A DNA stretch of 64,000 bases from NCBI RefSeq assembly GCF_001427795.1, contig NZ_LMHJ01000003.1:550204-614203 (forward strand), read 5' to 3'. How positions within the stretch are numbered: position 1 is the first letter of the stretch; the number at the start of each line of letters is the position of its first letter. The DNA is from Nocardioides sp. Root682. Lineage in GTDB: Bacteria; Actinomycetota; Actinomycetes; Propionibacteriales; Nocardioidaceae. Both the position numbers and the translations under genes were made by a program. The notes beneath the pieces are model-generated. The model worked only from the letters and a program-made list of their open reading frames with translations, ran no database searches and was not told the DNA's origin. Of the stretch, positions 1 through 64,000 are shown piece by piece.

Positions 1-1
1 A

Positions 2-958
2 CCCCACGGGGACGTCTCCGTCGGCGAGCTCGTTGCCAGCCGCTTCGGCAGCGAGGTCGTGGACCGTCTCGTCGAACCCCTGCTCGGCGGCGTGTACGCC
101 GGCCAGGCCCACCGCATCTCGGCACGGTCGGCGATCCCGCAGCTCGTCGACCTGATCGCCCGTCCCGAGTTCACGCTCCCGACCCCACCGGCCGACGCAC
201 CGCCCGTCTTCGCCAGCGTGGATGGCGGCATGTGGCGTCTGCCCGCTGCGCTCGAGGCGGACCTCCGCGACCGGCCGGGCGTCGAGGTCCGCCACGGAGT
301 GACGGTCACCGCGGTCCGTCGTACTGGCTCAGGGTTCGTGGTGACCGCCGCCAGCGGCGACGAGACTGCCGACCTCCTCGTGCTCGCCACGCCCGCGGCG
401 CCGACTGCCCGTCTGGTCGTCGACCTGGCGCCGGCGGCGGCGGAGGAGCTGCGCCAGATCGGCTACGCCTCGGTCGCCCTCGTCACGCTGGCCTTCCGCG
501 CCGATGACTCCGGTGTGACCGAGTCCCTCGACATCGGGGCTTCCGGCTTCCTGGTCCCTCCGGTCGACGATCGCGCGATCAAGGCGTCGACGTTCTCCTT
601 CGCGAAGTGGGACTGGGTGCGGGCTGCCGGGGAGGGCCTCCTGGTGCTCCGCACCTCGCTGGGCCGCTTCGGCGAGGAGGCGACGCTGCAGGTGCCCGAC
701 GAAGACCTGGTCAAGGCGTCCCTCGCCGACCTGGCCGCCGCCACGGGAATCACCGCCCCGCCCGTTGACGCCGTCGTCCAGCGCTGGGGTGGCGGACTGC
801 CCCAGTACTGGGTCGGTCACCTCGAGCGGGTCACCCGCATCCGCGCCTCGGTCGCCGAGGTCCCCGGACTCGCCCTCTGCGGCGCGGCGTACGACGGCGT
901 CGGCATCCCCGCCACCATCGGCTCCGCTCACCGCGCCATCGCCGACCTGCTCGCATGA
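2..958 (+). CDS. hemY: Protoporphyrinogen/coproporphyrinogen III oxidase, 5'-truncated
   Basis: C-terminal part of a FAD-dependent porphyrinogen oxidase, which in Actinobacteria oxidises coproporphyrinogen III in haem synthesis. The reading frame is open from base 2, so the start lies before the window. The visible part begins with the family signature around [11 protein letters not shown], then [11 protein letters not shown]. It ends with a typical FAD-binding tail ([21 protein letters not shown]). The dinucleotide-binding N-terminus is missing because of the window edge, not decay. The next gene is hemQ, the last enzyme of the coproporphyrin-dependent haem route, which supports CgoX/HemY over an unrelated amine oxidase. 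Confidence 0.88.
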
Positions 959-960
959 CC

Positions 961-1004
961 CGCGAAGTGCGCTGGTTGGGGGCGCGAAGTGCGGCAGATG
1001 GGGG
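961..1004. repeat. Two tandem 22-bp repeat units
   Basis: Two adjacent units (961-982 and 983-1004) both start CGCGAAGTGCG and end GGGGG, with five differences between. They fill most of the gap between the porphyrinogen oxidase stop and hemQ. No function is evident. Confidence 0.7.
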
Positions 1005-1013
1005 CGCGGCACA

Positions 1014-1748
1014 ATGGATGCCATGTCCGACCCGCAGGAACACATCAAGACCAACGCAGCGAAGATCAACGAGCTCAACGAGCTGATCCGCTACACGATG
1101 TGGTCGGTGTTCCGCCTCGACCGCACGATCGGTGACGACGACGTCGCGCGCAAGGGCGAGGCCGCCGAGGTCGAGGCCCTCATCGCCGAGCTGGCCGAGG
1201 ACGACGTCGTGGTCCGCGGTGTGTACGACGTCGCGGGCCTGCGTGCCGACGCCGATGTCATGGTCTGGTGGCACGCCGAGTCGAGCGACCAGCTCCAGGC
1301 TGCGTACCACCGGCTGCGTCGCACCGCCTTCGGGTCGCGCCTGGCTCCCGTGTGGTCGCAGATGGCGCTGCACCGGCCGGCGGAGTTCAACCGCAGCCAC
1401 CTGCCGGCGTTCCTCGCCGACGAGCGCGTGCACGACTACGTCTCGGTCTACCCGTTCGTGCGTTCCTACGAGTGGTACCTCCTCGACGACGCCGAGCGCC
1501 GCAGCCTGCTCGCCGAGCACGGCAAGATGGCGCGCGGCTACCCCGACGTCCGCGCCAACACGGTGCCCAGCTTCGCCCTCGGCGACTACGAGTGGATCCT
1601 GGCGTTCGAGGCCGACGACCTGTCCCGGATCGTCGACCTGATGCGGCACCTGCGCGGCTCCGAGACCCGCCGCCACGTGCGCGAAGAGGTGCCGTTCTAC
1701 ACCGGCCGTCGCGTCGACGTCACGGACCTCATCGCTCGCCTGCCGTGA
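1014..1748 (+). CDS. hemQ: Coproheme decarboxylase HemQ (chlorite dismutase family)
   Basis: Converts coproheme to haem b by two oxidative decarboxylations, the final step of the actinobacterial haem pathway, in the cytoplasm. The 244-residue protein has the chlorite-dismutase fold signatures: [16 protein letters not shown] near the start, [15 protein letters not shown], and [18 protein letters not shown], which carries the conserved Tyr/Lys-type active-site region, then an EVPFYTGRR end. It follows the porphyrinogen oxidase by 55 bp. The start may be ATG 1014 or ATG 1023; neither has a clear ribosome site, and CACAAT (1010-1015) could be a -10 box for a leaderless message from 1023. Confidence 0.93.
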
Positions 1749-1761
1749 CGCGCTTGCGCGG

Positions 1762-1822
1762 CCGGTGATCGAGGAGGTTGCGGGTCTCGAGACGGTTGCT
1801 GCGCAACCTCCTCGACCACCGG
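1762..1822. repeat. REP-like inverted repeat, 21-bp arms
   Basis: Arms 1762-1782 and 1802-1822 are inverted copies with one mismatch around GAGGAGGTTGCG. The loop contains the palindrome GTCTCGAGAC. It lies downstream of hemQ and could act as a terminator. Related wording (TCTCGAAACC, GGTTGAGGAG, GTCTCGACAG) occurs at 6860-6896 and 14822-14884, suggesting a dispersed genomic repeat family. Confidence 0.65.
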
Positions 1823-1847
1823 AGCATCGAGATCTTTGCAAAGTGCA

Positions 1848-1870
1848 TTGACTTAGTGCACTATAGGAAC
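1848..1870 (+). promoter_or_regulatory. Promoter of the cysteine leader operon
   Basis: TATAGG (1862-1867) is a good -10 box placed so that transcription would begin at about 1871, the A of the leader-peptide ATG. That predicts a leaderless message. A 10-bp palindrome TAGTGCACTA (1854-1863) overlaps the -10 box and could be a repressor site. No well-spaced -35 is visible. Confidence 0.5.
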
Positions 1871-1939
1871 ATGCCCGACCGCACTGCAGCCATGACCGTC
1901 ACCTCGCGTGACGCGCTGTCGTGTTGTCGCTGTTGTTGA
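1871..1939 (+). CDS. Poly-cysteine leader peptide (attenuator ORF)
   Basis: A 22-codon ORF starting at ATG 1871 and ending in the codons Cys-Cys-Arg-Cys-Cys-stop. Leaderless short ORFs ending in cysteine runs are described in mycobacteria as cysteine-responsive attenuators: low cysteinyl-tRNA stalls the ribosome and changes expression of the following operon. Here the operon is cysteine dioxygenase plus rhodanese, so the biology fits. The -10 box directly upstream supports leaderless translation. The peptide itself probably has no function; the cysteine run and its position are the evidence. Confidence 0.75.
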   Translation: MPDRTAAMTVTSRDALSCCRCC

Positions 1940-2013
1940 TCGCCCTCATCCCCGATCCCGACAGTCGCGTCCCGCCCACGAAGGCGGTCGACGCCGTTCC
2001 GAGAGACATCCCG

Positions 2014-2463
2014 ATGACCCAGCTCGCTGTTCTTTCCCTGCTCGACATCGTGCGGGAGTACGCCGCCGACCCCGACCTGAACTACCTGCTCGACCCCGAC
2101 CGGCCGGAGCGGTCGTGGCTGCGCATCCACGCCGCCGAGGAGTACGAGGTCTGGCTGATCTCGTGGCCGCCGGGCGCGTCCACCGACTGGCACGACCACG
2201 GGTCGTCGTGCGGCGCCTTCACGGTCCTCCAGGGCTCGCTCGTCGAGCACACCTTCGACGGCGGTCTCCAGCTGGTCGACCTCGAGCCCGGCGACGCGAA
2301 GGCGTTCGGCGCCGGCTACGCCCACGACGTCCGCAACGAGTCGGACCTGCCGGCGTTGTCGCTGCACGTCTACTCGCCGAGACTGTCCACCATGACCCGC
2401 TTCCGCTTCCGTGGTGACCGGCTCGAGGTGCTCGGCGTCGAGCGCGCGGGGGAGGAGTGGTGA
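2014..2463 (+). CDS. Cysteine dioxygenase
   Basis: Cupin-fold enzyme oxidising cysteine to cysteine sulfinate with Fe(II) and O2. The 149-residue protein carries the first cupin metal motif in DWHDHGSSCGAFTVLQG (about residues 62-78) and a second metal His in AGYAHDVRNES (about 103-113). The length is typical of the short bacterial cysteine dioxygenases. ATG 2014 is chosen because GAGAGA lies 8-13 bases upstream. It overlaps the rhodanese start by 7 bases and sits 74 bases after the poly-cysteine leader, so it is probably controlled by cysteine supply. Confidence 0.9.
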   Translation: MTQLAVLSLLDIVREYAADPDLNYLLDPDRPERSWLRIHAAEEYEVWLISWPPGASTDWHDHGSSCGAFTVLQGSLVEHTFDGGLQLVDLEPGDAKAFGAGYAHDVRNESDLPALSLHVYSPRLSTMTRFRFRGDRLEVLGVERAGEEW

Positions 2464-2897
2464 CCGCGCTCGCCGAGGTCACCCCCCACGTCCAGCAGGG
2501 CGTCCAGCAGTACGACGGCATCGACGCGATGCTCGACGACGCCCGCTCCCGGCTCGCCCGGATCAGCGCCCGGGCCGCCTTCCAGGAGCTGGTCACCGGT
2601 GACGCGCTCCTGGTCGACATCCGGCCCGCCGCCCAACGCGCCGCTGAGGGCGAGGTCGCGTCCTGGCTGCCGTTGCGCGTCATCGAGCGCAACGTGCTCG
2701 AGTGGCGCTTCGACCCGCGCAGCGACGCGCGGATCCCGGAGGCGTCGTACGACCGTCGGGTGATCGTGCTGTGCCAGGAGGGCTACACGTCCTCGCTCGC
2801 GGCCGACGCGTTGCAGCGACTCGGCATCCGCAACGCCACCGATGTGGTCGGGGGCTTTGCGGCCTGGCGGGCCGCAGGGATGCCCGTTTCCGGTTGA
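2457..2897 (+). CDS. Rhodanese-domain sulfurtransferase
   Basis: Single-domain rhodanese that would carry persulfide sulfur on an active-site cysteine. The 146-residue protein has a non-rhodanese N-terminus of about 40 residues, then the rhodanese fold with DALLVDIRP and the active-site loop CQEGYTSS (Cys about residue 103), and the closing [16 protein letters not shown]. It overlaps the dioxygenase by 7 bases with a GTG GTG start (2457 or 2460), so translation is coupled. Together with the dioxygenase it suggests handling of excess cysteine sulfur. Confidence 0.9.
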
Positions 2898-2926
2898 CTG
2901 CCTCGCTCGCTGGGTACGCTCATTGC

Positions 2927-3328
2927 ATGGCATACGAGGTGGAGAAGACCGACGAGGAGTGGAAGGCCCAGCTCTCTCGCGAGGAGTACCAGGTCCTGCG
3001 CAAGGCGGGCACCGAACGGGCGTTCACTGGTGAGTACACCGACACCGAGACCAAGGGCGTCTATCGCTGCAAGGCGTGTCAGGCGACGTTGTTCGAGTCG
3101 GACACCAAGTTCCACTCGGGCTGTGGCTGGCCGAGCTTCTACCAGCCGATCAGCGACACGATCGAGTACGTCGACGACTCGACCCTGGGAATGAAGCGCA
3201 CCGAGGTGCGCTGCGCCAACTGCGGCTCGCACCTGGGGCACGTCTTCCCCGACGGCTACGGCACCCCGACCGGCGACCGGTACTGCATCAACTCGGTCAG
3301 CCTGACCCTGGAGCCCAAGGACGGCTGA
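2927..3328 (+). CDS. msrB: Peptide-methionine (R)-S-oxide reductase MsrB
   Basis: Repairs the R-isomer of methionine sulfoxide using thioredoxin. The 133-residue protein has both zinc-binding CxxC pairs (CKAC and CANC), the GCGWPSF motif, the [11 protein letters not shown] block, and the catalytic cysteine in RYCINSVSL. Length is normal. ATG 2927 is favoured because TACGCT lies about 7-12 bases before it, consistent with a leaderless start. It is followed by the Zur-type box of aztD. Confidence 0.96.
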
Positions 3329-3361
3329 GAGCCGCGCCGGCTTGACGAGCACTGAACTTGC

Positions 3362-3382
3362 ACATGAGAATCATTCTCATGT
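3362..3382. promoter_or_regulatory. Zur/Fur-type operator
   Basis: A 21-bp palindrome with core TGAGAATCATTCTCA, matching the general Zur/Fur consensus of alternating TGA/ATT half-sites. It covers the likely -10 region and the start codon at 3379, so zinc-loaded repressor binding would block the following AztD-like gene. The gene product being a zinc chaperone favours Zur over Fur. Confidence 0.75.
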
Positions 3383-4608
3383 TGATCAAGTCCAGTGCTC
3401 TCGCACTCCTGTCCACCCTCGCCCTCGTCGGTTGCGGAACCGAGGAATCCACCTCCCGCTCCCGTGACGACGCCCCCGCCACCGACGCCTCCGCGACGGA
3501 GGTCAAGGCCCCTGCGCCGCGGTTGGCCATGACGTACGACGGCGGGGTGGCGGTCCTCGATGCGGCCACCGGTGAGGTGCTGCTCGAGGAGGAGATCGAC
3601 GGCTTCCTCCGGCTCAACCCCGCCGGGGACGACCGCCACCTCTTCGTGTCCGCGGCCGGCGGTCTGACCGCGCTCGACCTCGGGGCGTGGACCGACGACC
3701 ACGGCGACCACGGCCACTCGTGGACCACCGACCCGCGACTGACCGACTTCACGATCGCCGCGGAGGAGCCCGGGCATGTCGTGCCGCACCACGGACGCAC
3801 GACCGTCTTCGATGACGGCACCGGCATCGTCACGGCCTTCGACCCCGCTGACCTCGCCGCGCTGGAGGACGGCGAACCGGCCCTGGACACGTGGACCCTC
3901 GACGAGGCCCACCACGGCGTCGCCGTGCAGGACGGACACGGCAACCTCATCCACACGGTCGGCGACGCCGAGGCGCGCAGCGGCATCCGCCTGGTCACGG
4001 CCGCGGGCAACGAGCTGGCCTCCTCCGACCAGTGTCCCGGTGTCCACGGCGAGGCGTTCGCGGGCGATGTCGCGCTCTTCGGGTGCGAGGACGGAGTGCT
4101 GGTGGTGGACGGGCGCCGGATCACCAAGATCGACTCGCCTGACTCCTACGGCCGGATCGGCAACCAGGCCGGGCACGAGGACTCGCCGTACGTCCTGGGT
4201 GACTACAAGGTCGACCGGGACGCGGAGCTGGAACGCCCGACCCGGGTGTCGGTGATCGACACCCGCAACGCGTCGCTGCGCCTGGTGGACCTGCCGGCCA
4301 GCTACAGCTTCCGTTCGCTGGCTCGGACGCCGGACGGGGACGCCCTGGTCCTCGGTACCGACGGCCGCCTCCACGTGATCGACCCGGCATCGGCCCGGAT
4401 CACGGCATCGATCCCGGTGACCAAGGCGTGGCGTGAGCCGACCGACTGGCACGAGGCTCGCCCGACGGTGCAGGTGATCGGTGAGGTCGTCTACGTCACC
4501 GAGCCGGTGACGAGGCAGATCCACGTGATCGACCTGGCAACCCGCAAGGTCGAACGCAGCATCGACGTGGCGCACACGCCCAACGAACTCAGCGGTGTCG
4601 CGGGCTGA
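3379..4608 (+). CDS. aztD: AztD-like zinc metallochaperone lipoprotein
   Basis: Exported beta-propeller-like protein related to AztD, which hands zinc to the AztC solute-binding protein of a zinc ABC transporter. From ATG 3379 there is a short hydrophobic signal ending in the lipobox LVGCG, predicting a lipid-anchored protein. A His/Asp-rich stretch DDHGDHGHSW (about residues 112-121) and PHHGRTTVF and DEAHHGV supply metal ligands of the AztD type. An ATG at 3364 and a TTG at 3358 are alternative starts, but they would lie inside the operator. No aztABC transporter is nearby, so the partner must be elsewhere. Confidence 0.78.
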   Translation: MLIKSSALALLSTLALVGCGTEESTSRSRDDAPATDASATEVKAPAPRLAMTYDGGVAVLDAATGEVLLEEEIDGFLRLNPAGDDRHLFVSAAGGLTALDLGAWTDDHGDHGHSWTTDPRLTDFTIAAEEPGHVVPHHGRTTVFDDGTGIVTAFDPADLAALEDGEPALDTWTLDEAHHGVAVQDGHGNLIHTVGDAEARSGIRLVTAAGNELASSDQCPGVHGEAFAGDVALFGCEDGVLVVDGRRITKIDSPDSYGRIGNQAGHEDSPYVLGDYKVDRDAELERPTRVSVIDTRNASLRLVDLPASYSFRSLARTPDGDALVLGTDGRLHVIDPASARITASIPVTKAWREPTDWHEARPTVQVIGEVVYVTEPVTRQIHVIDLATRKVERSIDVAHTPNELSGVAG

Positions 4609-4625
4609 CCCTCTAGGGTCGGTGC

Positions 4626-5720
4626 ATGGCGAAGACCGCGGCGGCCATGGTGCAGGCCGGCGAGCGCGAGGTCCGGGTGTCGAGCCCGGACCGCGTGATC
4701 TACGAAGCGACCGAACGCACGGGCGAGGTCACCAAGCTGATGGTGGCCGAGTACGTCGTCGCGGTCGGTGACGGCCTGATGCGCGCGTTGCGCGAGCGGC
4801 CCACTGCCCTCGAACGGTGGCCATCCGGAGTCCGCGAGGGCTTCCGGCTGGCCACCGGTCCGCGCGACAACGATGCCGAGGGTTTCTACCAGAAGCGCGT
4901 GCCCAAGGGCGCTCCCGACTACCTGGAGGCCGTGCAGATCACGTTCCCGTCGGGTCGCACGGCCGAGGAGATCTGCCCCACCGAGCTGGCCGTGCCGGTG
5001 TGGTGTGCCCAGATGGGCGCCCTCACCTTCCACCCGTGGCCGGTGCGGCGGGCCGACACGGACCACCCCGACGAGCTGCGGATCGACCTCGACCCCCAGC
5101 CGGGTACGACGTTCGGTGACGCCGTTCGGGTTGCGGACCTCGCTCGGGAGCTGTTCGAGGAGCTCGGCCTGCGTGCGTACCCGAAGACCTCGGGCAACCG
5201 CGGGGTCCACGTCTACGTCCGGATCGAGCCGCGGTGGGAGTTCACCGACGTGAGGCACGCCGCGATCGCGTTCGGGCGCGAGCTGTCCCGGCGCGACGAG
5301 CAGGTGACCACTGCGTGGTGGAAGGAGGAGCGGGGTGAGCGGATCTTCGTGGACTTCAACCAGAACAACCGCGACCGCACCATCGCGTCGGCGTACTCGC
5401 TGCGCCCCCTGCCCGGCGCGCCCGTCTCGACGCCGATGACCTGGGCCGAGCTCGCCGGGGTCAAGGACCCCAAGGACTTCAACCTGTTCACCGTGCCGGA
5501 GCGGATGGCCGACGGCGACCCGTGGGCAAGCATCGACGACGAGTCCTTCTCGCTCCAGCCGCTGCTGGACCTGTGGGAGCAGCAGATCCTCGACGGCGCG
5601 AGTGAGCTCAACTTCCCGCCGGACTACCCGAAGATGCCCGGCGAGCCGCCGCGGGTGCAGCCCAGCAAGAAGGTCGCCGAGCACTGGGACGAGCAGGGCA
5701 ACCGGGTCGAGGGGACCTGA
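4626..5720 (+). CDS. LigD-type polymerase domain (end-joining primase-polymerase)
   Basis: Stand-alone polymerase of the archaeo-eukaryotic primase family, as in the PolDom of LigD, which fills gaps at broken DNA ends during non-homologous end joining. The 364-residue protein shows the catalytic acidic pair in RIDLDPQPG (about residue 155), the SGNRGVHVYV nucleotide-binding block (about 190) and the third acidic site in IFVDFNQNNRDRT (about 242). An ATP-dependent ligase of LigC/D type lies 0.9 kb downstream on the other strand; no Ku gene is visible. Confidence 0.88.
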   Translation: MAKTAAAMVQAGEREVRVSSPDRVIYEATERTGEVTKLMVAEYVVAVGDGLMRALRERPTALERWPSGVREGFRLATGPRDNDAEGFYQKRVPKGAPDYLEAVQITFPSGRTAEEICPTELAVPVWCAQMGALTFHPWPVRRADTDHPDELRIDLDPQPGTTFGDAVRVADLARELFEELGLRAYPKTSGNRGVHVYVRIEPRWEFTDVRHAAIAFGRELSRRDEQVTTAWWKEERGERIFVDFNQNNRDRTIASAYSLRPLPGAPVSTPMTWAELAGVKDPKDFNLFTVPERMADGDPWASIDDESFSLQPLLDLWEQQILDGASELNFPPDYPKMPGEPPRVQPSKKVAEHWDEQGNRVEGT

Positions 5721-5732
5721 GTCCTCGCGAGC

Positions 5733-5996
5733 TCAGTCCAGGCCGCGCACCACGGCGACTTCGCACAGCCGCGCGAGGTCGCTGCGGACCCGCACGTCCA
5801 GCGAGGTGGCCAGGTCGTCGAGGAGCAGGTGGACGGCGCTGCGCGTGGTCCGGCCGGGATGCGGCAGGTCGAGCTCGGGCACCAGCCCGACGACGTACTC
5901 GCACAGGTCGATGACCTGATCACGCTCGGCCGCTGGCAGGCGCGCCCCCGCCAGCACCTCGTAGAGGCGGACATCGAGGGTGTGCAGGGCCGACAT
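5733..5996 (-). CDS. Hypothetical protein
   Basis: An 87-residue, leucine-rich, acidic protein of unknown family. It has no signal peptide, membrane segment or cysteine motif. It lies between the end-joining polymerase and a putative stress-like protein, and shares the strand of the latter. The 3' end is 13 bases from the convergent polymerase gene. The open frame and clean ATG (5994-5996 on the complement) support coding, but the function is not evident. Confidence 0.5.
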   Translation of the reverse strand: MSALHTLDVRLYEVLAGARLPAAERDQVIDLCEYVVGLVPELDLPHPGRTTRSAVHLLLDDLATSLDVRVRSDLARLCEVAVVRGLD

Positions 5997-6037
5997 GACT
6001 GATCAACGACGCGGTGGCCGGTGCTGTTACGCCCCGA

Positions 6038-6571
6038 CTACGTGGCGTCGTGTTCGAGCAGGTGCAGGACGGGTACGCCGAGCTTGCGGCGGGCCCGCGA
6101 GGTCCAGTCGACGTGGAAGAACTCCGCCACCACGTGCGAGCGCGTGAGGATGATCGCCTCCCGACCGTCGACCTCCTTCACCTTGCGGATCAGGGCGTCG
6201 ACGGCCGAGTCGGTGACGACGGTGCCGTCGCCGACGTTGGCGCCGGCCGCGGCGAGTGCGTCGGACGTGGTGGCCAGGTCGCGTTCGGCCTGGCTGCGGT
6301 ACTCCTCGCGCAGGTGCTCGATCTCGTCGGGTGACGGCGTCATCGGTACGGCCATCAGGTCCGCACCGCCCATCACTCCGAGGGACGCCTCGACGGCTGC
6401 GGCTGCGTCGGCCATCGGCAGCAGTACGTGGTAGACGACCTCGATGGTCGGGTCGTCGTCGAGCTCGACATGCAGGGCCCGGACCTGGGCCGCGTCCGTC
6501 GGGGTCAGGGCCTGCTCCACAAGGAGGACGACGTCGTACGGCTCTTCGGCAGGTGTGGCGTCGGTGCTCAT
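6038..6571 (-). CDS. Hypothetical protein, possibly universal-stress-like
   Basis: A 177-residue protein with alternating strands and helices that look like a Rossmann-type fold: YDVVLLVEQAL at the start, then TVVTDSAVDALIRKV, GREAIILTRSHVVAEFF and a C-terminal RRKLGVPVLHLLEH. The last segment resembles the end of universal-stress domains, but the classic nucleotide-binding glycine loop is not obvious. The start is the ATG at 6571; an upstream frame exists but lacks this protein-like composition. It is followed on the same strand by the small unknown gene at 5733-5996. Confidence 0.65.
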   Translation of the reverse strand: MSTDATPAEEPYDVVLLVEQALTPTDAAQVRALHVELDDDPTIEVVYHVLLPMADAAAAVEASLGVMGGADLMAVPMTPSPDEIEHLREEYRSQAERDLATTSDALAAAGANVGDGTVVTDSAVDALIRKVKEVDGREAIILTRSHVVAEFFHVDWTSRARRKLGVPVLHLLEHDAT

Positions 6572-6603
6572 GCCACCATCCTGCACCCCTGACCGGCGCG
6601 GAG

Positions 6604-7755
6604 TCAGCCCCCGAGCACGTCGGCCAGGTCGTACTTCACGGGCTGCTCGAGCTGCTCGTACCCGCACGACTCCGGGTCGCGGTCCTCACGCCACCGCTTG
6701 AAGTGGGCGGTGTGCCGAAAGCGCCGGCCCTCCATGGCGTCGTACTTCACCTCGATGACGCGCTCGGGACGCAACGGCGTGAACGACAGGTCCTTGCCGC
6801 TGCTCCACCTGCTCTGGGTGCCGGGCTGCCGCCCGGGGTTGCCGACCGCCCACGGGCCGGAGGTTGAGGAGCCGAGGGACGAGGCGTCTCGAAACCAGCG
6901 GCCCCAGGGGTGGTCCTCGATCGCGCAGACGAGGGGCTGCAGCTCTTCCCAGAGCTCGGCGCGGCGGGCAGCGGTGAAGCTGGCACTGACGCCGATGTGT
7001 TGGAGCTCGCCGTCCTGGTAGAGACCGAGCAGCAGGCTCCCGATCAGCGGCTGTTCGGGGGTGCTGGTCTTGTGCTCGCGATAGCCGGCGAGGACGACGT
7101 CCGCGGTGCGCTCATGCTTGATCTTCAGCATGGTCCGGGCGTTCGGCGCGTACGGCGCACTGAGCGGCTTGGCGATGACGCCGTCGAGCCCGGCCCCCTC
7201 GAACTGGTGGAACCACTCCTGCGCGACTGCCGGATCGGTGCTGGTCCGGGTGAGGTGGCAGCGGGCGTCCGGGTTTTCGGCGAGGCCGCCGAGCGCCTCC
7301 TCCAGTGCCTTGCGCCGTTCGATGAAGGGTCGATCGACGTACGACTCGTCGCCCAGTGCCAGCAGGTCGAAGGCCACGAAGGCCGCCGGGGTCTTCTCGG
7401 ACAACATCCCGATCCGGGAGGCCGCGGGGTGGATCCGCTCCTGGAGCACCTCGAACTGCAGGCGACCCTTGCCGTCCTCACTGTCGAGCGCCACGAAGAT
7501 CTCGCCGTCCAGCACGCACCGCTCGGGCAGCTCGGCCCGCGCGGCCTCGACGAGCTCGGGGAAGTAGCGGGTCAACGGCTTGGTGTTGCGACTCGCCAGC
7601 TCGACCTCGTCACCGTCCTTGAACAGGATGCAGCGGAACCCGTCCCACTTGGGCTCGAACAGCAGGCCAATGGGGTCGTGCTTCGCCGGGTCGGGCACAC
7701 CCGACACGGCCTTCGCGAGCATCGGCTGGACGGGCGGCATCACGGGGAGGTCCAC
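6604..7755 (-). CDS. ATP-dependent DNA ligase, LigC/LigD type
   Basis: Seals nicks using ATP, probably in end-joining repair with the polymerase at 4626-5720. The 383-residue protein starts with GTG. The adenylation motif is EPKWDGFR (catalytic Lys about residue 36), followed by LDGEIFV (motif III), FVAFDLLAL (IIIa), GLDGVIAKPL (IV) and MLKIKHERTADVVL (V). The OB-domain ends with KDLSFTPLRPERVIEVKYD. Within the OB domain a low-complexity insert around DASSLGSSTSGPW corresponds exactly to a REP-like DNA repeat (6860-6896) carried in frame. The rest of the protein is intact. Confidence 0.93.
   Translation of the reverse strand: MDLPVMPPVQPMLAKAVSGVPDPAKHDPIGLLFEPKWDGFRCILFKDGDEVELASRNTKPLTRYFPELVEAARAELPERCVLDGEIFVALDSEDGKGRLQFEVLQERIHPAASRIGMLSEKTPAAFVAFDLLALGDESYVDRPFIERRKALEEALGGLAENPDARCHLTRTSTDPAVAQEWFHQFEGAGLDGVIAKPLSAPYAPNARTMLKIKHERTADVVLAGYREHKTSTPEQPLIGSLLLGLYQDGELQHIGVSASFTAARRAELWEELQPLVCAIEDHPWGRWFRDASSLGSSTSGPWAVGNPGRQPGTQSRWSSGKDLSFTPLRPERVIEVKYDAMEGRRFRHTAHFKRWREDRDPESCGYEQLEQPVKYDLADVLGG
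6860..6896. repeat. REP-like repeat inside the ligase gene
   Basis: Contains AGGTTGAGGAGCC and GACGAGGCGTCTCGAAACC, wording shared with the dispersed repeats at 1762-1822 and 14822-14884 (GTCTCGA/GAGGAGGTTG). It lies inside the ligase reading frame without breaking it. Confidence 0.55.
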
Positions 7756-7876
7756 AGCACCTCAGACTAGTCAGGACGCCGACACTCATCGGCCACTCGT
7801 CGGAACGTCCGGATGTCGACGCACATCGGCAGAAACCCGGTGTCGCCGTACGGCGACGGCAGCCTAGGTTCGTCGG

Positions 7877-8812
7877 GTGACGTCGACACCCGCGCAGGCC
7901 GCCCCCGAAGCTCCTGTCGTCACGGGGCCGCAGGCGTGGCAGCCGATCGCGGCGATCGGGGTGACGCTCGTGCTGTGGGCCTCTGCGTTCGTGGCCATCC
8001 GGCACCTCGGGCGCGAGGTGACGCCAGGTGCGCTCTCGCTCGGGCGCCTGCTGATCGCTGCCCTTGTCCTGTCGGCGTTGTTGGTGCGGGCGCCGCGGAG
8101 CCGGTTCACCCGCAACGAGGTGTTGCTGCTCGTCGGCTGTGGGGTTGCGTGGTTCGGGATCTACAACCTCGCCCTGAACGACAGCGAGCGCCGCATCGAC
8201 GCCGCGACGGCCGCGATGGTGGTGCAGGTCGGGCCGATCCTGATCGCCTTCCTGGCCGCGCTGTTCCTGGGTGAACGACTCACCGGTTGGCTGCTGCTCG
8301 GGATGGCCATCGCCTTCGGTGGTGTCGTCGTGATCGGGAGCGCCATGCGCGGCGAGGGCGGTTCCGACCTCGACGGTGTCCTGCTGGCACTGCTCGCGGC
8401 GGCGACGTACGCGATCGGTGTGGTGTGCCAGAAGGTGCTGTTGCGGCGACTCTCCGGGCTGGAGGTGACCTGCTACGCCTGCTGGATCGGCGCGGCCGTC
8501 TGCCTGCCATGGATCGGTGACCTGGGCGACGTGATCCGCAACGGCAGCACCGACACCCTGCTCTGGATCGCCTACCTCGGCGTCTTCCCGACCGCCATCG
8601 CGTTCAGCACCTGGGCCTTCGCGCTGCGCCACACCGACGCCGGCAAGCAGGCGCTGACCACCTTCCTGGTCCCCGCGATCGCGACCGTGATGGCGTGGGT
8701 GCTGCTCGACGAGGTGCCGCCGGCCCTGGCCTTCGCCGGTGGGGCGCTCTGTGTGGTCGGGGTGCTGGTGACGCGACGGAAGCCGCGGGTCGCCGCGCCC
8801 ATCGGTCAGTAG
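7877..8812 (+). CDS. EamA/DMT-family transporter
   Basis: Ten-helix inner-membrane exporter of the drug/metabolite transporter superfamily; the substrate cannot be told from sequence. The 311-residue protein (GTG start) contains two EamA repeats, each of about five hydrophobic segments. It has the usual ALFLGERLTGWLLLG block at the end of repeat one and VMAWVLLDEVPPALAFAGGALCVVG at the end of repeat two. The 3' end overlaps the convergent HNH gene by 7 bases. Confidence 0.9.
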   Translation: MTSTPAQAAPEAPVVTGPQAWQPIAAIGVTLVLWASAFVAIRHLGREVTPGALSLGRLLIAALVLSALLVRAPRSRFTRNEVLLLVGCGVAWFGIYNLALNDSERRIDAATAAMVVQVGPILIAFLAALFLGERLTGWLLLGMAIAFGGVVVIGSAMRGEGGSDLDGVLLALLAAATYAIGVVCQKVLLRRLSGLEVTCYACWIGAAVCLPWIGDLGDVIRNGSTDTLLWIAYLGVFPTAIAFSTWAFALRHTDAGKQALTTFLVPAIATVMAWVLLDEVPPALAFAGGALCVVGVLVTRRKPRVAAPIGQ

Positions 8813-9210
8813 GACTGGCCGTTCGCGTAGCGCTCGCGGCGGAAGTGTCGTCCCTTGCCTCGGTTCCTGCTCTTGAACGTCGGCAGCTGCGAGTCGCAGT
8901 TCGGGCAGATCATGCGCAGGTTCTCGCGGCGGTTGTTGGCAGCATCGCCGTCGATGTGGTCGAGGACGAACACCAGGTCCATCCCGTTCCACTCCTCAAC
9001 GGTCCCGCAGATATCGCAGCAGCCGTCCTGAGCGTCGAGCAGGTGGCGACGCACGTAATGGGTGCGGCTGCCGCTGAGGCTCACCTCGCCGGTGCTCAAC
9101 CAGCGTTGCAACTTGACGTTGAACTTGACTGTCCACATGCAGTTCGTATTGCAGTAGGCCTTCTGGCTCCGTTTGGTGAGGGGAGAGCCGCACCCGAGAC
9201 ACGTCCTCAT
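8806..9210 (-). CDS. HNH endonuclease
   Basis: A 134-residue HNH nuclease of the type common in phages and mobile DNA. An N-terminal zinc knuckle (CLGCG...YCNTNC) is followed by a ββα-metal domain: CDICG, then FVLDHIDGDAANNRRENLRMICPNCDSQL (catalytic His in LDHIDG, about residue 95). It reads away from tRNA-Thr(TGT), 48 bases downstream of it on the same strand. Several positions are less GC-rich than the neighbours, hinting at acquisition. No integrase or other phage gene is present. Confidence 0.88.
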   Translation of the reverse strand: MRTCLGCGSPLTKRSQKAYCNTNCMWTVKFNVKLQRWLSTGEVSLSGSRTHYVRRHLLDAQDGCCDICGTVEEWNGMDLVFVLDHIDGDAANNRRENLRMICPNCDSQLPTFKSRNRGKGRHFRRERYANGQSY

Positions 9211-9258
9211 TGGCGAAAATTACGATGAGGGTGCGACGCAAAGTGGTTGCGTCTCCGG

Positions 9259-9331
9259 AGCCGGTGACAGGAATCGAACCCGCGACATCAAAATTACAAA
9301 TTTTGCGCTCTACCAACTGAGCTACACCGGC
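9259..9331 (-). tRNA. tRNA-Thr(TGT)
   Basis: Reads as a full cloverleaf on the complement: acceptor GCCGGTG/CACCGGC, D-arm GCTC-AGTTGGTA-GAGC, anticodon arm CAAAA-TTTGTAA-TTTTG giving anticodon TGT (codon ACA), and T-arm GCGGG-TTCGATT-CCTGT with two G-T pairs. CCA is not encoded. It has an A/T-rich anticodon stem, unusual in this GC-rich setting. Confidence 0.95.
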
Positions 9332-9366
9332 ATGCCGCTCGCGTGCGAGCGACCGCGCCATCCTAG

Positions 9367-9418
9367 TCAGCGCAGCTGCCGCACCTCGAACCGCTCCGGC
9401 GGTACGGCGATCGCGTCC
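9367..9418 (-). pseudogene. Duplicated 3' end of pdxY
   Basis: About 52 bases that match the last 52 bases of pdxY (10642-10693) with only a few changes. Translated on the complement it gives DAIAVPPERFEVRQLR and the same stop codon. No upstream pdxY sequence remains. With the intact copy it forms direct repeats bracketing the MFS gene. Confidence 0.85.
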
Positions 9419-9460
9419 CTGCGGAGTGGGCGTACACCCGGCCCTGCGTACCGTTCGCCC

Positions 9461-10632
9461 ATGATCGAACGGCCGCCCCGCAGGGTCCTCGCGACGCTGT
9501 GCGTGACGGTCACGGTCAGCTACGGCACCCTGTACTACGCCTTCGCGGGCTGGCGCCCACGATCTCGTCCGACACCGGGTGGTCGCTCACCGCGATCACT
9601 GCGGCGTTCTCCGCAGGGAGCCTCGCCACCGGGGTGGTCGGGATCCCGGCTGGGCGGGCGATCCAGGCCAGCGGTCCGCGAAAGGTCATGGTCGCCGGCG
9701 GATGTGTCGGCTCGGCCGGACTGCTGCTCGTGGCCGTCGCGCCGACGTACCCGCTCTTCCTGCTGGCGATGGTGGTCTGTGGAACGGGTGCGGCCGGCCT
9801 CTTCTACGCGCCCGCCTTTGCTGCGATCACCCACTGGTACGGCGCGCGCCGGGTCGAGGCGCTGACCGCGCTCACCCTCGTGGCGGGCTTCGCCAGCACC
9901 GTCTTCGCGCCGACGACGACCCTCCTGGCCGAGCGCACCTCGTGGCGCACGACCTACGTGGTGTTCGCGGTGCTGCTCCTGGTCGTCGCGGTACCGCTGC
10001 ACCTCTTCGCGCTCCGACTCACCTGGCAGCCGCTGGAGGCGGGACACCATGCGGCCACCGACCGCGACGTCGTCACCAGTGTGGCCTTCGTGCTCGTCGC
10101 GATCGGCTTCACCCTGGCCACGCTCGCGATGTATGCGTCGATCGTGGCGTTCGTGCCGCTCCTGATCGAGCGCGACCTCACTCCGGGGCTCGCGGCCTGG
10201 GCACTCGGTCTCGGTGGAGCCGGCCAGGTCGTCGGGCGCCTCGCCTACCCGGCCCTCAGCAGGGCGCTCGGCCTCCGAGCCCGGGTCGGCCTGACGACCT
10301 CCGCGCTGGCGGTGACCATCGCCGTGTTCGCAGTCGTGCCTGGTCCGGCGGCGCTGCTCGTGCTCGGTGCCGTCGTGGCCGGCGCTGCCCGCGGGCTCTT
10401 CACGCTCGTCGGCGCGCTGCTGGTCACCGACCTGTGGGGCCCGGAGCGCTACGCAGCCCTCAACGGCGTCCTCGGCGCTCCCGTCGCCCTGGCCACGGCC
10501 GTCGGGCCGTTCGTGGGAGCCGGTCTTGCCGAGGTGACGGGCGGGTACCCGATCGCGTTCGCGCTGCTGGGTGGCATCGCCGCGGTCGGCGCTGGATTGT
10601 CCGTCGCTGCTGTCGGGATGGTCAGGCGTTGA
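9461..10632 (+). pseudogene. MFS transporter with frameshift
   Basis: Major-facilitator permease of about 390 residues. The N-terminus (ATG 9461, RRVLATLCVTVTVSYGTLYYAF) is in one frame, and the remainder from LAPTISSDTGWSLTAITAAF is in another. The switch near 9548-9552 is explained by one missing base: GCG-GG-CTGGCG where an intact relative would read GCG-GNG-CTG-GCG. Eleven further hydrophobic segments follow, and no other damage is seen. It could be a recent mutation or a sequencing error. It lies between two direct repeats of the pdxY 3' end. Confidence 0.8.
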
Positions 10633-10641
10633 CGGTGGCGC

Positions 10642-11487
10642 TCAGCGCAGCTGCCGCACCTCGAACCGCTCCGGGGGAACAGCGATCGCGTCCTGCGCCA
10701 CGACGATCTGCAGCTCGCGCGTGCCGGCGGCGAGGGTCCGCTCGAGGACGGTGAAGACCGACGCCGTGGTCCGACCCAGTGCGACCGCCGGAGAGCCGGA
10801 TTCGAGCAGATGGGCCAGGTACAGAGCCGCTGTCAGGTCGCCGCCACCGTTGGGCGAGATCGGCAGCAGCGGCGTGGTGACCGCCCAGGCGCCGGCGTCC
10901 GAGACCGCCATGACGTCGAGGGTCTCGCTGTCGTCGTACCGGATGGAGGTGACCAGGACGTCCCGCGGCCCCCGGTCGCGTACGACGTCGATCGCGTCGA
11001 GCACGTCCTCGACCGTGCGGGCTTCGCGACCGGCGAGGAACTCGAGCTCGAAGTGGTTCGGCGTCAGGATGTCGGCGAACGGGACGACCTCGTCCCGCAG
11101 GAACTCGGGGATGCCCGGGCGGACGAAGACGCCGCGGCCGACGTCGCCGATGACGGGGTCGCAGCAGTAGACCGCAGCGGGGTTGAGCTCCTTGACGCGA
11201 GCGACGGCGTCGAGGATCACGGCGCCCATCGCCGGATCACCCTGGTAGCCGGACAGCACCGCGTCGGCGTCTCCGAGGACGCCGCGGTCGTCGATGCCGG
11301 CGATGACCTCGCGGACGTCGGCCGGGTCGAGCAGCGGGCCCCGCCAGGCGCCGTACCCGGTGTGGTTCGAGAAGTGCACGGTGAACACCGGCCAGACCTC
11401 GTGGCCCAGTCGCTGCAGCGGGAACACCGCTGCGGAGTTGCCGACGTGGCCGTAGGCGACCGAGGACTGGATCGAGAGGACCTTCAC
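10642..11487 (-). CDS. pdxY: Pyridoxal kinase PdxY
   Basis: Phosphorylates pyridoxal to PLP in vitamin B6 salvage. The 281-residue ribokinase-fold protein starts GTG (11485-11487) with MKVLSIQSSVAYGHVGN, then YQGDPAMG, the substrate block CCDPVIGDVGRGVFV, LTPNHFELEFL, and the ATP/anion-hole region PNGGGDLTAALYLAHLL. The usual GTGD catalytic loop appears as GGGD, a common actinobacterial variant. The final 52 bases are duplicated beyond the MFS pseudogene. Confidence 0.95.
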   Translation of the reverse strand: MKVLSIQSSVAYGHVGNSAAVFPLQRLGHEVWPVFTVHFSNHTGYGAWRGPLLDPADVREVIAGIDDRGVLGDADAVLSGYQGDPAMGAVILDAVARVKELNPAAVYCCDPVIGDVGRGVFVRPGIPEFLRDEVVPFADILTPNHFELEFLAGREARTVEDVLDAIDVVRDRGPRDVLVTSIRYDDSETLDVMAVSDAGAWAVTTPLLPISPNGGGDLTAALYLAHLLESGSPAVALGRTTASVFTVLERTLAAGTRELQIVVAQDAIAVPPERFEVRQLR

Positions 11488-11512
11488 CCGAACATCCTCG
11501 CAAACGAAACCC

Positions 11513-11540
11513 TTTCGTAACGAAACTAGAACGCGTTACA
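11513..11540. promoter_or_regulatory. KstR-like operator and a second palindrome
   Basis: TAGAACGCGTTACA (11527-11540) fits the KstR consensus TnnAACnnGTTnnA exactly. A second inverted repeat TTTCGTAACGAAA (11513-11525) abuts it. Both lie between the divergent pdxY and GMC oxidoreductase genes, 36 bases or more before the latter. KstR is a TetR-type repressor of sterol catabolism genes; its presence here is inferred. Confidence 0.5.
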
Positions 11541-11575
11541 GTTAGCGGACCACAGTGACGAGGGATGGGACTGGC

Positions 11576-13243
11576 ATGGCCAAGCGCGCGAGCAAGAACA
11601 ACCAGCGCAGCAGTGAAGCCGACTACGTGGTGGTCGGATCCGGCAGCTCCGGGGCGATCGTCGCTGGTCGCCTGGCCCAGTCGGGCGCGAGCGTGATCCT
11701 GCTCGAGGCAGGCAAGAGCGACGACAAGGGCCTGCACGGCTACATGACCAAGGTGCCCGGCATGATCGGCCCGATGCACTCCGAGCCCAAGCTCGAGGCG
11801 AAGTTCGACTGGGGCTACCGCTCGGTTCCCCAGCCCGGCCTCGACGGTCGCCGGATGCCGGCGCCCCGCGGCAAGGTCGGCGGCGGCTCGTCGTCGGTCA
11901 ACGGCATGGTCTACGTCCGCGGCAACCGCGCCAACTACGACTCGTGGGCCGCCGAGGGCAACACGGGCTGGAGCGCCGACGACGTCAACCGGGCGTTCAA
12001 GCGCTACGAGGACTTCGAGGACGGCGAGGACGCCTACCGTGGCGCCGGCGGTCCCATCAAGGTCACCCGCAACAAGACCCCGCAGGAGGCGACCCTCCAG
12101 TTCATCCAGGCCACCTCCGACACCTTGGGCGTCAAGGTCAACGACGACTACAACGGTGCCGAGCAGGAGGGCATCTCCCGCATGCAGCAGAACATTGCGG
12201 ACGGTCTTCGTTACTCCTCGACCCGCGGCTACGTGCACCAGCTCAACCCGCCCACCCTCGAGTTCCAGACCGAGGTGCATGTCGAGAAGGTCGTGATCAG
12301 GGACGGCCGTGCCACCGGCGTCGAGGTCCTCGACCAGGGCAAGGGCGGCGGCACCCGCCGCTTCATCAAGGCCGGCAAGGAGGTGATCCTCTCCTCGGGG
12401 TTCATCAACAGCCCGCAGCTGCTCATGCTCTCCGGCGTCGGTCCCGCCGACCACCTGGCCTCGCTCGGCATCCAGGTCGTCGCGGACCTGCCCGTCGGCG
12501 ACAACCTCCACGACCACCTCTTCCACCCGCTGTCGTTCCACGTGCCGAGCGTCGTCTACCGCGGCAACCCGTGGACGTTCGCGAAGGGGACCGCACGCAA
12601 CATGTCCGGTCGCAAGTCCTTCCTCGACAACTCCGTCTTCGAGTCCGTCGGGTTCATCCGCTCCGGCCTCGCGACCGACATCCCGGACATCCAGCTGCAC
12701 GCGCTGCCGTGGACCTACCCGAGTCCCAACCAGGACGAGCCGGTCCGGCACATGCCCGACCCGCGTCCGGGTCTCACCGTCTTCTCGACGCTGATCTACC
12801 CCAAGAGCCGTGGCACGATCCGCCTCGCCTCCTCGGACCCGATGACCGCACCGCTCATCGACTACGGCTTCTTCACCCACCCCGACGACGTCGAGGTGCT
12901 GGCCCAGGGCACCGAGATGATCCGCGAGATCATGGGGTCCGCCGCCTTCGGTGGGGGAGTCAAGGCAGAGATCCACCCGGGCCCGTCGATCCCCAACGGC
13001 AAGGACCTGCGGGTCGCGCTCAAGCAGCGATCGACCTCGGTCTACCACGGTGTCGGCACCTGCCGGATGGGCGTCGACGAGCGCGCTGTCGTCGGCCCCG
13101 ACCTGAAGGTGCGCGGCATCGAGGGACTCCGGGTCGCGGACGCCTCGATCATGCCGTCCATCACCGGTGGCAACACCAACGCGCCGTGCTACATGATCGG
13201 CGAGATGGCGGCCGAGATCATCCTGGGCGGGGCGAGCTGGTGA
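11576..13243 (+). CDS. GMC-family oxidoreductase
   Basis: FAD-dependent alcohol oxidase/dehydrogenase of the glucose-methanol-choline family, 555 residues. The ADP-binding VVGSGSSGAIVAGRLAQ is at about residue 18; GMC signature 1 follows in PRGKVGGGSSSVNGMVYVRG, signature 2 in SSGFINSPQLLMLSGVG, and the catalytic His in YHGVGTCRMG with Asn in GGNTNAPCYMIGE. ATG 11576 is chosen because AGGGATGGGA lies 6 bases before it; GTG 11555 is possible. It overlaps an aldehyde dehydrogenase by 4 bases, so the pair would take a primary alcohol to the acid. Substrate unknown; the upstream KstR-like box hints at sterol or side-chain catabolism. It does not look like MftG. Confidence 0.88.
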   Translation: MAKRASKNNQRSSEADYVVVGSGSSGAIVAGRLAQSGASVILLEAGKSDDKGLHGYMTKVPGMIGPMHSEPKLEAKFDWGYRSVPQPGLDGRRMPAPRGKVGGGSSSVNGMVYVRGNRANYDSWAAEGNTGWSADDVNRAFKRYEDFEDGEDAYRGAGGPIKVTRNKTPQEATLQFIQATSDTLGVKVNDDYNGAEQEGISRMQQNIADGLRYSSTRGYVHQLNPPTLEFQTEVHVEKVVIRDGRATGVEVLDQGKGGGTRRFIKAGKEVILSSGFINSPQLLMLSGVGPADHLASLGIQVVADLPVGDNLHDHLFHPLSFHVPSVVYRGNPWTFAKGTARNMSGRKSFLDNSVFESVGFIRSGLATDIPDIQLHALPWTYPSPNQDEPVRHMPDPRPGLTVFSTLIYPKSRGTIRLASSDPMTAPLIDYGFFTHPDDVEVLAQGTEMIREIMGSAAFGGGVKAEIHPGPSIPNGKDLRVALKQRSTSVYHGVGTCRMGVDERAVVGPDLKVRGIEGLRVADASIMPSITGGNTNAPCYMIGEMAAEIILGGASW

Positions 13244-14820
13244 CCTCGTCGACGCAGGGCCCGGCCCGGCCCGCCTCGGTCACCGACGAGCTGCTCGAGC
13301 GGCTGGTCGCCCGGGTGCCGGGTCGCACCGGTGCGACCTGGAAGCTGACGGAGGTCTACTCCGGTGAGGTGCTCGTCGAGCTCCCGCAGTCGACGCCGCA
13401 GGACATCGAGGAGGCCTTCGCCGAGGCGCGCGCTGCGCAGGCGCTGTGGGCGCAGTGGCCCATTGCCAAGCGGGTCGAGGTCTTCAAGCGGGCGCACACC
13501 CTGCTGGTGGACAACGCGCACACCACCGCCGACCTGATCCAGGTCGAGAGCGGCAAGAACCGGCGGATGGCGATCGAGGAGTCCTGCGATCCGCCGATGG
13601 TGATGAGCTACTACATCAAGCGCGCACAGAAGCTGCTCAAGCCCACGAAGCACGCCGGACCGGTGCCGATCATCTCCGGTTCCACCGAGGTGCGCGTCCC
13701 CAAGGGCGTCGTCGGCATCATCGCGCCGTGGAACTTCCCGTTCGCGACCGGCCTTTCCGACGCGATCCCGGCCCTGATCGCCGGCAACGCCGTCGTGGTG
13801 AAGCCGGACAACAAGACGGCCCTGTCCCCGCTCTACGGCATCTCCCTGCTCGAGGAGGCCGGGCTTCCGAAGGGCCTGTTCCAGGTCGTCTGCGGTGAAG
13901 GGCCCGACATCGGCCCGACGCTCATCGACAACGCCAACTACGTCATGTTCACCGGTTCGACCGCGACCGGCCGGGTGATCGGCGAGCGGGCCGGCAAGAA
14001 CCTGATCGGCTGCTGCCTCGAGCTCGGTGGCAAGAACCCGATGATCGTGCTCGACGACCTCGACGACAAGGGTGTCGCGGACTGGGTCGAGTCCGCCATC
14101 TTCGGATGCTTCGGCAACACCGGCCAGATCTGCATGCACATCGAGCGGATCTACCTCCCCGAGTCGCGGTACGACGAGCTGAAGTCCGCGTTCGTGGAGC
14201 GGGCCGCCAACCTGGTGCTCGGGGCGTCGTACGACTTCGGACCGGAGGTCGGCTCGCTGGTGAGCCCCGACCACCGCGACCGTGTGGCGTCCCACGTCGA
14301 GGACGCCGTCGCGAAGGGTGCCACGGTGCTGATCGGTGGCCGGGCACGGCCCGACCTGGGTCCGGCCTTCTTCGAGCCGACCGTGCTGGAGGGCGTCACC
14401 AAGGACATGCTGGCCGGGCACACCGAGACGTTCGGTCCGGTGGTCGGCCTGTATCCCTACCGGACCCTCGACGAGGCGATCCACCTCGCCAACGACACCG
14501 ACTACGGGCTCAATGCCTCGGTCTGGAGTGGTGACATCGCGCGTGCGGAGGCCGTTGCGGCCCGCATCGACTCGGGCAACGTCAACATCAACGACGCGCT
14601 CGCGACGGCGTACGCGTCGAAGGGTTCGCCGTCCGGTGGGGTGAAGAGCTCCGGAGTCGGCGCCCGCCACGGTGACCAGGGCCTGCTGAAGTACACCGAC
14701 GCCAAGAACGTCGCGGTGCTCAAGAAGCAGGTCATGGGTGCCCGGCCCGGGCAGGACTACGACGCCTACGTCAAGCAGATGATGCAGTCACTCAAGCTGA
14801 TGCGGAAGCTGGGGCGCTGA
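13240..14820 (+). CDS. Aldehyde dehydrogenase, GabD2-like
   Basis: NAD(P)-dependent dehydrogenase of 526 residues, closest in wording to the mycobacterial succinate-semialdehyde dehydrogenase GabD2. It has GVVGIIAPWNFPFATG (about residue 157), MFTGSTATGRVIGERAG, the general-base Glu in LELGGKNPMIV and the nucleophile Cys in GNTGQICMHIERIYLP, then the closing SGVGARHGDQGLLKYTDAKNVAVL. GTG 13240 overlaps the GMC stop, giving translational coupling. The pairing implies oxidation of the aldehyde made by the GMC enzyme. A hairpin repeat follows the stop. Confidence 0.9.
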   Translation: MTSSTQGPARPASVTDELLERLVARVPGRTGATWKLTEVYSGEVLVELPQSTPQDIEEAFAEARAAQALWAQWPIAKRVEVFKRAHTLLVDNAHTTADLIQVESGKNRRMAIEESCDPPMVMSYYIKRAQKLLKPTKHAGPVPIISGSTEVRVPKGVVGIIAPWNFPFATGLSDAIPALIAGNAVVVKPDNKTALSPLYGISLLEEAGLPKGLFQVVCGEGPDIGPTLIDNANYVMFTGSTATGRVIGERAGKNLIGCCLELGGKNPMIVLDDLDDKGVADWVESAIFGCFGNTGQICMHIERIYLPESRYDELKSAFVERAANLVLGASYDFGPEVGSLVSPDHRDRVASHVEDAVAKGATVLIGGRARPDLGPAFFEPTVLEGVTKDMLAGHTETFGPVVGLYPYRTLDEAIHLANDTDYGLNASVWSGDIARAEAVAARIDSGNVNINDALATAYASKGSPSGGVKSSGVGARHGDQGLLKYTDAKNVAVLKKQVMGARPGQDYDAYVKQMMQSLKLMRKLGR

Positions 14821-14821
14821 G

Positions 14822-14884
14822 GTCTCGACAGGCTCGACCTGCGGAGGGTCGAGCGTATCGACGGTAGGTCGAGCCTGCCGAGAC
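14822..14884. repeat. Inverted repeat between convergent genes
   Basis: Arms 14822-14840 (GTCTCGACAGGCTCGACCT) and 14866-14884 are inverted copies with one mismatch. Located between the convergent aldehyde dehydrogenase and hsp20, so it probably works as a two-way terminator; wording resembles the repeats at 1762 and 6860. Confidence 0.7.
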
Positions 14885-14888
14885 AGGA

Positions 14889-15326
14889 TCAGGCCTCGAT
14901 GGCCTCGCGCTCGGGGGCCGACTTTCCTGCCACCTCGATCTTGCGGGGCTTGGCCTTCTCGGCGACCGGGATGGCCAGGCGCAGCACGCCGTTCTCGTAG
15001 ACGGCATCGATCTTGTCGAGGTCGAGGTTGTCGCCCAGGACGAGCTGGCGCGAGAACTGCCCGTGCGTCCGCTCGGACGCCAGGCGCTGCCAGTCGCCGT
15101 TGCCGGGGACGCGCTCGGCCTTGACCGTCACCACGTTGCGTTCGATGTCGATGTCGATGTTCTCGCGGCTCACGCCCGGCATGTCGAACTCGAGGACGAA
15201 CTCGTCACCCTGGCGCCAGGCGTCCATCGGCATCACCGCCGGCCGGTTGGTGGTGCCACCGGCGCCCAGGAGCTGGGAGGTGAGGCGGTCGAAGTCGCGG
15301 AACGGGTCGGTGGAACGCAGCAACAT
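14889..15326 (-). CDS. Hsp20/alpha-crystallin small heat-shock protein
   Basis: ATP-independent holdase that binds unfolding proteins. The 145-residue protein begins [15 protein letters not shown] and has the alpha-crystallin domain with [20 protein letters not shown] (about residues 42-61), the [14 protein letters not shown] strand and the [23 protein letters not shown] end. It is divergent from a MerR-type regulator 77 bases away, the usual arrangement in Actinobacteria, so heat-dependent control by that regulator is likely. Confidence 0.95.
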
Positions 15327-15403
15327 GACTCCTCCTTGGGAACGTGCCGGCTCTTCTGGCCGGGCTCTGGATCTGCAATGACTGTTATAGGTAATCTGTT
15401 CCC

Positions 15404-15697
15404 ATGAATCAAGTCCCTGGGTCGCAGGATTTTCGACGCGGCGTCTTCGCCATCTCGGTGGCCGCCGACATGACGTCCCTGCAGATCCAGAACATCCGGG
15501 TCTACGAGCGGCGTGGCCTGCTCGCCCCTGAGCGCAGTGCCGGCGGCACGCGGCTGTACAGCCGCGCCGACATCGAGACCCTGCACCGGATCCGGGATCT
15601 GTTGGCCGACGGGCTCAACCTGGCCGGGATCGCCCACGTGCTGGCGCTGGAGGCCGAGGTGGCCAGGCTTCGTGCCCGACTGCGTCAGGCGACCTGA
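15404..15697 (+). CDS. HspR-like MerR-family regulator
   Basis: A 97-residue protein consisting mainly of a MerR winged helix: [27 protein letters not shown], then [19 protein letters not shown], followed by a short coiled coil ([16 protein letters not shown]). This is the HspR architecture, a repressor of heat-shock genes. The divergent neighbour is hsp20. No clear HAIR inverted repeat was found in the 77-base gap; TATAGG-like sequence near 15383 may be its -10 box. The 3' end overlaps the convergent dioxygenase gene by 13 bases. Confidence 0.88.
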
Positions 15698-16470
15698 AGC
15701 GAACGCTTGGAGAGCCCCAGCCAGAACCCGTCGATGACCTGCTCGCCGGGAATGGTCGGGTCGGTCGCGGCGCCGAGCGTGACGAAGAGCGGGCTGTAGT
15801 GCTCGACGGTCGGGTGGGCGTACGGCATGCCCGGCGCCTTGTCGCGGTACGACGCCAGCTCGTCCACGTCACCGCGGGCCATCGCCTCGCCGGCCCACGC
15901 GTCGAAGTCCTTCGACCAGCCGGGCGCCTTCGCGTCGAGCTGGAAGGACGTCAGGAACGGCAGGCCGTGGGTGAGGAACCCGGAGCCGATGATCAGCACG
16001 CCCTCGTCGCGCAGCGACTGGAGTCGACGTCCGATCTCCATCAGTCGACCGGGGTCGTGGGTGGGCATCGACATCTGGAGCACGGGGATGTCCGCTTCGG
16101 GATACATGATCCGCAGCGGCACCCAGGCGCCGTGGTCGAGGCCGCGCGAGGTGTGTTGGTGGACCGGCTCGGTCTTCGGCATCATCGCCGCGATGCGGGC
16201 TGCCAGTGCCGAGTTGTCCGGCGTCTCGTAGGTCATCTGGTAGTACTTCGGCGCGAATCCGCCGAAGTCGTAGACCAGCGGCGCGTGGTTCGCGGACAGC
16301 GACAGGGGCGCGGATTCCCAGTGGGCGCTGACGATCAGGATCGCCTTGGGGCGCGGCAGGTCGTGGGCCCAGGCAGCCAGCTCGCCCGACCAGACCGGGT
16401 CGTCGAGGAGCGGGGGAGCGCCGTGCCCGAGATAGAGGGCCGGCATCCGTCCGTTGGTGTTCGTGTCCAT
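15685..16470 (-). CDS. DODA-type extradiol dioxygenase (LigB/YgiD family)
   Basis: Non-haem Fe(II) or Zn enzyme of the 4,5-DOPA extradiol dioxygenase family, 261 residues. Metal ligands are visible in LYLGHGAPPLL (His about residue 15), IVSAHWESAP (His about 50) and a C-terminal HPTVEHYSPLFV. LDHGAWVPL carries the conserved substrate-side His. ATG 16470 is chosen; the frame stays open much further upstream, through the ung region, but that extension has no protein-like features. The promoter holds a MarR-type inverted repeat at 16481-16500. Confidence 0.9.
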   Translation of the reverse strand: MDTNTNGRMPALYLGHGAPPLLDDPVWSGELAAWAHDLPRPKAILIVSAHWESAPLSLSANHAPLVYDFGGFAPKYYQMTYETPDNSALAARIAAMMPKTEPVHQHTSRGLDHGAWVPLRIMYPEADIPVLQMSMPTHDPGRLMEIGRRLQSLRDEGVLIIGSGFLTHGLPFLTSFQLDAKAPGWSKDFDAWAGEAMARGDVDELASYRDKAPGMPYAHPTVEHYSPLFVTLGAATDPTIPGEQVIDGFWLGLSKRSLQVA

Positions 16471-16480
16471 GCTCAGTTCA

Positions 16481-16500
16481 ATAGTTGAAGTCTCAACTAT
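16481..16500. promoter_or_regulatory. MarR-type operator
   Basis: Perfect inverted repeat ATAGTTGA-AGTC-TCAACTAT, 10 bases upstream of the dioxygenase start. The AGTTGA-N4-TCAACT pattern is typical of MarR/DUF24-class redox or phenol-sensing repressors; the regulator is not in the window. Confidence 0.6.
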
Positions 16501-16511
16501 ATTCCCGCGAG

Positions 16512-17213
16512 TCAGGAAGGAAGGCTCCAGTTCACCGGAAGGGCGCCCTGCTCGGCGAGCAGCTGGTTGGCGCGCGTGAACGGACGGGACCCGAGGAAGC
16601 CCTTGTGGGCCGACAGCGGTGAGGGGTGGGCCGACTCGATCGTCGGGACAGGGCCAAGATGCTGCTTGAGCGCCCGCGCAGGATCGCCCCAGAGGATGGC
16701 GACCATCGGAGCGCCCGACTCCGCTCGGCGGGCGAGGGCCTCGATGGCGCAGGTGGTGACGTCCTCCCAGCCCTGGCGCCGGTGCGCGTGCCGCTGGCCC
16801 TGCTCGACGGTGAGCACCCGGTTGAGCAGCATCACGCCCTGCTCTGCCCACGTCGTCAGGTCGCCGTGCTCGGGCGGCACCGCCCTGAGGTCGGTGCGCA
16901 TCTCCTTGTAGATGTTCTTCAGGCTCGGAGGCAGCGGTCGCACGGAGCGTTCGACGGCGAAGCACAGTCCTATCGCGTGGCCGGGTGTCGGATACGGGTC
17001 CTGGCCGACGATGAGCACCCGGACCTCGGACAGGGGTCGTTCGAAGGCGCGGAAGATGTGCTCCGGAGCGGGCAACCACGGTCTCCCCGCGGCGGTCTGC
17101 CCGTCGAGGAACTGGCCGAGCCTCGCGATCCGGTCCTCGACCGGTGCGAGGGCCTCGGCCCAGTCGGCGGCCATACGGCCCTGGTCGACGAGTTGAGAAA
17201 GAGAAGCACCCAC
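16512..17213 (-). CDS. ung: Uracil-DNA glycosylase Ung
   Basis: Removes uracil from DNA to begin base-excision repair. The 233-residue family-1 enzyme has the catalytic water-activating loop [14 protein letters not shown] (about residue 70), [30 protein letters not shown] and the minor-groove loop [20 protein letters not shown] 17213 is chosen: TACTGT (17220-17225 on the complement) lies 6 bases before it, so the message is probably leaderless. This separates its promoter from the structured segment further upstream. Confidence 0.96.
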
Positions 17214-17229
17214 AGCCGGACAGTAACGC

Positions 17230-17560
17230 TCGTGCGCGGCTCCCGACGCGCAGCGGTCCCCCCAGACCCCACCTTGCAGTCCGGCCGTGGTGCTGCTCCT
17301 CATGCTCGCTGCACGCAGCGTGGGGCGTCCCTCTCCCTCCGAGGGACGCACCAGCGCGCGTTGCAGCTAGCTCCGACGCGGACTCCGAGCCCAACTGGTC
17401 CTCCGGCGGCGCAACCTTGCGGTGCACCGGACCCGGTGGGGCTCCCTCCAGCGGCTTCGAGGTCCGCGTCGGTAAGGAAGAATCTACGGACCCGGGAGGG
17501 GTCCCGGGATCGGGAGTGCGGCCGTCCTCTTGTAGTCCTTTGGGACTAGGTCGGGACGGC
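17230..17560. ncRNA. Candidate structured non-coding RNA
   Basis: A gene-free 377-base stretch packed with strong helices. They are: a 6-bp stem 17233-17238/17247-17252; a long hairpin 17309-17366 whose tip is a perfect 9-bp stem GCGTCCCTC/GAGGGACGC; an 11-bp closing helix CCGACGCGGAC (17373-17383) with 17462-17472, enclosing GAGCCC/GGGCTC (17387-17392/17439-17444) and small hairpins; and a terminal stem-loop 17521-17560 (GCCGTCC/GGACGGC, inner TAGTCC-TTTG-GGACTA). Bases 17461-17466 could instead pair with 17487-17492. No known RNA family signature was recognised, and the strand is undecided. Confidence 0.4.
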
Positions 17561-17590
17561 GATCGGCGGTGCCGAGCGGAGCAGGTGGGG

Positions 17591-18775
17591 CTACTTCGAC
17601 AGCGCGCGCGACGAGGCAGAGGTGTGCCGGCGCTTGCGGCTGGTGCCGATCGGTGACTCAGGCTGGTTGTCGGTGGACCACTCGGTGATCCACTCGTCCA
17701 TCGCGAGCCAGGTCGTGTGTCGCGCCGCGCGCCCGGTCAGCATGCCGAGGTGTCCCCCCGGGACGATCTCGAAACGGACCTCCGGCGACCCCTTCAGCAG
17801 GGGTACGACGGCCCGCACCGCCGGGACCGGGGCGATGCCGTCCGTGGCGCCGCCGAAGACCAGCACGGGCACATCGATGTCGGCGAGGTCGATCGTGCGG
17901 TCGTCGAGCTCGAACCTGCCGCTCGCGAGCTGGTTGCCCTTCGCGAACCGGTGGTAGAGCTGCCCGAACGTGCGGCCCGGATAGGCGATCATGTTGGCCG
18001 TGAACCGGTCGACGGCCTCGACCTGGGCGAGGAACTCGCGGTCGTCGACATGGGTCGCCAGCGCGATCGGCTTGGTCACCATCTTCTGGAACGCGCTGAG
18101 CTGGAACGCCCACTTCACCAACGGCTTCGGGGCACCGCCCAGCATCTGGTAGCCCTTGGTGATCGGTCCCTTGCCGTTGAAGAGGTTCAGCAGCGGGCGG
18201 ATCGGCGCCAGCAGGGGCACCAGGGAGATGTCGATGGGCGAGCCGACCACGGACAGCGAGGCGACGGGCAGACGGCCCGACCGCTGGTCGGCGAGGGTGA
18301 GCAGCGAGAAGATGCCGCCGAGGCTCCAGCCGATCAGGTGCACGGGGCGGCCGCCTGCGTGCTCGGACACCTCACGGATCGCAGTGGGCAGCACCTCGTC
18401 GACCCAGTGCTCCATGCCGAGGTTGCGGTCGCGGAACGACACCTCGCCGTACTCCAGCAGGTAGGTCGGACGGCCCTCGGTGACGAAGTGCTCCACCAGC
18501 GAGCAGCCGCGGCGCAGGTCGTAGCAGAGCGCGGGCGCGGCGAGCGGCGTCACCAGCAGGACCGGGTCGCCCTTCTCGACGACGGTGCCCGACGGCCGGT
18601 AGTGATACACCTCGCGCAGCGTGCCTTCGTCGATCAGCGTGCGGGGCATCGGACGCAGGTCGGCCAGGCCGCCGTACAACACCTTGTGGGCCACGTTGCT
18701 GGCGGCAGCAACGACCTGATCGGGCCCGGGGAGCAGACCCGCTCCCGGAACCGAACGCAAGGGCAGCAGATCCAT
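17591..18775 (-). CDS. PHA-synthase-like alpha/beta hydrolase
   Basis: A 394-residue alpha/beta-hydrolase related in layout to class III polyhydroxyalkanoate synthase subunits (PhaC): DPVLLVTPLAAPALCYDL, then the nucleophile elbow HLIGWSLGGIFSLL (about residue 165), DVPVLVFGGATDGIAP with the acid, and PGGHLGMLTGRAA with the catalytic His. True PhaC enzymes use Cys in the elbow (GxCxG); here it is Ser, which favours a hydrolase or thioesterase over a polymerase. No phasin or phaR-like gene is adjacent. Starts at ATG 18775. Confidence 0.75.
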   Translation of the reverse strand: MDLLPLRSVPGAGLLPGPDQVVAAASNVAHKVLYGGLADLRPMPRTLIDEGTLREVYHYRPSGTVVEKGDPVLLVTPLAAPALCYDLRRGCSLVEHFVTEGRPTYLLEYGEVSFRDRNLGMEHWVDEVLPTAIREVSEHAGGRPVHLIGWSLGGIFSLLTLADQRSGRLPVASLSVVGSPIDISLVPLLAPIRPLLNLFNGKGPITKGYQMLGGAPKPLVKWAFQLSAFQKMVTKPIALATHVDDREFLAQVEAVDRFTANMIAYPGRTFGQLYHRFAKGNQLASGRFELDDRTIDLADIDVPVLVFGGATDGIAPVPAVRAVVPLLKGSPEVRFEIVPGGHLGMLTGRAARHTTWLAMDEWITEWSTDNQPESPIGTSRKRRHTSASSRALSK

Positions 18776-18837
18776 GGGTGAACGCTACCGCGGAGCAACG
18801 ACCGTGGCAGGCCTCGTCCGGGACTGGAGCTGTCCGG

Positions 18838-19425
18838 TCACTTCCACTGGAGCGAGGCCAGGGTGGCCTCGATCCACGCGCGCGACCGCGGATCCTTCTT
18901 GGGGAAGCTGAAGGTGATCTTGACCGCGTGGCGAGCGTGCATGCCACCGTAGGCGTAGACCAGCTGGCCGTCGTCGACGGTCTCGGCGGTCCAGCCCTCG
19001 ACGCCGTCGAGGACCCGGTTCTTGCCGCGTCGGAGCGGCTGGTCGAAGGAGTCGCCGCCGGTGCTGGTCTCGAAGTCGAAGTCGATGTCCTCACCCGTGT
19101 CGCCCGCCTGGAGAGGCACCGTCGAGGTGGAGAGGTCGAACACGTCGAAGTCCTCGTCGTAGGCGGTGGCGCTCAGTCCACCGCGTCGCAGCTCCCAGTC
19201 GCCTTCTGCGGGCAGGTGGAGACTGAAGACCTCGTCCTCGATCAGGGGGCCGTCGGCCGGCTGGGGCGCTGTGCCGTCGGTCGACGGCGAGCCGGTCGCC
19301 GTTCCCTCGGTGGTGGGCGACGTGGAGGCCTCGCCAGGGTCCGCGCCTGTCCGCTCGTCGTCCTTGCAGCCTGCGAGCAGCAGCCCTGACACGAGGAGCA
19401 GGGCGAGCAGGGGCCGAGCGATCAC
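18838..19425 (-). CDS. Putative lipoprotein
   Basis: A 195-residue exported protein starting GTG (19423-19425). The signal peptide RPLLALLLVSGLLLAGC ends in a lipobox, then comes a Thr/Ser/Pro/Gly-rich linker of about 40 residues and a C-terminal domain of about 130 residues. This pattern (DEVFSLHLPAEGDWEL ... FSFPKKDPRSRAWIEATLASLQW) resembles small LpqN/PsbP-like actinobacterial lipoproteins. Function unknown. Confidence 0.8.
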   Translation of the reverse strand: MIARPLLALLLVSGLLLAGCKDDERTGADPGEASTSPTTEGTATGSPSTDGTAPQPADGPLIEDEVFSLHLPAEGDWELRRGGLSATAYDEDFDVFDLSTSTVPLQAGDTGEDIDFDFETSTGGDSFDQPLRRGKNRVLDGVEGWTAETVDDGQLVYAYGGMHARHAVKITFSFPKKDPRSRAWIEATLASLQWK

Positions 19426-19564
19426 CGTGAACCACCTTCCGAGACGGGAGGATCACCTTAGCGACCCCTGAAATCACCGCGATCACGTGTTTGCGCGTCG
19501 GCCGTGCGGGTAGGTGCGCCGTGCGCCGCCACCTTCGGCGGTTCTCGGATGGAGGGATTGCCAC

Positions 19565-20092
19565 GTGTTGCCAGAGCAGTTCGCAGACTTCGCTGCCGCC
19601 GCGGTCAAGGCCTCACCCCATGGCCTGACCATCGTCGAGGACGCGATCGATCTCGCTGTGTCGTCCATCGACCACGAGCTGGTGAAGCTCGACCACACGA
19701 CCTTCGGTGCCGACGGGTTCATCCCGGTCTCTGCCTTCGGTGCGGCGGACCGCTCACCCGAGCTGGCGCTCCACCACACGCGCGCCCACGCGGTCATCGA
19801 GAAGACGCTGATCGGGGTGAAGCAGGACCTGGCGCGGTTCCGCGACGCCTGCGTCGAAGCCCGTGCGTTGATCGTCGGTGCTGACGAGCAGGCGGGGGAC
19901 GCCTCCCGGATCTTGGTGGCGCGCGTCCTTGCCGAGGGCACCACCGGCACCTCCAGCGACGACGCCTACAACCAGGCCGTCCATACGGAGGCCGACGCGG
20001 TGCCGACCGAGGAGAACCCGGATGCCCCGGAGACGCCCGTCGCGGGTGCCCAGGGTGGCGGGAAGATTTCGGACCCGAAGGAGACCCCGTGA
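19565..20092 (+). CDS. ESX-type secretion associated protein
   Basis: A 175-residue mostly helical, acidic protein starting at GTG 19565, which follows GGAGGG by 9 bases. It has long amphipathic helices (HTRAHAVIEKTLIGVKQDLARFRDACVEARALI) and a disordered acidic tail. The size, helical content and 4-base overlap with the next gene match the short partner of PPE-like/WXG100-like pairs exported by type VII systems. No secretion machinery (EccC ATPase) is in the window, so this role is inferred. Confidence 0.65.
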   Translation: MLPEQFADFAAAAVKASPHGLTIVEDAIDLAVSSIDHELVKLDHTTFGADGFIPVSAFGAADRSPELALHHTRAHAVIEKTLIGVKQDLARFRDACVEARALIVGADEQAGDASRILVARVLAEGTTGTSSDDAYNQAVHTEADAVPTEENPDAPETPVAGAQGGGKISDPKETP

Positions 20093-21348
20093 CCGGCCAG
20101 CACATCCACAAGCTGCTCAAGGCGACTGCGTCGTCGGACCACCAGAAGCTGCGCGACTCCCGCAAGGCCTGGCAGGACGGGTACGACGCGCTCGACGCGC
20201 TCGCCATCACCCTGGGCAAGACCGCGGCGGAGGTCCAGCGTGGATTCGCGGACGGTGTCGACAGCAGCGGGAAAGGTACGGCTGCCCGGGGGCGGATGGC
20301 CTTCGAGACCCTGCGCGACGACGTCGTCGTCCCGCGCCGCGACCAGATGAAGTCGGCTGCCGCCGCCCTGAAGCTCGCGGCGGACAAGCTGATGGCGGCA
20401 GAGAACATCCGAGTCGACATGCCTGACTCTCCGCCCGGCGACCTCCCGCCGCGTCCGTCGTCCTACGGCACGGAGGACGACATCGACGCTTTCCGCGTCC
20501 AACGCGCCTACGACAACCAGGTGACCGCGCACAACTCGGCCGTCACGGCCTATGCCGACGCCGACGAGAAGGCGCGCCTGAAGCTCCAGGACCTCGACGA
20601 GGCGTACGCCGAGGCGTCAGTCGAGCTCGCGAAGATCCACGGCGAGCCGGTCTACCCGGAGGACCTCCCGCCGCCCGGCGACCCGGGACCGGGTGGATTC
20701 CCGGTCGGTCCCACGGGTGGTCCCCGACCCACGGGTCCGATCCCGGTGCACCACCCGGTGCCGACCGTCGTGCACCCGCCCGTCATCGACCCCGGCCCCG
20801 GTCCGGGCCCCGGTCCCGGTCCGGGCCCGAACCCCGGCATCGACCACCCCGTGCCCGGCCCGGTGGGCGGCACCTTGGGCAACCCCGGCGGTCCGCACCC
20901 CTCGGGTGGTCCGGGCATCAACCCGATCATCGGCGGCGGCATCGCGGCCGGTGTCTTCGGCGGCCCCGGCCTGGTCAACGCAGTGCGCGGCGCTCTGGGT
21001 GGTCGGGGTGGTTTCGGCTCCACGAACGGCACCATCGGCTCGACGACGCGCACCGGTGGCTCGGGCACGCTCGGCCGGTCCGGCGGCGCAGCGCCGGGCA
21101 GCCAGGCGGGCCGAAGCGGCGGTCGCGCCGGAGGAGCCGGTGGCGGTCGGGGTGCCGGCGGTCGAGGGGGCGCTGCTCCGGGTACTGCCGGCGGTCGCGG
21201 CCGCGGTGGCAGCCGGGGAGCGGCAGCCGCCGGCGCTGGCGGTCGAGGACGCAAGGATCGTGACGAGGAGGGTCGCGAGCGCGACCTCTTCGACGACGGC
21301 AGCGACTGGATCGACGACGAGGGCGCCGGACCCGACGTGCTCGGCTGA
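20089..21348 (+). CDS. PPE-like type VII secretion substrate, Gly/Pro-rich
   Basis: A 419-residue protein with a helical N-terminal domain of about 190 residues, a Pro/Gly-rich middle with a GP run (DNA 20793-20840), a Gly/Arg-rich segment (GRAGGAGGGRGAGGRGG), and an acidic end with DDGSDWIDDEGAGPDVLG. Similar acidic Trp-containing tails end large putative type VII substrates in Nocardioides and Streptomyces. The GTG start at 20089 overlaps the previous stop by 4 bases. Probably exported as a heterodimer with the preceding protein. Confidence 0.68.
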   Translation: MTGQHIHKLLKATASSDHQKLRDSRKAWQDGYDALDALAITLGKTAAEVQRGFADGVDSSGKGTAARGRMAFETLRDDVVVPRRDQMKSAAAALKLAADKLMAAENIRVDMPDSPPGDLPPRPSSYGTEDDIDAFRVQRAYDNQVTAHNSAVTAYADADEKARLKLQDLDEAYAEASVELAKIHGEPVYPEDLPPPGDPGPGGFPVGPTGGPRPTGPIPVHHPVPTVVHPPVIDPGPGPGPGPGPGPNPGIDHPVPGPVGGTLGNPGGPHPSGGPGINPIIGGGIAAGVFGGPGLVNAVRGALGGRGGFGSTNGTIGSTTRTGGSGTLGRSGGAAPGSQAGRSGGRAGGAGGGRGAGGRGGAAPGTAGGRGRGGSRGAAAAGAGGRGRKDRDEEGRERDLFDDGSDWIDDEGAGPDVLG

Positions 21349-21367
21349 TCCCCTCAGGGACGGCCCG

Positions 21368-22792
21368 TCAGGAACGGGTGGCGGGCAGCACGGACTTCGA
21401 GTGCTGCCCGTCCTCGGCGAGCTCGGTCATGAAGCTGTCGGCCCACGCCTTCACGTCGTGCTGGGCGATCTGCTTGCGCATCGCCTTCATCCGCCGCGTG
21501 AGCTCCTTCGGCTCGGCCTGGTGGGCCTCCAGCAGCGCGGCCTTCATGCCGTTCATGTCGTAGGGGTTCACCAGCCAGGCCTGGCGCAGCTCGTCAGCGG
21601 CACCGGCGAATTCGGAGAGCACGAGCGCGCCGTCCTCCTCGATGCGGCAGGCGACGTACTCCTTCGCGACGAGGTTCATGCCGTCGCGGTACGGCGTCAC
21701 GACCATGATGTCGGCGGCGCGATAGAGAGCCGCCATCTCCTCGCGTGGGTACGACGTGTGCAGGTAGCTGATCGCCGGCGTGCCGATCCGGCCGAGGTCG
21801 CCGTTGAGCCGGCCGACCAGGCGGTCGATGTCGTCGCGCAGGTTGCGGTAGTGCTCGACCCGCTCACGTGAGGGCACGGCGACCTGGACGAACACGGCGT
21901 CGTCGACGGTGAGGTCGCCGTCGGAGATCAGCTCACCGAAGGCGCGCAGCCGGGCGTAGATGCCCTTGGTGTAGTCGAGCCGGTCGATGCCCAGGAAGAT
22001 CTTGCTCGGGTTGCCGAGCGCGTCCCGGATCGCTGCGGCTCGTTCGGTGACCGCCTCGGACCGGGCGAGCTCCTCGAAGCCGGCGGCGTCGATCGAGATC
22101 GGGAACGCCGCCGCGCGGACGGTGCGTCCGTCGGGCAGGTAGACGAGGTCGCGGTGCGTCTTGTGGCCGACACGCTGACGGACCAGCCGGATGAAGTTCT
22201 GGGCAGCACCGGGCAGCTGGAAGCCGACCAGGTCGGCGCCGAGCAGGCCTTCGAGGATCTGGCGCCGCCACGGAAGCTGCTGGAACAGCTCGGCCGGCGG
22301 GAACGGGATGTGCAGGTAGAAGCCGATCCGCAGGTCGGGACGCAGCTCGCGGAGCATCTGCGGCACCAGCTGCAGCTGGTAGTCGTGGACCCACACCGTC
22401 GCGCCCTTGGCCGCCAGCTCGGCGGTCTTCTCCGCGAAGCGTCGGTTGACCTTGACGTAGGAGTCCCACCACTCACGGTGGAACTCGGGCTTCGCCACGA
22501 GGTCGTGGTACAGCGGCCAGAGGGTTCCGTTCGAGAAGCCTTCGTAGTGCTCCTCGACCTCTTCGGCGCTGAGGGCCAGCGGCACGAGCTGCAGGCCGTT
22601 GACCTTGAACGGCTTGAGGCGCTGCTCGGATCCGCCGGACCAGCCGACCCAGACGCCGTCATGGGCGCGCATCACTGGTTCGATCGCGGAGACCAGCCCG
22701 CCGGGGGACGCCCGCCAGGTCGTCTTCCCGTCGCGGTCGGTCACGCGGTCCACCGGAAGGCGGTTGGCGACGATCACGAGGTCATGGGCCAC
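21368..22792 (-). CDS. otsA: Trehalose-6-phosphate synthase OtsA
   Basis: GT20 glucosyltransferase joining UDP/ADP-glucose and glucose-6-phosphate to trehalose-6-phosphate. The 474-residue protein starts GTG with [13 protein letters not shown], then [58 protein letters not shown] and [23 protein letters not shown] with the conserved acidic pair. The matching phosphatase gene otsB lies 4 kb away on the other strand, so the OtsAB osmoprotectant route is complete here. Confidence 0.97.
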
Positions 22793-22863
22793 GGGGCAAC
22801 CCTAGTCGTCAGGCCCGAAGTGTCGGGCTGGCTGGATGGTGGCGCGCCGCGTACGTTCCTAGC

Positions 22864-24120
22864 GTGGAGCCCATGAACCTGTTCCGACGGCTCCTTCTCG
22901 ACTCCGGCTACGCGCTGTCCTCGATCCTGCTCGTGGTCCCGGCATTCGGCCTCGTGATCGCCGGCCTGGCAGCCGGTGCCGGCACGCTGGTCGTCGCGGG
23001 CGTGGGTCTCGCGATCCTCGTTGCCACCTCGTACGTCGCCCGCGGGTTCGCGAGCGTGGAGCGGATCCGGTTGCGGTCGATGCTCGGCATGGCGGCCCCG
23101 CAGCCGTCGTACCTCCGGCCGGTGGCGGGTGACGGACGGATCCGCGCAGTGCTCACGCCGCTGCGCGACGTGCAGACCTGGCTCGACGTGCTGTGGTGCC
23201 TGCTGGCGCTGGCGACCGGGGTGTTCGCGTTCGCGCTGACCGTCGGCTGGTGGGCGCTGACCCTCGGCGGCCTGACGTACTGGTACTGGCAGCGCTTCAT
23301 CACCTTCGACGCCGAGAGCAAGGGGCTCGCGGAGATCCTGGGCTTCGGTGCCGGGCGGACGCCCGAGTCGCTGCTCAACCTGGCCATCGGGGTCGTCGCC
23401 CTGATCACCTTGCCGCTCGTCGTGCGGCTGGCTGCCGGGCTGCACGGGTCCGTCGCTCGGGTGATGTTGTGCAGCCGGGTGGAGCTGCTCGGCCGGGTGG
23501 ACCGGGTCGAGGCCAGTCGCGAGTCGGCGCACCGCGCCGAGGCGCACTCCCTGCGACGCCTGGAGCGCGACATCCACGACGGTCCGCAGCAACGACTGAT
23601 CCGGCTCGGCATGGACCTCGGGAGGGCGAAGCTCCAGCTGGCCGACGATCCCGCCACTGCAGCCGTGACGATCGACTCGGCGGTCGCGCAGACCCGCGAG
23701 GCGGTCGAGGAGCTGCGGGCGCTGTCGCGGGGGATCGCTCCGCCGTTGCTCGTCGACCGCGGTCTCGAGGCGGCACTGCGGGACATGGCGTCAGGGCAGC
23801 AGATCCCCGTCGAGGTCACCGTCTCGGTGCCCGACGACCTCGCTCTTCCGGTGCAGACGGCGGCCTACTTCGTGGTCGCCGAGGCGCTGACGAACATCGC
23901 GAAGCACAGCCAGGCAGTGCGGGCGCACGTCGGCGTGCAGGCGACGGGGGACCGGCTGGTCATCACCGTCGACGACGACGGCCGGGGTGGCGCCCACGTC
24001 ACTGCCGGACGAGGGCTGGACGGACTGCAGCAGCGGCTCGACGGGGTCGACGGCTCCCTCAGCGTCGCGTCGCCCGACGGCGGACCGACCCGGCTGCGCG
24101 CCGAGGTCGCGCTCGGGTGA
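22864..24120 (+). CDS. NarL-type sensor histidine kinase
   Basis: A 418-residue membrane sensor. The N-terminal half has about four to six hydrophobic segments in two groups (residues 10-65 and 100-200), as in the actinobacterial putative-sensor domain. It is followed by HisKA_3 dimerisation with the phospho-acceptor in RRLERDIHDGPQQRLI (about residue 239), and an HATPase with ALTNIAKHSQA and VDDDGRGGA. The partner response regulator begins 10 bases after the stop. GTG 22864 or ATG 22873 may be the start. The signal is unknown. Confidence 0.92.
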   Translation: MEPMNLFRRLLLDSGYALSSILLVVPAFGLVIAGLAAGAGTLVVAGVGLAILVATSYVARGFASVERIRLRSMLGMAAPQPSYLRPVAGDGRIRAVLTPLRDVQTWLDVLWCLLALATGVFAFALTVGWWALTLGGLTYWYWQRFITFDAESKGLAEILGFGAGRTPESLLNLAIGVVALITLPLVVRLAAGLHGSVARVMLCSRVELLGRVDRVEASRESAHRAEAHSLRRLERDIHDGPQQRLIRLGMDLGRAKLQLADDPATAAVTIDSAVAQTREAVEELRALSRGIAPPLLVDRGLEAALRDMASGQQIPVEVTVSVPDDLALPVQTAAYFVVAEALTNIAKHSQAVRAHVGVQATGDRLVITVDDDGRGGAHVTAGRGLDGLQQRLDGVDGSLSVASPDGGPTRLRAEVALG

Positions 24121-24130
24121 GGATCGCCGC

Positions 24131-24802
24131 GTGAGGATCGTCGTCGCCGATGACTCGGTGCTGCTGCGCGAAGGACTCCAGCTGCTGCTGGCCGAGGCCG
24201 GTCACGACGTCGTGGCGTCGGTGGCCGACGGGCCGTCGTACGTCGAGGCGATGCTGGAGCTGCGTCCCGACGTCGGGATCGTGGACGTGCGGATGCCGCC
24301 GAGCCACACCGACGAGGGCCTGCGGGCCGCGGTCGCCGTACGACGGGCCTGGCCGGAGGCACGGATGCTGGTCCTGTCGCAGTACGTCGTCGTGTCGTAC
24401 GCCGACGAGCTGCTGGCGACGGGCGAGGCCGGAGTCGGGTACCTGCTCAAGGACCGGGTCAGCGAGGTGGGGGACTTCCTCGCCGCGGTCGAGGCGGTTG
24501 CCGACGGTGGTACCGCGCTGGACCCCCTGGTGGTGCGCCAGCTGCTCGACCGGCGAGGTGATCCGTTGACGGCGCTCACGCCGCGCGAGCGTGAGGTGCT
24601 GACGTTGATGGCCGAAGGACGGTCGAACGCGGCCGTGGCCGAGGCGCTGACGGTCACCCTGGGTGCGGTCGAGAAGCACACCCAGCGGATCTTCGCGAAG
24701 CTCGGGCTCTCGCCGGACGACGACCAGTCCCATCGGCGGGTGCTGGCGGTGGTCGGGTTCCTCCGTGCCGGTCAGGCCGGACCTTCAGGGTCGTCGGGAT
24801 AG
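24131..24802 (+). CDS. LuxR-type response regulator
   Basis: A 223-residue regulator paired with the preceding kinase. The receiver domain begins RIVVADDSVLLREGLQ with phospho-acceptor Asp in VGIVDVRMPP (about residue 54) and Lys in YLLKDR. The C-terminal LuxR helix-turn-helix starts LTPREREVLTLMAEGRSNAAVAEALT. GTG 24131 is used. The last 31 bases overlap the convergent oxidoreductase gene. Confidence 0.94.
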   Translation: MRIVVADDSVLLREGLQLLLAEAGHDVVASVADGPSYVEAMLELRPDVGIVDVRMPPSHTDEGLRAAVAVRRAWPEARMLVLSQYVVVSYADELLATGEAGVGYLLKDRVSEVGDFLAAVEAVADGGTALDPLVVRQLLDRRGDPLTALTPREREVLTLMAEGRSNAAVAEALTVTLGAVEKHTQRIFAKLGLSPDDDQSHRRVLAVVGFLRAGQAGPSGSSG

Positions 24803-25809
24803 CGGATGCCGACGTCGGCCCGCAGCGCGTCCATCTGGCGCAGCAGGGTGATCGTCTGCGCGTGGGGGACCAGCGGGCTCTCGCCGAGCCCCTCCCGGAG
24901 GCACCGGCCGACCTCGAGGATCTCGTTGCCGTAGCCGAGTCCCAGCACCGGCTCGGTGCCCGTCAGGGTGACCTCGTGCTCCGTTCGGGGCCCGCGGGCG
25001 TCGTACGGCGTGAAGACGGCGTGGTCCGGGTGGTGGAAGTTGGAGCCGACGTCGATCCGGCCGAGGTCCGTCGCGATCGTCGCCCGGCGCGAGGACCACG
25101 ACGTCATCGAGGCGCTCAGGCTCGCCACGGCGCCGCCGGGGTAGCGACCGGCGACGGCGATGTCGAGGTCGACGCCGCTCTCCGCGAGCGTCGCGACCCC
25201 GCGCAGCTCGTGCGCCTCGCCGAGCATCAGGTGGGCGAAGGTGAGGGGGTAGATCCCCATGTCGAGCAGCGCGCCACCGCCGAGGGTGGGGTCGAACATC
25301 CGGTCGGTCGGCGGCGCGTCCACCCGGAACCCGAGCTCGGCGGTGAGGTGCAGGGGCCGTCCGAACCGTCCGGTGCCGAGCTCGCCGCGGAGCTCCCGGA
25401 CGACGGGGTGGCAGGCCATCCACATGGCCTCCATCAGGAACCGGTCGTGGTGGCGTGCCAGCCGCACCATCTCCTCGGCATCGGCGGTGCGCAGGGTCAC
25501 CGGCTTCTCGCACAGCACGTGCTTGCCGGCCTCGAACGCGGCGCGGGCGCCAGCGAGGTGGAGGGCGTGCGGTGTCGCGATGTAGACCACGTCGACCGCC
25601 GGGTCCGCCAGCAGGGCGTCGTAGCTGCCGTGCGCGCGGGTGCTTCCGTCGCCGTGCTCCTCGGCGAACGAGCGGGCCGAGTCGATCCCGCGGGAGCCGA
25701 CCGCAGCGAGCCGGGCGCCCGGGACCAGCGTGAGGTCCCTGGCGAAGGTGCGCGCGATCTTGCCGGTGGCCAGGATGCCCCAACCGATGGTGTCCAGGGT
25801 CTCGGGCAT
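24772..25809 (-). CDS. Gfo/Idh/MocA-family oxidoreductase
   Basis: NAD(P)-dependent dehydrogenase of sugars or inositols, 345 residues. The Rossmann start is IGWGILATGKIARTFARDL, then VVYIATPHALHLAGARAAFEAGKHVLCEKPVT (conserved EKP Lys about residue 97) and the C-terminal substrate domain with LGGGALLDMGIYPLTFA. Substrate not predictable. Adjacent genes give no pathway clue. The promoter side carries an 8-bp-arm inverted repeat at 25870-25889. Confidence 0.92.
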   Translation of the reverse strand: MPETLDTIGWGILATGKIARTFARDLTLVPGARLAAVGSRGIDSARSFAEEHGDGSTRAHGSYDALLADPAVDVVYIATPHALHLAGARAAFEAGKHVLCEKPVTLRTADAEEMVRLARHHDRFLMEAMWMACHPVVRELRGELGTGRFGRPLHLTAELGFRVDAPPTDRMFDPTLGGGALLDMGIYPLTFAHLMLGEAHELRGVATLAESGVDLDIAVAGRYPGGAVASLSASMTSWSSRRATIATDLGRIDVGSNFHHPDHAVFTPYDARGPRTEHEVTLTGTEPVLGLGYGNEILEVGRCLREGLGESPLVPHAQTITLLRQMDALRADVGIRYPDDPEGPA

Positions 25810-25869
25810 GTCGCGACCCTACCGGTGGCGGTGGGCGCGGGCGCCCCCCTCGACCCGCCGGGCCGGACC

Positions 25870-25889
25870 GAATGACATGCGTGTCATTC
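25870..25889. promoter_or_regulatory. TetR-style inverted repeat
   Basis: Perfect inverted repeat GAATGACA-TGCG-TGTCATTC between the divergent oxidoreductase and DUF3263 genes. Spacing and symmetry suit a TetR-family dimer; no such regulator gene is in the window. Confidence 0.55.
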
Positions 25890-25940
25890 ACCCGTTAGAG
25901 TGGGTGTCCAGCAGGTCCGCCCCATCGTCGAGGAGACGCC

Positions 25941-26255
25941 ATGAACGCCGAGCGCAGCCCCCAGGGCGAAGTCGCCCACGCGGCCGTCCCCGCGGTCGAC
26001 ATCGGGGGGTTGAGCGATCGCGACGGCGCCATCCTCGAGTTCGAGCGCCAGTGGTGGAAGTACGCCGGGGCCAAGGAGAGCGCGGTCCGCGAGCAGTTCG
26101 ACATGAGCGCCACCCGCTACTACCAGGTCCTCAACGCACTCATCGACCGTCCCGAGGCACTCGCCGCCGACCCGCTCCTGGTCCGCCGCCTGCGTCGTCT
26201 GCGCTCGCAGCGCCAGCGCCAGCGTTCCGCGCGTCGCCTGGGCTTCGAGCTTTGA
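25941..26255 (+). CDS. DUF3263 protein
   Basis: A 104-residue actinobacterial protein of the DUF3263 family: LSDRDGAILEFERQWWKYAGAKESAVREQFDMS followed by ATRYYQVLNALIDRPEAL and an Arg-rich tail. The helical, helix-turn-helix-like middle (REQFDMSATRYYQVLN) suggests DNA binding, but that is inference. It is followed after one base by a LytR-C protein, an arrangement seen in many actinobacteria. Confidence 0.9.
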   Translation: MNAERSPQGEVAHAAVPAVDIGGLSDRDGAILEFERQWWKYAGAKESAVREQFDMSATRYYQVLNALIDRPEALAADPLLVRRLRRLRSQRQRQRSARRLGFEL

Positions 26256-26256
26256 C

Positions 26257-26772
26257 ATGAACAGCCACCGGACCCAGCGCGGCGCCGTCCTCCCGTCCCC
26301 GGTGGTGCTGCTCAGCATCCTGGCCGTGGCCCTGGCCGCGATCGCGTTCGTCGCCACCCGTGGCGGCGAGCCGGCCGAGCGCGACATCTCTGCCACGAAG
26401 GCCGCGGCGACACCGACCGAGACCGCGACCTCCACCGACGCCTCGGCGACCGCGACCACGCCGGTCCAGGAGAAGCCGAAGCCCAAGCCGGTGGTCCGCG
26501 CCGACCATGCTGTCGTCGTCTTCAACAACACCTCCACCAAGGGCCTCGCTGCCCGGGTCTCGGAGAAGGTCAAGGACGCCGGATGGACGGTGTCCGCGGC
26601 CGACAACTGGTACGGCACGGTTCCCGCCACGACGGTCTACTACCCCAAGGGCAAGAAGGCCGCCGCGCAGCTGCTCGCTCTCGACCTCGGCGTGGCCCGG
26701 ATCAAGCCGGCCGACTCCGACGCCGACATGAGCGCGACCAACCTGACCCTGATCCTCACGGGAGACCTCTGA
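26257..26772 (+). CDS. Membrane-anchored LytR C-terminal domain protein
   Basis: A 171-residue protein with one N-terminal transmembrane helix (VVLLSILAVALAAIAFVA), a Thr/Ala/Pro linker of about 45 residues outside the membrane, and a LytR_C domain beginning HAVVVFNNTSTKGLAARVSEKVKDAGW. LytR_C domains occur with cell-wall glycopolymer ligases and bind the wall. It follows the DUF3263 gene with one base between them, so they form an operon. Confidence 0.88.
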   Translation: MNSHRTQRGAVLPSPVVLLSILAVALAAIAFVATRGGEPAERDISATKAAATPTETATSTDASATATTPVQEKPKPKPVVRADHAVVVFNNTSTKGLAARVSEKVKDAGWTVSAADNWYGTVPATTVYYPKGKKAAAQLLALDLGVARIKPADSDADMSATNLTLILTGDL

Positions 26773-26825
26773 CACTGGCCTGATTTGGCGGCAATTCGGT
26801 TGAGAGTTCACTCACCCGACACCGG

Positions 26826-26847
26826 CCGTGATCAGGTCCGTGATCAG
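26826..26847. repeat. Direct repeat before otsB
   Basis: CCGTGATCAG occurs twice, at 26826-26835 and 26838-26847, just before the otsB start. Each copy contains the palindrome TGATCA. It may be a regulator site. Confidence 0.5.
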
Positions 26848-26855
26848 ATGGAGTC

Positions 26856-27698
26856 GTGAGGTTTCGTTCCATCGAGGGTGAACAGCGGTACGACGCGCTG
26901 CTGCGGGTCGCGCCGCGGACCGTCGTCGGACTCGACTTCGACGGCACCCTGTCGCCGATCGTGGACGACCCGGCGCAGGCCCACATCCACCCCGACGCGC
27001 CCGACGTCCTGGTCGAGCTGGCCGAGGAGGTCGCGGCGATCGCGGTCATCACCGGTCGCCCGGCTCGCCAGGCCCTGGACCTCGGCGGGCTGGAGGAGGT
27101 CGGCGACATCCTGCAGGCTGCGGGCAAGGAGCTGTTCGTCTTCGGCCAGTACGGCAACGAGCGGTGGAGCTCGGGTCGGCGCCGGATCCTGGGCGCTCGC
27201 CCACCGCGTGGTCTGGCCACCTTCGAGCGAGAGCTGCCCCGTGCCCTGCGCAGGGCCGACGCTGCTGACGCCTTCGTCGAGGACAAGGGCCTCGCGGTGG
27301 CCGTGCACACGCGGCGACTGCCCGATGCCGATGCCGCCTTCGACCGGCTGCTCCCGCCGTTGCGGGACCTGGCCCGGACCCACGGCCTGGTCCTGGAGCC
27401 GGGGCGCTCGGTGATCGAGGTCCGCTCCGCCGGCTCGCACAAGGGCATGGTCGTCCAGCGACTGGCTGCCGTCCTGGACGCCGAGGGCTTCCTCTTCGCC
27501 GGTGACGACCTCGGCGACGTCGAGGCGTTCGAGGCGCTCGACGACCTCGAGAAGCAGGGGCTGGCTGCCCTGCGCGTCTGCTCGGCCTCGCACGAGGAGA
27601 GCGCCCTGATCGGCATGTCCGACGTCGTGGTGCACGGGCCTGCCGGCGTACTCGAGCTGCTCCAGACGTTCGCCCGGGACGCTCGCGCACGTCGCTGA
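26856..27698 (+). CDS. otsB: Trehalose-6-phosphate phosphatase OtsB
   Basis: HAD-family phosphatase releasing trehalose, 280 residues, GTG start. The nucleophile motif is VVGLDFDGTLSPIVDDP (Asp about residue 28). The cap region precedes RSAGSHKGMVVQRLA, and motif IV is in FLFAGDDLGDVEAFEAL. Works on the product of OtsA at 21368-22792. A direct repeat of CCGTGATCAG precedes the start. Confidence 0.96.
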   Translation: MRFRSIEGEQRYDALLRVAPRTVVGLDFDGTLSPIVDDPAQAHIHPDAPDVLVELAEEVAAIAVITGRPARQALDLGGLEEVGDILQAAGKELFVFGQYGNERWSSGRRRILGARPPRGLATFERELPRALRRADAADAFVEDKGLAVAVHTRRLPDADAAFDRLLPPLRDLARTHGLVLEPGRSVIEVRSAGSHKGMVVQRLAAVLDAEGFLFAGDDLGDVEAFEALDDLEKQGLAALRVCSASHEESALIGMSDVVVHGPAGVLELLQTFARDARARR

Positions 27699-27776
27699 TC
27701 TCACATCGTGGATCTCCGTCTCACTAGTTGGAATCTCGATTCGGCCACGCACTCACCTCGCCCCTACGCTGTACCT

Positions 27777-27920
27777 GCTCATCCAGAGGGACTGAGGGAA
27801 CGGCCCTGAGAAGTCCCGGCAACCGCCGCGAATCCCCGTACGCACCAGTGCTTGAAGGTGCGTACGTCGCGGAAACGGTGCCAAATCCGACCGTCGCGAG
27901 AGTCGCGCGGGCAGATGAGA
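27777..27920 (+). promoter_or_regulatory. SAM riboswitch (S-box type)
   Basis: Carries the conserved S-box blocks in order: CTCATCCAGAG (start of P1), GGAACGGCCCTGAGAAGTCC, CGGCAACC, GGTGCCAAATCC and the closing GATGAG (27914-27919) pairing with CTCATC (27778-27783). TACGCT (27765-27770) places the transcription start at about 27777. The thrC ribosome site AAGGAGGA follows at once, so SAM binding probably shuts translation or transcription of thrC and the sulfur carrier gene. Confidence 0.93.
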
Positions 27921-27933
27921 AGGAGGATTTCCC

Positions 27934-29220
27934 ATGAGTGTTCTGACCGAGGCAGCTGAAGCCAGCGAACCGACGAGCAAGCCCGGACTTCGTGACGGCG
28001 CCTTCGGGCACGCCACCAACCTCGCCTGCCGCGAGTGTGGCCACAAGGTCGAGCTCGGCCCGTTCTATGCCTGTCCGGAGTGCTTCGGTCCGCTGGAGAT
28101 CACCTACGACTTCCCGGCCATCACCCGCGAGGAGATCGAGGCCGGTCCGGCCAACATCTGGCGCTACAAGGCGCTGCTGCCGGTCCCGACCGACATCGAG
28201 TCCAGCCCCAACACCGAGCCCGGCTTCACCCGGCTGATCAAGGCCGACAACCTCGGCCGCGAGCTCGGCATCACGAATCTGTGGGTGAAGGACGACTCCA
28301 CCAACCCCACCAACTCCTTCAAGGACCGCGTCGTCGCCTGCGCCCTGAGCGCGGCCCGCGAGCTCGGCGCGAAGGTCTTCGCCTGCCCCTCGACCGGCAA
28401 CCTGGCCAACGCGGTCGCCGCTGCCGGTGCGCGGGCCGGGATCAAGACGGTCGTCTTCATCCCGAGCAACCTCGAGCAGCCCAAGCAGGTCAACTCGGCG
28501 ATCTTCACCGAGAACCTCGTGGCGGTCGACGGCAACTACGACGACGTGAACAAGCTCGCCTCCGAGATCGCCGGCGAGGAGGAGGGCTGGGCGTTCGTCA
28601 ACGTCAACGTCCGTCCCTACTACGCCGAGGGCTCCAAGACGCTGGGCTACGAGATCGCCGAGCAGCTCGGCTGGCGCCTGCCCGACCAGATTGTCATCCC
28701 GGTCGCCTCCGGCTCACAGCTGACCAAGGTCGACAAGTCCCTCCAGGAGCTGATCAAGCTCGGCCTCGTCGAGGACAAGCCCTACCGGATCTTCGGTGCG
28801 CAGGCCGAGGGCTGTGGCCCGGTCGCCACGGCCTTCAAGGCGGGCGTCGACGCGATCCGTCCGGTCAAGCCGGACACGATCGCCAAGAGCCTGGCGATCG
28901 GCAACCCGGCCGACGGCATCTACGTCCTCGACATCACCCGCCGCACCGGCGGGGCGGTCGAGGAGGTCACCGACGACGAGATCCGCGCCGGGATCGTGCT
29001 GCTCGCCCGCACCGAGGGGATCTTCACCGAGACCGCCGGTGGCACCACCGTCGCCGTGACGAAGAAGCTGGTCGAGACCGGCCAGCTCGACCCGAACCTG
29101 GAGACGGTGGTCATCAACACCGGCCACGGCCTGAAGACGCTCGACGCGATCTCCGGCCAGGTCGGCCCCGCCGCCACCATTGCCCCGACCTACGCCGCCT
29201 TCAAGGCGACTGGTCTCTGA
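27934..29220 (+). CDS. thrC: Threonine synthase-like PLP enzyme under SAM control
   Basis: PLP enzyme of 428 residues in the threonine synthase family, acting on O-phosphohomoserine. It has an N-terminal zinc-ribbon (CREC and CPEC, about residues 32-52), the PLP lysine in KDDSTNPTNSFKDRVVACAL (about residue 130) and the phosphate-binding STGNLANAVAAAG. A SAM riboswitch drives it and a ThiS/MoaD-like sulfur carrier follows 28 bases later. That context is unusual for threonine synthesis and suggests a role in sulfur amino acid synthesis, for example making homocysteine from phosphohomoserine and a protein thiocarboxylate. The family call is firm; this reaction is inference. Confidence 0.9.
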   Translation: MSVLTEAAEASEPTSKPGLRDGAFGHATNLACRECGHKVELGPFYACPECFGPLEITYDFPAITREEIEAGPANIWRYKALLPVPTDIESSPNTEPGFTRLIKADNLGRELGITNLWVKDDSTNPTNSFKDRVVACALSAARELGAKVFACPSTGNLANAVAAAGARAGIKTVVFIPSNLEQPKQVNSAIFTENLVAVDGNYDDVNKLASEIAGEEEGWAFVNVNVRPYYAEGSKTLGYEIAEQLGWRLPDQIVIPVASGSQLTKVDKSLQELIKLGLVEDKPYRIFGAQAEGCGPVATAFKAGVDAIRPVKPDTIAKSLAIGNPADGIYVLDITRRTGGAVEEVTDDEIRAGIVLLARTEGIFTETAGGTTVAVTKKLVETGQLDPNLETVVINTGHGLKTLDAISGQVGPAATIAPTYAAFKATGL

Positions 29221-29248
29221 TCCCCCCACCCCCGTACAAAGGAACACC

Positions 29249-29530
29249 ATGAGCGTCAGCGTCCGGATCCCCACGATCCTCCGTACCTACACCGGCGGCG
29301 ACTCCGAGGTGAGCGCCACCGGCGCCACCGTCGCGGAGATCCTGGACGACCTCGACGGTCGCTTCGCCGGCATCAAGGGCCGGATCGTGGACGAGGACGG
29401 CAAGCTGCGCCGCTTCGTCAACGTCTACGTCAACAACGACGACGTGCGCTTCGAGCAGGACCTCGCGACGCCGACGCCGGACGGCGCCGAGGTCTCCGTG
29501 ATCCCCGCCGTCGCGGGTGGTTCGCGCTAA
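29249..29530 (+). CDS. ThiS/MoaD-family sulfur carrier protein
   Basis: A 93-residue beta-grasp protein: SVSVRIPTILRTYTGG at the start, VNVYVNNDDVRF in the middle and VSVIPAVAGGSR at the end. Carriers of this type take sulfur as a thiocarboxylate on a C-terminal Gly-Gly. Here two residues (Ser-Arg) follow the Gly-Gly, so a protease such as a Mec-type JAMM enzyme would be needed to expose it. AAAGGAA precedes the start. Co-transcribed with the SAM-regulated thrC. The last 4 bases overlap the convergent sigma factor gene. Confidence 0.88.
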   Translation: MSVSVRIPTILRTYTGGDSEVSATGATVAEILDDLDGRFAGIKGRIVDEDGKLRRFVNVYVNNDDVRFEQDLATPTPDGAEVSVIPAVAGGSR

Positions 29531-30759
29531 CCGATCTCCGCACGCCGCGCACGCAGGTGCGCGCGTTCGGCATCGTTGCGACACAGGGCGATCGCGGCGT
29601 CATACGCCTTCAGCGCCTCGGTGTGACGGCCTGACCGGAGCAGCAGCTCGGCCCGCACTGCGGGCAGTCGGTGCCCGGGCACGGCGACGCCGTCCAGTGC
29701 GGCCAGACCGGCGGCGGGGCCGTCGCGTTCGGCGATCGCCACGGCACGGTTGAGGCGAGCGACCGGCGTCGGGGCGAGCGCGAGCAGCTCGTCGTACCGC
29801 GCGACGATCCGGTCCCACGCGGTCTCCTCGGCCGATGACGCGATGGAGTGCTCGGCGGCGACCAGCGCCTGCAGGAGGTACGGCGCGGCCGGGGCGTCGG
29901 TGAGCGGCGTCAGCAACGCCACCGCCTCGAGGATCTCGTCGTGGTGCCACCGGGACCGGTCCTGGTCGGGCAGCAGCACCAGCCTGCCGTCGTCCACCCG
30001 GGCGTCGCGTCGCGAGTGCTGGAAGAGCATCAGTGCCAGCAGGGCATCGAGCTCGGAGGTGTCGACGTCGGCCGGGAGCACGGATCGCAGGACGCTCACC
30101 AGCCGGAGGGCCTCACCCGCCGGCCCGGGACGGAGCACGTCGGCGCCGGACCCGGGCGCGTAGCCGGCTGTGAACGCGAGGTAGGCGACGTCGGCGACCA
30201 CCGCGACGCGGGCCGCCAGCGCCGATGCCGGGGGGATCGTGAAGGCCGCGCCCGCCAGCTTCTTGCGTGCCCGGGTCAGGCGCGCCGCCATGGTCGCGGT
30301 CGGCACCAGGAACAGCCGGGCGATCTCCTCGGTCGGCACACCCATGACCAGCCGCAGGGTCAGCGCCGCAGCGGCCTCCCGGGACAGGCGTGGGTGGGCG
30401 CAGAGCAGCACCAGGCGCAGTCGTTCGTCGAGGAGCACGTCGCCTCCGTCCGCCATCACCTGGTGGTCGTGGTCGCCCACGCGGGCATCGACCTCGAGCA
30501 GGGGCTGCTTCGCGGCGTGGACCGACTCGGTCCGGAGCCGGTCGATGATGCGGCGTCGGGCGGTCGTCAGCAGCCAGGCCGGGGGATTGTCGGGTACGCC
30601 GTCTGTCGGCCAGCGTCGTGCCGCCGCCTCGAAGGCGTCCGCCAGCCCGTCCTCGGCGAGGTCGAGACGGCGGTGGCGCGCGACGAGCAGGGCGATCAGG
30701 CGGCCCCACTCGTCGCGCAGCAGCCGCTCGAGTGCTTCGGGAGCGGCGGGGGTGGTCAG
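29527..30759 (-). CDS. ECF42-type sigma factor with TPR-like tail
   Basis: Extracytoplasmic-function sigma factor of about 410 residues. Sigma region 2 (RLIALLVARHRRLDLAEDGLADAF and NPPAWLLTTARRRIIDRLR) lies upstream of any ATG or GTG. The frame opens at a CTG (30757-30759) that overlaps the stop of the DGPF gene as CTGA, so this is probably the true start; GTG 30480 would cut off region 2. Region 4 (ALTLRLVMGVPTEEIARLFLVP) is followed by a long helical extension typical of group ECF42. These sigma factors use DGPF proteins as partners instead of classical anti-sigmas. Confidence 0.88.
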   Translation of the reverse strand: MTTPAAPEALERLLRDEWGRLIALLVARHRRLDLAEDGLADAFEAAARRWPTDGVPDNPPAWLLTTARRRIIDRLRTESVHAAKQPLLEVDARVGDHDHQVMADGGDVLLDERLRLVLLCAHPRLSREAAAALTLRLVMGVPTEEIARLFLVPTATMAARLTRARKKLAGAAFTIPPASALAARVAVVADVAYLAFTAGYAPGSGADVLRPGPAGEALRLVSVLRSVLPADVDTSELDALLALMLFQHSRRDARVDDGRLVLLPDQDRSRWHHDEILEAVALLTPLTDAPAAPYLLQALVAAEHSIASSAEETAWDRIVARYDELLALAPTPVARLNRAVAIAERDGPAAGLAALDGVAVPGHRLPAVRAELLLRSGRHTEALKAYDAAIALCRNDAERAHLRARRAEIG

Positions 30760-31121
30760 CTGGCTGCCGAGTGGTCGACGGCGGGGCGGACCTCGACCGT
30801 GGTGGTTCCGTCGGCCAGCACGGCACAGATCTCGAGCAGGTCGTCGAGGTCGTCGCTCTGCACGGAGTAGAACCCGCCGAGCTGTTCGACGGACTCGGCG
30901 AACGGTCCGTCGGCCACGGTGATGGCGTCGTCGGCGCCGCGTCGGACGAGCTTCGCCTGGCGCGAGTGGGTCAGCTCGGCGCCGGCGGTCACGGTGTGGC
31001 CGCGCTCGGCCAGCAGGCGCGAGAACTCCTCGTGGCGGCCGAACATCGCGACCTTGTCCTCGTCGGATGCCTTTTCCCAGAGGTTCTCGTCAGCGGTCAG
31101 CAGGACGGCGTACTCGGTCAT
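30756..31121 (-). CDS. DGPF/YCII-domain protein, ECF42 partner
   Basis: A 121-residue YCII-fold protein with the diagnostic ADGPFAESVEQLGGFY motif (about residues 73-88). Such genes sit directly before ECF42 sigma factors and are their main targets. The stop overlaps the CTG start of the sigma gene by 3 bases. The upstream region has a TGTCGA-N17-CGTC element matching the ECF42 promoter type, so the pair is probably self-regulated. No enzymatic activity is assigned. Confidence 0.9.
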   Translation of the reverse strand: MTEYAVLLTADENLWEKASDEDKVAMFGRHEEFSRLLAERGHTVTAGAELTHSRQAKLVRRGADDAITVADGPFAESVEQLGGFYSVQSDDLDDLLEICAVLADGTTTVEVRPAVDHSAAS

Positions 31122-31164
31122 GGTGAATCTCCTTGTGGGCGTGGATGGAGTCTGTCACCGGGAT

Positions 31165-31191
31165 GACGGGCGAGCACCCGGTCAATCGACA
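31165..31191 (-). promoter_or_regulatory. Putative ECF42-dependent promoter
   Basis: On the complement TGTCGA (31186-31191) is followed after 17 bases by CGTC (31165-31168), resembling the ECF42 promoter consensus. It is 44-70 bases upstream of the DGPF gene start. Confidence 0.55.
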
Positions 31192-31208
31192 ACTCCGCGC
31201 AAAAAGAT

Positions 31209-32441
31209 TCAGCTGAGGTTGTGCCAGACGTACCTCGTGACGCGCACGTCGACGGCGTCCGTCCGTCCGGTGCGTCCGGGTGTACCCGTGACGCCGTTGG
31301 GGTGGCTGCTCCACAGGAGGCGGAACCGCACGGTGCCGTCCGCACGGATCCAGCGTCGCGGGATGGCGACCACCCTGCTGCGGAGGCTGACAGCCTCGTA
31401 CATGTCGATGTTGCGGACCCGACCGCTCGGGGTCACGATCTCGAAGTCGGGATCCAGCTCGTCCTGCCATCGGCCGCGGATGATCAGCAGGACCGGGCCG
31501 TCCGCCACGCGGTTGCTCGGGATCCTGACCCGGTGCGCCGTCCGGACCAGTGGCTGCTCTGGCCAATCGGTGCGGAAAGAGCGGTAGCGCAGACTGCCGT
31601 CCACGGCACGGACCCGGGCATGGCGCTGGGTCAGCGTGGCAGTGCGGGTGGCGACTGCCGTCCGGCGGTTGGTGACCTTGACGGTGGTGCGATAGCCCCA
31701 CGACAGCGTGAACGGCTGGGACATCGGACCGTAGGTCGTGATCCCGTTGTCCTGGAGCTGGAGCCGCGCCCGGTACGTTCCCGCGGGCGCCTGGACGGTG
31801 CTGCTACCGCTGGGCGCAGGAATCAGCCCGTCCCAGTGCAGCAACGGGTCGTGCTGGTCGATGGACCAGAGAACGCGGACGCCGTCGGGGCCAATCAGCT
31901 CGAACCTCGGCCAGCCCCACTCGGCAATGGTGGCATCCACCCCGTGCCGGAGCGTGATGCTGTGGGCCACCCCGGGGTAGTAGTCGTGCGGGTACAGGAC
32001 GGCAGCACTGGGGACCCAGGGGGTCAGGGGCGCTGCCGTGCTGACGTAGAGGTTCGTGGAGCTCGTGGTGGACTCCCCGCCCGTCGTCGTGGCCGTCACC
32101 GTGAAGGTGTAGGTGCCTGCGGCAAGGGTGACGCCCGTCGTCGTCGAGCTCACCGGTAGAGATGCGCGGTCCCAGGTGTGCGCACTCGCGAGCTCGGTCT
32201 CCGTCAGATCTGCCTCGGCGACCACCTGTCCGCCCGTGGAGAGGGCCCAGTGCGCGGTGTCCGCATTGGTGCCCACCTCGACGGTGGCCGAGTCCCAGTA
32301 CCCGTCGCCGTTCTCGTTGAGCAGTGGGTCGGGGGTGTAGACGACCAGCCATGGCGCTTCCAGCGCCGCCGCAGCGGGCAGGGCGCCGAGGACAGAGGCG
32401 CCCAGCGTGGCAACGCAGAGCATCAGCAGGAATCGGCGCAA
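31209..32441 (-). CDS. Secreted protein with Ig-like repeats
   Basis: A 410-residue exported protein. From TTG (32439-32441), which has GGGGGAAC just upstream, comes a signal peptide LRRFLLMLCVATLGASVLGALPAAA. It is followed by two or three beta-rich domains with Ig-like wording (TTGVTLAAGTYTFTVTATTT; STVQAPAGTYRARLQLQDNG; RTTVKVTNRRTAVATRTATL). No catalytic motif. Such domains often bind surface glycans or extend adhesins; the role here is unknown. The frame continues upstream into the acyl-CoA ligase region, but only as a shadow. Confidence 0.75.
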   Translation of the reverse strand: MRRFLLMLCVATLGASVLGALPAAAALEAPWLVVYTPDPLLNENGDGYWDSATVEVGTNADTAHWALSTGGQVVAEADLTETELASAHTWDRASLPVSSTTTGVTLAAGTYTFTVTATTTGGESTTSSTNLYVSTAAPLTPWVPSAAVLYPHDYYPGVAHSITLRHGVDATIAEWGWPRFELIGPDGVRVLWSIDQHDPLLHWDGLIPAPSGSSTVQAPAGTYRARLQLQDNGITTYGPMSQPFTLSWGYRTTVKVTNRRTAVATRTATLTQRHARVRAVDGSLRYRSFRTDWPEQPLVRTAHRVRIPSNRVADGPVLLIIRGRWQDELDPDFEIVTPSGRVRNIDMYEAVSLRSRVVAIPRRWIRADGTVRFRLLWSSHPNGVTGTPGRTGRTDAVDVRVTRYVWHNLS

Positions 32442-32548
32442 CTGTTCCCCCCGGGAAGGACGCTGGCGGCACAACGCCGGAACCAACGCCTCGATGCTAG
32501 GTGCTCGCGCTCGGCCCGTCCGGGGAAACCCGAAGTCTCGTCGGTCGG

Positions 32549-34138
32549 TCAGCCCAGCAGCTGCGCCGCCAGCAGGGCGCTCGCCGAGTAGTCGACCTTG
32601 CTGACCGGGGTGCGAGGCACCTCGTCGATGAACAGCACGGTCTTGGGCACCTTGTAGTTGGAGATCAGCGAGCGGCAGTGGTCGCGGACGTCGTCCTCGC
32701 TGATCGTCGACCCGTCCCGACGCTGCACCATCGCCGTGACCTGCTGGCCCCAGCGCTCGTGCGGGGTGCCGACGACGACGGCGTCGAAGATGTCGTCGTG
32801 CCGGAGCAGCACAGCCTCGACCTCCTCGGGGTGCACCTTCTCGCCGCCGGTGTTGATGCAGACCGAACCGCGGCCGAGCACGGTGACCGTGCCGTCCTCC
32901 TCGCGCCGCGCGAAGTCGCCGGGGATCGCCCAGCGCACGCCGTCGATCTCCTTGAACGTCGCGGCCGTCTTCACCGGGTCCTTGTAGTAGCCCAGCGGCA
33001 CCGGGCCGGAACGGCCGAGCATCCCGTCGACCCCGGGCGGGCACGGCTTGAGGTCGGTGTCGAAGACCTGCACGTGGTCGTCGACCGTGAACCGGGGTGC
33101 GCCCGCGGCGCCCTCGGTGCCGTCGTCGATGCGGGAGCCGGTCGCCCCGGACTCCGAGGCGCCGTAGGAGTCGAGGATGAAGCGGCCCGGGAGTGCCTCG
33201 CGGATCTCGGCGCGGACGCCCTCGGACAGGGGAGCGGCACCGTTGGACACGGCCGCGAGGCTGGAGAGGTCCCAGCGGTCGGGCTCGGCGAGGATCGCCT
33301 CGGCGACCGGTCGTCCCATCGCGTCGCCCAGGAAGGTCATCGAGACGACCTTCGCCTTCTCGACCAGGTCGAGGATCTTCGCCGCGTCGAACGTCGGCTC
33401 GGTGTAGAGCGCGATCGTCTGGCCGGCCACGTGCCCGTTGCCGAGGATCCACTGGCTGCCGCCGTGCATCATCGGCCCACAGGCGAGCAGCACCATCGGG
33501 TTCTCGTTCGCCTGCGCCTCGATGCCCAGCTGCTCGACCGAGTCGAGCGGGGCGCCGTAGCGCGCGGCGTTGAGGGCCGCGCGGATCAGGTCCTCGTTGC
33601 GCCAGACCACGCCCTTCGGGTTGCCGGTCGTGCCGCCGGTGTAGAGGACGTAGTGGTCGTCAGCGGAGCGGCCGGTGATCCGGCGCTCGGGTGACGCGGC
33701 GGCCAGCGCGGCGTCGTACTCCTCACCGAGGACGACGAGGTGGCGCAGGGTCGGCGTGTCCAGCTCGGCCAGCGCGTCGACGTACTCCGGCGCGATGATC
33801 GCGGCGACGCAGTCGGCGTTGTCGTAGAGGTACGCCAGCTCGTCGCGGAGGTACTTGAAGTTGATGTTGATCGGGACGGCCCGGGCCTTCAGGCAGCCGT
33901 AGAGCGCGTCGACCCACTCGATCCGGTTGGTCGCGTGGACCGCGACGTGGTCGCCCGGCTGGATGCCGAGTCCGACCAGGTGGTTGGCCAGCCGCGTCGA
34001 ACGCTCGTCGACCTCCGCGAAGCTCCACGTGCGGTCCGCCGTGAACACCGCGACGCGGTCCGGGACCGCATCCGCCATCACCTCGATGACGTCGGCGAGG
34101 TTGATCGGACGCGTGGTGATGTCTGTGGTGGGGGTCAC
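32549..34138 (-). CDS. FadD19-like acyl-CoA synthetase
   Basis: AMP-forming CoA ligase, 529 residues, GTG start. It has the P-loop YVLYTGGTTGNPKGVVWR (about residue 170), DSYGASESG, the hinge/adenylate region GVRWAIPGDFARREEDGTVTVLGRGSVCINTGGEKVHPEEVE, and the C-terminal Lys in RTPVSKVDY. Wording along the whole length is close to mycobacterial FadD19, which activates the sterol C26 side chain. A KstR-type box is 20 bases before the start, supporting sterol or steroid catabolism. No other sterol genes are in the window. Confidence 0.9.
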   Translation of the reverse strand: MTPTTDITTRPINLADVIEVMADAVPDRVAVFTADRTWSFAEVDERSTRLANHLVGLGIQPGDHVAVHATNRIEWVDALYGCLKARAVPININFKYLRDELAYLYDNADCVAAIIAPEYVDALAELDTPTLRHLVVLGEEYDAALAAASPERRITGRSADDHYVLYTGGTTGNPKGVVWRNEDLIRAALNAARYGAPLDSVEQLGIEAQANENPMVLLACGPMMHGGSQWILGNGHVAGQTIALYTEPTFDAAKILDLVEKAKVVSMTFLGDAMGRPVAEAILAEPDRWDLSSLAAVSNGAAPLSEGVRAEIREALPGRFILDSYGASESGATGSRIDDGTEGAAGAPRFTVDDHVQVFDTDLKPCPPGVDGMLGRSGPVPLGYYKDPVKTAATFKEIDGVRWAIPGDFARREEDGTVTVLGRGSVCINTGGEKVHPEEVEAVLLRHDDIFDAVVVGTPHERWGQQVTAMVQRRDGSTISEDDVRDHCRSLISNYKVPKTVLFIDEVPRTPVSKVDYSASALLAAQLLG

Positions 34139-34157
34139 ACAGCAGAGAATGCCAAAC

Positions 34158-34171
34158 TAGAACAAGTTCTC
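34158..34171. promoter_or_regulatory. KstR-like operator
   Basis: AGAAC-AA-GTTCT (34159-34170) is a perfect inverted repeat within TAGAACAAGTTCTC, fitting AACnnGTT of the KstR family. It sits between the divergent acyl-CoA ligase and OsmC genes. A similar box lies at 11527-11540. Confidence 0.65.
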
Positions 34172-34198
34172 GCTAGCGGTTCGGGAGAGAATGGCCCG

Positions 34199-34663
34199 GT
34201 GACCGACCACCACTACGCGCTCGACCTCATCTGGCAGGGCAACCGCGGCACCGGGACCAGCGGCTACCGCGACTACGGCCGCGAGGTGACGCTGCGAGCA
34301 GACGGCAAGCCGGACCTGCTCGGCTCGGCCGACCCGACGTTCCGCGGCGACGCCACCCGCTGGAACCCCGAGGAGCTGCTGCTCGCCGCACTGGCCCAGT
34401 GCCACCTGCTGTCGTACCTGCACTCCGCAGTGCTGCACGGCATCGTCGTGACGGCGTACGACGACAGCCCGGTCGGGGTGATGGAGCAGTCAGGCAACGG
34501 CGGACACTTCACGTCGGTCACCCTGCGCCCGCGGGTGACCGTCGCCGAGCCGGCTCACGTGGACCTGGCGCGGGAGATCCACGGCGAGGCCAGCCGCAAC
34601 TGCTTCATCGCGGCGTCGGTGAACTTCCCGGTGCTGCACGAGCCGGAGATCAGGCTCGCTTGA
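34199..34663 (+). CDS. OsmC-family protein
   Basis: A 154-residue OsmC/Ohr-fold protein, usually a thiol peroxidase for organic hydroperoxides. The two expected cysteines are present in LLLAALAQCHLLSYLH (about residue 66) and SRNCFIAASVNFPV (about 138), and the N-terminal domain swap region is present (YALDLIWQGNRGTGTSGYRDYGREV). GTG 34199 fits; there is no in-frame ATG. It shares a promoter region with the FadD19-like gene. The stop overlaps the convergent lipoprotein by 14 bases. Confidence 0.9.
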   Translation: MTDHHYALDLIWQGNRGTGTSGYRDYGREVTLRADGKPDLLGSADPTFRGDATRWNPEELLLAALAQCHLLSYLHSAVLHGIVVTAYDDSPVGVMEQSGNGGHFTSVTLRPRVTVAEPAHVDLAREIHGEASRNCFIAASVNFPVLHEPEIRLA

Positions 34664-35309
34664 GGGTTGGGATCACTGCATTGAGAGTTGCGTCTGCGTC
34701 CGGTCCTCCGGCAGAGATCTCCACGACCGTGCTGCCACTGAGGACGTAGAGGATCGTCCCGGACTGCTGCGCGCCTCCGAACTCGAATGAGACCCGGAAC
34801 AGGCGCCCGTTGCCCAGCGGTGTTTTCACGTTCTCCGAAGGCTCGATCGTTCCTTCCATCTCACCGAGTTCGGCGCGGAGGTAGGCCTCGGTCGGCAGAG
34901 CCCCGTCGTTGTCGATCGGGCCCACCGTCAGTGCGCCGGAGAATCCCAGTAGGAACACGTCGGTGCTCTCGAACATCGCTCGAACCTGCTCGGGCGTGAA
35001 GCCCGTACGTTCCGCGAGTTCTCGCCCGCGAGGGCTGTCGGCTGCGAAGGACACGGCACCTTTGGTCAGTCGTGTGAATCCCGCTGGCGCTCTGAAACTG
35101 ATGCCGGAGCGGATCGCTTTCACTCGGCGACCCTTGTTCTCCCTTGGCTTCTCAGCCTTGGCCTTCGGCTTCCCGTCACCCTTCGACGGGCCGAGTGGCG
35201 AGGAGGTGGTCTCGATGAAGATCTTCTCGGAGTCGGGGACCGTCTCCGCGGCGCAGCCTCCCGCCAGGAGTGCGGTGGCGACCAGGAGGGGAGCAAGGCG
35301 CTGGAGCAT
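34650..35309 (-). CDS. Putative lipoprotein
   Basis: A 219-residue exported protein: signal peptide LAPLLVATALLAGGC with lipobox, a Lys/Pro-rich charged linker (GKPKAKAEKPRENKGRRVK), then a mixed domain (SGISFRAPAGFTRLTKGAVSF ... GTILYVLSGSTVVEISAGG). No family was recognised. Start is ATG 35309. Confidence 0.78.
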   Translation of the reverse strand: MLQRLAPLLVATALLAGGCAAETVPDSEKIFIETTSSPLGPSKGDGKPKAKAEKPRENKGRRVKAIRSGISFRAPAGFTRLTKGAVSFAADSPRGRELAERTGFTPEQVRAMFESTDVFLLGFSGALTVGPIDNDGALPTEAYLRAELGEMEGTIEPSENVKTPLGNGRLFRVSFEFGGAQQSGTILYVLSGSTVVEISAGGPDADATLNAVIPTLKRA

Positions 35310-35400
35310 GCGGCGACAGTAAAGGAATTGGTGCGGATCGTCCGGCGATTCGCCATGGTCCCGCCACCGTCCGTTCAGGCTGGTCTGGTTCAACGAAGGC

Positions 35401-36228
35401 ATGACCCGCTCCCGTACCGCCCTGCTGGCCGTCGGCGCCCTCGTTGCCGGCGTCGGCGTCACCACCGGTGGTGGTCGTGAGCTGCTCCGCAGGCAGGCCG
35501 CCATCGCCCGCGCCCGGATCGGCAAGCCGCTCGGTGAGGACGCGCTGGCCGCCGACAAGACCTGGAAGAAGAAGACGTACGGCGGCGCGCCCCTGCACCT
35601 GCTGGTCCTCGGTGACTCGATCGCGGCCGGGCTCGGGGCCGAACGCCCCAAGGACACGCTCGGCGCACGCATCGCACGGGACCTGGCCAAGCGCCTGCAC
35701 CGACCCGTGGCCCTGCACACCGCGGCCGTCGTCGGGTCGGAGACCTCGGCCCTGGCTGGCCAGCTCGACGGCCTCCCCGCCGGCTACCGGGCCGACGTCG
35801 CGGTGATCGTGGTCGGTGGCAACGACGTGACGCACCGGGTACCGGTCGGCACGTCGGCGGGCCAGCTGGAGGCGGCGATCGGCCGGCTGCGGGCCGAGGG
35901 GACCGAGGTCGTGGTCGGCACCTGCCCGGACCTGGGGGCGCTGCGGCCCGTGCCGCAACCCCTGCGCTCGCTCGGGTCCCGGATGTCACGCCAGCTGGCC
36001 GCGGCGCAGGCGGAGGTCGCCGTACGGAAGGGAGCGCATGCGGTGTCGCTCGCGCACGTGGTCGGGCCGTTCTTCATCACCAACCCCGACGAGATGTTCA
36101 GCCTGGATCGCTTCCACCCGAGCGCCCTGGGCTACAAGCGGACCGCGCGGGCCCTGCTGCCCTCGGTGTTGCTCGCGCTGGGACACGAAGCGACGGTGCC
36201 GTACGGGCACCGCGCGCCGGTGTCCTGA
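35401..36228 (+). CDS. SGNH/GDSL hydrolase
   Basis: A 275-residue esterase of the SGNH fold. An N-terminal hydrophobic helix (ALLAVGALVAGVGVTTGGG) probably anchors it in the membrane. Block I is LLVLGDSIAAGLGAE (Ser about residue 78), block III VVGGNDVTHR and block V FSLDRFHPSALGY with the catalytic Asp/His. The substrate may be a lipid or acylated wall sugar; not determinable. Confidence 0.92.
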   Translation: MTRSRTALLAVGALVAGVGVTTGGGRELLRRQAAIARARIGKPLGEDALAADKTWKKKTYGGAPLHLLVLGDSIAAGLGAERPKDTLGARIARDLAKRLHRPVALHTAAVVGSETSALAGQLDGLPAGYRADVAVIVVGGNDVTHRVPVGTSAGQLEAAIGRLRAEGTEVVVGTCPDLGALRPVPQPLRSLGSRMSRQLAAAQAEVAVRKGAHAVSLAHVVGPFFITNPDEMFSLDRFHPSALGYKRTARALLPSVLLALGHEATVPYGHRAPVS

Positions 36229-36249
36229 CTCAGCTCAGGTCAGCCCAGG

Positions 36250-37440
36250 TCAGCTCAGCCCTGTCGCGTCGAAGGGGAGCGACAGGTACCGGCGTACGTA
36301 GTGACCGGGGGCGAACTCTCCTGCGGCGCCGTCGACGGTGAAGCCGGGGCAGTGGGCGAGGAGCTCCTCCAGTGCCACGCGCGCCGCCAGCCGGGCCGCT
36401 GCGGCGCCCAGGCAGTGGTGCGCACCGTGGCTGAAGGTCAGGATCTTCGCGGGGCGTCGGTTGACCCGGAACGTCTCTGCGTCGGGACCGTACTCGCGTG
36501 GGTCGCGGTTGCCGGCGGCGTACAGCAGCAGGACACGGCCTCCCTCCGGGATGACGGTGCCGTGCAGCTCGACGTCGTGGGTCACTGTCCGCGCGAGGCC
36601 CTGGACCGGACTGGTGAGTCGCAACAGTTCCTCGACGGCATCGGGGAGGGCGTCCCTGTCCTCGATCAGCAGGCGCCGCTGGTCCGGGTGGGCCGTCAGC
36701 AGGTCCAGCGAGCCCCCGAGCAGGCCGGTGGTGGTGTCGTTGCCTCCCGCGACCATGGTGAAGGCGAAGCCGAGGACCTGCAGGACCGAGACGTCGTCAC
36801 CGGCGTCCGCGGCGTGCACCAGGTGGGAGATCGTGTCGTCCCCGGGCCGGGAGCGCCGGAGCTCGATCAGCTGCGTGAAGTAGTCGATCATCTCTCCCGC
36901 GGCCTGGGCGCTGGCGAGCGGATCGCCCTCGGACGTCGCAGCGACGATGGCGTCGGTCCACGAGTCGAACCGGTCACGGTCCCCCTCCGGTACGCCGAGG
37001 TAGTGAGCGACGATGAGGCTCGGCAACGGCTTGAGGAGCTCGGCGACGACGTCGCCGGTGCCCGCCTCGCGAAGGCGCTGGACCCGCTCGGACACGAAGG
37101 ACCGGATCTGCGGCTCGAGCTCCACGACCTGCTTCGGGGTGAAGCCACGACCCACCATCTTGCGGAACGCGGTGTGGACCGGAGGGTCCTGCATGACCAT
37201 GGGGTCGAAGGCGCGCATGACGTCCTGTTCCCCGCCGGACGGTTCGACGGTCAGGCCTGAGGCCGATGAGTACGTCGTGAAGTTGCGGGCTGCGCTGACC
37301 ACGTCCGCGTAGCGGGAGAGGACGTAGTAGCCACCCTCCTCGACATGGTCGACCGGGGCGCGGTCGCGCAGCTCGGCGTACATGTCGTACGGGTTCCGCC
37401 AGGTCTCGCCTGACCGCTGGGAGTAGATCGACAACTCCAC
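36250..37440 (-). CDS. Cytochrome P450
   Basis: Haem-thiolate monooxygenase of about 396 residues. The I-helix motif is VAGGNDTTTG (about residue 235), ExxR is in AVEELLRLTSP, and the haem cysteine is in FSHGAHHCLGAAAARLAARVAL (about 345). GTG 37440 is used; TATAGG-like sequence lies about 7 bases before it, suggesting a leaderless start, and a TTG six bases inside is possible. Divergent from an IclR-type regulator across a gap with two GGCAnTGCC boxes, so regulated induction is likely. Redox partner genes are absent. Confidence 0.92.
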   Translation of the reverse strand: MELSIYSQRSGETWRNPYDMYAELRDRAPVDHVEEGGYYVLSRYADVVSAARNFTTYSSASGLTVEPSGGEQDVMRAFDPMVMQDPPVHTAFRKMVGRGFTPKQVVELEPQIRSFVSERVQRLREAGTGDVVAELLKPLPSLIVAHYLGVPEGDRDRFDSWTDAIVAATSEGDPLASAQAAGEMIDYFTQLIELRRSRPGDDTISHLVHAADAGDDVSVLQVLGFAFTMVAGGNDTTTGLLGGSLDLLTAHPDQRRLLIEDRDALPDAVEELLRLTSPVQGLARTVTHDVELHGTVIPEGGRVLLLYAAGNRDPREYGPDAETFRVNRRPAKILTFSHGAHHCLGAAAARLAARVALEELLAHCPGFTVDGAAGEFAPGHYVRRYLSLPFDATGLS

Positions 37441-37486
37441 TGCTCCTATATTTGGGAAATCGCTGACGAATAGTCGTTTCACGGTA

Positions 37487-37514
37487 GGCAGTGCCGCCGG
37501 AACCGGGCAATGCC
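37487..37514. promoter_or_regulatory. Paired GGCAnTGCC boxes
   Basis: GGCAGTGCC (37487-37495) and GGCAATGCC (37506-37514) are small palindromes 19 bases apart, on one face of the helix, between the P450 and IclR genes. TAGAAT (37530-37535) is a likely -10 box for iclR. A dimer-of-dimers site for the IclR protein is plausible. Confidence 0.5.
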
Positions 37515-37546
37515 GCGTCGGCGGTTTCCTAGAATCTGGAGGAGCG

Positions 37547-38467
37547 GTGAAGCAGACGTCCTTCTCGCCACCGACCCGCCGGGTCGTCTCGGTGCTGGCG
37601 GCCCTGGCGAGCGTCGAGAGTGCGTCGGCGTCGGCGATCGCCGTCCAGCTGGGCATCAGCGGATCGACCTGCGCGCTGGTGCTCAACGAGCTCGCGGTCG
37701 CCGGATGGGTCGAGCGGCGACCGGACAAGTCCTATGTCCTCGGACCCGGGATCCTGCCGGTCGTCGACGGCCTGAGGTCCCGCTACCCGCTCCTCGGGGC
37801 AGGGCACGAGGTCATTCGTGCGCTTCGTGCGGAGAGCGGGTTCGGGACCTCGCTGACGGAGATCGGACCGGCCGGTCTCACCGTGCTCGACGTCGCCATC
37901 GGCGATCCGGCGGCGAGCCGGCCCAGCCTGGGGGAGAAGATGCCGTTCTCCCCTCCGTGGGGCAGCGTGGCCATGGCGTGGCGCGCGCCGATGGAGATCG
38001 AGGCGTGGCTCGACACGAGCGCAGTGCCGATCGATGCGGCCGCGCGGCGCCGTCACCATGCGGTCCTCGCGGGGATCAGGGACACCGGCTGGGGCGTGTG
38101 GCGGCACGTCCAGCCCGACGCGGAGCTCATCCGGCAGCTCAGTGACCTCCTGACGAGCGCGTCGGCGAATGCGAACCGCGCGGACCTCCGTCAGATGGCC
38201 GCCCTGTTCAGTCCGCTCGTGCAGGAGTCGTGCCTGCCCTCGGAGCTCACGGGTCCGGGCCCGTACTCGGTGGGCTACGTCGTTGCCGGGGCCTTCGGGC
38301 CGGACGCGCGGCCGCGCTACCAGGTCGAGGTACATGTCCTCTCGTCGTCCGTGGACGGTGCGCGGCTGCGCGAGGTACTCGGTCTGGTGGAGGTGGCGGC
38401 ATCGACGCTGACCGACTGCATCGGAGGGGTGCGACCCTCCAACCTTTTGCCCCCTGGTGTGCGTTGA
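37547..38467 (+). CDS. IclR-family transcriptional regulator
   Basis: A 306-residue regulator: N-terminal winged helix (VVSVLAALASVESASASAIAVQLGISGSTCALVLNELAVAGWVERR) and a larger C-terminal effector domain of IclR type. It starts GTG with GGAGG 5 bases upstream. Divergent from the P450, which it probably controls. Confidence 0.85.
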   Translation: MKQTSFSPPTRRVVSVLAALASVESASASAIAVQLGISGSTCALVLNELAVAGWVERRPDKSYVLGPGILPVVDGLRSRYPLLGAGHEVIRALRAESGFGTSLTEIGPAGLTVLDVAIGDPAASRPSLGEKMPFSPPWGSVAMAWRAPMEIEAWLDTSAVPIDAAARRRHHAVLAGIRDTGWGVWRHVQPDAELIRQLSDLLTSASANANRADLRQMAALFSPLVQESCLPSELTGPGPYSVGYVVAGAFGPDARPRYQVEVHVLSSSVDGARLREVLGLVEVAASTLTDCIGGVRPSNLLPPGVR

Positions 38468-38473
38468 TGGGGT

Positions 38474-38977
38474 GTGACCACCGATGAGGAGTCGTTCCGC
38501 CGCTGGGCGGCGGAGCGCCAGCTCGCGCTGCTGCGGACGGCGACGCTGCTCACCGGTGACCGGCAGCGGGCCGAGGACCTCGTCCAGGAGGCCCTGACGA
38601 AGGTGGCGCTGCGCTGGCGCCGGCTCCGTGACGACAACCCCGAGGCCTACGCCCGTCAGATCATCGTGCGCGACAACATCTCGGCCTGGCGCAAGCGCCG
38701 GCGCGAGGTCGTGGTCGACCGGTTGCCGCGCGTCGCGGTGCCCGACCACACGGTCGCCTCGGAACGGCGCCTGCTGCTGGACGAGGCGCTGGCCGCGCTC
38801 ACGCCCCGTCAGCGAGCCGTGGTGGTCCTGCGCTACTACGACGACCTGACCGAGCGCGCCGCGGCCGAAGCGCTCGGTGTCAGCGTCGGCACCGTCAAGA
38901 GCCAGACCCACCTGGCCCTGAGCCGGTTGCGTGAGGCCGCGCCCGAGCTCGCCGAGCTCCTGGGGGAGGAGAGCTGA
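38474..38977 (+). CDS. SigE-family ECF sigma factor
   Basis: A 167-residue sigma factor of the actinobacterial SigE/SigM-like short type: region 2 RTATLLTGDRQRAEDLVQEALTKVALRWRRL and region 4 LTPRQRAVVVLRYYDDLTERAAAEALGVSVGTVKSQTHLALSRLRE. It starts GTG 6 bases after the iclR stop and is followed after 1 base by its putative membrane anti-sigma partner. Confidence 0.93.
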   Translation: MTTDEESFRRWAAERQLALLRTATLLTGDRQRAEDLVQEALTKVALRWRRLRDDNPEAYARQIIVRDNISAWRKRRREVVVDRLPRVAVPDHTVASERRLLLDEALAALTPRQRAVVVLRYYDDLTERAAAEALGVSVGTVKSQTHLALSRLREAAPELAELLGEES

Positions 38978-38978
38978 G

Positions 38979-40160
38979 ATGACCGAAGAGCGACTGAAGG
39001 AACTGTTCGAGGAGCGGGTCGCCGACCTGCACGCCCCCGACCTGGGAGCGGCCGCCTGGACCGCTGCCCGGCGCACGCGTCGGCGGTGGACTGCTGCGGT
39101 GGCCGTGGCTGCCGTCGCCGTCATCGCGGTGACGGCAGGCGTGCTCACCGTGGGTCGCGACGGCGATCCGGTGGACCCGGTCAACACTCCGCAGGTCCTG
39201 TTGCCCGAGGCGGTGGCCGATGCGGTGGCCGAACCGGGCAGTGACTACCGGGGAGCGCAGACCTGGTGGGCGCCGTCGGTGGCGGACGAGGCTGACCTGC
39301 CGGAGCTCGAATCGCTGCCGTACCCTCCCGAGATCAGCCTTGCCCCCGGTCTCCCGCCGCATCCCGCCGGGGTCCCGGCGCACGCCGTCTACGAGCTGTC
39401 CGGCGACAACCCCCGTCCGGGACGGGTGGTCATCGTGGGCCACGACGGCTCGACGTACTCCCTCGACGTCGGGCGGCTGGACCCGGTCACCGACGAGGAG
39501 GGCAACGCCCTGTCCCCGTTGACGAGCGAGAGCCTGGCGCCCGACGGCGAGCACGTCTTCTTCGTCCAGAAGAGCTCGCTCGAGGTCTACGACCTGACCA
39601 CCGGTGAGTGGACCACTTACGACACCGTTCCGTGGCTCGCCGAGCAGGCGCGCTGGCTCAGTGCCAGCGAGGTCTGGGTGCCCGGCGAGCTGGGCAGGCC
39701 CGACGGTGTCGGGACGACGTACGACGTCACGGGGGCCGGGAGCGGTTCCTCGTCGCTGGACCTGCCGCGGGTGTGGGACACCTCCGACGAGCCCTGGGGG
39801 CCGATCCGGAGCTCGAGGGGTGACGGCGCCGCGCAGGCGATGTTCCTCGCCGACGAGGCAACCGGTCCGGACGGTCGCGCGATGGGCGGCCTGGACGCGC
39901 TCGCCGCCCGGGTGGGCCCGAACGAGGGGGAGGACGTCCAGCTCCTGGTGATGCCCGGCCTGGACGACGGCCGCTGGAAGGGCTGCTGCCCGGTCATCGG
40001 CTGGCTCGACGACCGGACCGTCCTGTTGCAGTCCCGTTCGAACACCTCGCGGATCCTCGCCTGGCGCGTCGGCACGGCTGATCTGCGGCGGGTCAGCCGG
40101 ATCACGGGCTGGGAGTCCGGCCAGGAGGTCCCGGTCGGGTCCTTCGCCGACCTTCGCTGA
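38979..40160 (+). CDS. Membrane protein, probable anti-sigma partner
   Basis: A 393-residue protein with a cytoplasmic N-terminus (LKELFEERVADLHAPDLGAAAWTAARRTRRR), one transmembrane helix (WTAAVAVAAVAVIAVTAGVLTVG, about residues 43-65) and a large outer domain with beta-propeller-like wording. The position 1 base after a SigE-type sigma gene suggests an anti-sigma or sensing role; no zinc anti-sigma motif was found. Confidence 0.75.
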   Translation: MTEERLKELFEERVADLHAPDLGAAAWTAARRTRRRWTAAVAVAAVAVIAVTAGVLTVGRDGDPVDPVNTPQVLLPEAVADAVAEPGSDYRGAQTWWAPSVADEADLPELESLPYPPEISLAPGLPPHPAGVPAHAVYELSGDNPRPGRVVIVGHDGSTYSLDVGRLDPVTDEEGNALSPLTSESLAPDGEHVFFVQKSSLEVYDLTTGEWTTYDTVPWLAEQARWLSASEVWVPGELGRPDGVGTTYDVTGAGSGSSSLDLPRVWDTSDEPWGPIRSSRGDGAAQAMFLADEATGPDGRAMGGLDALAARVGPNEGEDVQLLVMPGLDDGRWKGCCPVIGWLDDRTVLLQSRSNTSRILAWRVGTADLRRVSRITGWESGQEVPVGSFADLR

Positions 40161-40171
40161 ACGCGTTCTCC

Positions 40172-40197
40172 TTGCACTCGAAGGGGTCGAGTGCTAA
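40172..40197. promoter_or_regulatory. CIRCE element 1
   Basis: TTGCACTC-N9-GAGTGCTAA, nearly identical to the CIRCE operator bound by HrcA. Confidence 0.92.
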
Positions 40198-40206
40198 ACA
40201 TGAGGC

Positions 40207-41925
<1,719 letters not shown>

Positions 41926-41952
41926 GTCCAGCTTCGCTAACAGATTCAGCAG

Positions 41953-41980
41953 CAGGGCCCTCGCTTCGGCGGGGGCCCTG
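41953..41980 (+). terminator. groEL terminator hairpin
   Basis: A 12-bp stem (CAGGGCCCTCGC with GCGGGGGCCCTG) closed by a TTCG loop, 28 bases after the groEL stop. No T-run follows. Confidence 0.8.
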
Positions 41981-42013
41981 TGGCGTTCCCGGGACCTGTG
42001 GCATCTTCGGCGG

Positions 42014-42595
42014 ATGGATTCGGTGACCCACGGCCTGCTCCTCGCCGCCGGTGCCGGCACCCGGATGGGGATGCCGAAGGCACTGGTGCGCGACGACGAC
42101 GGCCGCCCGTGGCTGGCGTCGTCGGTGCAGGTGCTGCTCGAGGGTGGTTGCGACCAGGTCAGCGTCGTGCTCGGTGCATCCGCGGACGAGGCCGAGTGGC
42201 TGCTCGCCGACGGACTGCTCGACCTGGCCCGTGTGCACGTCGTCCGCTCGCTGGCCTGGCAGGCCGGCATGGGGGCCTCGCTGCGCGCCGGCCTGCGCGC
42301 CCTGGCTGACGTGGAGGCCTCGGCTGCGCTGGTGCACCTGGTCGACCTGCCCGACGTCCCGGCAGCGGTCATCGGCCGGGTCGTGGCCACGACGGGTGCT
42401 GCTCCGGACGTGCTGGCGCGGGCGTCGTACGACGGGAGACCGGGGCACCCGGTGCTGCTGGGCCGTGACCACTGGGAGCCGGTGTTCGAGGCCGCCCTGG
42501 GGGATCGCGGTGCGCGCGGCTACCTGGCTGCCCAGGACACGGTGCTGGTCGAGTGCGGGGACCTCGCGACGGGCGTCGACGTCGACGAGCGGTGA
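42014..42595 (+). CDS. MobA/MocA-like nucleotidyltransferase
   Basis: A 193-residue NTP transferase of the type adding CMP or GMP to molybdopterin: signature GLLLAAGAGTRMGMPKALV (about residues 6-24), then VHLVDLPDVPAAVI and a GRPGHPVLLGRDHW block. It heads a run with MoxR ATPase, CoxE-like and XdhC genes, all maturation factors for molybdenum hydroxylases, so a MocA role (cytidylylation of the cofactor) is likely. Confidence 0.85.
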   Translation: MDSVTHGLLLAAGAGTRMGMPKALVRDDDGRPWLASSVQVLLEGGCDQVSVVLGASADEAEWLLADGLLDLARVHVVRSLAWQAGMGASLRAGLRALADVEASAALVHLVDLPDVPAAVIGRVVATTGAAPDVLARASYDGRPGHPVLLGRDHWEPVFEAALGDRGARGYLAAQDTVLVECGDLATGVDVDER

Positions 42596-42643
42596 GCGTC
42601 AGGGCCAACCACGGACCAACGCTGGGGTCCGTAGCCTCGGGAC

Positions 42644-43525
42644 ATGGACCCTCGTGTCGCGGAGCTCGCACAGCGCCTGGAGAGCACCGGCTACCTGTGC
42701 GACGACGAGCTCGCGACGGTCCTGTTCCTGTCCCTGGAGATGGGGCGGCCGCTGCTGCTCGAGGGTGAGCCCGGCACCGGCAAGACCGCGCTGGCCGAGG
42801 CGATCGCGGCATCGATGGACCTGCCCCTGATCCGGCTGCAGTGCTACGAGGGGATCGACGCGACGCAGGCCCTCTACGACTGGGACTTCCCGCGCCAGAT
42901 CCTGCACCTGCGGGCGCTGGAAGCCCTGTCCGGTGGAGGGGCGGGCGGGGACGTCGAGGAGGCCGAGAAGAGCCTGTACGACGAACGGTTCCTGCTCGCC
43001 CGGCCGGTCCTCGCGGCACTCCAGCAGAGCCCGGCAGTGCTGCTGATCGACGAGGTCGACCGCGCCGACGACGAGTTCGAGGCGTTCCTGCTCGAGGTCC
43101 TCTCGACGTTCCAGGTGACCATTCCCGAGCTCGGCACGGTGCAGGCCGCGACGCCGCCGACGGTCGTGCTGACGTCCAACCGGACCCGCGAGCTCCACGA
43201 CGCCCTCAAGCGGCGCTGCCTCTACCACTGGATCGACCACCCCGGCCTGGACCGGGAGGTCGCGATCCTGCGCTCCCGCGCGCCCGAGGTGAGCGTCGAG
43301 CTCGCCCGTCAGGTGGTCGCCGTGGTGCAGGAGCTGCGCTCGGGGACCGACCTGCTCAAGCCACCCGGAGTTGCCGAGACCCTCGACTGGGCGCGGGCGC
43401 TGCAGCACCTCGGCACCACCGACCTCGACGTCGAGGCCGCGGCCCGCACCCTCGGCGCGCTGGTGAAGTACCGCGACGACACCGAGCGGGTGAAGGCCGC
43501 CCTCGACCGGATGCTGGCGCGATGA
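42644..43525 (+). CDS. MoxR-family AAA ATPase (CoxD-like)
   Basis: A 293-residue AAA+ ATPase: Walker A LLEGEPGTGKTALAEAIA (about residue 40), Walker B VLLIDEVDRADDE and sensor 1 VVLTSNRTREL. CoxD-type MoxR ATPases insert the metal/sulfur in CO dehydrogenase-like enzymes together with a VWA partner. The next gene is that partner, overlapping by 4 bases (ATGA). Confidence 0.93.
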   Translation: MDPRVAELAQRLESTGYLCDDELATVLFLSLEMGRPLLLEGEPGTGKTALAEAIAASMDLPLIRLQCYEGIDATQALYDWDFPRQILHLRALEALSGGGAGGDVEEAEKSLYDERFLLARPVLAALQQSPAVLLIDEVDRADDEFEAFLLEVLSTFQVTIPELGTVQAATPPTVVLTSNRTRELHDALKRRCLYHWIDHPGLDREVAILRSRAPEVSVELARQVVAVVQELRSGTDLLKPPGVAETLDWARALQHLGTTDLDVEAAARTLGALVKYRDDTERVKAALDRMLAR

Positions 43526-44649
43526 GCGCGACCCTGGTGCGCGGCGCCGACGAGGTCCTGCTGGGCTTCGCCACCGCGCTGCGTGCGGCCGGGGTCCCCG
43601 TCACCCAGGACCGCACGCGCGCCTACCTCGAGGCGGTCGCCCTGGTCGGCCTGGGCGAACGCGCCGCGACCCGTGCCGCGGGGCGCGCGACCCTGTGTGC
43701 CTCACCGGAGGACCTCGAACGACACGACCGGATCTTCGAGGAGTGGTTCGGACGTGACACGGCGACGCCCACGCTCCAACCCCGGCCCGACCGCTCCCGG
43801 CCGACCGTCTCGCTGCTCCCCGAGGGGGCGGACTCCGACGGGACGGGGGTCGAGGACGAGGACCCGGTCCGGGCAGCGGCCAGCGCGGCGGAGGTCCTGC
43901 GGCACCGTGACGTCGCGACCCTCGACGCTGCGGATCGTGCGCTGCTGGGCGCCCAGTTCGCCCGACTCAGGGTACGACTGCCCACCCGGACTGCCGGGCG
44001 TCGTACGCCGCACCGACGGGGTGACGTCGATGCCTCGCGCACCCTGCGCGCAAGCCTGCGCCGGATGGGTGAACCTGCGCAGATCCATCGCCGACGCCGG
44101 TCGGTGCGCCCGCGCCGGGTGGTGCTGCTGGTTGACGTCTCCGGGTCGATGAGCGGGTACGCCGACGCGCTGCTGCGGTTGGCGCACCGGATCTCGACGG
44201 GCTCGACCGCCGGCAGCGGCACCGTGGAGGTGTTCAGCGTCGGGACCCGGCTGACCCGCCTCACCCGGCCGATGCGGCTGCGTGACGCCGACCGCGCGAT
44301 CGCCGCCGCGGGCGAGGTGGTGCCGGACTGGTCCGGGGGTACGCGCCTCGGCGAGAACCTCAAGGCCTTCCTGGACAGGTGGGGTCAGCGTGGCCTGGCG
44401 CGCGGTGCCGTCGTGGTGGTCTTCAGCGACGGTTGGGAGCGCGGTGACCCGGCGTTGCTGGGCGAACAGGCGGCGCGGTTGCGTCGCCTCGCCCACCGGG
44501 TGATCTGGGTCAACCCACACCGTGGCAAGCCCGGCTACGAGCCGGTGCAGCAGGGCATCGTGGCCGTGCTGCCGCACGTCGACACGCTGCTCGCCGGCCA
44601 CTCCCTGGCGACCTTCGCCGACCTCCTGGAGGTGGTCGCCGATGCGTGA
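43522..44649 (+). CDS. VWA protein, CoxE-like
   Basis: A 375-residue protein of the CoxE family with a C-terminal von Willebrand A domain. The MIDAS motif is VVLLVDVSGSMSGYAD (about residues 197-212), followed by SGGTRLGENL and VVFSDGWERGD. The N-terminal part is the CoxE helical region. It overlaps the MoxR gene and is followed by XdhC, with ORFs overlapping by 8 bases. Confidence 0.92.
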   Translation: MSATLVRGADEVLLGFATALRAAGVPVTQDRTRAYLEAVALVGLGERAATRAAGRATLCASPEDLERHDRIFEEWFGRDTATPTLQPRPDRSRPTVSLLPEGADSDGTGVEDEDPVRAAASAAEVLRHRDVATLDAADRALLGAQFARLRVRLPTRTAGRRTPHRRGDVDASRTLRASLRRMGEPAQIHRRRRSVRPRRVVLLVDVSGSMSGYADALLRLAHRISTGSTAGSGTVEVFSVGTRLTRLTRPMRLRDADRAIAAAGEVVPDWSGGTRLGENLKAFLDRWGQRGLARGAVVVVFSDGWERGDPALLGEQAARLRRLAHRVIWVNPHRGKPGYEPVQQGIVAVLPHVDTLLAGHSLATFADLLEVVADA

Positions 44650-45757
44650 GGTGTTGCCCCAGCTGCTGGCCTGGTGGGAGGCCGGGGAGACCGTCGGCAT
44701 GGGCACCGTCGTGGCCACCTTCCAGTCGGCGCCGCGCCCGCCCGGAGCCTCCATGCTCGTCGGGCCCGACGACTCGGCGGTCGGCTCGGTGTCCGGCGGC
44801 TGTGTCGAGGGCGCCGTCTACGACCTCGCGCAGGAGGTCGCCGCCTCGGGGACTCCCGTCCTCCAGCGGTACGGCGTCTCCGACGATGACGCCTTCGCCG
44901 TCGGGCTCACCTGCGGCGGGATCCTCGACGTCTACGTCGAGAAGGTGGACCGGCAGACCTTCCCCGAGCTGGGCGAGATCGCGGACGACATCGATGCCGG
45001 CCGACCCGTCGCGGTCGCCACCGTCGTGGAGCACGTCGACCCGTCGTACGTCGGGCGCCGGATGGTGATCCGGCCCGATGCGGCCGGTGGCTCGCTGGGG
45101 AGCAACCGGATCGACGCCGCCGTGCGCGACGACGCACTGGGCCTGCTGGCCTCCGGCCACAGCGGGACCCTCGGCTACGGCCCCGACGGCGAGCGGCGTG
45201 GTGAGGGGATGCGGGTCTTCGTGTGGGCGTTCGCGCCGCAGCCGCGGATGCTCGTGTTCGGCGCCATCGACTTCGCGGCGGCGGTCGCGCGGGTGGGAGC
45301 CTTCCTCGGCTACCACGTGACGGTGTGCGACGCGCGTCCCGTGTTCGCGACCGCCAGCCGGTTCCCCGGTGCCGACGAGGTCGTCGTCGACTGGCCGCAC
45401 CGCTACCTCGCGGCCGAGCAGGAAGCCGGCCGGGTCGATCGTCGTACCGTCGTCACGGTCCTCACCCACGACCCGAAGTTCGACGTCCCGTTGCTGGAGG
45501 TGGCGCTGCGCCTGCCCGAGGTCGGGTACGTCGGCGCGATGGGCTCGCGTCGCACGCACGACGACCGGATGGAGCGGCTGCGCGAGGCCGGGCTGACCGA
45601 GGACGAGCTGGCTCGCCTGTCCAGCCCGATCGGCCTGGACCTCGGTGCGCGCACCCCGGAGGAGACGGCGATCAGCATCGCCGCCGAGATCGTCGCCGGA
45701 CGGTGGGGTGGGTCGGGGGAGCCGCTGGCCGTGCGGTCGGGACGCATCCACGGCTGA
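44642..45757 (+). CDS. XdhC/CoxI-family maturation protein
   Basis: A 371-residue protein with an N-terminal XdhC/CoxI domain (APRPPGASMLVGPDDSAVGSVSGGCVEGAVY; the Cys is conserved) and a C-terminal Rossmann domain (RMLVFGAIDFAAAVARVGAFLGYHVTVCDAR). XdhC binds molybdenum cofactor and helps sulfurate and insert it into xanthine dehydrogenase-type enzymes. The structural enzyme is not in the window. mftD begins 94 bases later. Confidence 0.94.
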   Translation: MREVLPQLLAWWEAGETVGMGTVVATFQSAPRPPGASMLVGPDDSAVGSVSGGCVEGAVYDLAQEVAASGTPVLQRYGVSDDDAFAVGLTCGGILDVYVEKVDRQTFPELGEIADDIDAGRPVAVATVVEHVDPSYVGRRMVIRPDAAGGSLGSNRIDAAVRDDALGLLASGHSGTLGYGPDGERRGEGMRVFVWAFAPQPRMLVFGAIDFAAAVARVGAFLGYHVTVCDARPVFATASRFPGADEVVVDWPHRYLAAEQEAGRVDRRTVVTVLTHDPKFDVPLLEVALRLPEVGYVGAMGSRRTHDDRMERLREAGLTEDELARLSSPIGLDLGARTPEETAISIAAEIVAGRWGGSGEPLAVRSGRIHG

Positions 45758-45850
45758 CCTGCGGGGACCTCCCCTCCGATCGGGCAGTGTTGGGCGGACC
45801 CGCTGGCTCCTAGCGTCGGTAGACGGATGCACCGACGCAAGGAGAGCTCG

Positions 45851-47044
45851 ATGAAGTGGATGGAAACCGTTGCCGAGGCGCAGCGCAGGGCGAAGAAGAG
45901 GCTGCCTGCCTCGGTCTACAGCGCACTGCTGGCAGGGTCCGAACGAGGCTCGTCGTACGACGACAACACCCGAGCGTTCGCCGAGATCGGCCTTGCTCCC
46001 CACGTCGCCGGGTTGTCGCAGCAGCGCGACCTGAGCACGACCGTGATGGGCCAGCAGCTCTCGATGCCCGTGCTGATCTCGCCCACCGGCGTGCAGGCCG
46101 TCCACCCGGACGGCGAGGTTGCAGTGGCCCGGGCCGCGGCGGCTCGCGGGATCGCGATGGGTCTCAGCTCGTTCGCGAGCAAGCCGGTCGAGGAGGTGAC
46201 CCAGGCCTGCTCGCAGGTCTTCTTCCAGTCCTACTGGCTGGGCGACCGGGACGCGATCACGCGGCGCTTCGACCGCGCTCGCGCCGCCGGCTGTGTCGGC
46301 ATGATCGCCACCCTGGACTGGTCGTTCTCGTACGGGCGTGACTGGGGGAGCCCGGCCATCCCGGAGAAGCTCGACCTCAGGGCGATGGCCCGGTTCGCTC
46401 CGGAGGTGCTGCGTCGTCCGCGGTGGCTCTACGAGTTCGCCCGGTCCGGGGACCTGCCCGACCTCAAGACCCCGAACCTCGTCGACCCCGGCCGGGAGGC
46501 CGACGCCCCCACCTTCTTCGGCGCGTACGGCGAGTGGGCCCAGACGGCGCCGCCGACCTGGGACGACATCGCGTGGATGGTCAAGGAATGGGACGGGCCC
46601 TTCATGTTGAAAGGGATCTGCCGGGTCGACGACGCCAAGGCCGCGCGTGACGCCGGAGTGACCGCCGTGTCGGTGTCCAACCACGGCGGCAACAACCTGG
46701 ACGGCACTCCTGCTCCCATCCGGGTGCTCCCGTCGATCGTGGAGGCCATCGGCGACGAGGTCGAGGTCGTCATGGACGGCGGCATCCGACGCGGCAGTGA
46801 CGTCGTCAAGGCACTGGCCCTCGGTGCCCGCGCGGTGATGATCGGTCGCGCCTACCTCTGGGGCCTCGGGGCGAACGGGCAGCCCGGTGTCGAGAACGTG
46901 CTCGACGTGATCCGTGGTGGCCTCGACTCGGCCCTGCTCGGCATGGGCAAGTCCTCGGTGCACGACCTGGGTCCGGACGACGTGCTGCTGCCGGAGGGAT
47001 TCCTGCGCATCCTCGGCTCCGAGGCCGTCGCCAGGGCCCGTTGA
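45851..47044 (+). CDS. mftD: Pre-mycofactocin synthase MftD
   Basis: FMN enzyme of the lactate-dehydrogenase/alpha-hydroxy-acid oxidase fold that oxidatively deaminates the Val-Tyr core to the redox-active keto form of mycofactocin. The 397-residue protein reads almost the same as mycobacterial MftD: RDLSTTVMGQ, ISPTGVQAVHPDGEVAVARA, LSSFASKP, SNHGGNNLDGTPA (active-site His) and DGGIRRGSDVVKALALGARAVMIGRAYLWGL. ATG 45851 has AAGGAGAG upstream. It lies apart from mftABCEF, 10 kb away, next to an iron-ADH. Confidence 0.95.
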   Translation: MKWMETVAEAQRRAKKRLPASVYSALLAGSERGSSYDDNTRAFAEIGLAPHVAGLSQQRDLSTTVMGQQLSMPVLISPTGVQAVHPDGEVAVARAAAARGIAMGLSSFASKPVEEVTQACSQVFFQSYWLGDRDAITRRFDRARAAGCVGMIATLDWSFSYGRDWGSPAIPEKLDLRAMARFAPEVLRRPRWLYEFARSGDLPDLKTPNLVDPGREADAPTFFGAYGEWAQTAPPTWDDIAWMVKEWDGPFMLKGICRVDDAKAARDAGVTAVSVSNHGGNNLDGTPAPIRVLPSIVEAIGDEVEVVMDGGIRRGSDVVKALALGARAVMIGRAYLWGLGANGQPGVENVLDVIRGGLDSALLGMGKSSVHDLGPDDVLLPEGFLRILGSEAVARAR

Positions 47045-47049
47045 CGCCG

Positions 47050-47071
47050 TACCTCTCCGAACGGACAGGTG
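47050..47071. promoter_or_regulatory. Putative MnoR-type operator copy
   Basis: TACCTCTCCGAACGGACAGGTG matches the complement of the 22-bp palindrome at 56299-56320 at 19 positions, including an identical 13-mer GAACGGACAGGTG. It lies 38 bases before the iron-type alcohol dehydrogenase. Confidence 0.6.
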
Positions 47072-47108
47072 GGTCCCAACCTGGTCGCAACCTTTGGTGA
47101 GGAGTGTG

Positions 47109-48347
47109 GTGACCATCACACTCGGCGAAGGGATGGCGATGGTTCTCACAGCAGCTCCGGTCAGGGACCGACGGTCGGCCTGCGGCGAGCAGGACCCGAC
47201 CGGGGTGGTCAAGTTCCACGCGCCGGAGGTGGTCTTCGGCACCGGATCGCTCAGCGAGGCCGGCTTCGCAGCCGCGCGCCTCGGTGCGCGGCGACCCCTG
47301 GTGGTGACCGACCCCGGCATCATCGAAGCCGGCTGGGTCGATGAGCTCCTCGGCCACCTGCGCGAAGCCGGACTGAGCCCGGTGGTCTGGTCCCGCGTGA
47401 CGCCGAACCCCCGCGACCACGAGGTCCGCGCGGCCTTCGCCCACTACCTCGAGTGGGACTGCGACGTCATCATCGGCATCGGCGGCGGCTCCTGTGCCGA
47501 CGCAGCCAAGGGGGTGGCGGTGCTCTCGGGCAACGGGGGCGACATCCTCGACTACCGCGGGGTGGACCAGGTGACCAAGCCGATCCCGCCGCTGCTGATC
47601 ATTCCGAGCACGTCCGGGACAGGGGCGGACGTCAGCCAGTTCTGCATCGTCACCGACACCGCCCGATCGGTGAAGGTCACGATCATGGGCCGCGCGCTGG
47701 TGCCCGACATCTCGATCACCGATCCTCGACTGCTGGTGACGATGCCTGACCTGCTCAATGCAGCGACCGGTCTCGACGCGCTCACCCACGGCATCGAGTC
47801 GTTCGTGTCCCTGGCGCACAACCCACTGGCCGACATGCATGCGCTGAACGCGGTCGGCCTCGTGTGCCGGCACCTGCGCGCGACGATCGACACCCCCCTC
47901 GACGCCGAGCACCGGCGCAAGATGGCGCAGGCAAGCCTTCAGGCGGGTCTGGCCTTCTCGAACGCCATCCTCGGCGCCACCCACGCGATGAGCCATCAGG
48001 TCGGCGGCCTGCTGGACGCGCCGCACGGCGTCGTCAACGGGGTGCTGTTGCCCCACGTGATCCGCTACAACGCCCGCGCCGCTCCCGAGCGTTTCATCGA
48101 CCTTGCTGCCGCGGCAGGCATCGCTGTGGCGGGCCTGCCCGGAGTCGACGCGGCGGAGCTGCTGGCCGATCACGTACGACGGTTGGCTGACGACGTCGGG
48201 GTACCGCGCGGGTTGCGCGAGCTCGGCGTCACCGCGGCCGACATACCGCGCCTTGCGGACACCACGCTCGACGATGCCTGTCTGACGACCAATCCGCGCA
48301 CGGCGACGTTGCACGACGTCGAGAAGTTGTTCCTCGAGGCGTTGTGA
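47109..48347 (+). CDS. Iron-type (group III) alcohol dehydrogenase, mycofactocin-linked
   Basis: A 412-residue group III alcohol dehydrogenase: NAD-binding GIGGGSCADAAKGVAVL (about residue 121), metal ligands in GLDALTHGIESFVS (Asp/His), NAILGATHAMSHQVGG and DAPHGVVNG. It stands between mftD and an MnoS-like kinase, so it is probably a nicotinoprotein or alcohol dehydrogenase using mycofactocin as electron acceptor. GTG 47109 (or 47106) follows AGGAG closely; ATG 47139 is possible. An operator related to the mno/mftA palindrome lies upstream. The last 4 bases overlap the kinase start. Confidence 0.88.
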   Translation: MTITLGEGMAMVLTAAPVRDRRSACGEQDPTGVVKFHAPEVVFGTGSLSEAGFAAARLGARRPLVVTDPGIIEAGWVDELLGHLREAGLSPVVWSRVTPNPRDHEVRAAFAHYLEWDCDVIIGIGGGSCADAAKGVAVLSGNGGDILDYRGVDQVTKPIPPLLIIPSTSGTGADVSQFCIVTDTARSVKVTIMGRALVPDISITDPRLLVTMPDLLNAATGLDALTHGIESFVSLAHNPLADMHALNAVGLVCRHLRATIDTPLDAEHRRKMAQASLQAGLAFSNAILGATHAMSHQVGGLLDAPHGVVNGVLLPHVIRYNARAAPERFIDLAAAAGIAVAGLPGVDAAELLADHVRRLADDVGVPRGLRELGVTAADIPRLADTTLDDACLTTNPRTATLHDVEKLFLEAL

Positions 48348-49711
48348 ACGACCTCGACCTGGCCACGCTGACCGGGGTCCGGTCGGGCAAGCGGTCGTAC
48401 TACCGGGCCTTCGTCCGCTCCGACGAGCGGATGCAGCAGGCGGTTCGCGCCATGGACTCGATCTCCCGCGGCCTGGTCCGCACGGTCGAGGGGCCGCGGG
48501 GACTGCTCGAGCAGGTCGCGCGGGCGGCGGCCGAACACCTCGACGCCCCCTGGCTCATCCTCGGGTTGGCCGACGGACAGCTGACGGGAGCCCGGCCGCG
48601 CTACCTGGTGCTCGACGGCCGCGCCGGCGTCCTCGTGGACGACGACGCCGCGCTGCCCCCGGAGGTACGACGGGAGCTGGGTGCCGTTCGCGCCGGGCAC
48701 GCCACGCGGACACCCCACGACGACAGCTGGGTGCGGGTGCCGATGACACTGTCGGGCGAGCGCATCGGCAGCCTGGTGGGGCAGCACGGGTTGGAGGACG
48801 AGCCGGAACCCAGCGACCTGTCCGTGCTGCGGATCCTTGCCAACGAGGCTGCTGTCGCCCTGCACACCTCCGAGCAGTACCAGGCCGGTCTGGCCCTGCA
48901 CCGGCGTGCCCAGCGGCTCTACGACGAGACCGCCGCACAGGCCCGAGACCTCGCGGAGCGCACCCGTGAGCTGCGGCAGGTGGAGGAGCGGTTGCACGCG
49001 GCGCACCAGCGCGAGCTGCTCGACCACGAACGCCACCGCATCGCACGCGAGCTCCACGACAGCGTCACGCAGTACGTGCTCTCGGCCGGGATGGCCGTCG
49101 AGCTCGCCCGCGGGATGGCGGCTGACGAGGGCCGGACGGGGATCGAGGAACGACTCACCACCGCCAAGGACCTGAGCGCCCAGGCGGTCGACCAGCTCCG
49201 GCGGGCGATCTATGCGTTGCACCAGCCGCAGCGCGACGTCGTACGCACGCTTCCCGAGCTCCTGCAGGAGGTGGCCGAGCACCATCGACCGCATCTCCTC
49301 GTCGCCGTACGCGTGGAAGGTGATGCCCACGTGCTCCCCGCCGATGCCGACCACGAGATTGCGCGGGCCGTCGGCGAGGCCCTGTTCAACGTGGCCACCC
49401 ACGCCGAGGCGACCCGCGCGACCGTACGGCTGCGCTACCGGTCGAACGAGCTCTTCGTGAGCGTCGCCGACGACGGAACAGGGGACCCGAAGAGGCTGGC
49501 CCGATGCCTGCGCCTGGAGCGCGGCCCGTCGGTCGACGGCCGGCACCGCGGCCTCGTGAACATCGAGTGCCGGGTCAACGAGCTCGGCGGCTCGATCGCA
49601 TTCCGCAGGGCCCGCATCGGCGGCGTCCGGGTCGAGATGCGGATTCCCTTGCCCCTGGGCGCGCAGCGCCCGGGCATCATCGCCGGCCTGGTGGGAGCCG
49701 GGCCCAGATGA
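48344..49711 (+). CDS. MnoS-like sensor histidine kinase
   Basis: A 455-residue soluble kinase: GAF-like domain (about residues 45-165), a coiled coil (about 175-225), HisKA_3 with the phospho-His in RHRIARELHDSVTQYVLS (about residue 240), and a C-terminal ATPase domain. In mycobacteria a GAF kinase/LuxR pair (MnoSR) beside mftM and mno activates mno and mftA in response to diols or methanol. Gene order here matches, so it is probably the same system. It overlaps the ADH stop by 4 bases. The ligand is unknown. Confidence 0.85.
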   Translation: MNDLDLATLTGVRSGKRSYYRAFVRSDERMQQAVRAMDSISRGLVRTVEGPRGLLEQVARAAAEHLDAPWLILGLADGQLTGARPRYLVLDGRAGVLVDDDAALPPEVRRELGAVRAGHATRTPHDDSWVRVPMTLSGERIGSLVGQHGLEDEPEPSDLSVLRILANEAAVALHTSEQYQAGLALHRRAQRLYDETAAQARDLAERTRELRQVEERLHAAHQRELLDHERHRIARELHDSVTQYVLSAGMAVELARGMAADEGRTGIEERLTTAKDLSAQAVDQLRRAIYALHQPQRDVVRTLPELLQEVAEHHRPHLLVAVRVEGDAHVLPADADHEIARAVGEALFNVATHAEATRATVRLRYRSNELFVSVADDGTGDPKRLARCLRLERGPSVDGRHRGLVNIECRVNELGGSIAFRRARIGGVRVEMRIPLPLGAQRPGIIAGLVGAGPR

Positions 49712-49733
49712 ACAACCCCAGGAAGGCACGACC

Positions 49734-50423
49734 ATGGCAGCACTGACACCGGTGATGGCACCGGGCACCACGGAACGACCCGGGTCGACGGTCGACATCA
49801 TGCTCGTCGACGACCACGCGATCGTCCGGCAGGGGCTGCGTTCGATCCTCGAGCGCGAGCACGACCTGCGGGTGGTCGCCGAAGCTTCGAGCGCCGCGGA
49901 GGCGCTGGCTGTCGTCGGCCGTGCCTGTCCGTCGATCGTCCTGCTCGACCTCAAGCTCTCCACGTCCTCCGACACCGAGGGCCTCGATCTGTGCGAGCAG
50001 CTCGTGGCGCTGTACCCCGAGCTGGCGATCCTGGTGCTCACCACCTTCCTCGAGGAGCAGCTCGTGCTGCGTGCGGTGCGGGCCGGAGCCCGTGGGTACG
50101 TCGTCAAGGACGTCGACATGAGCGGCCTGGTGCGCTCGATCCGTGACGTCGCACGAGGTGAGAGCGCCTTCGACGCGCGCTCGGCGGCCGCGATGGTGCG
50201 CGGCCTGAGGGCGCCGCCGGCGGGCGAGGCGAAGAAGCTGACACCGCGGGAGTGCGAGGTCCTCGCCCTCCTGGCCCGTGGACTGTCCAACCGCGACATC
50301 GGTGGTCGTCTCTACATCTCGGAGACCACGGCGAAGTTCCACGTGGGCAACATCCTGCGCAAGCTCGAGGTGTCCCGGCGGGCGGAGGCGGTCTACGAGG
50401 CCTCCAAGATGGGCGTCATCTGA
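49734..50423 (+). CDS. MnoR-like response regulator
   Basis: A 229-residue NarL-type regulator: VDIMLVDDHAIVRQGLRSIL, phospho-acceptor Asp in IVLLDLKLS (about residue 66), a lysine in YVVKDVD, and the LuxR helix-turn-helix LTPRECEVLALLARGLSNRDIGGRLYISETTAKFHVGNILRKL. Follows its kinase after 22 bases. It is the best candidate to bind the CACCTGTC-N6-GACAGGTG palindrome. A strong GC hairpin ends the operon. Confidence 0.88.
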   Translation: MAALTPVMAPGTTERPGSTVDIMLVDDHAIVRQGLRSILEREHDLRVVAEASSAAEALAVVGRACPSIVLLDLKLSTSSDTEGLDLCEQLVALYPELAILVLTTFLEEQLVLRAVRAGARGYVVKDVDMSGLVRSIRDVARGESAFDARSAAAMVRGLRAPPAGEAKKLTPRECEVLALLARGLSNRDIGGRLYISETTAKFHVGNILRKLEVSRRAEAVYEASKMGVI

Positions 50424-50428
50424 CGCAC

Positions 50429-50466
50429 GAACGCCCGCCCCGGCGCATCCGCGGGGGCGGGCGTTC
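50429..50466. terminator. Bidirectional terminator
   Basis: Arms GAACGCCCGCCCC (50429-50441) and GGGGCGGGCGTTC (50454-50466) form a perfect 13-bp stem between the convergent regulator and SatP-like genes. Confidence 0.85.
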
Positions 50467-50472
50467 GACAGG

Positions 50473-51072
50473 TCACGGCACGGGCAGGACGGTGCGCTCC
50501 CAGGTGGTGTTCACGATGATCGCCGCCGAGGCGTACAGCGCGATCAGGGCGTCGACGACCAGGATGTAGCCGGCGAGGTGGCCCAGTGCGGCGCTCTCGG
50601 TGAAGGCACCGAGAGCGGCCAGGTAGAACACGGCGCTCAACAGGGTGAAGATGGCGATCGTCGTGGTGTTGGTGCGCAGCGCCGCCAGGAGCATGTAGGT
50701 CGTGAACACGGCCCAGGCCAGCAGGAACATGCCGGTGATCGCGGCACCGTCGGTGGTCACCATGGGTGCGTAGAACTGCACCAGCAGGGCGTAGCTGAGC
50801 CAGAACCCGGCGTACGTCGTGAACACCATGCCGGCGAAGGTCTCCCCACGTCGGAAGTGGATCACGCCGGCGATCAGCTCGGTCGTGAAGCCGAGCGCCA
50901 GGGCGAGTGACAGCACGGCCGGTGTCGCCGCGGCGTCGATCAGCCCGGACATCACGCTCGCCAGGACCAGCGCGGAGATGCCGAAGCTGGCGAGGCCGAG
51001 GGGGAACGGGTCGCCCCATTCGACGGTGGTCAGGGGCGGTGCGGCAGTGGTGGTCGGTGCGATCTCGGTCAT
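50473..51072 (-). CDS. GPR1/FUN34/YaaH (SatP-like) transporter
   Basis: A 199-residue, six-helix membrane protein of the acetate/succinate uptake family. The family opening motif appears as FPLGLASFGISALVLA, and helix blocks FTTELIAGVIHFRRGETFAGMVFTTYAGFWLSYALL and MFLLAWAVFTTYMLLAAL are typical. Last gene of the mno operon, so it may move a carboxylate product or an alcohol-derived acid. Start ATG 51072. Confidence 0.88.
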   Translation of the reverse strand: MTEIAPTTTAAPPLTTVEWGDPFPLGLASFGISALVLASVMSGLIDAAATPAVLSLALALGFTTELIAGVIHFRRGETFAGMVFTTYAGFWLSYALLVQFYAPMVTTDGAAITGMFLLAWAVFTTYMLLAALRTNTTTIAIFTLLSAVFYLAALGAFTESAALGHLAGYILVVDALIALYASAAIIVNTTWERTVLPVP

Positions 51073-51105
51073 CGAATTCTCCTTGGTGGTGGGATGGTGC
51101 GGGGA

Positions 51106-51139
51106 GTCAGGTCGGGGGTCGGGGGTCAGGTCGGGGGTC
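51106..51139. repeat. 15-bp direct repeat at mftM end
   Basis: GTCAGGTCGGGGGTC occurs at 51106-51120 and 51125-51139. The second copy contains the mftM stop and last codons, so the coding end has been locally duplicated. Confidence 0.75.
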
Positions 51140-52040
51140 GGTCGGCGACGTCGATGACCAGCCAGCCGCCGTGGTGGCGGAAGACCCGGTGCGGCAGACC
51201 GGTACGACGTCCCCAGTCGGCGAGGTCGGTGAGCGAGACGGTGCGCACGTGACCCCAGGTCTCGTCGGCCTCGTCCTCCAGGGGCACGGCCACCACGACC
51301 CGCCGGCGAGCCAGGCGGAGCGCCTCGGCGACCACCCGGTCGCCGTGGTCGGGATCGAGGTGCTCGAGCAGGTGGATCGCGAGGACGTTGTCGGCGAACC
51401 CGTCGGCCGCCGGGACCCGGCCGGCGTCGGCGACGCGGGTCGACAGCGAGATCCCCAGGCGGGGCGCCACCGCAGCGAGCAGGCCCACGGTGCCCTCGGA
51501 CACGTCCGAGGCCACGACTTCCCGCCCGGCCCGGGCCAGGCGCAGGGCGAGGAACCCGAAGCACGAGCCCAGCTCGAGGACGCTCCCCGGAGCGAGCTGC
51601 TGTTCGGCATGGGAGTAGACGGGTGCGTAGTCCGCGATGGTGCCGTGGGCGTTCACCGCCGTGGACGACGACAGCGTGGTCTGCACCCGGTCGAGGGTGT
51701 TGCGGTAGAAGCCCTCCCACGCGACCAGTGGGTCGGTCGCGCTGCTCAGCACGATCCCCGTGAAGAGGCGCTCGAAGAGCTCGGCCCCGCGCAGCCACCC
51801 GGGCTGGAAGAGCTCTTCGGCCAGGAGCCCGGACAGGTCGTCGTCGATGCGGTCGGTCCCGACCCGGTGCGTGACGGCGACCCGGTGTCCGACCGACGTG
51901 AGGTCGAAGTGCGGTGTGCGCACCATGTGGAGCTCGCGGCGTGCCGTCGGCCCGTCCTGGGCGACCACGTCGACCATCGCGTCCCGGTAGACCCCGCCGA
52001 CCGCGGGGCCGAGCGGGTCGATCTGTCCGGTGGCGGTCAT
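51126..52040 (-). CDS. mftM: Mycofactocin oligosaccharide methyltransferase MftM
   Basis: SAM-dependent methyltransferase that methylates a glucose of the glycosylated mycofactocin. The 304-residue protein has motif I in SVLELGSCFGFLALRLARAGREVVASDVS (about residue 152), acidic motif VADAGRVP and VLAIHLLEHLDPDH. N-terminal region (HFDLTSVGHRVAVTHRVGTDRIDDDLSGLLAEELFQPGW) is the MftM-specific part. The gene lies between the VWA gene and a transporter and starts with ATG 52040, sharing one base with the VWA stop. Confidence 0.88.
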   Translation of the reverse strand: MTATGQIDPLGPAVGGVYRDAMVDVVAQDGPTARRELHMVRTPHFDLTSVGHRVAVTHRVGTDRIDDDLSGLLAEELFQPGWLRGAELFERLFTGIVLSSATDPLVAWEGFYRNTLDRVQTTLSSSTAVNAHGTIADYAPVYSHAEQQLAPGSVLELGSCFGFLALRLARAGREVVASDVSEGTVGLLAAVAPRLGISLSTRVADAGRVPAADGFADNVLAIHLLEHLDPDHGDRVVAEALRLARRRVVVAVPLEDEADETWGHVRTVSLTDLADWGRRTGLPHRVFRHHGGWLVIDVADRPPT

Positions 52041-53569
52041 CACGGAGCCTGGGCGGCTGACACCCGGTCCAGCACCCGGTCCAGGCCGCGGAGGTTCCGC
52101 ACGACCTCGACGCGGTCGCAGATCTCGGCATACCGCGGGAGGTCGCAGCCGCCGAGGCCCCACGAGAAGCGCGGCTCGGGAGTCAGCCAGATCGTGGAGC
52201 GCGCCCGACGCGCGATCTCCTCGAACGCGGACAGGCCGGGATCGCGACCGTTGTTGCGTCCGTCGCCGAGCACCAGGACCGTCGTACGACGGGTGACGGC
52301 GGAGCCGAACTCCTCGAGGAAGTCCCCGAAGGCGGAGCCGTAGTCGGAGTCCGCGTCGACATCGAGGACGCCGCCCGCCGGGAGGCCGGACATCACCAGG
52401 GACAGTGCTTCCTCGGGGTGGTGCTCGGCGAACAGGTCGCTGATCTCGACGAGGTCCTTCACGAACGCGAAGGTGCGGACCGAGGACGCCAGCGACTGCA
52501 GGCTGTGGACCAGCTGGAGGGTGAAGCGCGCCGCCGAACGAACCGACAGCGACACGTCGCAGAGCACCAGCAACCGGGGCCGGTCCTCGACCTTGCTCAC
52601 CGTGACGGGGCGGAAGGGGACGCCGTCGTACTTCATGTTGGCGCGCATGGTGCGGGCGCCGTCGACGACACCACGGGTCGCCGCCTTGCGGCGAGGACGG
52701 GGTGCGCCGTGCAGGGAGCGCAGCAGCCGACGAAGCGCATCCTCGAGCTCGGCACGCTCGTGTTCGAGGAGCCGCTCGGTCTGCGCAGCCTTCACCTCGC
52801 GCGTCTCGATCTCGCGCTCGACCTGCATCAGCTTCTCGAGGTGGTGCTTGAGGCGTTCGGGCAGGCCTGCGAGCAGGGGTGCGAGTGCGGCGCGGAGCGC
52901 GGCGAGAGAGGCCCCTCGGTCGTCGCTGTCGTCGTCCGGCAGGGCGTCCTCGAGCCAGCTCAACAGGGCCATCTCCTGGGCCACGGAGAGCTCGACGTCG
53001 AGCTCCATTCCGGGACTGGTGATCAGCTCGCCGGGGGCGCCGGGGTTGTGCATCCGCTGGGTGGAGATCTGCACGCGCGCCGCCTCGCCGGCGCTGCCCT
53101 CGGTGTCGTTGGAGAGCACGATCTCGTTGGTCAGGGCAGCCATGTCGATCTTGTTCGCCTCCTGGTGGAGGTTGAACTGCTGGGCCATGTCCTCGGGCTT
53201 GAAGAACTCCTTGATGTCGTCGGGCTTGCCGTGCGAGTGGCCGTCCTCGGGGACGTCGCCCGGTTCGTCGGAGAGAGTGAACTGCTCGACGTCGGCGTCG
53301 TCGGTGAGGTCGTCGTGGGAGTGGCCGTGGCCGACCTCCTCGGCGAACACGGGGCGCAGCCCGAAGAACAGGTCGAAGACCCGGTCGAACGTCGCCAGGT
53401 CGCGCCGGTCCTTGACCAGGCTCACCGTCAGCGCCGAACGAAGCACCTCACGGTCGCCGAGGATGCCCGCCTGGGCAACGGCATGCATCGCATCGATCGC
53501 CTCCGCAGTGCTCACTCGCACGCCGTGGAGGCGGAGGAACCTGATGAACCGGTGGACCGCGCCCTCCAT
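52040..53569 (-). CDS. VWA protein with His-rich linker (Mno partner)
   Basis: A 509-residue protein of the CoxE/VWA class: helical N-terminus (FLRLHGVRVSTAEAIDAMHAVAQ), two His-rich acidic patches (EVGHGHSHDDLTDD, about residue 80; EDGHSHGKPDD, about 108), a long coiled coil (about 230-285) and a C-terminal VWA domain (LLVLCDVSLSVRSAARF, VLVLGDGRNNGRD). The canonical DxSxS MIDAS is kept. It is the usual partner of the MoxR ATPase next door; both accompany mno in mycobacteria. Probably involved in Mno maturation or assembly. Confidence 0.85.
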   Translation of the reverse strand: MEGAVHRFIRFLRLHGVRVSTAEAIDAMHAVAQAGILGDREVLRSALTVSLVKDRRDLATFDRVFDLFFGLRPVFAEEVGHGHSHDDLTDDADVEQFTLSDEPGDVPEDGHSHGKPDDIKEFFKPEDMAQQFNLHQEANKIDMAALTNEIVLSNDTEGSAGEAARVQISTQRMHNPGAPGELITSPGMELDVELSVAQEMALLSWLEDALPDDDSDDRGASLAALRAALAPLLAGLPERLKHHLEKLMQVEREIETREVKAAQTERLLEHERAELEDALRRLLRSLHGAPRPRRKAATRGVVDGARTMRANMKYDGVPFRPVTVSKVEDRPRLLVLCDVSLSVRSAARFTLQLVHSLQSLASSVRTFAFVKDLVEISDLFAEHHPEEALSLVMSGLPAGGVLDVDADSDYGSAFGDFLEEFGSAVTRRTTVLVLGDGRNNGRDPGLSAFEEIARRARSTIWLTPEPRFSWGLGGCDLPRYAEICDRVEVVRNLRGLDRVLDRVSAAQAP

Positions 53570-53573
53570 CGAC

Positions 53574-54776
53574 TCAGACCGGACGCTTGCGGGCGGATCG
53601 GGCAGCGAAGGACCGTTCGCCCTGGCCGGTGGTCACGGCCTTCGTCAGCACCGGTGCGTCCGGCCTCGCCGGTCCGCCATAGGTGTCACCGTGCCGGCCG
53701 GGCCTGTCCTTGGCCGCCCGGACCTCCTTGCCGTCCACGTCTCCAGAGTCGTGTCCGTGGTCGGCGTCGTGTCCGTGGCCGTGTCCGTGGCCGTGGCCGT
53801 GGTCGAGGTCGTGCCGGGCCGGAACCGTGGCGTTCGGGTCGACCAGGCGGGGGATCGCGGCCAGTGCCTTCTTGAGATCGCGCTCGTACTTGACCACCAC
53901 GTTCAGGGTCGACGACAGCACATCGGCGCTGAGCTCGCTCACGCCGAGGACGGCCAGGGTGCGGGCCCAGTCGATCGTCTCGGAGATGCTCGGTGCCTTG
54001 CGCAGCTCGAGGTCACGCAGCCCGCGGACGATCTCGATCAGGCGCACGGCGAGCGCCTCGCTGAGACCGGTGTCCTTGGAGTTGATGATCTCCAGCTCCC
54101 GCTGGGCCTCGGGGTAGTCCAGGAACAGGTGCAGGCAGCGGCGCTTCAGCGCTGCGGACAGGTCACGCGTGTTGTTGGACGTGAGGACGACGTACGGCAG
54201 CTGCCGGGCCTTGACCGTGCCGACCTCGGGGATCGAGATCTGGTACTCCGACAGCAGCTCCAGCAGCACGGCTTCCAGGGCTTCGTCCGCCCGGTCGACC
54301 TCGTCGATGAGCAGCACGACCGGGTCCTCGGAGTCGATGGCCTCGAGCAACGGGCGTGGTGCCAGGAATCGTTCGGAGAAGAAGACGCTGTCCTGCTTGG
54401 CGATTCTCTCCACGGCCTCGTCGAGGTCGACAGCGTCCTCGACGACCTGGCCGATCTTCTCGCGCAGGATCTGGGTGTACAGCATCTGCTTGCCGTAGTC
54501 CCACTCGTAGAGGGCCTTGGTCTCGTCCTGGCCCTCGTAGCACTGGAGACGGATCAACCGCCGGCCGGTGACGGCGGCGAGGCTGGTGGCGAACTGGGTC
54601 TTGCCGACGCCGGCCGGACCCTCCAGCAGGACGGGCTTTCCCAGCCTGGTCTGGAGGAACACGGTGGTGGCGAGGCGGTTGTCGGCGAGGTAGCCGGCGT
54701 CGCGGAAGCGCTCGAGCGCATGGGACACGTCGTCGAATTCGCCTTCGCCGGCGGCGTTGCGCGGGTCGGTGGTCAC
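53574..54776 (-). CDS. MoxR-family AAA ATPase with His-rich tail (Mno partner)
   Basis: A 400-residue MoxR ATPase: Walker A VLLEGPAGVGKTQFATSLA (about residue 52), Walker B VVLLIDEVDRADEAL, sensor 1 VVLTSNNTRDL. Unlike usual MoxR proteins it has an extra C-terminal tail with HGHGHGHGHGHDADHGHDS (about residues 330-348), which could bind nickel, zinc or iron, and a basic end. GTG start. It lies between mno and the VWA partner, so it probably helps build or activate the methanol dehydrogenase. Confidence 0.9.
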   Translation of the reverse strand: MTTDPRNAAGEGEFDDVSHALERFRDAGYLADNRLATTVFLQTRLGKPVLLEGPAGVGKTQFATSLAAVTGRRLIRLQCYEGQDETKALYEWDYGKQMLYTQILREKIGQVVEDAVDLDEAVERIAKQDSVFFSERFLAPRPLLEAIDSEDPVVLLIDEVDRADEALEAVLLELLSEYQISIPEVGTVKARQLPYVVLTSNNTRDLSAALKRRCLHLFLDYPEAQRELEIINSKDTGLSEALAVRLIEIVRGLRDLELRKAPSISETIDWARTLAVLGVSELSADVLSSTLNVVVKYERDLKKALAAIPRLVDPNATVPARHDLDHGHGHGHGHGHDADHGHDSGDVDGKEVRAAKDRPGRHGDTYGGPARPDAPVLTKAVTTGQGERSFAARSARKRPV

Positions 54777-54797
54777 GCGGTGCTCCTCGAGAGTGAT

Positions 54798-54828
54798 GGG
54801 GACGAGAGGGGACGAGATGGGGACGAGA
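54798..54828. repeat. Threefold GGGGACGAGA repeat
   Basis: GGGGACGAGA occurs three times (54798-54807, 54808-54817, 54819-54828) in the 123-base gap between mno and the MoxR gene. Function unknown. Confidence 0.7.
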
Positions 54829-54899
54829 AGGGGGGTGGTGTCCGGACCGGGCAGCGGTGTTGCTCGCCACCCGGCCCGGAGGTCAGAAGACGACCGGCC

Positions 54900-56192
54900 T
54901 CAGGAGATGAGGTCGTCCAGGTCGCCGTTCATGCAGTGCTCGATGACCGGGCGGACCGTCTCGAAGGTGCATTCCTTCGCGTTGCCCGGCGTGCAGGCGT
55001 CGCCGAGGACGTGGTTGGTGATGCGGTCCACGTCCTCCTTGTCGCCCTTGATCACCTTGGCGTTCTCGTAGAAGGGCGTCGGGCCCTGGCCCAGCCGGTT
55101 CTTCGAGTAGCTGTCCGCCGTGATGTCGGTGAACTTCTCCGGGATGCCCACGTCACGCAGCAAACGGATCGAGGCAGCGAGCGCTGCGTCGGCTGCCTGC
55201 GGCTTGGTCATTCCGTGGGTGTCGATGCCCATGGCCTCGGCGATGTCGGCGAACCTGCCGTAGTTCGCAGACATGTTGAACGCCCACACGCGGGGGAGTG
55301 CGATGGCGTTGTTGAGGCCGTGGTGGGTGTCGTAGAAGGCACTCACCGCGTGCGACGTCGAGTGGATGATGCCGAGACCACCGGAGTTGAACGCCTGGGC
55401 GGCGATGTACTGGGCGTACATCATGCCCTCGCGCCCCTTGAGGTCCTGGCCGTTCCACACCGCTGCCCGAAGGTGCTCCGAGGTCAGCTTGATGGCGTGC
55501 AGCGCGTTGCCCAGGCACGGCTCGAAGTTGATCCGGGAGACGTACGGCTCACTGGCGTGCGCGAGGACGTCGAATCCGCACTGGGCCGTGTAGTCCGTGG
55601 GGCAGTCGAAGTACAGGACCGGGTCGTCAATCGCCAGGCTGGTGATCGAGGCATCGTCGAAGGCAACGTACTTGTGCGGGTTGTCCGGGTCGGTGGTCGT
55701 GTCGGTGATGACGTACGCCCACGAGGTCTCCGAGCCGGTGCCGGCCGTGGTGGAGACCGCGATGTGCGGCGGGTTCTTCGGGTTCTCGGACATGTTGAAG
55801 CCCTCGAACTCGTTCACGTTCCGACCGTCGTGGGCGACCGAGACCCGAGCGCCCTTGCAGGCGTCGTGGGAGGAGCCGCCACCGATGGAGACGAACGAGT
55901 CGCACTCGTTCTCCTGGTAGAGCTTCACCGAGTCCATGACGTTGTAGTCCTTGGGGTTGGACTCGACCTTGTCGTACACGACGACCTCGAGGCCGTGGTA
56001 CTTCATCGACTCCACGATCTTGTGGACGATGTCGGTGCCGCGCAGGCCCGAGGTCATCACGAGGGTCTTGCGGAACCCCAGTTTGAGGGCCTCGGGGCCG
56101 ATCATCTCGTGTGCTCCCGGCCCCATCAGGGCACGGGGGAACGGGTGGAATTCCTTGATGGGGAAGGGCTTGAGCAGCTCGTCGACTTGCAT
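54900..56192 (-). CDS. mno: NDMA-type methanol dehydrogenase (Mno/MDO)
   Basis: A 430-residue group III alcohol dehydrogenase of the nicotinoprotein methanol:NDMA oxidoreductase type; it keeps NAD(H) bound and passes electrons to mycofactocin. NAD motif SIGGGSSHDACKGARV (about residue 100), STTAGTGSETSWAYVITDT, and metal ligands in CGFDVLAHASEPYVS and GIIHSTSHAVSAFYDTHHGLNNA. The start MQVDELLKPFPIKEFHPFPRA and the length match mycobacterial and Amycolatopsis enzymes. Divergent from mftA, with a shared palindrome between. Oxidises methanol or other short primary alcohols; exact substrate not evident. Confidence 0.95.
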   Translation of the reverse strand: MQVDELLKPFPIKEFHPFPRALMGPGAHEMIGPEALKLGFRKTLVMTSGLRGTDIVHKIVESMKYHGLEVVVYDKVESNPKDYNVMDSVKLYQENECDSFVSIGGGSSHDACKGARVSVAHDGRNVNEFEGFNMSENPKNPPHIAVSTTAGTGSETSWAYVITDTTTDPDNPHKYVAFDDASITSLAIDDPVLYFDCPTDYTAQCGFDVLAHASEPYVSRINFEPCLGNALHAIKLTSEHLRAAVWNGQDLKGREGMMYAQYIAAQAFNSGGLGIIHSTSHAVSAFYDTHHGLNNAIALPRVWAFNMSANYGRFADIAEAMGIDTHGMTKPQAADAALAASIRLLRDVGIPEKFTDITADSYSKNRLGQGPTPFYENAKVIKGDKEDVDRITNHVLGDACTPGNAKECTFETVRPVIEHCMNGDLDDLIS

Positions 56193-56298
56193 CGTTGGGT
56201 ACCTCCGGGCGGGGTGAGTGCTGACCTCATCGACGCTGGCAGTCCGACGGCAGTCGCAACAGGCGAGGATCCGGAAACGCGACGGTGGGGGAGGAAGA

Positions 56299-56320
56299 CA
56301 CCTGTCCGTTCCGACAGGTG
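56299..56320. promoter_or_regulatory. 22-bp operator between mno and mftA
   Basis: Perfect inverted repeat CACCTGTC-N6-GACAGGTG, 106 bases from mno and 83 from mftA. A nearly identical copy is before the iron-ADH gene (47050-47071), and a weak one before mftD (right part GATCGGGCAGTGT, 45778-45790). Likely the binding site of the MnoR-like regulator. Confidence 0.7.
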
Positions 56321-56403
56321 GGGCCGTGCTCGCGAGGGGTGTGCCCCGGCTCGGGTGTTCGTAGCGTTCGAGGGGAAGGACACCCGACCCGCAGGAGGCT
56401 GTG

Positions 56404-56499
56404 ATGGAACCGAACCAGGAAGTTCAGTTGGACGAGGTACTCGTCGAGGAATCGCTCGTCGAGGACGTCTCGATCGACGGCATGTGCGGCGTCTACTGA
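56404..56499 (+). CDS. mftA: Mycofactocin precursor peptide MftA
   Basis: A 31-residue acidic peptide that is the raw material of mycofactocin. It ends in the invariant IDGMCGVY; the last Val-Tyr is decarboxylated and crosslinked by MftC, cut free by MftE and oxidised by MftD. AGGAGG (56393-56398) precedes ATG 56404. The stop overlaps the mftB start (TGATG). The 5' gap holds the shared operator. Confidence 0.97.
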   Translation: MEPNQEVQLDEVLVEESLVEDVSIDGMCGVY

Positions 56500-56780
56500 T
56501 GTCCACCACTCCCGTCACCGCTGACGGGGCCTGGCGTCTGAGCGGCTCGGTGGCCTTGCGCCCCGAGCCGTTCGGCGCACTGGCCTACGACTTCTCGACC
56601 CGCCGGCTCAGCTTTCTGAAGACGCCGACGCTGGTCGACGTCGTACGACGCCTCGGCGACAGTCCCACGGTCGGGATCGCCCTCACGGACGCCCGGGTCG
56701 CCGACGACGAACGCCCCGCCTACATCGCTGCCCTGGCCGGACTGGCCAGCGGCGGCCTGATCGAGGAGCAGACCCCATGA
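56499..56780 (+). CDS. mftB: Mycofactocin chaperone MftB
   Basis: A 93-residue RiPP recognition element that binds MftA and presents it to MftC: WRLSGSVALRPEPFGALAYDFSTRRLSFLKTPTLVDVVRRLG with the winged-helix PqqD-like pattern. ATG 56499 shares one base with the mftA stop; the stop overlaps mftC by 4 bases. Confidence 0.94.
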   Translation: MSTTPVTADGAWRLSGSVALRPEPFGALAYDFSTRRLSFLKTPTLVDVVRRLGDSPTVGIALTDARVADDERPAYIAALAGLASGGLIEEQTP

Positions 56781-58003
56781 CCTTGACCCCGACGCGTCCC
56801 GCATCGACCGGCCGGCCGGTGGTCGGCAAGCTGGTCGACCAGTTCGAGCACGGCCTCGACGCGCCCATCTGCCTGACCTGGGAGCTCACCTACGCCTGCA
56901 ATCTCGCGTGCCTGCACTGTCTGTCGTCCTCGGGCCGGCGCGACCCGCGTGAGCTGTCGACGGAGGAGTGCAAGGCACTCATCGACGAGTTCCAGCGGAT
57001 GCAGATCTTCTACGTCAACATCGGTGGCGGCGAACCGACGGTGCGACCCGACTTCTGGGAGCTGCTCGACTACGCCGTCCAGCACGACGTCGGGGTGAAG
57101 TTCTCCACCAACGGTTTCCGGATCACCCCCGAACGGGCCGCCATGCTGGCGGCGACCGACTACGTCGACGTACAGATCTCCCTCGACGGCGCCACGGCCG
57201 AGGTCAACGACCACGTCCGTGGTGCAGGCACCTACGACGCCGCGCTCAAGGCGATGGGCAACCTGCAGGCTGCCGGGATGACGGACTTCAAGCTGTCGGT
57301 GGTGTGCACCCGGCACAACATCAGCCAGCTCGACGAGTTCAAGGCCATCGCAGACAAGTACGGCGCCCAGCTGCGCCTGACCCGGCTCCGCCCTTCCGGT
57401 CGCGGTGCCGACGTCTGGGACGAGCTGCACCCGCTCCCCGAGCAGCAGCGCGAGCTCTACGACTGGTTGGTGGCCAACGGCGACAAGGTGCTCACCGGCG
57501 ACTCTTTCTTCCATCTCTCCGCGTACGGCGAGGCGCTTCCCGGACTGAACCTGTGCGGTGCGGGTCGGGTGGTCTGCCTGGTCGACCCGATCGGCGACGT
57601 CTACGCCTGTCCTTTCGCGATCCACGACACCTTCCTCGCCGGCAACGTCCGGTCGACCGGAGGGTTCGACGAGGTCTGGAAGCACTCTGCCCTGTTCGAG
57701 GAGCTGCGGAGCCCGCAGACCGGCGGTGCGTGCAGTGGCTGCTCGGCGTTCGACACCTGTCGGGGTGGGTGCATGGCCGCGAAGTTCTTCACCGGCCTGC
57801 CGCTCGACGGCCCCGATCCGGAGTGCGTCAAGGGACACGCGGACGAGCTGAACGCCGCCGAGAGGGAGCGCCCCGGCAGCTCGCAGGACCACTCGCACAA
57901 GAGTCCGGTGCGCAACGCACCGGTGCCGCTCGAGCTGACGCCCACGCGTCTCTCGAGCCCGTGCGACGAGAACCCGCTCCTTCCCGGCCGCGCCGTGGGA
58001 TGA
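56777..58003 (+). CDS. mftC: Mycofactocin radical SAM maturase MftC
   Basis: Radical SAM enzyme that decarboxylates the C-terminal Tyr of MftA and forms a C-C bond with Val. The 408-residue protein has the 4Fe-4S/SAM motif CNLACLHC (about residues 38-45), SIGGGEPT-like INIGGGEPTVRPDFWELL wording (YVNIGGGEPT), and a SPASM domain with Cys in GRVVCLVDPIGDVYACPF and GACSGCSAFDTCRGGCMAA for extra clusters. A charged tail of about 35 residues follows. ATG overlaps mftB. Confidence 0.97.
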   Translation: MTLTPTRPASTGRPVVGKLVDQFEHGLDAPICLTWELTYACNLACLHCLSSSGRRDPRELSTEECKALIDEFQRMQIFYVNIGGGEPTVRPDFWELLDYAVQHDVGVKFSTNGFRITPERAAMLAATDYVDVQISLDGATAEVNDHVRGAGTYDAALKAMGNLQAAGMTDFKLSVVCTRHNISQLDEFKAIADKYGAQLRLTRLRPSGRGADVWDELHPLPEQQRELYDWLVANGDKVLTGDSFFHLSAYGEALPGLNLCGAGRVVCLVDPIGDVYACPFAIHDTFLAGNVRSTGGFDEVWKHSALFEELRSPQTGGACSGCSAFDTCRGGCMAAKFFTGLPLDGPDPECVKGHADELNAAERERPGSSQDHSHKSPVRNAPVPLELTPTRLSSPCDENPLLPGRAVG

Positions 58004-58010
58004 CCAGGTC

Positions 58011-58718
58011 ATGAAGCTCCTCGCCGCGATGCGGTGGCCGGAGGTCGAGCCGGCCGTGGTGCTGGTCCCGGTGGGATCGCTGGAGCAGCACGGTCCGGCC
58101 CTCGGCCTGGCCACCGATGCCCTCGTCGCGGCGCACGTCACCAGGCGTGCGGCCTCCGAGCTGGACCGGGGAGACCAGTCCTTCGTCGTCGCACCCACGG
58201 TTTCCTACGGCGCGAGCGGCGAGCACGAGGACTTCCCCGGGACCATCTCGATCGGCCACGAGGCGCTGCACCTGATGCTGCTGGAGCTGGGCCGATCGGC
58301 CTGCCGCTGGGCGCCCGGCGTGGTCTTCGTCAACGGGCACGGTGGCAACGTCGCCTCGCTGGTGAGCGCCGTGACCCAATTGCGCGAGGAGGGTCGAGGC
58401 GTCGCCTGGACGTCGTGCCGGGCGAGCGACCTCGACGCGCACGCGGGTCGCTCGGAGACGTCGCTGATGCTGGCCCTCGCCCCGGACACCGTGGCCCGGG
58501 ACCGGTTGGTGCCGGGCTGCACGGATCCCGTCGCCAGCCTGATGCCGCGGCTGCGGGCCGAGGGTGTACGTGCGGTCTCGCCGACCGGCGTCCTCGGCGA
58601 CCCGACGACGGCGACAGCAGCTGCGGGCCGACGGATCCTCGCGGAGATGGTCGACCGACTGGTCGTCGAGCTGACCGCCCTGGACGTCGGAACCCACGGG
58701 CGGCTGACATGGACGTGA
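58011..58718 (+). CDS. mftE: Mycofactocin peptidase MftE
   Basis: Creatininase-family metallopeptidase, 235 residues, cleaving the modified MftA to release the AHDP precursor. Metal ligands in PVGSLEQHGPALGLATDALVA (Glu/His/Asp) and VNGHGGNVASL, SGEHEDFPGTISIG. The stop overlaps mftF by 10 bases. Confidence 0.96.
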   Translation: MKLLAAMRWPEVEPAVVLVPVGSLEQHGPALGLATDALVAAHVTRRAASELDRGDQSFVVAPTVSYGASGEHEDFPGTISIGHEALHLMLLELGRSACRWAPGVVFVNGHGGNVASLVSAVTQLREEGRGVAWTSCRASDLDAHAGRSETSLMLALAPDTVARDRLVPGCTDPVASLMPRLRAEGVRAVSPTGVLGDPTTATAAAGRRILAEMVDRLVVELTALDVGTHGRLTWT

Positions 58719-60253
58719 ACCTGCCGGCGGACTTCGGATTCAGCCTGGCTTCGCGGGTGCGGGTCTGTGACGACGGTGCGCAGCTGGTCGCCGACGGCAG
58801 GGTGGTCCGGTTGGCCCCGGCGGCTCGGCGACTCGTGGAGCGAGCACCGTTGAGCATCGGCGGCAATCGGCGCGCGGGTGACCTCGCCCGGCTGCTGCTC
58901 GATCGTGGCCTGGCCGATCCCTGGTGGCCCGCGCCTCCGCCGCGCGACGGAGACGTCGACGACGTCACGCTCGTGGTGCCGACGCGCGACCGGGCCGCAG
59001 CCGTCGAACGCCTGCTCGCAGCGCTGCCCGCCCACCTCCCCGTCGTCCTCGTCGATGACGGATCGCGCGATGCCGCGGCACTGGTGGCCGTCGCGGCCAG
59101 GTACGGCGCCCGACTCGTCCGGCTCCCCGTCAACCGGGGTCCGGCGGCCGCGCGCAACGCCGGCCTCCGGGTCGCCACGACGCCGTACGTCGTCTTCTGC
59201 GACTCCGACGTGCTGCCGGAGCCGGGGTGGCTCGGCATCCTGCGACGACACTGCGACGACCCGGCCGTGGCGATCGTCGGACCACGTGTGCGTGGTCATG
59301 CCCCCTGCGACGAGGACTCCTGGCTCGACCGCTACGAACAGGCGCGCTCGTCGCTCGACCTCGGCCCGACTCCGGCGGCGGTCCGGGTGCACGGCGCGGT
59401 CGCCTACCTCCCGAGCGCCTTCCTGCTGGTCCGGCGCGCGGCCCTCGAGGACCCCGCCGTGGGCGGCGCGTTCGACGAACGGATGCGGGCAGGCGAGGAC
59501 GTCGACCTGGTCTGGCGGCTGCTGGGAGCCGGGTGGCGGATCCGCTATGAACCGGCGGCCGAGGTCCGCCACGACCACCGCACCCGGCTCGGGCCGTGGC
59601 TTGCCCGCAAGGCGTTCTACGGCACCTCGGCCGCACCTCTCGCGGCCCGCCACTCGTCAGCTGTCGCGCCGGTCGTGCTCACCCCGACCACTGCGGTCCT
59701 GTCGGTCGCGCTGCTGGCTCAGCGCCGATGGTCGGGTCCCGTGGTGGTCGCGGCGCTGGCCTTCGCAACCGCACAGGGCGCCCATCGGCTCGGGGCGAGC
59801 AGGCGCCCGGTGGCCACCGCCGGAACGCTCGCGATCGAGGGGGCAGTCGCGTCCGGCTGGCAGACCGCGTCCGCGCTCACCCGTCATCACTGGCCGCTGG
59901 CGGTGCTGTGGGCGTTGCGTTCCCGGCGCGGCCGCCGGGCGCTCCTGGTCGCGGCCGTCGCCGAGGCGCTGGCCGACCGGGCACGGGTGCGTCCCGGCCT
60001 GGGCCCGGTGCGCTACGCGATCGCTCACCGGCTCGATGACCTCGCCTACGGTGCGGGCGTCTGGTGGGGAGTCCTGCGTGAACGCTCGGCGCGTGCGTTG
60101 CTCCCGGAGGTGCGCTGGCCCGCGGCGGCCCGTCGGGTTCAGGCGTCCAGCATCGACCGCCAGTCGAGCATCCGCTCCGTGATCAGCTCGGCCCGCGCCG
60201 CGGCGTCGCGGCCGTCGAGAACCGCCACGTCGGCGGGTGCGGCGCGCAGGTAG
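58709..60253 (+). CDS. mftF: Mycofactocin glycosyltransferase MftF
   Basis: GT2-family enzyme that adds glucose units to mycofactocin, 514 residues. N-terminal MftF region (FGFSLASRVRVCDDGAQLV), then GT-A fold: LVVPTRDRAAAVERLLAAL and VVLVDDGSRDA, DXD in VFCDSDVLPEPGW (about residue 165) and GEDVDLVWRLLGAGW. Hydrophobic segments follow 310 onward. The last 115 bases run antisense to the TIR-like gene at 60139-61047, so the C-terminal tail of about 37 residues (Ser/Arg/Ala-rich) is not family sequence; the stop may have been lost and replaced downstream. Confidence 0.93.
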   Translation: MDVNLPADFGFSLASRVRVCDDGAQLVADGRVVRLAPAARRLVERAPLSIGGNRRAGDLARLLLDRGLADPWWPAPPPRDGDVDDVTLVVPTRDRAAAVERLLAALPAHLPVVLVDDGSRDAAALVAVAARYGARLVRLPVNRGPAAARNAGLRVATTPYVVFCDSDVLPEPGWLGILRRHCDDPAVAIVGPRVRGHAPCDEDSWLDRYEQARSSLDLGPTPAAVRVHGAVAYLPSAFLLVRRAALEDPAVGGAFDERMRAGEDVDLVWRLLGAGWRIRYEPAAEVRHDHRTRLGPWLARKAFYGTSAAPLAARHSSAVAPVVLTPTTAVLSVALLAQRRWSGPVVVAALAFATAQGAHRLGASRRPVATAGTLAIEGAVASGWQTASALTRHHWPLAVLWALRSRRGRRALLVAAVAEALADRARVRPGLGPVRYAIAHRLDDLAYGAGVWWGVLRERSARALLPEVRWPAAARRVQASSIDRQSSIRSVISSARAAASRPSRTATSAGAARR

Positions 60254-61047
60254 GTGCCGGCGGTCCGCGCCCGGAAGTCGTCGGCGCGCGTGGTGAACCA
60301 GCCGCTGGCGTGGTCGGGGGCATCGAGCCGGATCTCGCCCGTGCCGTCGAGCTCGGGCGCCCCGGCGTGCCGGGGGCGTTCGCCCTTCCAGTAGTAGAAG
60401 ATCCCGGCCGGGTCCGTCCTCTCCTGGGTGGCTTCCGAGCGGTACCGGGCCGACAGGGTGCCGTCCTCCTGCCACGCGCGCCCGTCGAGAGCGAGCGCCC
60501 CGGTGCGGTCCCGCGAGATCCGCAGGAGGCTGATCGCCGACGGCTCTTCCTCGCTGCGCGCGGTCAGTGACAGCTGCCACCACGGGCCCTCGATGCCCGC
60601 GGGCTCCCACTCGGCTTCGATGGCCGTGCGGATCTTCTGGTTGATCGAGCGGATCTCTGCTGGTCCGGGGTCCTCGGAGTAGCGCACGCACGTCAGCCCG
60701 AGCAGGTCGCTCGGCAGCTTGGCGCCGTTGGCGTGCAGGATGAACGTGCGCCCCATGCCGAGGACGCCGCCGAAGAGGCCGGCCTCGAAGACCACGTTGT
60801 CGCGGGGCGATGCCTGGCCGACGACCTCGCCGTCGGGCAGGGACGTCCAGTCGTCCTGGGCGAAGATGAAAGCTGCGAAGTCGACCTCACTGGTCAGGTC
60901 CACCAGCCGGGAAAGCGTCGAGGTGCCCGGGTTGAACGTCGTGGTCCACGGCTCCACGTCAGCGACGTCGGCCAGGCCACGGGTCAGCGCCTTGAGCAGC
61001 TTCTCCTGCTTGCCGGACGAGCCCAGGAAGATGCGCGGCTTCGACAT
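60139..61047 (-). CDS. TIR-like nucleotide-binding protein
   Basis: A 302-residue protein with an N-terminal TIR-like domain (predicted nucleotide-binding, as in CBASS/TIR-STING effectors): KPRIFLGSSGKQEKLLKALTRGL, TTFNPGTSTLSRLVDL, DFAAFIFAQDDW, SPRDNVVFEAGLFGGVLGMGRTFIL. The Glu in FEAGLF would be the catalytic NADase residue in this family. The C-terminal half is beta-rich without known family. It may be an antiphage effector or signalling protein; no partner cyclase is near. It lies head-on to mftF with 115 bases overlapping. Confidence 0.8.
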   Translation of the reverse strand: MSKPRIFLGSSGKQEKLLKALTRGLADVADVEPWTTTFNPGTSTLSRLVDLTSEVDFAAFIFAQDDWTSLPDGEVVGQASPRDNVVFEAGLFGGVLGMGRTFILHANGAKLPSDLLGLTCVRYSEDPGPAEIRSINQKIRTAIEAEWEPAGIEGPWWQLSLTARSEEEPSAISLLRISRDRTGALALDGRAWQEDGTLSARYRSEATQERTDPAGIFYYWKGERPRHAGAPELDGTGEIRLDAPDHASGWFTTRADDFRARTAGTYLRAAPADVAVLDGRDAAARAELITERMLDWRSMLDA

Positions 61048-61048
61048 C

Positions 61049-61969
61049 TCAGATCCTCCACGCGGCGAGCTTGTCGGGGTTCACGACCATCCACACGTCG
61101 GTCACCAGTCCGGCAGCCACCTGCAGGTTGACGACGCCGAGGACGTCGTCGCCCTCGAGCCAGACGAAACCGAGGCCGTCGGCGGTGGGGCGCTCGACCA
61201 ACCGCCACGTCGGCCGCTTGTCGAGGCAGCCGAGCACGAAGCGCGCCACGTTCGACGGACCCAGGATCGGATTGCGCGCGGCGCTGACCACGCCGCCGCC
61301 GTCCGAGCGCAGCACGACTGACGGGTCCAGCAGTGCAGCGAGCGCTCCGAGGTCGCCGCCGGACGCGGCCGAGCCGAAGGCGCGGACGACGGCGTCGTGC
61401 TCCGGCGCAGTCGCGACGGTGCCGCGGTGCGCGGCGACCCGGCGCCGGGCCGAGCTCGCGAGCTGGCGTACGGCGGCCGGGGAACGTCCCACGACGTCAG
61501 CGATCTCGCCGAAGGGCACCGCGAAGACGTCGTGCAGCACGAACGCCACCCGCTCGGGCGGTGTCATGGCGTCGAGCACGACGAGCAGGGCCGTGCTCAC
61601 GGTGTCGTCGAGGGTGACCCGGTCCGCGGGGTCCGTGGCGTGCGAGGAGAGGGTGAGCAGGTCGGCGGGCACCGGCTCGGGGAGCCACGGGCCGACGTAC
61701 TGCTCCCGGCGGGCGCGCGCCGACTTCAGCACGTCGAGGCAGACCCGGCTGGCGACCCGGGTGAGCCAGCCCTGCGGGTTGTCGATCGCGGCGCGCTCGT
61801 CCTCGCTGAGCCGGTACCAGCGCAGGTAGGTCTCCTGCACGGCGTCCTCGGCCTCCTGGAGGGTGCCGAGCATCCGGTAGCCGAGAGCGATCAGGCGGCT
61901 GCGCTCGGTCATCACGTCGTCGAGGTCTTCGACCGTTCGGTCCACCGGCTCACGTCCTAGGGGGGTCAT
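61049..61969 (-). CDS. ECF41-type sigma factor with SnoaL-like tail
   Basis: A 306-residue sigma factor: region 2 LIALGYRMLGTLQEAEDAVQETYLRWYRL, region 4 MTPPERVAFVLHDVFAVPFGEIADVVGRSPAAVRQLASSARRRV, and a C-terminal SnoaL-fold extension of about 110 residues ending WMVVNPDKLAAW, which controls activity in group ECF41. ATG 61969 is chosen. The divergent carboxymuconolactone decarboxylase-like gene is the usual target; both promoters match TCACA-N16-CGTC. Confidence 0.92.
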   Translation of the reverse strand: MTPLGREPVDRTVEDLDDVMTERSRLIALGYRMLGTLQEAEDAVQETYLRWYRLSEDERAAIDNPQGWLTRVASRVCLDVLKSARARREQYVGPWLPEPVPADLLTLSSHATDPADRVTLDDTVSTALLVVLDAMTPPERVAFVLHDVFAVPFGEIADVVGRSPAAVRQLASSARRRVAAHRGTVATAPEHDAVVRAFGSAASGGDLGALAALLDPSVVLRSDGGGVVSAARNPILGPSNVARFVLGCLDKRPTWRLVERPTADGLGFVWLEGDDVLGVVNLQVAAGLVTDVWMVVNPDKLAAWRI

Positions 61970-61977
61970 GGTGATCT

Positions 61978-62004
61978 GACGAGACAGCACGACGAAGTGT
62001 GAGC
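61978..62004 (-). promoter_or_regulatory. ECF41-type promoter of the sigma gene
   Basis: On the complement GCTCACA (61998-62004), 16 bases, CGTC (61978-61981), matching the TGTCACA-N16-CGTC type and thus self-activation. Confidence 0.7.
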
Positions 62005-62005
62005 A

Positions 62006-62032
62006 CCTCACATCCGCAGGCCCTGTCTCGTC
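62006..62032 (+). promoter_or_regulatory. ECF41-type promoter of the decarboxylase-like gene
   Basis: CCTCACA (62006-62012), 16 bases, CGTC (62029-62032). Same spacing and similar spacer end (TGTCT) as the divergent copy at 61978-62004. Confidence 0.7.
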
Positions 62033-62099
62033 AAGTGATCGAGGGCCGCAGACGGCAGTCCTCGACCACTGAACCAGAGAACGGAAGGCAGGAAGCACC

Positions 62100-62552
62100 A
62101 TGCTCCCGCACGCCAACATCACCAAGCTCGTCCCCGGCCTGTACGAGGCCCAGCTCGCGGCCGACAAGGCAGCGGACGACGCCGCGGTCGCGGCCGGTCT
62201 GGACCCGCTGCTCGTCGAGCTGGTCAAGATGCGCGCCTCGCAGCTGAACGGTTGCGCGTTCTGCCTCCGCATGCACGCCCGCGACGCGATCGTGAGGGGC
62301 GAGACACCCGACCGTCTCGCCGTCGTCGCCGCGTGGTGGGAGTCGCAGTACTTCACTCCCCAGGAGCAGGCCGCGCTCGCGCTCACCGAACAGATCACCC
62401 GGATCGGCGACCTCCACACCGCCGCCGCGCCCGCCGTCGACGTCGAGGCGGCGCTCGACGAGAAGCAGGTGGCGGCAGTCATCGCCATCGCCATCGCGAT
62501 CAACACCTGGAACCGGATCGCCATCGCCAGCCACTATCCGGTCGCTGCCTGA
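62100..62552 (+). CDS. Carboxymuconolactone decarboxylase/AhpD-like protein
   Basis: A 150-residue alkylhydroperoxidase-fold protein: LVELVKMRASQLNGCAFCLRMHARDAIVRGE with the redox CxxC and His (about residues 56-62) that marks AhpD-like peroxidases more than true decarboxylases. AGGAAG precedes ATG 62100. Driven by an ECF41-type promoter, so part of that stress regulon. Confidence 0.92.
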   Translation: MLPHANITKLVPGLYEAQLAADKAADDAAVAAGLDPLLVELVKMRASQLNGCAFCLRMHARDAIVRGETPDRLAVVAAWWESQYFTPQEQAALALTEQITRIGDLHTAAAPAVDVEAALDEKQVAAVIAIAIAINTWNRIAIASHYPVAA

Positions 62553-62587
62553 GCCGCTCCCTGAGTCGATCCCTCGGGGGAGTGATC

Positions 62588-62617
62588 GCCGTCACAGTCC
62601 GGGAGTACTGTGACGGC
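62588..62617. promoter_or_regulatory. 30-bp palindrome abutting a start codon
   Basis: GCCGTCACAGT (62588-62598) and ACTGTGACGGC (62607-62617) are perfect 11-bp inverted arms with an 8-base spacer. The right arm ends at the base before ATG 62618. TACTGT (62606-62611) inside it is a good -10 box for a leaderless message. Probably an operator by which the GAF regulator represses itself. Confidence 0.7.
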
Positions 62618-63856
62618 ATGGACGAGCTCCTGGAGCGCCGCCGCGAGGCCCTCTCGGCCTGGACCACCTTCGTCGAGGAGGGGGATCGGGCGACGCCCCT
62701 CGTGCGCCCCGAGATCCTCGACAGCTGGGCCCGTTCGGCCTCGGTCGACCGGGGCGTTGTCCGTGCGCCGCTCGCCGACGAGTCCGAGACCAACGCGTTC
62801 TGGCAGGGCTCGCCGCTCCAGATCGCCGTCGAGCGCGTCGAGGAGGAGCTCCGTCGTACGGCGGAGGACGGCGACCTGGTCCTGGCCGTCACCGACGCCG
62901 ACACCCGGGTGCTGTGGACGTACGGCGGCCGGGTGATGCGCCGCAAGGCGGAGACCGTCAACTTCGTCCCCGGCGGGCGCTGGGACGACCGCTCGGTCGG
63001 CACCAATGCCCTGGACCTCGCCAACCGGCTCGACCGCCCGGCGATGGTCTTCAGTGCCGAGCACTACGCGCCGATCGTCCACAACTGGGTGTGCTGGGCG
63101 GCCCCGGTGCACGACCCGGTCAGCGGCACCAAGCTCGGCGTGCTCGACATCTCGACGACCTGGGAGCGCACCCACCCCATCGGGCTCGCGACCGCGCGGG
63201 TGCTCGCCCGGCTCGTCGAGCAGGCGCTGCCGCGCACCCAGATGTACGCCACGCAGCAGGCCGCGCTCGACGAGACCTTCGAGCCCGGCCTGGTGCTCAG
63301 TGTGCTCGGCACCGCCGAGGCGCACGTCGACGGACAGCGGCTGCTGCTCAACCGTCGGCAGAGCGAGATCCTCGCCCTGCTGGCGCTGCACCCCGACGGC
63401 TTGTCCCTGGAGCAGCTCCACGCGCTCCTGTACGGCGACCACGCGGTCACCTTCTCCACGCTCAAGGCCGAGGTCTCGCACCTGCGCCACGCCCTCGCCG
63501 GCCAGCTCGCCTCGCGTCCCTACCGCCTGCTGATGCCCGTCGCCACCGACGTGGACCACGTGCTCGCCCTCCTGCGCCGCGGCAACGTCGCCGCTGCCGT
63601 CGAGGCCTATGGCGGCGACCTGTTGCCCGGCACCGAGAGCCCCGGCCTGGTCCAGATGGGGGAGTACGTCGCTGTCGCGGTCCGCGAGGCGCTGCTCGCC
63701 GACCCGCAGCCCGATGCCGTGCTGCGCTACATCGAGCTGGCGCCGTACGACACGGCGGTGCTGGAAGCCTGTCTCGCCCAGCTCGGTCGTGACGGCCGGC
63801 TGCGCCACCCGGCCATCCCGTTGCTCAAGGCCCGCCTCTCCATCGCCGACGTGTAG
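62618..63856 (+). CDS. GAF-domain transcriptional regulator
   Basis: A 412-residue regulator: N-terminal helical region with RPEILDSWARSASVDRG, GAF domain (about residues 60-200: LVLAVTDADTRVLWTYGG, RWDDRSVGTNALDLANRLDRPAMVFSAEHY), and a C-terminal winged-helix (LVLSVLGTAEAHVDGQRLLLNRRQSEILALLALHP) of SARP/OmpR style. Proteins of this design control aldehyde/acetoin genes in Actinobacteria (AcoR-like). The start codon directly follows a 30-bp palindrome. The regulated genes may lie beyond the window. Confidence 0.85.
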   Translation: MDELLERRREALSAWTTFVEEGDRATPLVRPEILDSWARSASVDRGVVRAPLADESETNAFWQGSPLQIAVERVEEELRRTAEDGDLVLAVTDADTRVLWTYGGRVMRRKAETVNFVPGGRWDDRSVGTNALDLANRLDRPAMVFSAEHYAPIVHNWVCWAAPVHDPVSGTKLGVLDISTTWERTHPIGLATARVLARLVEQALPRTQMYATQQAALDETFEPGLVLSVLGTAEAHVDGQRLLLNRRQSEILALLALHPDGLSLEQLHALLYGDHAVTFSTLKAEVSHLRHALAGQLASRPYRLLMPVATDVDHVLALLRRGNVAAAVEAYGGDLLPGTESPGLVQMGEYVAVAVREALLADPQPDAVLRYIELAPYDTAVLEACLAQLGRDGRLRHPAIPLLKARLSIADV

Positions 63857-63916
63857 CCCTCGACCGAACGCGCCGCCTGTGCCGCCGTTGGCTACCCTCG
63901 CCTTCGTGAGGTCGTC

Positions 63917-64000
63917 ATGACGGGTGGTGAAGCCGAAGCGGACGTGATCCAGCCTGTCCTGCGGCCGGTCGACCTGCTCCGCCTGGCGGGCATCACGGTC
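63917..64000 (+). CDS. Partial unknown protein, cut by window edge
   Basis: An open frame from ATG 63917 to the window end (28 codons: MTGGEAEADVIQPVLRPVDL and on). GGT-rich sequence and a start 60 bases after the regulator stop suggest coding, but too little is visible for a family. Confidence 0.4.
   Translation, partial: MTGGEAEADVIQPVLRPVDLLRLAGITV

Follow-up and report, generated by a model that had tools for sequence, protein, structure and literature searches.

What does a SAM riboswitch control when the gene behind it resembles thrC, the gene for threonine synthase, and the gene after that encodes a sulfur carrier? We met this arrangement in a 64,000-nucleotide stretch of DNA from Nocardioides sp. 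Root682 (hereafter the window), whose genome is available as 5.2 Mb in eight contigs. A first-pass annotation, made from the letters of the window, had noted the riboswitch, the thrC-like gene and the carrier gene, and had proposed that enzyme and carrier together make homocysteine. Matches to RF00162, TIGR00260 and Pfam ThiS confirm the layout, at coordinates that had been given correctly to within one base. The proposed function also appears well founded, given a second thrC, a candidate Mec protease, the absence of notable MetX or MetA matches, and the Streptomyces MetM described in excerpts of PMC12172450. We consider it highly probable that the window genes, here called metM and metO, form an operon that, under its SAM-I riboswitch, would make homocysteine from O-phosphohomoserine.

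Organization of the locus

Sequence, open reading frames and profile matches place riboswitch, enzyme gene and carrier gene in that order within 1.8 kb (Table 1). The metM ATG lies 12 nt past the end of the aptamer, and metO adjoins metM across a gap of 28 nt, as a two-gene operon. The closest named relatives of the window enzyme come from a Propionibacteriales metagenome-assembled genome (97%) and from Nocardioides immobilis (89%). A covariance-model search of the genome found a single RF00162 match, the aptamer at 27776-27921, which scores above the gathering threshold (70.5 versus 44.4 bits).

Table 1. Features of the metM-metO locus (positions in the window)
Feature	Position	Strand	Evidence
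Candidate -10 element TACGCT (TAnnnT type)	27765-27770	+	Predicted from sequence; 7 nt before P1 5' strand
SAM-I (S-box) riboswitch aptamer	27776-27921	+	RF00162, full model 1-108, 70.5 bits, E 1.9e-14
P1 5' strand CTCATC	27778-27783	+	CTCATC in 109/110 loci, ATCATC in 1
P1 3' strand GATGAG	27914-27919	+	GATG[AG][AGC] pattern in 110/110 loci
Shine-Dalgarno AAGGAGG	27920-27926	+	Sequence; abuts P1 directly
metM-like gene, 428 aa	27934-29220	+	TIGR00260, NF006050 and Pfam PALP matches
metO-like gene, 93 aa	29249-29530	+	Pfam ThiS, 58.7 bits; C-terminus GGSR

The core of this pathway is already in print. According to excerpts of PMC12172450, Hasebe et al. (2024) identified MetM in Streptomyces as a homocysteine synthase that uses O-phosphohomoserine; in S. 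albulus a SAM riboswitch precedes metM, and the excerpts compare metO of that species with a Microcystis gene that bears a sulfur-carrier annotation. The homocysteine route put forward in the first-pass annotation is thus not new, and the window operon is a further instance of it. A related operon may have been recorded under an older name: among the S. lividans cis-elements tabulated in excerpts of PMC8079986 is a SAM riboswitch ahead of SLIV_16930-SLIV_16925, entered as 'Threonine biosynthesis', which would fit metM-metO. That table is captioned as RNA-seq-validated, with 21 of the 22 elements transcribed and the exception not named in the excerpts. Our literature search found nothing on a SAM riboswitch, a threonine synthase and MoaD together, and a term search of one review on sulfur amino acids did not return the name MetM.

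The window enzyme and canonical threonine synthase

The window enzyme reaches 259.4 bits against the TIGR00260 (thrC) model, above its cutoff of 167.1, and 294.5 bits against NF006050, below the cutoff of 303; solved ThrC structures also match it by sequence (E 3e-48). The TIGR00260 match does not by itself decide the function; MetM enzymes would be expected to pass this cutoff too. The first-pass annotation had let its proposal hinge on whether the window gene was the only thrC in the genome, and had asked for a second one beside hom and thrB. A genome search identified exactly such a gene, separate and canonical, on contig C1, where the order is hom, thrC, thrB and the encoded ThrC relative is about 33% identical to the window enzyme (Hom, NF004976 559.9 bits; ThrC, TIGR00260 279.8 bits; ThrB, TIGR00191 211.4 bits, cutoff 168.25). 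With these three genes present, O-phosphohomoserine, a substrate common to ThrC and MetM, is made anyway for threonine, so that the window enzyme would be a second user.

Comparison of the proteins sets the two enzymes apart. In a tree of 28 MetM proteins (one of them from Streptomyces), six paralogues (35-39% identity) and the genome's own ThrC, the MetM proteins form a clade with support 99/95, apart from the paralogues and from ThrC, the last being a very long branch whose placement is unsure. All 109 MetM proteins retain the PLP lysine motif SFKDR as well as an N-terminal, zinc-ribbon-like motif of four cysteines. Where the genome's own ThrC has PVGNAGN, STGNTS and EPASAAG, the window MetM has PVASGSQ, STGNLA and ETAGG, and each position but one of these three MetM motifs is conserved in 106 or more of the 109 MetM proteins. 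Threonine synthase-like paralogues 35-39% identical to MetM (L164-L169) carry FKARG instead of the FKDR lysine motif; one of these matches, L164 in genome G007, contains one TGA.

Distribution of metM, SAM-I riboswitches and MetX

We then surveyed 197 genomes of the class, counting as metM orthologues matches of at least 366 bits. By this threshold 136 genomes have metM; 138 had matched at E 1e-60, and G007 and G023, with only a weaker paralogue matching, were dropped. In 134 of the 136 metM genomes, the 1 kb upstream of metM contains a same-strand RF00162 match; 131 of these riboswitches are no more than 90 nt from the matched part of metM, and the others are 275, 279 and 894 nt away. Both metM genes without a riboswitch (G067, G015) are partial matches that start at residue 160 or 170. 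Because 134 of 136 orthologues share the upstream riboswitch, a chance origin of the arrangement is untenable. Seen from the riboswitch, 134 of 145 RF00162 matches sit at metM (the search filters lose some weak matches), and SAM-I riboswitches in this class thus seem to serve metM for the most part. The order of riboswitch, metM and metO recurs at a Streptomyces locus (L119), whose enzyme is 68% identical to the window MetM.

Eleven RF00162 matches lie away from metM, and three of the eleven miss the gathering score; the eleven include G151:C1:1504714, G055:C13:31549, G116:C24:288093, G074:C241:2933 and matches in G025, G031, G065 and G076.

MetX, counted as present above 300 bits, was found in 53 of the 61 genomes without metM versus 59 of the 136 genomes with it (Fisher p 4e-9, uncorrected for relatedness), leaving 77 metM genomes without a MetX match over that score; in six metM genomes the MetX matches, some being fragments, reach only 56-170 bits, and these genomes are scored here as lacking MetX. 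Since 59 of the 136 metM genomes also carry MetX, the two routes are not exclusive. Eight genomes have neither metM nor MetX: G081 has MetA; G014, G076, G140 and G150 are less than 90% complete; and G007, G010 and G084 are without metM, MetX and MetA, G084 having a riboswitch match truncated by the start of a contig.

In the Nocardioides sp. Root682 genome, the best MetX match in a profile search reached only 31 bits and MetA had no match. Because these searches found neither enzyme, MetM appears, at the level of gene content, to be the only visible entry to homocysteine. The genome does encode transsulfuration enzymes, which tells against this reading: a MetB-like protein (L010; NF005871 676.8 bits, cutoff 513) together with another high-scoring member of PF01053 (L011). 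As no acyl-homoserine supply is visible, both more likely serve cystathionine breakdown.

The carrier, its C-terminal tail and a putative Mec

The window carrier ends in VIPAVAGGSR, and AVAGG is invariant among 17 aligned carriers. Its best solved-structure profile matches are 3dwg chain C and 4n6e chain B; the 3dwg entry names chain C a 9.5 kDa culture filtrate antigen, which we take to be CysO. Four ThiS-family proteins match in the genome, namely MetO, CysO, a MoaD-like protein (TIGR01682 33 bits, below cutoff) and ThiS (TIGR01683 62.7 bits). CysO, encoded in a mec-cysO-cysM cluster (L018; G000:C1:1264681-1267950), ends in GGAR, so both amino acid carriers bear an Xaa-Arg tail, while the other two proteins are untailed and end in GG.

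From the GGSR end, the first-pass annotation had concluded that the carrier is processed by a Mec-like protease. This fits the window species, where a Mec candidate is present, but does not extend to the family: among 91 MetO genes, one of them truncated, 71 of the 90 complete carriers end exactly in GG, so that trimming is no general requirement. The remaining 19 have one or two extra residues (C in 12, SR in two, A in two, and CA, S and YR), and the GGSR tail is a lineage trait. The first-pass annotation had also asked for a Mec homologue. A JAB protein lies beside cysO and cysM; no family model names it Mec, and it matches Pfam Prok-JAB (94.3 bits), and the only NCBIfam match is to a desampylase model, at 64.2 bits versus a cutoff of 130. 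We take it for Mec by position. JAB-family proteins occur in 133 of the 136 metM-positive versus 31 of the 61 metM-negative genomes, and the three metM genomes that lack one are 78-86% complete.

The genome's second JAB protein was rejected as a Mec candidate, as it is flanked by E1-E2 and TIR-SAVED genes, an arrangement seen in CBASS. The CBASS-like cluster predicted there by PADLOC (L009; G000:C3:166865-170179; E1-E2 552 bits, JAB, TIR-SAVED effector 645 bits) accounts for this protein.

Genomes with metM but without an adjacent metO

At 19 of the 109 fetched metM loci no MetO was recognisable; one of these (L117) ends inside metM, leaving 18, for which about 1.5 kb (five loci) or about 4 kb (thirteen loci) of downstream DNA was examined. 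The thirteen comprise Nocardioides alcanivorans, N. daejeonensis and eleven loci from the Pseudonocardiaceae genera Lentzea, Pseudonocardia, Saccharothrix, Actinokineospora and Umezawaea (four of the eleven carry the family label). We searched 20 genomes for carriers: those of the thirteen and the five loci, together with G053 and G069 of the same family, in which a single carrier match lies on a different contig from metM.

Each of the 20 genomes has exactly one strong carrier of the MetO/CysO type (114-130 bits), and in all 20 this carrier is CysO, adjoining mec and cysM matches. A weaker carrier match (27.6-79.5 bits) is also present in 12 of the 20. Extra carriers at L156-L163 end in GG and share about 35-47% identity with MetO or CysO; no mec or cysM match lies beside them at the eight loci fetched.

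For these genomes the simplest reading, suggested by gene content, is that CysO may serve both CysM and MetM. In Amycolatopsis, CysO is reported to be used by other enzymes. We give an even chance to a broader picture in which, in lineages with metM but no metO (Pseudonocardiaceae, some Nocardioides and others), CysO and one Mec would feed both CysM and MetM, MetO would be a lineage-dependent addition, and the SAM switch would be a minimal translational one built from P1 and the Shine-Dalgarno sequence. Sharing of CysO with MetM was not found in the literature examined, which reaches Hasebe et al. (2024) through a citing paper.

Geometry of the riboswitch and the ribosome-binding site

The leader survey covered the 109 fetched loci and the window (L025 and L058 are one stretch counted twice). 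At all 110 loci the 3' strand of P1, the stem that closes the aptamer, stops 8-21 nt short of a codon that could start metM in frame. A loose pattern picks out a purine-rich, Shine-Dalgarno-like run within 14 bases of the P1 end at 109 of the 110. The search pattern was tuned on the surveyed loci; a stricter earlier one matched 80. Because the closing stem ends so near a possible start at every locus, this geometry suggests a SAM-dependent block of translation.

In the window, P1 is closed in the predicted fold of 27774-27960 (z -2.79; equalled by 1 of 200 shuffles), and the minimum-energy fold also pairs a CCU 5' of P1 with the AGG of the Shine-Dalgarno sequence. A scan for the sigma-70 consensus found nothing; TAnnnT, the type of our candidate -10 element, is given as the -10 motif for S. 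lividans in excerpts of PMC8079986. RNA starting from the candidate element would begin at about 27776-27778, near the start of P1 and perhaps too late to include the CCU, and the predicted extension of P1 into the Shine-Dalgarno sequence is therefore doubtful.

Proposed pathway

From these features we infer the following chemistry, adduct and Mec steps included, along with SAM binding and control at translation rather than transcription. The two-residue tail of MetO would be trimmed to Gly-Gly, after which the carrier would be adenylated and receive a C-terminal thiocarboxylate from a MoeZ-like enzyme. O-phosphohomoserine, produced through hom and thrB, would bind to MetM, which would expel the phosphate and attach sulfur from the carrier to the gamma carbon, so that homocysteine is left joined to the carrier. 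Hydrolysis of this adduct would fall to Mec, whose gene lies with cysO and cysM and which possibly also trims the tail; the homocysteine set free would then go to methionine synthase. At high SAM the aptamer would close P1, the stem with its 3' strand directly against the Shine-Dalgarno sequence, and metM would no longer be translated.

Alternative readings

The enzyme might instead be a second threonine synthase that came under SAM control by chance, its neighbouring carrier serving something else. It does pass the TIGR00260 cutoff, and a Microcystis relative that is annotated ThrC and is 51.6% identical to its Streptomyces counterpart has threonine synthase activity, according to excerpts of PMC12172450; because of that activity, a dual role for MetM in homocysteine and threonine formation is possible. 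A purely threonine-forming enzyme is nevertheless very improbable: the genome already has a canonical ThrC with hom and thrB and shows no other entry to homocysteine, the three loop motifs that depart from this ThrC are near-invariant among MetM proteins, and the riboswitch accompanies metM in 134 of 136 genomes.

A homocysteine synthase might also use free sulfide on O-phosphohomoserine, with the carrier optional, as the 18 of 109 fetched loci without a recognisable MetO could be taken to indicate. CysO, which could serve in its place, remains in every one of the 20 metO-less genomes searched, however, and in Streptomyces the MetO thiocarboxylate, from a metO gene downstream of metM, is reportedly the sulfur donor; we regard the use of free sulfide as unlikely. 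As to regulation, SAM-I riboswitches elsewhere often act through terminators, and for metM, too, control through a terminated transcript or a competing helix has to be weighed against direct masking of the Shine-Dalgarno sequence. No terminator-like site was found in 27600-29700, however, and the 8-21 nt that separate P1 from a possible start codon at all 110 loci argue against control of either former kind, which we judge quite improbable. Our preferred reading remains a carrier-fed homocysteine synthase under translational SAM control.

Implications

To the published pathway our analysis suggests adding that SAM-I riboswitches in the class sample precede metM almost exclusively, and the position of P1 at the ribosome-binding site; a possible further addition is the sharing of CysO where metO is missing. 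A carrier shared between cysteine and homocysteine synthesis is a testable idea for the metO-less genomes. Since the window enzyme passes the TIGR00260 cutoff, annotation pipelines are likely to label MetM a threonine synthase, and automated reconstruction would then leave many actinomycetes with an apparent gap in methionine synthesis.

Comparison with known systems

Like canonical ThrC, the window enzyme has the PLP fold and matches TIGR00260. Unlike the genome's own ThrC, it combines the four-cysteine motif and changed loops with a carrier partner and a SAM riboswitch. Another carrier-thiocarboxylate route to homocysteine, HcyS/MetY of Wolinella, starts from O-acetylhomoserine and employs a MetY-type enzyme. 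The closest counterpart is the MetM/MetO system of Streptomyces albulus (Hasebe et al. 2024, Appl Environ Microbiol 90:e01247-24), which, from the excerpts of PMC12172450, shares the ThrC-like enzyme, the upstream SAM riboswitch and the metO gene; the window system belongs to another genus, has a carrier that ends in GGSR, and has an activity predicted from sequence.

The CysM/CysO/Mec system of Mycobacterium tuberculosis is another carrier-fed route, and its resemblance extends to the carrier, given the best structure match of MetO to 3dwg chain C. In that system, as excerpted from PMC3227635, MoeZR turns CysO into its thiocarboxylate, CysM joins this to O-phosphoserine, and cysteine is then released by Mec; by analogy, the steps of MetO and MetM would be the same. 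It differs from the window system in its substrate, O-phosphoserine, and in its product, cysteine, and the window genome has a separate mec-cysO-cysM cluster of its own.
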